DNA of 13,215 nt from Nevskiales bacterium (GTDB lineage Bacteria > Pseudomonadota > Gammaproteobacteria > Nevskiales > Nevskiaceae): assembly GCA_022616655.1 (NCBI GenBank), contig JAKEEJ010000159.1:1-13215 (forward strand). Direction: 5' to 3'. Below the pieces are notes generated by a model, which was not told the origin of the DNA, made no database searches, and was given only the letters and a program-made list of their open reading frames with translations. Made by a program: the position numbers and the translations under genes. Every line of letters begins with the position of its first letter. The stretch's first letter is position 1. Shown here piece by piece: positions 1-13,215 of this stretch.

Positions 1-207
1 CGTGAGAAAGCGCTGATTGCGCTCGCGGTCGCCCACTCCGAAAAGTGCCCGTATTGCATTGATGCTTACACCACCGCCTGTCTGGAAGCCGGCGCCAACC
101 CGGCGCAGATGACCGAAGCGGTGCACGTGGCCGCGGCGATGAAAGCCGGCATCACGCTGGTGCACTCCGTCCAGATGAACAACCACCTCGACAAGCTGGT
201 GTTATGA
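1..207 (+). CDS. Arsenosugar biosynthesis-associated peroxidase-like protein (CMD/AhpD-like), 3' part
   Basis: This is the C-terminal 68 residues of a gene whose start lies left of the window. It is open from base 1 in frame 1 to a TGA at 205-207. The fragment contains EKCPYCIDAYT, the CxxC redox motif of carboxymuconolactone decarboxylase/AhpD-like alkylhydroperoxidases, followed by the helical VHVAAAMKAG stretch usual in that fold. The next gene, arsS, starts inside its stop codon (ATGA at 204-207), so the two are translationally coupled. A CMD-family 'peroxidase-like' gene directly before arsS is the known arrangement in arsenosugar loci. The exact reaction is not established to my knowledge; a thiol-based redox role supporting the radical SAM enzyme or handling arsenical thiols is inference. 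Without arsS next door it could only be called a generic CMD-family protein. Confidence 0.85.
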   Translation, partial: REKALIALAVAHSEKCPYCIDAYTTACLEAGANPAQMTEAVHVAAAMKAGITLVHSVQMNNHLDKLVL

Positions 208-1223
208 GCGTTGTTGTTCCGCTGCGGCAGGAGGCCGCGCCGGGCCGTTACGACTTCAATCGGCTGCTGGAATCGCGCGGCCTTTCGTTGCCGCCCGCGT
301 CCATCGAAACGCTGCAGGTCAACATCACCAAAACCTGCAACCAGGCCTGCCGTCACTGTCACGTGGACGCCTCGCCCGCTCGCACCGAAAAACTGTCGCG
401 CGCCGGCGTTGAAAAACTGCTGGACATCCTGACCCGCCATCCGCAGATCAAGAATCTTGATATCACGGGCGGCGCCCCCGAGCTGCACCCCGACTTCGAC
501 TGGCTGGTGGCCGAGACGGCCCGGCTCGGCCGGCACGTCATGGTGCGGCACAACCTCACGGTGCAGTTCGACGGCCATCCGCACACCGGCGAGAGCAAAG
601 AATATCTGCCGGAGTTCTACGCCCGGCATCGCGTCGAGGTCATCTCTTCACTGCCGTACTACCAGGAATACTTCACCGATGCCCAGCGCGGCAGCGGCGT
701 GTTTCAGAAAAGCATCCAGGGCCTGCAACGCCTGAACACGCGGGGCTACGGGCAGGAGGGCGGCGGTCTGACCCTGAACCTGGTCTACAACCCCGTCGGT
801 CCGTACCTGCCGGCGGCTCAGGCTGCGCTGGAAGCCGACTACAAGCGTGAGCTGAAAGACAAGTTTGGAATTGTGTTCAACGGCCTGTTCACCATCACCA
901 ACATGCCCATCAACCGTTTCAGGTTGCACCTGGAAAAATCCGGACAGTACGAGGCGTACATGGAAAAGCTGCTGGCCGCCTTCAATCCGGGCGCGGCACA
1001 CGGGGTGATGTGCCGCAGCCTGATCAGTGTCGGCCACGACGGGGCGATCTACGACTGCGACTTCAACCAGATGCTTGACATGCAGGTCGGCAGCGGCGGC
1101 CGGCCCGCCACGATTTTCGATTTCGATTTCGACGCACTGATGCGGCGCCGCATCCGTTTCGATTCCCACTGCCTGGGCTGCACGGCCGGCGCCGGTTCGT
1201 CCTGCGGCGGGGCGACGGCGTAA
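204..1223 (+). CDS. arsS: Arsenosugar biosynthesis radical SAM enzyme ArsS
   Basis: 339-residue radical SAM protein. The [4Fe-4S] cluster motif is at residues 45-52 (CNQACRHC, Cx3Cx2C), followed by HVDASP, typical of this family. The N-terminal radical SAM barrel is followed by the Cys-rich DUF3641-type C-terminal domain: LNLVYNPVGP near 191-200, TITNMPINRF near 230-239, MCRSLISVGHDG with C270, YDCDFNQML with C285, and a terminal CLGCTAGAGSSCGG with C323, C326 and C334. In the family, ArsS joins a SAM-derived 5'-deoxyadenosyl group to dimethylated arsenic, the first committed step to arsenosugars after ArsM methylation. No arsM is visible here. The start is fixed by the 4-base ATGA overlap with the upstream peroxidase-like gene; there is no clear Shine-Dalgarno, which fits translational coupling. 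Some homologues are selenoproteins; this copy has only Cys codons. Two positions that I recall as often Cys in relatives read His116 (RHNLTV) and Tyr152 (SLPYY) here. Confidence 0.93.
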   Translation: MSVVVPLRQEAAPGRYDFNRLLESRGLSLPPASIETLQVNITKTCNQACRHCHVDASPARTEKLSRAGVEKLLDILTRHPQIKNLDITGGAPELHPDFDWLVAETARLGRHVMVRHNLTVQFDGHPHTGESKEYLPEFYARHRVEVISSLPYYQEYFTDAQRGSGVFQKSIQGLQRLNTRGYGQEGGGLTLNLVYNPVGPYLPAAQAALEADYKRELKDKFGIVFNGLFTITNMPINRFRLHLEKSGQYEAYMEKLLAAFNPGAAHGVMCRSLISVGHDGAIYDCDFNQMLDMQVGSGGRPATIFDFDFDALMRRRIRFDSHCLGCTAGAGSSCGGATA

Positions 1224-1230
1224 ACTCTTC

Positions 1231-1261
1231 CCTCGGGGTCAACCGCGATCCCCAAAGGAGG
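1231..1261 (+). promoter_or_regulatory. Strong Shine-Dalgarno within a potential hairpin
   Basis: AAAGGAGG at 1254-1261 lies 5 bases before the ATG at 1267 and is the strongest ribosome binding site in the window. It supports 1267 as the start of the hydrolase fusion. Upstream bases could fold over it: CCTC (1231-1234) can pair with GAGG (1258-1261), and GGGGTC (1235-1240) can pair with GATCCCC (1247-1253) with one bulged T. Whether this regulates anything is speculation; the ribosome binding site itself is clear. Confidence 0.6.
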
Positions 1262-1266
1262 AAGCC

Positions 1267-2403
1267 ATGAACGCCAAACCTTATCTCTACGTTTCAGCTT
1301 CGATATTCACCCTGATGGCGCTGATGCATCGGGTGCGTATCCTTCAGGGTTGGCCGGTGCAGTTGGGGGAGCAGACGATCCCCATGACCGCCTCCTGGGT
1401 CGGGATCGTCATCGCCGGTGGCCTCGCCCTGTGGGGCTTCTGCGCCCGCGCGGACGGTGGCCGCCAAACCGTTGTGAACCGTGCAGGCTTTGCAGGTTGC
1501 GGAATCGTCGGCCGGATGACGGCCGGCCTGTTTCTGGCAGCCTTGCTGTTGTCCGCCCCAGTCCGTTTCGCCGAGGCCGCAGCGGAGGATGTCGAACTCA
1601 TCGAAAACCTCGCCTATCGGGAAGGTAACCCGGCCTGGACGCTTGATCTGGCACTACCCCGGTCACAGGGATCTACGCGGCGTCCCGCCCTGGTCATCAT
1701 TCACGGGGGCGGCTGGCGCAGCGGCGACAAGGCGGATGCCCGGTTTCGTAATTTGCTGTTCGAATATGCCGTCAAAGGCTACGTCACCGTTTCCCTCAAC
1801 TACCGGCTGAGCGGCGAAGCCCCGTTCCCGGCCAGCGTGGAGGACGTGAAGACGGCGGTCCGCTGGTTGCGTGCCCACGCTGGAAAATACGATGTGGATC
1901 CCGGACGCATCGGTGCTTACGGTAACTCGGCCGGTGCCCACCTGGCCGCGATGCTCGGGCTGGTCGGTCCCGACGTCGGCCTGGAAGGCGACGGCCCGTA
2001 TCGGGATCAGTCCAGCCTTGTGCAGGCCGTGTGTGTGTCCGCCACAGCCACCGACTTCATTCATTTCGAAGGCGGGAACGGGAAAAATGCGGTTCAGCAA
2101 TTCCTGGCTGGACCTGCCGCATCGCTCTCCGAGCGGACACGACGGGCATCACCCCTGACGTACGTCCACGCAAAAGCACCGCCATTTCTGATCATTCACG
2201 GCACGAACGACGCCACGGTCCCGTTCAGTCAGGGAGCATCGCTGGCCGAAGCGCTCAAGACGGCCGGTGCAAACGTCACCTTCCTGGAAATCAAAGAGGG
2301 CAGCCACAAAGCGATGTTCGAGAAGGGATCGGTGACAAAACCGGCCATGGAGGCATTTTTCGCACGCACCCTCAAGCCGGCCGCAAAGAACACAAAGTCA
2401 TGA
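1267..2403 (+). CDS. Alpha/beta hydrolase (BD-FAE/esterase-lipase type) with N-terminal membrane extension
   Basis: 378 residues in two parts. Residues ~107-370 are an alpha/beta hydrolase of the HSL-like/feruloyl-esterase-like group: oxyanion motif HGGGW at 146-150, nucleophile elbow GNSAG with Ser221, acid in HGTND (Asp315), and base in GSH (His347), so the triad is complete. The substrate is unknown; a small carboxylester is likely. Residues 1-62 have two hydrophobic segments (about 7-25 and 43-60) and resemble a small stand-alone membrane protein. A third hydrophobic segment beginning at Met84 (MTAGLFLAALLL) looks like an ordinary signal peptide. Three segments would place the enzyme outside the inner membrane. 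I chose the start at 1267 because of its strong Shine-Dalgarno; the internal ATG at 1516 has none. The gene overlaps the next by ATGA at 2400-2403. An assembly or real mutation that removed a stop between two former genes is an alternative. Confidence 0.85.
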   Translation: MNAKPYLYVSASIFTLMALMHRVRILQGWPVQLGEQTIPMTASWVGIVIAGGLALWGFCARADGGRQTVVNRAGFAGCGIVGRMTAGLFLAALLLSAPVRFAEAAAEDVELIENLAYREGNPAWTLDLALPRSQGSTRRPALVIIHGGGWRSGDKADARFRNLLFEYAVKGYVTVSLNYRLSGEAPFPASVEDVKTAVRWLRAHAGKYDVDPGRIGAYGNSAGAHLAAMLGLVGPDVGLEGDGPYRDQSSLVQAVCVSATATDFIHFEGGNGKNAVQQFLAGPAASLSERTRRASPLTYVHAKAPPFLIIHGTNDATVPFSQGASLAEALKTAGANVTFLEIKEGSHKAMFEKGSVTKPAMEAFFARTLKPAAKNTKS

Positions 2404-3371
2404 GGGTTACAGGAAAGGCCGTGCCTCATGTCTTGAAGACGGTACTGATCGCGTGTGCCGCTTTCGTTCTGGGTGGAATCCAGTGCATGGCGGCCCCGGT
2501 TCCGGGTACGGTTGCGCGAACCCTCGAGGTCGGCACCTTGAGCCGTACGTATTACCTGCATGTACCCTCCAACCTGCCGAAAGACATGGCCGTGCCCCTG
2601 GTGCTGATGTTTCACGGTGGCAGCGGCACACCGGCCTTTGCCGAACGGGAAAGCAAATTCAGTGAGCTGGCGGATCGGGAGCATTTCCTGGTCGCTTACC
2701 CGGAAGGCATCGGCAAGAGCTGGAACGATGGCCGTGGAGTCCAGGCCATTAAGGCCCAGCGCGACGAGGTGGACGACCTCGCTTTCATTTCGGCGCTGCT
2801 GGACGACGTGGCTAAAGACTACAAGGTGGATCCCAGGCGGGTGTTCTCCACCGGTATCAGCAACGGCGCAATCTTTTCGCACTACCTGGCGGCGAACCGG
2901 TCGTCACGGATTGCAGCCATCGCGCCGGTGGTGGGCGGATTGCCGGAGCCCTCGAGCGTTCACTTCAAGCCGGAGCAGCCGGTGTCGGTGCTGATTCTGC
3001 AGGGGACCGATGATCCGCTGGTGCCTTATAACGGTGGCGACGTGACGCCGCCGGGAGTGGGCAAGCGCGGCAAAATCGTCGCCACGGACGAAGCGGTCAG
3101 GCAGTGGGTCGCACACAATGCGTGCCGGCGCGAGCCAGTGACGGAAGATCTGATGGACACGAATGCCGCCGACGGCTGTCGTGTGAAGAAGTTCACCTAT
3201 GCGAAGGGCAAGGACGGCACGGAAGTGGTGCTCTACCGGATGGCGGGAGCCGGTCATGCCTGGCCGGACGGATTGCAATATCTGCCCGAAAAAATCATCG
3301 GCAAGGTGTGTCGTGATTTCGACGGCGCCGCGGTCATCTGGGAGTTTTTCAAGGCGCATCCGAAGCCGTGA
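2400..3371 (+). CDS. Exported esterase, LpqC / PHB-depolymerase / feruloyl esterase family
   Basis: 323 residues. The N-terminus is a signal peptide: a basic region (RVTGKAVPHVLK), a hydrophobic core at about 13-28, and a probable cleavage near MAAPVPG (30-36). There is no proper lipobox, so it is probably soluble and periplasmic or secreted. The hydrolase core has FHGGSG at 71-76, nucleophile elbow GISNG with Ser154, QGTDDPLVPY with the likely acid at Asp204 or Asp205, and GAGHAWP with His286. This pattern is that of the COG3509 polyhydroxybutyrate-depolymerase/feruloyl-esterase group; the actual ester substrate cannot be read from the sequence. Cys242 and Cys260 could form a disulfide. The frame stays open upstream into the previous gene, but the ATG at 2400 makes the signal peptide N-terminal and gives an ATGA overlap with the preceding hydrolase. 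Two exported hydrolases in tandem suggest a shared role on extracellular esters. Confidence 0.88.
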   Translation: MRVTGKAVPHVLKTVLIACAAFVLGGIQCMAAPVPGTVARTLEVGTLSRTYYLHVPSNLPKDMAVPLVLMFHGGSGTPAFAERESKFSELADREHFLVAYPEGIGKSWNDGRGVQAIKAQRDEVDDLAFISALLDDVAKDYKVDPRRVFSTGISNGAIFSHYLAANRSSRIAAIAPVVGGLPEPSSVHFKPEQPVSVLILQGTDDPLVPYNGGDVTPPGVGKRGKIVATDEAVRQWVAHNACRREPVTEDLMDTNAADGCRVKKFTYAKGKDGTEVVLYRMAGAGHAWPDGLQYLPEKIIGKVCRDFDGAAVIWEFFKAHPKP

Positions 3372-3395
3372 CATGAAATACGCCCTAATGGCGGC

Positions 3396-4292
3396 ATGAA
3401 AGATCCCTCCGCGGATTCCCTTTTCGGTCTGCTGCAGCCGGCCCGGCGGACCGCAGTGGTGGACGTCGGTGCAAACCCGATTGACGGGGTTCCGCCGTAC
3501 AAGCCCCTGCTGGACCGGGGGTTGTGCACGGTCGTCGGCTTTGAACCGCAGAAATCTGCGTTGGACGTGCTCCAGAAAAATCGGGGGCCGCTCGAAACCT
3601 ATCTGCCGTATGCGATAGGGGATGGCTCCGTGCAGACGCTGCACATTTGTGCGGCTCCGGGAATGACCGGTTTTCTGAAGCCGGATGTGCGCTCGCTCTC
3701 CATCTATACGCCTTTTCTGGAATTCGGGCGGGTGGTCGCCACGGAGCCGATGCAGACGCACACGCTCGACTCCATTGGGGAGATAAAAGCGCTCGATTTT
3801 CTCAAGATTGATGTTCAGGGCTCGGAGCTGGCCGTGTTCCGCTCCGGGCGGCAGAAGCTGGCCGGAGCCGTGGCCGTTCAGACCGAGGTTTCGTTCGTAC
3901 CGCTCTACGAGAACCAGCCCCCGCTCGGACTCCTCGATACGGAGCTGCGCGCCCAGGGGTTCATCCCACATGCCCTGGCCGAACTCCGGCGATGGATGAT
4001 CTCGCCGTTGATGAGAAACAACGACCCGCACCGCCCCTTGAATCAACTGCTCGAAGCGGACCTGGTCTACGTGCGTGACTTCCGGAACCCGGAATCGTTG
4101 ACGGACGAGCAGTTGAAACATCTGGCCCTGGTCGCGCATCACGGCTATCGCTCGTTCGACCTTGCCCTGTTCTGTCTTCTGGCGCTGGAGAAGCGGGGCC
4201 GCCTGGCGCACGGGGTGCAGGATTTTTACCTGGGTCTGCTTCGTTCCATCAAGGCTGGAGAAAAGGACAGCGAAACAAAGGGGCGCGGGTAA
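3396..4292 (+). CDS. FkbM family SAM-dependent methyltransferase
   Basis: 298 residues. The SAM-binding motif I is VVDVGANPIDG at 21-31, the acidic end of beta-2 is GFEP (Glu50), and DFLKIDVQGSEL at 134-145 is the hallmark FkbM/Methyltransf_21 segment. A ~90-residue C-terminal tail (LTDEQLKHLALVAHHGYRSFDLA) is seen in FkbM proteins tied to sugar or surface-polysaccharide modification. Family members O-methylate sugars, polyketides or related hydroxyls; the acceptor here is unknown. It begins 24 bases after the esterase stop and has no clear Shine-Dalgarno. A tiny reading frame (3373-3399, eight codons) ends in an ATGA overlap with this start and could couple translation. No glycosyltransferase or polysaccharide genes are adjacent. 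It may be the last gene of the hydrolase set, or independent. Confidence 0.88.
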   Translation: MKDPSADSLFGLLQPARRTAVVDVGANPIDGVPPYKPLLDRGLCTVVGFEPQKSALDVLQKNRGPLETYLPYAIGDGSVQTLHICAAPGMTGFLKPDVRSLSIYTPFLEFGRVVATEPMQTHTLDSIGEIKALDFLKIDVQGSELAVFRSGRQKLAGAVAVQTEVSFVPLYENQPPLGLLDTELRAQGFIPHALAELRRWMISPLMRNNDPHRPLNQLLEADLVYVRDFRNPESLTDEQLKHLALVAHHGYRSFDLALFCLLALEKRGRLAHGVQDFYLGLLRSIKAGEKDSETKGRG

Positions 4293-4309
4293 TCCTTTCC
4301 GATGTTGTC

Positions 4310-4331
4310 ACGGTTACAGACTCTTAACCGT
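4310..4331. terminator. Inverted repeat between convergent genes, possible weak terminator
   Basis: ACGGTTA (4310-4316) and TAACCGT (4325-4331) form a perfect 7-bp stem around an 8-base loop, between the FkbM gene and rmuC. The right arm lies in the last codons of rmuC and includes part of its TAA stop. Neither strand has a T-run after the stem, so it does not meet the intrinsic terminator model. Its position between convergent genes is the main argument for a termination or mRNA-end role. Confidence 0.25.
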
Positions 4332-5529
4332 CGTCAGTTGCTGCAGGTAGCGATTCGGGCTCCGTGCCTTTCGGTAACTGTTTGCTGGTCTTGGCGCCGA
4401 GCTGCTTGAGTTCTTCCGCGCGGTCCACGAGGCTGCCGCGGCCTTCGGAGAGCTTGTTGCGCGCAGCCTGGTAGGCCTTGCCGGTGGTGTCGAGGGCACG
4501 GCCGAGCTTGTCGAGGTCATCCACCAGGCCCACGAACTTGTTGTAGAGCCTGCCGGCCTTGTCGGCGATGTCGGCGGCATTGCGGCTCTGGCGCTCAAAG
4601 CGCCACAGGTTTTCCACGGTGCGCAGGGTGGGCAGCAGGGTGGAAGGGCACACCAGACCGATGTTGCGCGCCAGTGCTTCCTCAAACAGCCGTGGCTCGG
4701 TGCGTACGGCCTCGATATAGGCGGCTTCGCTCGGCACGAACATCAGCACAAAGTCCAGCGTCTGGAGGCCGTCCAGATTCTGGTACTCCTTGGCGGAGAG
4801 CGACTGCACGTGCGTGCGCACCGAGGCCACGTGCTCGGCCAGGGCGGCAGCGTGTGCTTCGTCGGTACCGGCTTCGGTGGCGCGCACAAAGGCGGCGAGC
4901 GAAACCTTGGCGTCAATCACGATATCGCGGTGGTCGGGCAGGTGTACCACCGCGTCCGGCCGCCGCCGTCCGCCATCCTCGGCCCTGGCGGTGAACTGTG
5001 TTTCGTACTCGCGGCCGCGCGTGAGTCCGGACTGTTCCAGGATGCGTTCCAGAATCATCTCGCCCCAGTTGCCCTGGGTTTTGCTCTGGCCCTTGAGGGC
5101 GGTGGTGAGGTCGCGCGCGTCCTCGGCGACTTTCTGGTTGAGGTCCTGCAGGCTGCGAATCTGCTGGAACAGGGCAACGCGGTCGCGGGTTTCCTTGTCG
5201 TAAGTGTCCCGGACCTGCTGCTCGAAGCCGCTGATGCGTTCGCGCAGGGGTTTCAGGATCTGCTCGAGATTTTCGCGGTTCTGGTCGGTGAAGCGCCTGG
5301 ATTTGTCTTCCAGGATGTCCTGGGCGAGCTGTTTGAAGCGCGTTTCAAGCATGGGCGCCTGCACGGCGGCGTTTTCGCGCTCGGTCGCCAGGGCGGCCTG
5401 TGCGCCGGCCAGCTCACTTTGGGTTTTTACCAGCGCTGCCGCCGCGCGAATTCCGGCGAAAAGATAGCCGACCAGGGCGCCGGCAAGCGCGGCACCCAGC
5501 GCGAGCGCGGCGGCGGCTAGAGAACTCAT
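4324..5529 (-). CDS. rmuC: DNA recombination protein RmuC
   Basis: 401 residues. An N-terminal membrane anchor spans about 3-26 (Ala/Leu/Gly-rich). A charged, Gln-rich helical stretch at ~30-150 is probably coiled coil. The RmuC domain follows: NWGEMILERILEQSGL at 154-169, RPDAVVHLPD at 190-199, IVIDAKVSL at 203-211, and the KEYQNLDGLQTLDFVLMFVP segment. RPD...IDAK resembles a PD-(D/E)xK nuclease core. Loss of RmuC in E. coli alters rates of recombination at inverted repeats, and it is assumed to act in DNA metabolism as a nuclease-like factor. It is somewhat shorter than the E. coli protein (~475 residues), mainly outside the core. The gene lies 45 bases downstream of the HNH gene on the same strand, so they may be cotranscribed. 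There is no obvious Shine-Dalgarno before the ATG at 5529. Confidence 0.95.
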   Translation of the reverse strand: MSSLAAAALALGAALAGALVGYLFAGIRAAAALVKTQSELAGAQAALATERENAAVQAPMLETRFKQLAQDILEDKSRRFTDQNRENLEQILKPLRERISGFEQQVRDTYDKETRDRVALFQQIRSLQDLNQKVAEDARDLTTALKGQSKTQGNWGEMILERILEQSGLTRGREYETQFTARAEDGGRRRPDAVVHLPDHRDIVIDAKVSLAAFVRATEAGTDEAHAAALAEHVASVRTHVQSLSAKEYQNLDGLQTLDFVLMFVPSEAAYIEAVRTEPRLFEEALARNIGLVCPSTLLPTLRTVENLWRFERQSRNAADIADKAGRLYNKFVGLVDDLDKLGRALDTTGKAYQAARNKLSEGRGSLVDRAEELKQLGAKTSKQLPKGTEPESLPAATDDG

Positions 5530-5574
5530 CCGGACATTGTAATGGCGGCGTGCGGTACCACGACCGCGGCGTGT

Positions 5575-6156
5575 TCAGTGATGGGCGTGGCGGGGTGCGC
5601 GGTGATGCGACGTGTGCTTGCGCGCGAAGGCCTGCAGGAATTCCATCTGGTCTGCCAGGATGCGGCGGTTCTGCAAAATCAGGTACTCCGCCAGATTGGG
5701 CGTGTAAGGTACGGCCAGCAGTTTCATGCCGGCTTCTTCCGGCAGGCGGTCGTCCTTGCGCTGGTTGCAGTGCTTGCAGGCGGTGACGCAGTTCTCCCAC
5801 ACGCATCCGCCCCCGCGCGAGACGGGGACGACGTGATCGCGCGTGAGCTGCGAGGCGGGGAACTGGTGCCCGCAGTACAGGCACAGATTGTGGTCGCGCT
5901 GGAACAGGGTGCGATTGTTCAGCAACGGTACGCCGCGCTCGAAGCGCCGCGAGCGGTCGCCGACGGCAACAATCGAGCCGATTTCAACCTGCGAGGGTTG
6001 CCCGGTGGCCGCGCAAATGCCGCCGTGAATGACAAAGCGCTGCTTGCCCGCTTCCCACACGATGCGGTCGCGGGCGTAGAGCGTGACGGTGGACTGCCAG
6101 GAAATCCACGACACCGGCAGCCCGCCGGTATCCAGTTTTAGGACGGCGGGGATCAT
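5575..6156 (-). CDS. HNH endonuclease family protein
   Basis: 193 residues. The HNH/zinc module lies at 92-131: CLYC (C92, C95), TRDHVVP (D107, H108), WEN (N122), then CKHC (C127, C130) followed by Asn131. Two CxxC pairs bind a structural zinc, and the His/Asn residues form the betabetaalpha-metal nuclease site. An N-terminal ~75-residue segment (VLKLDTGGLPVSWISWQ) and the following NLAEYLILQNRRILADQMEFL segment match a conserved stand-alone proteobacterial family of unknown role, not a phage or intron HNH. The C-terminal tail is His-rich (HTSHHRAPRHAHH). I use the ATG at 6156; a TTG three codons upstream (6165) is the alternative, and neither has a good Shine-Dalgarno. Its position before rmuC hints at a DNA-metabolism pair, but this is context only. 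Confidence 0.88.
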   Translation of the reverse strand: MIPAVLKLDTGGLPVSWISWQSTVTLYARDRIVWEAGKQRFVIHGGICAATGQPSQVEIGSIVAVGDRSRRFERGVPLLNNRTLFQRDHNLCLYCGHQFPASQLTRDHVVPVSRGGGCVWENCVTACKHCNQRKDDRLPEEAGMKLLAVPYTPNLAEYLILQNRRILADQMEFLQAFARKHTSHHRAPRHAHH

Positions 6157-6177
6157 TTCAGTCAATGGCCAATTGCC

Positions 6178-6207
6178 ACTTCACGTCAGAACCATGCAAC
6201 ACGTCAA
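6178..6207 (-). promoter_or_regulatory. Possible promoter for the HNH-rmuC pair
   Basis: Reading the minus strand, TTGACG (plus 6202-6207) is a good -35 match and TGAAGT (plus 6178-6183) a poor -10 match, with an 18-base spacer. Transcription would start about 15 bases before the ATG at 6156. The ~110-base gap between the LysR gene and the HNH gene has no other clear signal. Weak by eye. Confidence 0.22.
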
Positions 6208-6266
6208 TTTGACACTGAAACCGGCTGAAGACGCAAGGATTCTGCAAAACCCGCTCGCGCACAGGC

Positions 6267-7169
6267 CTACTCGTCAAACGATTGCGCCAGTTGTTCGCGC
6301 AGCCACAGGTTGGCCGGTTCTTTGTCTGCATTGGCGTGCCAGTAGAGGTAGGCGTCCAGCGGCGGCATGTCGAAGGGCAGGGGCAGGATCTGGTTGCCGA
6401 ACGGCCGGTTGGTGACGCGCGCGTAGTGCCGGGGCATGGTCAGGATCAGGTCCGTCTGGCTCACGACCCGGCACGCGGCGAAGTAGTGCTGGCAACGCAG
6501 GCGGATGCGGCGTTTGAGGCCCTGGCGGCTGAGCTCCATATCCTCAACTCCTGGTCCTGTGCGGCGTGAACTCACCAGAATATGGTGCAGCCGCAGGTAA
6601 CTCACGAGGTCCAGCTTCTTCCGCACCACGGGGTGTCCCTTGCGCGCGACCACGACCATGCGGTCGAGCGAAATTTTCCGACGGCGGATGTCGTCGGACA
6701 GTGGCAACTGCACGTCCAGTGCCACGTCCAGTGCGCCCGAGGACAGCCCCGACTCCAGGTCGCGCCGTTCGGCGTGTACGGCGGAGATGTCCACCGACGG
6801 AGCGTCGCGGCTCACGCGTTGCAGCAACGGTGGCAGCACGGTCGGCTCCAGCACGTCGCGCAGCGCCACCGTGAAGTGTTTCTGCGTGGTGGCGGGATCG
6901 AAGCATTCGAGTTCGTTCAACGCGATTTCCAGGCCGCGCAAGGCCCGGCGCACCGGTTCGATCAGGGTACGTGCCAGCGGCGTCGGTACCGTCGTGCGCC
7001 CTTCGCGCGCAAACAACGGGTCGTCAAACAGGTGGCGCAGGCGGCCGAGCGAATGGCTGAGGGCGGGTTGCGTCAGGTGCAGTTTGCCGGCGGCCCGGGT
7101 CAGGGTGCCCTCGGTGTAGATCGTGTCCAGCACCACGAGAAGGTTGAGGTCAATCCTGCTTAGATGCAT
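6267..7169 (-). CDS. LysR-type transcriptional regulator
   Basis: 300 residues, the normal LTTR length. The N-terminus IDLNLLVVLD begins the winged helix-turn-helix, with the recognition region in GTLTRAAGKLHLTQPALSHSLGRLR (about 21-45) and DDPLFAREG/PTPLA following, as in the NodD/PnbR-like LTTR subgroup. The rest (from ~90) is the effector-binding domain, with TLRFTVALRD-like start (HFTVALRD) and typical LDVALDVQLPLSDD. It is transcribed away from the acyl-CoA operon that starts 89 bases to its right. By LTTR convention it should regulate that operon and itself, sensing a pathway intermediate, perhaps an acyl-CoA or hydroxyacid (inference). The ATG at 7169 has no Shine-Dalgarno but is the normal N-terminus for the family. 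Confidence 0.93.
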   Translation of the reverse strand: MHLSRIDLNLLVVLDTIYTEGTLTRAAGKLHLTQPALSHSLGRLRHLFDDPLFAREGRTTVPTPLARTLIEPVRRALRGLEIALNELECFDPATTQKHFTVALRDVLEPTVLPPLLQRVSRDAPSVDISAVHAERRDLESGLSSGALDVALDVQLPLSDDIRRRKISLDRMVVVARKGHPVVRKKLDLVSYLRLHHILVSSRRTGPGVEDMELSRQGLKRRIRLRCQHYFAACRVVSQTDLILTMPRHYARVTNRPFGNQILPLPFDMPPLDAYLYWHANADKEPANLWLREQLAQSFDE

Positions 7170-7171
7170 GG

Positions 7172-7195
7172 AATTTATATCACGTGATTCAAATT
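7172..7195. promoter_or_regulatory. Palindrome 1 in the lysR-operon intergenic region (candidate LysR operator)
   Basis: A 24-base dyad reads AATTT-AT-ATCACGTGAT-TC-AAATT. The central ATCACGTGAT (7179-7188) is a perfect palindrome and the outer AATTT/AAATT arms also match; only two positions per side fail. It lies about 42-65 bases before the predicted operon transcription start and within the lysR leader, as expected for an LTTR recognition site. It does not contain a symmetric T-N11-A, so regulator assignment is inference. Confidence 0.55.
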
Positions 7196-7207
7196 ATTCA
7201 TTTGAAT
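7187..7207. promoter_or_regulatory. Palindrome 2 overlapping the operon -35 (candidate activation site)
   Basis: ATTCAAAT (7187-7194) and ATTTGAAT (7200-7207) are perfect inverted repeats around a 5-base spacer. The site shares bases with palindrome 1 and its right arm contains the TTGAAT proposed as the operon -35. A second LTTR site abutting the -35 is the standard activation arrangement. It also covers the predicted lysR transcription start, which would suit autorepression. Confidence 0.55.
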
Positions 7208-7230
7208 GATTCTATGGCCGGGCCTAAGCT
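7202..7230 (+). promoter_or_regulatory. Predicted promoter of the acyl-CoA operon
   Basis: TTGAAT (7202-7207, 4 of 6 to the -35 consensus) and TAAGCT (7225-7230, 3 of 6 to the -10 consensus) are separated by 17 bases. The start would be near 7237, about 22 bases before the ATG at 7259. The weak -10 suits an activator-dependent promoter. By-eye call. Confidence 0.35.
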
Positions 7231-7237
7231 GCGGCAA
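7209..7237 (-). promoter_or_regulatory. Predicted promoter of the LysR gene
   Basis: On the minus strand, TTGCCG (plus 7232-7237, 4 of 6) and TAGAAT (plus 7209-7214, 5 of 6) are separated by exactly 17 bases. Transcription would start near 7202, inside palindrome 2, giving a leader of about 33 bases that contains palindrome 1. It overlaps the divergent operon promoter face to face. Confidence 0.42.
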
Positions 7238-7258
7238 ATTGCCCGCGGTTTCATTCTG

Positions 7259-7987
7259 ATGGGACAGATCTATCTGGTACGTCACGGCCAGGCCTCGTTC
7301 GGCGCGGCCGACTACGACCAGTTATCGGAAGTGGGGACCGAGCAATCGCGCCTGCTGGGGCGCTGGTTTGCCGGATGTGGCCTGCGCTTGGGCGGGGTCG
7401 TGACGGGCAGCCTGCGGCGTCACCGACAGACGGCCGAGGCGTGCACGTCGGTGCTGCCGGCGGCGTTCCGGCCGCCGGCGGCATGGTCCACCGATCCGGG
7501 GTTTGATGAATACGATCATCACCAGGTGTTGGCTCGTTACCGGCCGGAGTTTTCCAGTCTGGCGGCGACCCACGAGATTCTGGCCCGCGCCGGAAACCCG
7601 CGCCGGGCGTTCCAGCAGATTTTCTTCGAGGCCATGCAGCGCTGGATGAGCGGTCGCCACGATGCGGAGTATCGTGAATCCTGGTCCGGCTTCCGGGCCC
7701 GGACGGCCGCGGCACTGCAACGTCTGATTGAACAGACCGGACCCTCACAAACCGCCGTCGTGTTCACGTCCGGCGGGCCGATCGCCGCCATTTGCCAAGA
7801 ACTGTTGAACGTCCCGGAGGCCAAGGCCCTGGAGCTGAACACCGTGATGGTCAACAGCGCCGTCACCCGACTGCTCTATCGGTCGGACCGGCCGGACGGG
7901 CCGGATCGCCGGATCAGTCTCAGCTACTTCAACAATTTTGCGCATTTGGAACAGACCCGACAGCCGGACATCATCACTTACCGTTAA
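7259..7987 (+). CDS. Histidine phosphatase (PGAM-like) family protein
   Basis: 242 residues. The N-terminus MGQIYLVRHGQAS carries the RHG motif with the phospho-accepting His9 and Arg8. SLRRHRQTAE at 51-60 supplies the second phosphate-binding Arg, and Glu84 in FDEYDHH is the likely acid. The usual second catalytic His of the family (VxxHGG) reads VVFTSGGPI at 167-174, so Ser171 occupies that place. The start at 7259 puts beta-1 at the N-terminus as usual; in-frame ATGs at 7184 and 7214 would add residues without homology and run through the promoter/operator. It is the first gene of the operon and its TAA overlaps the next ATG (TAATG). Family members remove phosphate from small molecules; here it may act on a phosphorylated acyl-CoA intermediate made by the kinase three genes downstream (inference). 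Confidence 0.85.
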   Translation: MGQIYLVRHGQASFGAADYDQLSEVGTEQSRLLGRWFAGCGLRLGGVVTGSLRRHRQTAEACTSVLPAAFRPPAAWSTDPGFDEYDHHQVLARYRPEFSSLAATHEILARAGNPRRAFQQIFFEAMQRWMSGRHDAEYRESWSGFRARTAAALQRLIEQTGPSQTAVVFTSGGPIAAICQELLNVPEAKALELNTVMVNSAVTRLLYRSDRPDGPDRRISLSYFNNFAHLEQTRQPDIITYR

Positions 7988-8775
7988 TGGGAGACACCGT
8001 GACTCATCCAGACCCCAAGAAGTTTTTCGATCTTTCCGGGAAAATCGCCCTCGTGACGGGCGCCAGTCGTGGCATCGGCGAGTCCATTGCCAAGACACTG
8101 GCCGCGTATGGCGCGCGGGTCATCGTTTCCAGCCGCAAGGCCCCCGAGTGCGAGCGGGTGGTGAAGGAGATCACGTCCGCCGGCGGCAAGGCCGAGGTGC
8201 GCACCTGCCATATCGGCGACCTGGACCAGATTCACTCGATCTTCGACGCGATCAAATCCGAGCACGGCCGTCTCGACATTCTGGTCAACAACGCCGCCGC
8301 CAGCCCGTATTACGGCCCCATCGTGGACACCGACCTCGGCGCGTTCCAGAAGACCGTGGACGTCAACATCCGTGGTTACTTCTTCATGTCGGCGCAGGGA
8401 GCCAAGTTGATGGCGAAGAACGGCGGCGGCGCCATCGTCAACGTCGCGTCCATCAACGGCGTGATTCCCGGTGATCTGCAGGGTATCTACTCCATCACCA
8501 AGGCGGCGGTCATTTCGATGACCCAGGCCTTTGCCAAGGAATGCGCCCCACAGCACGTGCGCGTGAACGCGCTGCTGCCCGGCGGGACCGACACCAAGTT
8601 CGCTGCCACCCTGATCCGGACCGACGTTTTTGAGAAGTTCAAGTGGCACATTCCGATGGGCCGTGCCGCGCAACCCGATGAAATGGCCGGCGCGGTGCTG
8701 TATCTCGTTTCGCCTTCGGCCAGCTACACCACCGGCGCCTGTCTGGTAGTGGACGGCGGTTACCTGGTGGTCTGA
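7987..8775 (+). CDS. Short-chain dehydrogenase/reductase (SDR), first of two
   Basis: 262 residues, classical SDR. The nucleotide-binding TGASRGIG is at 24-31, the NNAA motif at 101-104, catalytic Ser155 in NVASING, and YSITK with Tyr168 and Lys172. PGGTDT follows at 198-203 and the C-terminus ends DGGYLVV. Arg50 after beta-2 (VSSR) suggests NADP(H). Closest in style to the DHRS4/FabG-like SDRs found beside acyl-CoA dehydrogenases. It could interconvert a 3- or 4-keto and hydroxy group on an acyl-CoA; in levulinate catabolism an SDR (LvaD) reduces the 4-keto group, so an equivalent role is possible. Start choice is open: the ATG at 7987 overlaps the upstream stop, whereas GTG at 7999 has GGGAG five bases before it and gives 258 residues. 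Confidence 0.92.
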   Translation: MGDTVTHPDPKKFFDLSGKIALVTGASRGIGESIAKTLAAYGARVIVSSRKAPECERVVKEITSAGGKAEVRTCHIGDLDQIHSIFDAIKSEHGRLDILVNNAAASPYYGPIVDTDLGAFQKTVDVNIRGYFFMSAQGAKLMAKNGGGAIVNVASINGVIPGDLQGIYSITKAAVISMTQAFAKECAPQHVRVNALLPGGTDTKFAATLIRTDVFEKFKWHIPMGRAAQPDEMAGAVLYLVSPSASYTTGACLVVDGGYLVV

Positions 8776-8795
8776 TCCCGGATCAAACAGCACCC

Positions 8796-9626
8796 GTGAA
8801 AGACCTCAAAGGAAAAACCGCCGTCGTCACCGGCGCCGCCAGCGGCATCGGGCGCGAGCTGGCGCTCCTGTGCGCGCAGGAGGGCATGCACACGGTGCTG
8901 GCCGACGTGGACGAAAACGGCTTGCGGGAAACCGCCGGCCTGCTGCCGCCCGGCGCGCGACATACGGAAGTGAAATGCGACGTGGCCCGGCCGGACAGTG
9001 TGGAGCGCCTGGCCGAACAGACCTATGCGACGTTCGGCGCGGCGCATCTGCTGTTCAACAACGCCGGCGTTTCCGTGGGCGGGCCAGCCTGGACCGCGAC
9101 GCCGGAGGACTGGAAGTGGGTGTTCGACGTGAATCTGATGGGGGTGGCGTACGGCATCCGCAGCTTTGTGCCGCGCATGCTGAAGCAGGGCGATGAATGC
9201 CACGTCGTCAACACCGCCTCGGCCGCGGGGCTGGTGTCCACGCCGGGTGTCAGCCTCTACACCGTCAGCAAGCACGCGGTGGTGGCGCTGTCGGAGTGCC
9301 TGCATCACGACCTGCAGCTGGCGCGGGCGTCCATCCGCGTATCCGTCCTGTGCCCGGCGTTCACCAACACCCGGATTGTGGACTCGGCGCGCAACCGCCC
9401 GGCCGATCTGGCCGCGAGTGGGCCCGCCTCGGAAGCGCTTGAGAGACGCCTCCGCGAGGCGGTGCGCAAGGGCCGGCTCAGTGCCGCCGACGTCGCGCGT
9501 TGCGCCGTGGACGCCGTCAAGGCGGACCGCTTTTACATCCTGACGCACCCCGCGATCAAAGGCGCCGTCGAAACGCGCCTGCGTGACATTCTCGAAGAAC
9601 GTCTGCCCACCAATCCCATGCCATGA
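8796..9626 (+). CDS. Short-chain dehydrogenase/reductase (SDR), second of two
   Basis: 276 residues, classical [11 protein letters not shown] is at 12-19, Asp37 after beta-2 (LADVD) favours NAD(H), NNAG is at 88-91, catalytic Ser142 lies in NTASAAG, and YTVSK gives Tyr155 and Lys159. The C-terminal third ([19 protein letters not shown], then [10 protein letters not shown]) is the long type seen in SDRs associated with ACAD10/11-like genes. The different cofactor preference from the preceding SDR suggests that one reduces and the other oxidises. The start is GTG at 8796, 20 bases after the previous stop, placing the Rossmann strand immediately at the N-terminus. The stop overlaps the kinase start by ATGA at 9623-9626. 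Confidence 0.92.
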
Positions 9627-10711
9627 ACACACACATCGAAGACACTTTTGTCGGCACCATGCCGGTGCAGGAGCGGCATCGCTTCGATGTCGTCCGTCTG
9701 CATCAGTATCTGCGGGAGCACGTCAAGGATTTCGATGACGGCGGGCAGCCCTTGCGGATCGAGCAGTTCAAGGGCGGCCAGTCCAATCCCACGTTCCGGC
9801 TCGGCGCGGGTGCGCAGCATTACGTCCTGCGTCGCAAGCCCAGCGGCAAGTTGCTGCCCTCGGCGCACGCCGTGGACCGGGAGTACCGCGTGATCTCGGC
9901 GCTGCGCGATACCGCGGTGCCCGTCGCCCGGACGCACTGTCTCTGTGAGGACGAGAGCGTGATCGGTACCGCCTTCTACGTCATGGAATGGGTGGAAGGG
10001 CGGGTGTTCTGGGACCCGCTGCTCCCCGGTATGAACACGTCCGAGCGTACCCGGATCTATCGGGACATGAACCGCGTCATCGCGGCCCTGCACACCGTGG
10101 ACTGCAAGGCCGTGGGCCTCGAGAGCTACGGCAAGCCGGGCAACTACATTGCCCGGCAGATCGCGCGCTGGGGCAAACAGTACCGCGCCTCCGAAACGGA
10201 AACGATGGATGCCATGGACCGGCTCATGGAGTGGTTGCCGGCCAACATTCCGCCCGGCGATGAAACGTCCATCGTGCACGGCGACTACCGGCTCGACAAT
10301 CTCATTTTTCATCCCACCGAGCCGCGCATCGTCGCGGTGCTCGACTGGGAGCTCTCGACGCTCGGCCATCCGCTGGCCGATTTTTCGTACCACTGCATGG
10401 CCTGGCACGTGCCGTCGGGCGCGTACCGCGGCATGGCCGGGGCGGATCTTAAAGGTCTGGGTATCCCGTCTGCTGCGGAATACGTGACGGAATACTTCCG
10501 GAACACCGCGCGTGGCCCGGTGGATTCCAGCCACTGGGATTTCTACATGGCCTACAACCTGTTCCGCGCCGCGGCGATTCTGCAGGGCATCATGGGCCGC
10601 GTGGTCGGCGGCACCGCGGCCAGCGAGCACGCGCTGCAGGCCGGACGTGGCGCCCGCACCATGGCGGAACTTGGCTGGCAGCAGGTCGAGAAAATTCTGG
10701 CCCGGCGCTGA
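9623..10711 (+). CDS. ACAD10/11-type phosphotransferase (APH-fold kinase)
   Basis: 362 residues of the aminoglycoside-phosphotransferase-like fold. The glycine-rich nucleotide loop is [10 protein letters not shown] at 49-58, the ATP-binding lysine is probably Lys72 (VLRRKP), and Glu87 (REYRVI) may pair with it. The catalytic loop VHGDYRLDN at 218-226 holds His219, Asp221 and Asn226, and [15 protein letters not shown] at 239-253 supplies the metal-binding Asp241. This is the N-terminal kinase domain of mammalian ACAD10/11 as a free-standing protein, and relates to bacterial LvaA, which phosphorylates the 4-hydroxyl of 4-hydroxyvaleryl-CoA. The adjacent ACAD gene is the other half of that fusion. 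Antibiotic resistance is unlikely given the context. Substrate chain length is unknown. Confidence 0.92.
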
Positions 10712-10750
10712 AGTCCGGCGCCGGTTTAACACAACCCCTACTGGTACGAG

Positions 10751-11986
10751 ATGACGACGATGGAATTCGAATACTCCCAAAAAACCCGCGACCTGATGGC
10801 ACGTGTCATGGCCTTCATGGATCAGCACGTGTACCCCAATGAAAAGAAATTCGCGGAGGAAGTGGCCCAGGGCGACCGCTGGCAGCCGACAAAACTCATG
10901 GAAGCGCTCAAGGCCCAGGCCAGGTCACAGGGTCTGTGGAATCTGTTTCTGCCGGACTCCGAACGGGGTGCCGGACTGAGCAATCTGGAATATGCCCCCT
11001 TGTGCGAAATCATGGGCCGCGTGACCTGGGCGCCGGAGATATTCAACTGCTCCGCACCGGACACCGGCAACATGGAAGTGCTGGTGCGTTACGGCACGCC
11101 TGAGCAGAAGCAGCAGTGGCTGGAGCCGCTGCTGGAGGGAAAGATCCGCTCCTGCTTCGCCATGACCGAACCCGCGGTGGCGTCCAGCGACGCCACCAAT
11201 ATCGAAAGCACGATCCTGCGAGACGGCAGTCACTACGTGATCAACGGCCGCAAATGGTGGTCCTCCGGCGCCAACGACCCGCGCTGCGCCATCTTCATCT
11301 TCATGGGCAAAACCGACCCGCAGAATCCGGACCGGCACCAGCAGCAGTCCATGATTCTGGTCCCGCGCGACACGCCCGGTGTCCGTGTGCTGCGTCATCT
11401 GCCGGTGTTCGGTTTTGACGATGCCCCCCACGGCCACGCCGAAGTCCTGTTCGAAAGCGTGCGCGTGCCGCTCACCAACATGCTGTTGGGCGAGGGCCGC
11501 GGTTTTGAGATCGCGCAGGGCCGGCTCGGTCCGGGCCGGATTCACCACTGCATGCGCCTGATCGGGCTGGCGGAGCGGGCGCTGGAACAGATGTGCCGGC
11601 GCACGCTGGCGCGCGTCGCTTTCGGCAAACCGGTGGCGGCCCAGACCGTCACGCTGGAACGCATCGCCGAGTCGCGCATCCGGATTGATCAGGCGCGGCT
11701 GCTGACACTCAAGGCCGCGCACATGATGGATACCGTTGGCAACAAGGCGGCCGCGCGCGAGATCGCCATGATCAAGGTCGCCGCGCCCGCCATGGCCTGC
11801 CGCGTCATAGACTGGGCTATCCAGGCGCACGGCGGCGGCGGCGTAACCGATGATTTCGGATTGTCCAGTGCTTACGCCTATGCGCGCACGCTGCGTCTCG
11901 CCGACGGTCCCGACGAAGTGCACCGCAACCAGATCGGCAAGATGGAACTGGCTCGGTACGTCCCCAAGCATTCCGTAAAGTCATAG
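10751..11986 (+). CDS. Acyl-CoA dehydrogenase family protein, ACAD10/11 (LvaC-like) type
   Basis: 411 residues. The helical N-terminal domain is followed by [18 protein letters not shown] at 135-152 and GRKWWSSGA at 166-174 (FAD and substrate contacts), then the C-terminal four-helix domain with [11 protein letters not shown] and the [12 protein letters not shown] flavin segment. The Gly-rich signature [13 protein letters not shown] and the closing [18 protein letters not shown] are characteristic of the ACAD10/11 subgroup. Where medium-chain ACADs have the catalytic Glu of YEGT, this protein has Asp385 (ADGP). In the known pathway this enzyme acts on the phosphorylated 4-hydroxyacyl-CoA, eliminating phosphate and giving an enoyl- or 3-hydroxyacyl-CoA for beta-oxidation. 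It follows the kinase by 39 bases. The ATG at 10751 is used; Met4 is a possible alternative. Its TAG stop overlaps the next gene's Shine-Dalgarno. Confidence 0.93.
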
Positions 11987-11990
11987 GAGA
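11985..11990 (+). promoter_or_regulatory. Ribosome binding site of the oxidoreductase gene
   Basis: AGGAGA overlaps the TAG stop of the acyl-CoA dehydrogenase gene and sits six bases before the ATG at 11997. It fixes the start and shows tight coupling of the last two operon genes. Confidence 0.75.
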
Positions 11991-11996
11991 CTCTGC

Positions 11997-13010
11997 ATGT
12001 CTGCGATCAATCATCAGTTCAAGCTCATCCAACGCCCCGTGGGCATGGTGGGCCGCAGCAATTTCGAATACACCCAGACCCCGGCGCCGGAACCGGGAGA
12101 GGGCGAATTTCTGGTCAAGGTGCTGTACCTCTCGCTGGATCCGGCCATGCGTGGCTGGATGAACGACAGCAAGTCCTATATTCCGCCGGTGGGTCTCGGC
12201 GAGGTCATGCGCGCGGTGGCCGCCGGCCGCGTGATCGCTTCCCGGCATCCGAAGTTCCCGGTGGGGGCACACGTGACGGGCCTCTTCGGCGTGCAGGAAT
12301 ACGCCGTGTCCAACGGCAAAGGCGGCGTCGCTCTGGTGGATCCCACGTTGGCGCCGTTGCCGGTGTATCTGGGCACGCTGGGCATGCCGGGAATGACGGC
12401 CTACTTCGGTCTGCTCACGGTGGGGGAGTTCAAGCCGGAGGATACCGTGGTGGTGTCCGGTGCTGCAGGTGCGGTGGGACAGGTGGCCGGTCAGATCGCC
12501 CGGATTAAAGGCGGCCGGGTCATCGGCATCGCTGGAGGTCCCGACAAATGCCGGTATGTGACGCAGGAGCTGGGGTTCGATGCCTGCATTGATTACAAAC
12601 ACGAAGACGTGAAGACGGTTCTTAAAACACACTGTCCCAAGGGCGTGGATCTGTACTTTGACAACGTCGGCGGAGACATTCTCGACACGGTGTTGACCCA
12701 ACTGGCCCTGCACGCGCGCATTGTCATCTGTGGCGCCATCTCGCAGTACAACGCCACCGGGCCGGCAAAGGGGCCCAGCAATTATCTTTCGCTCCTGGTG
12801 AATCGCGCCACGATGAGGGGCATGGTGGTCTTTGACCACGTGGCGCAGTTTCGCAACGCGATGCAGGACCTGGCCGGCTGGATGAAGGAGGGCAAGCTGA
12901 AAACGCGCGAAGACATTGTGACCGGGCTGGAGAATTTCCCCGAGGCCCTGCTGAAGCTGTTCCGCGGGGAAAATACCGGCAAACTGGTTCTGAAGGTCGC
13001 TGACGCCTGA
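11997..13010 (+). CDS. NADP-dependent oxidoreductase, CurA / prostaglandin reductase-like MDR
   Basis: 337 residues, zinc-free medium-chain dehydrogenase/reductase. The N-terminal catalytic domain has YLSLDPAMRGWM at 44-55, a family signature, and GMPGMTAYFGLL at 129-140. The NADP-binding fold carries VSGAAGAVGQVAGQIAR at 153-169, then GGPDKCR, and VDLYFDNVGG; CGAISQYN is also typical. Homologues (CurA/YncB, PTGR1/2, plant alkenal reductase) reduce the C=C bond of enones and 2-alkenals with NADPH. As last gene of the operon it could saturate an alpha,beta-unsaturated aldehyde or ketone before the acid enters the CoA-bound steps (inference). The 10-base gap and good Shine-Dalgarno indicate cotranscription with the dehydrogenase. 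Confidence 0.93.
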   Translation: MSAINHQFKLIQRPVGMVGRSNFEYTQTPAPEPGEGEFLVKVLYLSLDPAMRGWMNDSKSYIPPVGLGEVMRAVAAGRVIASRHPKFPVGAHVTGLFGVQEYAVSNGKGGVALVDPTLAPLPVYLGTLGMPGMTAYFGLLTVGEFKPEDTVVVSGAAGAVGQVAGQIARIKGGRVIGIAGGPDKCRYVTQELGFDACIDYKHEDVKTVLKTHCPKGVDLYFDNVGGDILDTVLTQLALHARIVICGAISQYNATGPAKGPSNYLSLLVNRATMRGMVVFDHVAQFRNAMQDLAGWMKEGKLKTREDIVTGLENFPEALLKLFRGENTGKLVLKVADA

Positions 13011-13042
13011 TCGCACGTCGCGCAGAACGTCTTGACCGGCCA

Positions 13043-13061
13043 TCAATTCAACAAGAATTGA
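13043..13061. repeat. Small perfect hairpin after the operon
   Basis: TCAATTC (13043-13049) and GAATTGA (13055-13061) form a 7-bp stem around AACAA, 33 bases after the last operon stop. No T-run follows, so it is not a standard intrinsic terminator, though it is positioned to stabilise the operon's 3' end. Confidence 0.3.
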
Positions 13062-13100
13062 AGACCGCTTGTCGTTGAGGGTGGCCAGGGACGGAATCGG

Positions 13101-13215
13101 CGATTTCCTCACAAGACTTGACGGTGACCCTCCACCGGGTTGGCGAAATCGAACGCGCGTAGCGCGGCCCCGAGGCTTATGCCGAGGGGTGAGGCCCGAG
13201 AGGGCCGAATCACCC
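13101..13215. other. Gene-free tail with a series of stem-loops (structured RNA or repeat candidate)
   Basis: No convincing coding frame is present. I can draw a stem CGATTTC/GAAATCG (13101-13107 with 13145-13151) enclosing CGGTG/CACCG (13122-13126 with 13133-13137). It is followed by CGCGC-GTA-GCGCG (13154-13166) and then CCCC-GA-GGC-TTAT-GCC-GA-GGGG (13168-13189), whose internal loop is a tandem GA/GA. The last is a long hairpin, GGGTGA-GGCCC-GAGA-GGGCC-GAA-TCACCC (13187-13215), with a GNRA-type loop. The last two share GGG and would be alternatives or coaxial. The element runs to the window edge, so its end, strand and identity are unknown; I do not recognise a known riboswitch. Confidence 0.35.

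Follow-up and report, generated by a model that had tools for sequence, protein, structure and literature searches.

The core phosphorylate-and-eliminate chemistry for degrading 4-hydroxyacyl-CoAs is already known, the pathway step having been assigned to ACAD10/11 only in 2024–2025. According to the accessible parts of the two reports, the two-step chemistry was demonstrated for mouse ACAD10/11 (PMC12440821) and for human ACAD10/11 as well as a pair of bacterial LvaA/LvaC orthologues, a free-standing kinase and dehydrogenase acting sequentially on 4-hydroxyhexanoyl-CoA (PMC11342911). The lva operon of Pseudomonas putida KT2440, known here through citing papers, follows a kinase-ACAD-oxidoreductase logic for 4-hydroxyacyl-CoA (PMC6692424). 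In Pseudomonas citronellolis LA18T, the accessible text of the same paper describes an lva cluster uniting phosphotransferase, histidine phosphatase, acyl-CoA dehydrogenase and SDR genes, with levulinyl-CoA synthetase, a symporter and LvaR nearby; an enone reductase or a second SDR is unmentioned in that text.

We analyzed a stretch of 13,215 nucleotides from a Nevskiales bacterium (the window). At positions 7259–13010, the window ORF list and sequence reading revealed the six co-directional genes named in the first-pass annotation, with a LysR gene divergent beside them. They encode a histidine-phosphatase-fold protein (HP), two SDRs, an APH-fold kinase, an ACAD10/11-type dehydrogenase and an enone reductase-like protein. 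New beyond the known systems is the HP subfamily, in which serine replaces the second catalytic histidine and which in a draw of 299 genomes occurred only together with such a kinase, with one same-genus draft as the exception.

Organization of the operon

The genes have operon-like spacing: HP and SDR1 overlap by 1 base, SDR2 and the kinase by 4, and the remaining gaps are 20, 39, and 10 bases. All six proteins passed the Pfam gathering cut-offs. The divergent gene (6267–7169, minus strand) contains the Pfam domains HTH_1 and LysR_substrate, and divergently placed relatives adjoin HP or ACAD genes in full-operon loci and in Oxalobacteraceae; it is probably the local regulator, in the place where lva has LvaR.

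SDR1 (7987–8775, plus strand) exceeded the NF005446/PRK07035 cut-off, and its relatives adjoin the kinase in other loci. SDR2 (8796–9626, plus strand) exceeded the NF004843/PRK06194 cut-off and has the solved relative 5ig2. The residue following strand beta-2 is an indicator of cofactor use in SDRs; SDR1 has S-R-K there (NADP-like) and SDR2 has D (NAD-like), in agreement with the differing cofactor use predicted earlier. SDR1 is a candidate 4-oxoacyl/4-hydroxyacyl oxidoreductase; no related solved structures were found at E 1e-50, the sole threshold used. The last gene (11997–13010, plus strand) encodes a protein with PF16884 and PF00107 domains, whose best solved relative is 4b7c, other relatives being 5zxn and prostaglandin reductases. 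The proposed name of alkenal/enone reductase holds at the level of the MDR family only, since the score against the CurA curcumin reductase model NF058644 was 388.9 bits at a cut-off of 440 and the curated LTB4-DH cut-off was not reached either.

Genes for acyl-CoA synthetase, thiolase, and transporters were not found among the 13 window ORFs scanned, in line with the first-pass statement that the set has no synthetase or thiolase; genes 3' of the operon are invisible because the contig stops about 200 bases past the last gene. Elsewhere in the 76%-complete host assembly, five AMP-binding and three thiolase-family matches were present. An LvaB-like 12-kDa gene does not adjoin the kinase, whose start is overlapped by SDR2 and whose end lies 39 bases before the dehydrogenase. 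Unlike the lva operon as described in the available sources, the window operon has no synthetase, transporter, or LvaB-sized gene. Compared with animal ACAD10/ACAD11, the kinase and dehydrogenase are separate proteins of adjacent genes, the HAD domain is missing with a separate HP instead, and the SDRs and enone reductase are added.

Two claims of novelty are not borne out in their original form. The accessory steps had been described as absent from the lva operon, whereas published lva clusters contain an SDR and that of P. citronellolis has a histidine phosphatase gene. A kinase and a phosphatase in one catabolic operon had been considered notable, but this is not new in itself because the P. 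citronellolis cluster with both was reported in 2019 (accessible text of PMC6692424).

Kinase and dehydrogenase

The best solved relatives of the kinase (9623–10711, plus strand), predicted to act on 4-hydroxyacyl-CoA, were 3dxp (484 bits) and mouse ACAD11 8v3v (293 bits). Its BLAST identity to the mouse ACAD11 kinase domain was 41%, whereas LvaA is 29% identical to ACAD10/11 kinases, as stated in the available part of PMC11342911. In the kinase tree, the window sequence and mouse ACAD11 both lay outside a distant clade of 27 sequences with a split support of 0.998; the tree was built without ACAD10 and resolves this split but not the position of ACAD11 inside the window side. A placement outside the ACAD10/11 and LvaA/LvaC clades had been proposed as evidence against the assignment, and the kinase fell on the mouse ACAD11 side. 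The distant clade may contain LvaA. The kinase retains the catalytic Asp and Asn: residues D220, N225, and R176 of mouse ACAD11 aligned to D221, N226, and R178 of the window kinase. The reported R86, a modeled CoA contact, is F in our own numbering of the mouse segment, with Arg at 84; we could not bring the two numberings into agreement, and the aligned window residue is Y88.

Aminoglycoside resistance was rejected as a function of the APH-fold kinase, which scored 34 bits against the APH(3') model (cut-off 205) and has ACAD11 and 3dxp as its best solved relatives. Kinase fusions were likewise rejected: the frames of 741 and 795 residues around two other kinases (L296 and L297) may be merely open frames, since they have no second Pfam domain above the cut-off.

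The dehydrogenase (10751–11986, plus strand), predicted to eliminate phosphate, was most similar to the ACAD11 structures 8v3u, 8v3v, and 2wbi (about 500 bits), while SCAD and MCAD types scored below 140 bits, and an ordinary fatty-acid ACAD identity was therefore discarded. R626, H634, R637, and the catalytic D753 of mouse ACAD11 correspond to R258, H266, R269, and D385 of the window protein. All 219 aligned rows, that of the window among them, carry equivalent residues; this conservation is partly built in because the rows were selected by score (at least 390 bits). Homology, the well-supported split, and the four ACAD11 residues support the assignment of the pair to the ACAD10/11 kind. An apparent lack of the kinase beside such dehydrogenases in Oxalobacteraceae and one other family (f11) was dismissed, the kinase being found in all 26 genomes searched; in the nine f11 genomes it was solely of the distant type (35%–37%).

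Gene linkage across genomes

The window and five relatives carry all six genes together in identical order; two more loci were truncated by contig ends and one had no phosphatase. Conserved linkage of the whole set, suggested for a survey in the first-pass annotation, was thus seen only within the same order; in other taxa, the kinase-dehydrogenase pair often occurred with beta-oxidation genes, and several of the neighborhoods displayed also carried enoyl-CoA hydratase, thiolase, and AMP-ligase genes. Three full-operon relatives have an alpha/beta hydrolase gene, of a single cluster, between the dehydrogenase and reductase; the sole one scanned (L231) had weak lactonase-family scores. Neighborhoods were taken for 18 of 38 kinase-bearing relative genomes, host excluded. 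The linkage counts rely on direct HMM hits, since an antisense ORF made the greedy gene caller skip the window phosphatase.

Among window-clade kinases, 88 of 104 (loci L026–L245 and the window) were within 5 kb of a same-strand ACAD10/11-type dehydrogenase, a linkage partly built in because a match to the dehydrogenase or kinase was what brought a locus into the set; the counts retain two same-genome pairs with identical gene scores (L041/L236 and L031/L106).

In the 299-genome draw, 87 genomes had the kinase, and all 37 phosphatase-bearing genomes were among them. The kinase was within 5 kb at 25 of the 38 phosphatase places, and at 13 it was not. The phosphatase is not obligatory in kinase-bearing genomes: a match at the cut-off used was absent from 50 of the 87. 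The exception mentioned above is draft G001 (79% complete): its phosphatase L288 is of the serine type, and no kinase match was present. The Fisher p of 1.8e-23 for the phosphatase-kinase tie ignores genome relatedness and is not readable as a probability.

A serine variant of the histidine phosphatase fold

The PF00300 match of HP (7259–7987, plus strand) scored 68.1 bits at a cut-off of 21.7, bearing out the fold of histidine phosphatase superfamily branch 1. The full catalytic pocket of this branch consists of two histidines and two arginines. Like CobC, PhoE, and PGAM5, HP keeps the RHG motif (R8-H9-G10), the second arginine (R54), and the acidic residue (E84), but the second histidine is replaced by Ser171 (TSGG), so the full pocket is missing and branch membership rests on the PF00300 match and the fold.

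Serine occupied this position in all 43 subfamily members at these loci. The 31 other distinct superfamily members examined all have histidine there, as do the five PDB relatives shown. The 31 controls, many of them phosphoglycerate mutases, and further members were drawn from 50 loci picked from a longer PF00300 match list in 21 genomes; L294 and L295 were omitted as repeats of L246 and L247. Two phosphatases (L300 and L301) have the serine, but RHA replaces RHG. In the 299-genome draw, the serine check covered the phosphatases within 5 kb of the kinase, apart from six (G063, G186, G098, G230, G102, and G301), and none of the 13 farther away. Serine was also uniform in the 120 nearest homologues, which is unsurprising since these are the best 120 of 7369 and hence close relatives. 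A literature search for histidine phosphatases without the second histidine turned up only tyrosine-phosphatase pseudo-enzymes.

We read HP as a partner of the kinase; it would be a modified phosphatase or else a pseudo-phosphatase. That it is an active 4-phosphoacyl-CoA phosphatase, a safety valve or a repair enzyme for dead-end phospho-products with Ser171 fitting the pocket to the acyl-CoA phosphate ester, is plausible at somewhat under an even chance. The invariance of H9, R54, and E84 in 43 of 43 members at these loci favors it, since a dead enzyme would not need these residues, as do the linkage to kinases and the phosphate removal proposed for the P. citronellolis homologue (available text of PMC6692424); however, the residue lost is the histidine of all controls, and the phosphatase-like domain of ACAD10 has negligible activity, as far as the accessible part of PMC11342911 reports. 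We would more tentatively consider HP a non-catalytic regulator that binds, stabilizes, or inhibits the kinase, a bacterial counterpart of LvaB or the ACAD10 HAD domain, although it keeps a strictly conserved nucleophile histidine, R54, and E84 and in some genomes lies away from the kinase. The histidine-to-serine change in every subfamily member examined is consistent with such a role. So are the available descriptions of LvaB as a 12-kDa LvaA-binding protein, of the P. citronellolis cluster with a phosphatase-family gene in place of lvaB (both PMC6692424), and of a kinase-restraining ACAD10 HAD domain with one catalytic Asp missing (PMC11342911). Possibly, HP parallels this half-inactivated domain.

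Proposed pathway

The operon probably lets 4-hydroxy acyl compounds, and probably 4-oxo or enone ones as well, enter beta-oxidation, with HP as a dedicated partner of the kinase system. The MDR reductase would saturate the C=C bond of an enone or alkenal, and an SDR would interconvert 4-oxo and 4-hydroxy groups, an upstream order suggested by the family names. Orthology suggests the core steps: a CoA ligase from elsewhere in the genome would form 4-hydroxyacyl-CoA, the kinase would phosphorylate its 4-OH, and the dehydrogenase with FAD would perform oxidation, phosphate elimination, and re-reduction to 2-enoyl-CoA, to be degraded by ordinary beta-oxidation encoded elsewhere. HP may limit or tune the 4-phosphoacyl-CoA pool. 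The predicted conversion of 4-hydroxyacyl-CoA via the 4-phospho intermediate to 2-enoyl-CoA draws on homology and on what has been published about the mammalian and bacterial orthologues; no paper was found in a literature search combining lipid-peroxidation products, ACAD11, and bacteria. It is unlikely that the operon acts on an enone of aromatic origin or on other hydroxyacyl-CoAs (e.g., side chains of terpenoids or steroids) rather than on 4-hydroxy fatty acids. In favor of such substrates, simple 4-hydroxy acids would seem to need less than two SDRs plus an enone reductase, and the alpha/beta hydrolase genes point the same way; against them, the four residues linked to the handling of 4-phosphoacyl-CoA are all kept and beta-oxidation genes are neighbors in other taxa.

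With the operon read as this entry route, its separate proteins offer a simple bacterial setting in which to study control of the phospho intermediate. In mammals this control is unsettled, since the HAD domain of ACAD10 holds back the kinase yet shows no measurable phosphatase activity. As a tentative proposal with a fair share of doubt, the large serine-variant subfamily (possibly several thousand proteins, with serine checked in the nearest 120 and at these loci) might serve bacterial 4-hydroxyacyl-CoA kinases as a dedicated regulatory partner, bacteria and animals having independently recruited a phosphatase-fold protein minus one catalytic residue to curb 4-phosphoacyl-CoA build-up. Should bacteria exert this control through serine-type phosphatases, many proteins currently named "broad specificity phosphatase PhoE" would gain a specific role.

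Operon and its genomic context

The window spans the entire contig C46 (13,215 bases) of a 1.26-Mb assembly that is 76% complete. As proposed in the first-pass annotation, six co-directional, closely packed or overlapping genes form an operon at 7259-13010 (+), from which a LysR gene diverges. They encode a histidine-phosphatase-fold protein (hereafter phosphatase), SDR1, SDR2, an APH-fold kinase, an ACAD10/11-type dehydrogenase and an MDR-family reductase. The dehydrogenase has Fontimonas thermophila among its named relatives (82%), and one close relative of the phosphatase is labelled Nevskiaceae; the host thus probably belongs to this group. Upstream of the operon are RmuC-family (4324-5529, -) and HNH-nuclease-family (5575-6165, -) genes. 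The contig also encodes a radical SAM protein with DUF3641, according to domain matches (204-1223, +), which we take to resemble ArsS, BD-FAE-type (1267-2403, +) and PHB-depolymerase-type (2031-3371, +) esterases, and an FkbM-type methyltransferase (3396-4292, +). Five AMP-binding and three thiolase-family matches were found elsewhere in the genome.

Kinase, dehydrogenase and proposed chemistry

Among solved structures, the kinase scored 484 bits against 3dxp and 293 bits against the kinase domain of mouse ACAD11. ACAD11 residues D220, N225 and R176 aligned with D221, N226 and R178, while no matching position was placed for R86 (as published). In a tree of 133 rows, with the window entered twice, 27 kinases 26%–37% identical to the window kinase formed a distant clade (support 0.998); the window kinase and mouse ACAD11 both fell outside it, in agreement with the earlier assignment to the ACAD10/11 type. 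For two kinases, the surrounding open frame has 741 (L296:95-2317) or 795 residues (L297:261-2645), with N-terminal extensions of about 390-455 residues and no second Pfam domain above the cut-off; these could be either fusions or mere open frames.

The dehydrogenase scored about 500 bits against ACAD11 and 486 bits against 4hr3, versus about 140 or less for the remaining acyl-CoA dehydrogenases. PMC12440821 describes ACAD11 residues R626, H634 and R637, together with catalytic D753, as a possible recognition site for the phosphorylated substrate, common to LvaC, the levulinate operon dehydrogenase. Their equivalents, R258, H266, R269 and D385, were kept in all 219 aligned dehydrogenase rows, which were picked by score. 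Since conversion of 4-hydroxyhexanoyl-CoA via a phospho form to hexenoyl-CoA has been shown for human ACAD10 and a bacterial orthologue pair (PMC11342911), the window kinase would phosphorylate a hydroxyacyl-CoA, and the dehydrogenase would then yield the enoyl-CoA. We infer that the substrates are 4-hydroxy acids, gamma-lactones, 4-oxo acids or alkenals.

Gene neighbourhoods

Linkage (up to 5 kb, same strand) was counted in the window and 220 loci of about 4-21 kb (L026-L245), fetched by kinase or dehydrogenase genes. In the clade of the window kinase, 88 of 104 kinases adjoined an ACAD10/11-type dehydrogenase, 16 the phosphatase, 11 SDR1, 12 SDR2 and 11 the reductase; the ten distant-clade kinases adjoined the dehydrogenase (10), phosphatase (8) and SDR1 (4). 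Linkage of all six genes was seen, in identical order, in the window and five of these loci (L229, L231, L232, L233 and L234), where every operon protein was 50%–82% identical to that of the window. Contig ends cut the operon in L228 and L230, and the Fontimonas locus L027 has it without the phosphatase. An extra MDR gene (PIG3-like, quinone-oxidoreductase-like) separates SDR2 from the kinase in L027 (7933-8925), L228, L229 and L232; there is none in the window, where the SDR2 and kinase genes share 4 bases. In other relatives of this set, the dehydrogenase is followed by alpha/beta hydrolase or DUF2855 genes. Alpha/beta hydrolase genes are located within the operon or immediately behind it in L231 (6930-7808, -), L233, L234 and L229 (5379-6338, -); weak enol-lactonase scores of the L231 protein hint at lactone substrates. 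In other taxa, the pair can adjoin enoyl-CoA hydratase, thiolase and AMP-ligase genes (e.g., L050, L052, L059 and L235), which agrees with delivery to beta-oxidation.

Association of the phosphatase with the kinase

The phosphatase belongs to a subfamily with serine (Ser171) in place of the second catalytic histidine. Of 43 members examined, 42 were in the window or L026-L245. Of these, 23 had the kinase and the dehydrogenase nearby, 18 just the dehydrogenase and 1 just a kinase, in loci themselves fetched by these genes. Subfamily members in L300 (753-1475, +) and L301 (1-1059, +) have RHG also changed, to RHA. In a single draw of 299 genomes of the phylum, taken regardless of the phosphatase, the phosphatase (E 1e-18) occurred in 37. 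At E 1e-35, 87 had a kinase from one clade or the other, including all 37 phosphatase genomes; 25 of 38 phosphatase places were within 5 kb of a kinase. Where it occurs, the phosphatase is thus a partner to the kinase system. It is not obligatory, since it was not matched at E 1e-18 in 50 of the 87 kinase genomes, 13 of the 38 places had no kinase within 5 kb, and one same-genus genome (79% complete) has the serine-type phosphatase with no kinase match. Earlier publications cover the core chemistry, the split bacterial pair and one lva cluster that includes a histidine phosphatase; the literature searched, which covered few subscription papers, gave no account of either the serine subfamily or its genome-wide kinase tie.

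Scattered arrangements also occur. In 14 Oxalobacteraceae genomes (Duganella, Rugamonas, Noviherbaspirillum and others), phosphatase and dehydrogenase adjoin, beside a divergent LysR gene in 13; the kinase is absent from the fetched stretches and lies elsewhere in each genome (57%–64% identical to that of the window). The order phosphatase-(SDR1)-dehydrogenase, mostly with divergent LysR, is conserved in Oxalobacteraceae loci L030-L049 and L071. In nine genomes of family f11, the dehydrogenase adjoins LysR, and the only kinases found are distant-clade-like (35%–37%) and located elsewhere. Around this kinase, the two f11 loci covered have the order phosphatase, SCP2-domain protein, kinase, SDR1; the SCP2-domain frames, counted between stops, are 124 and 135 residues long (L298:2602-2973, -; L299:1485-1889, +). 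They are about the size of LvaB, the small partner of the levulinate kinase LvaA, given as 12 kDa in PMC6692424, and LvaB might be of the SCP2-protein kind.

Possible role of the phosphatase

Judging from its sequence, the protein may be catalytically active, with a possible adaptation to a bulky acyl-CoA phosphate, as the nucleophile, R54 and E84 are intact. However, a residue kept by other superfamily members is consistently lost, which favors a binding or regulatory role; the same intact residues argue against the latter. A parallel is the HAD domain of animal ACAD10, where a catalytic residue is likewise lost: according to PMC11342911, one of two catalytic aspartates is left, phosphatase activity is negligible, and mutation of the remaining aspartate increases kinase activity. 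Pseudomonas putida LvaB binds LvaA, and in P. citronellolis, for which PMC6692424 states that no lvaB was found, the cluster has a phosphatase-family gene instead. In the boldest reading, damaged phosphatases may have been recruited convergently to restrain this kinase.
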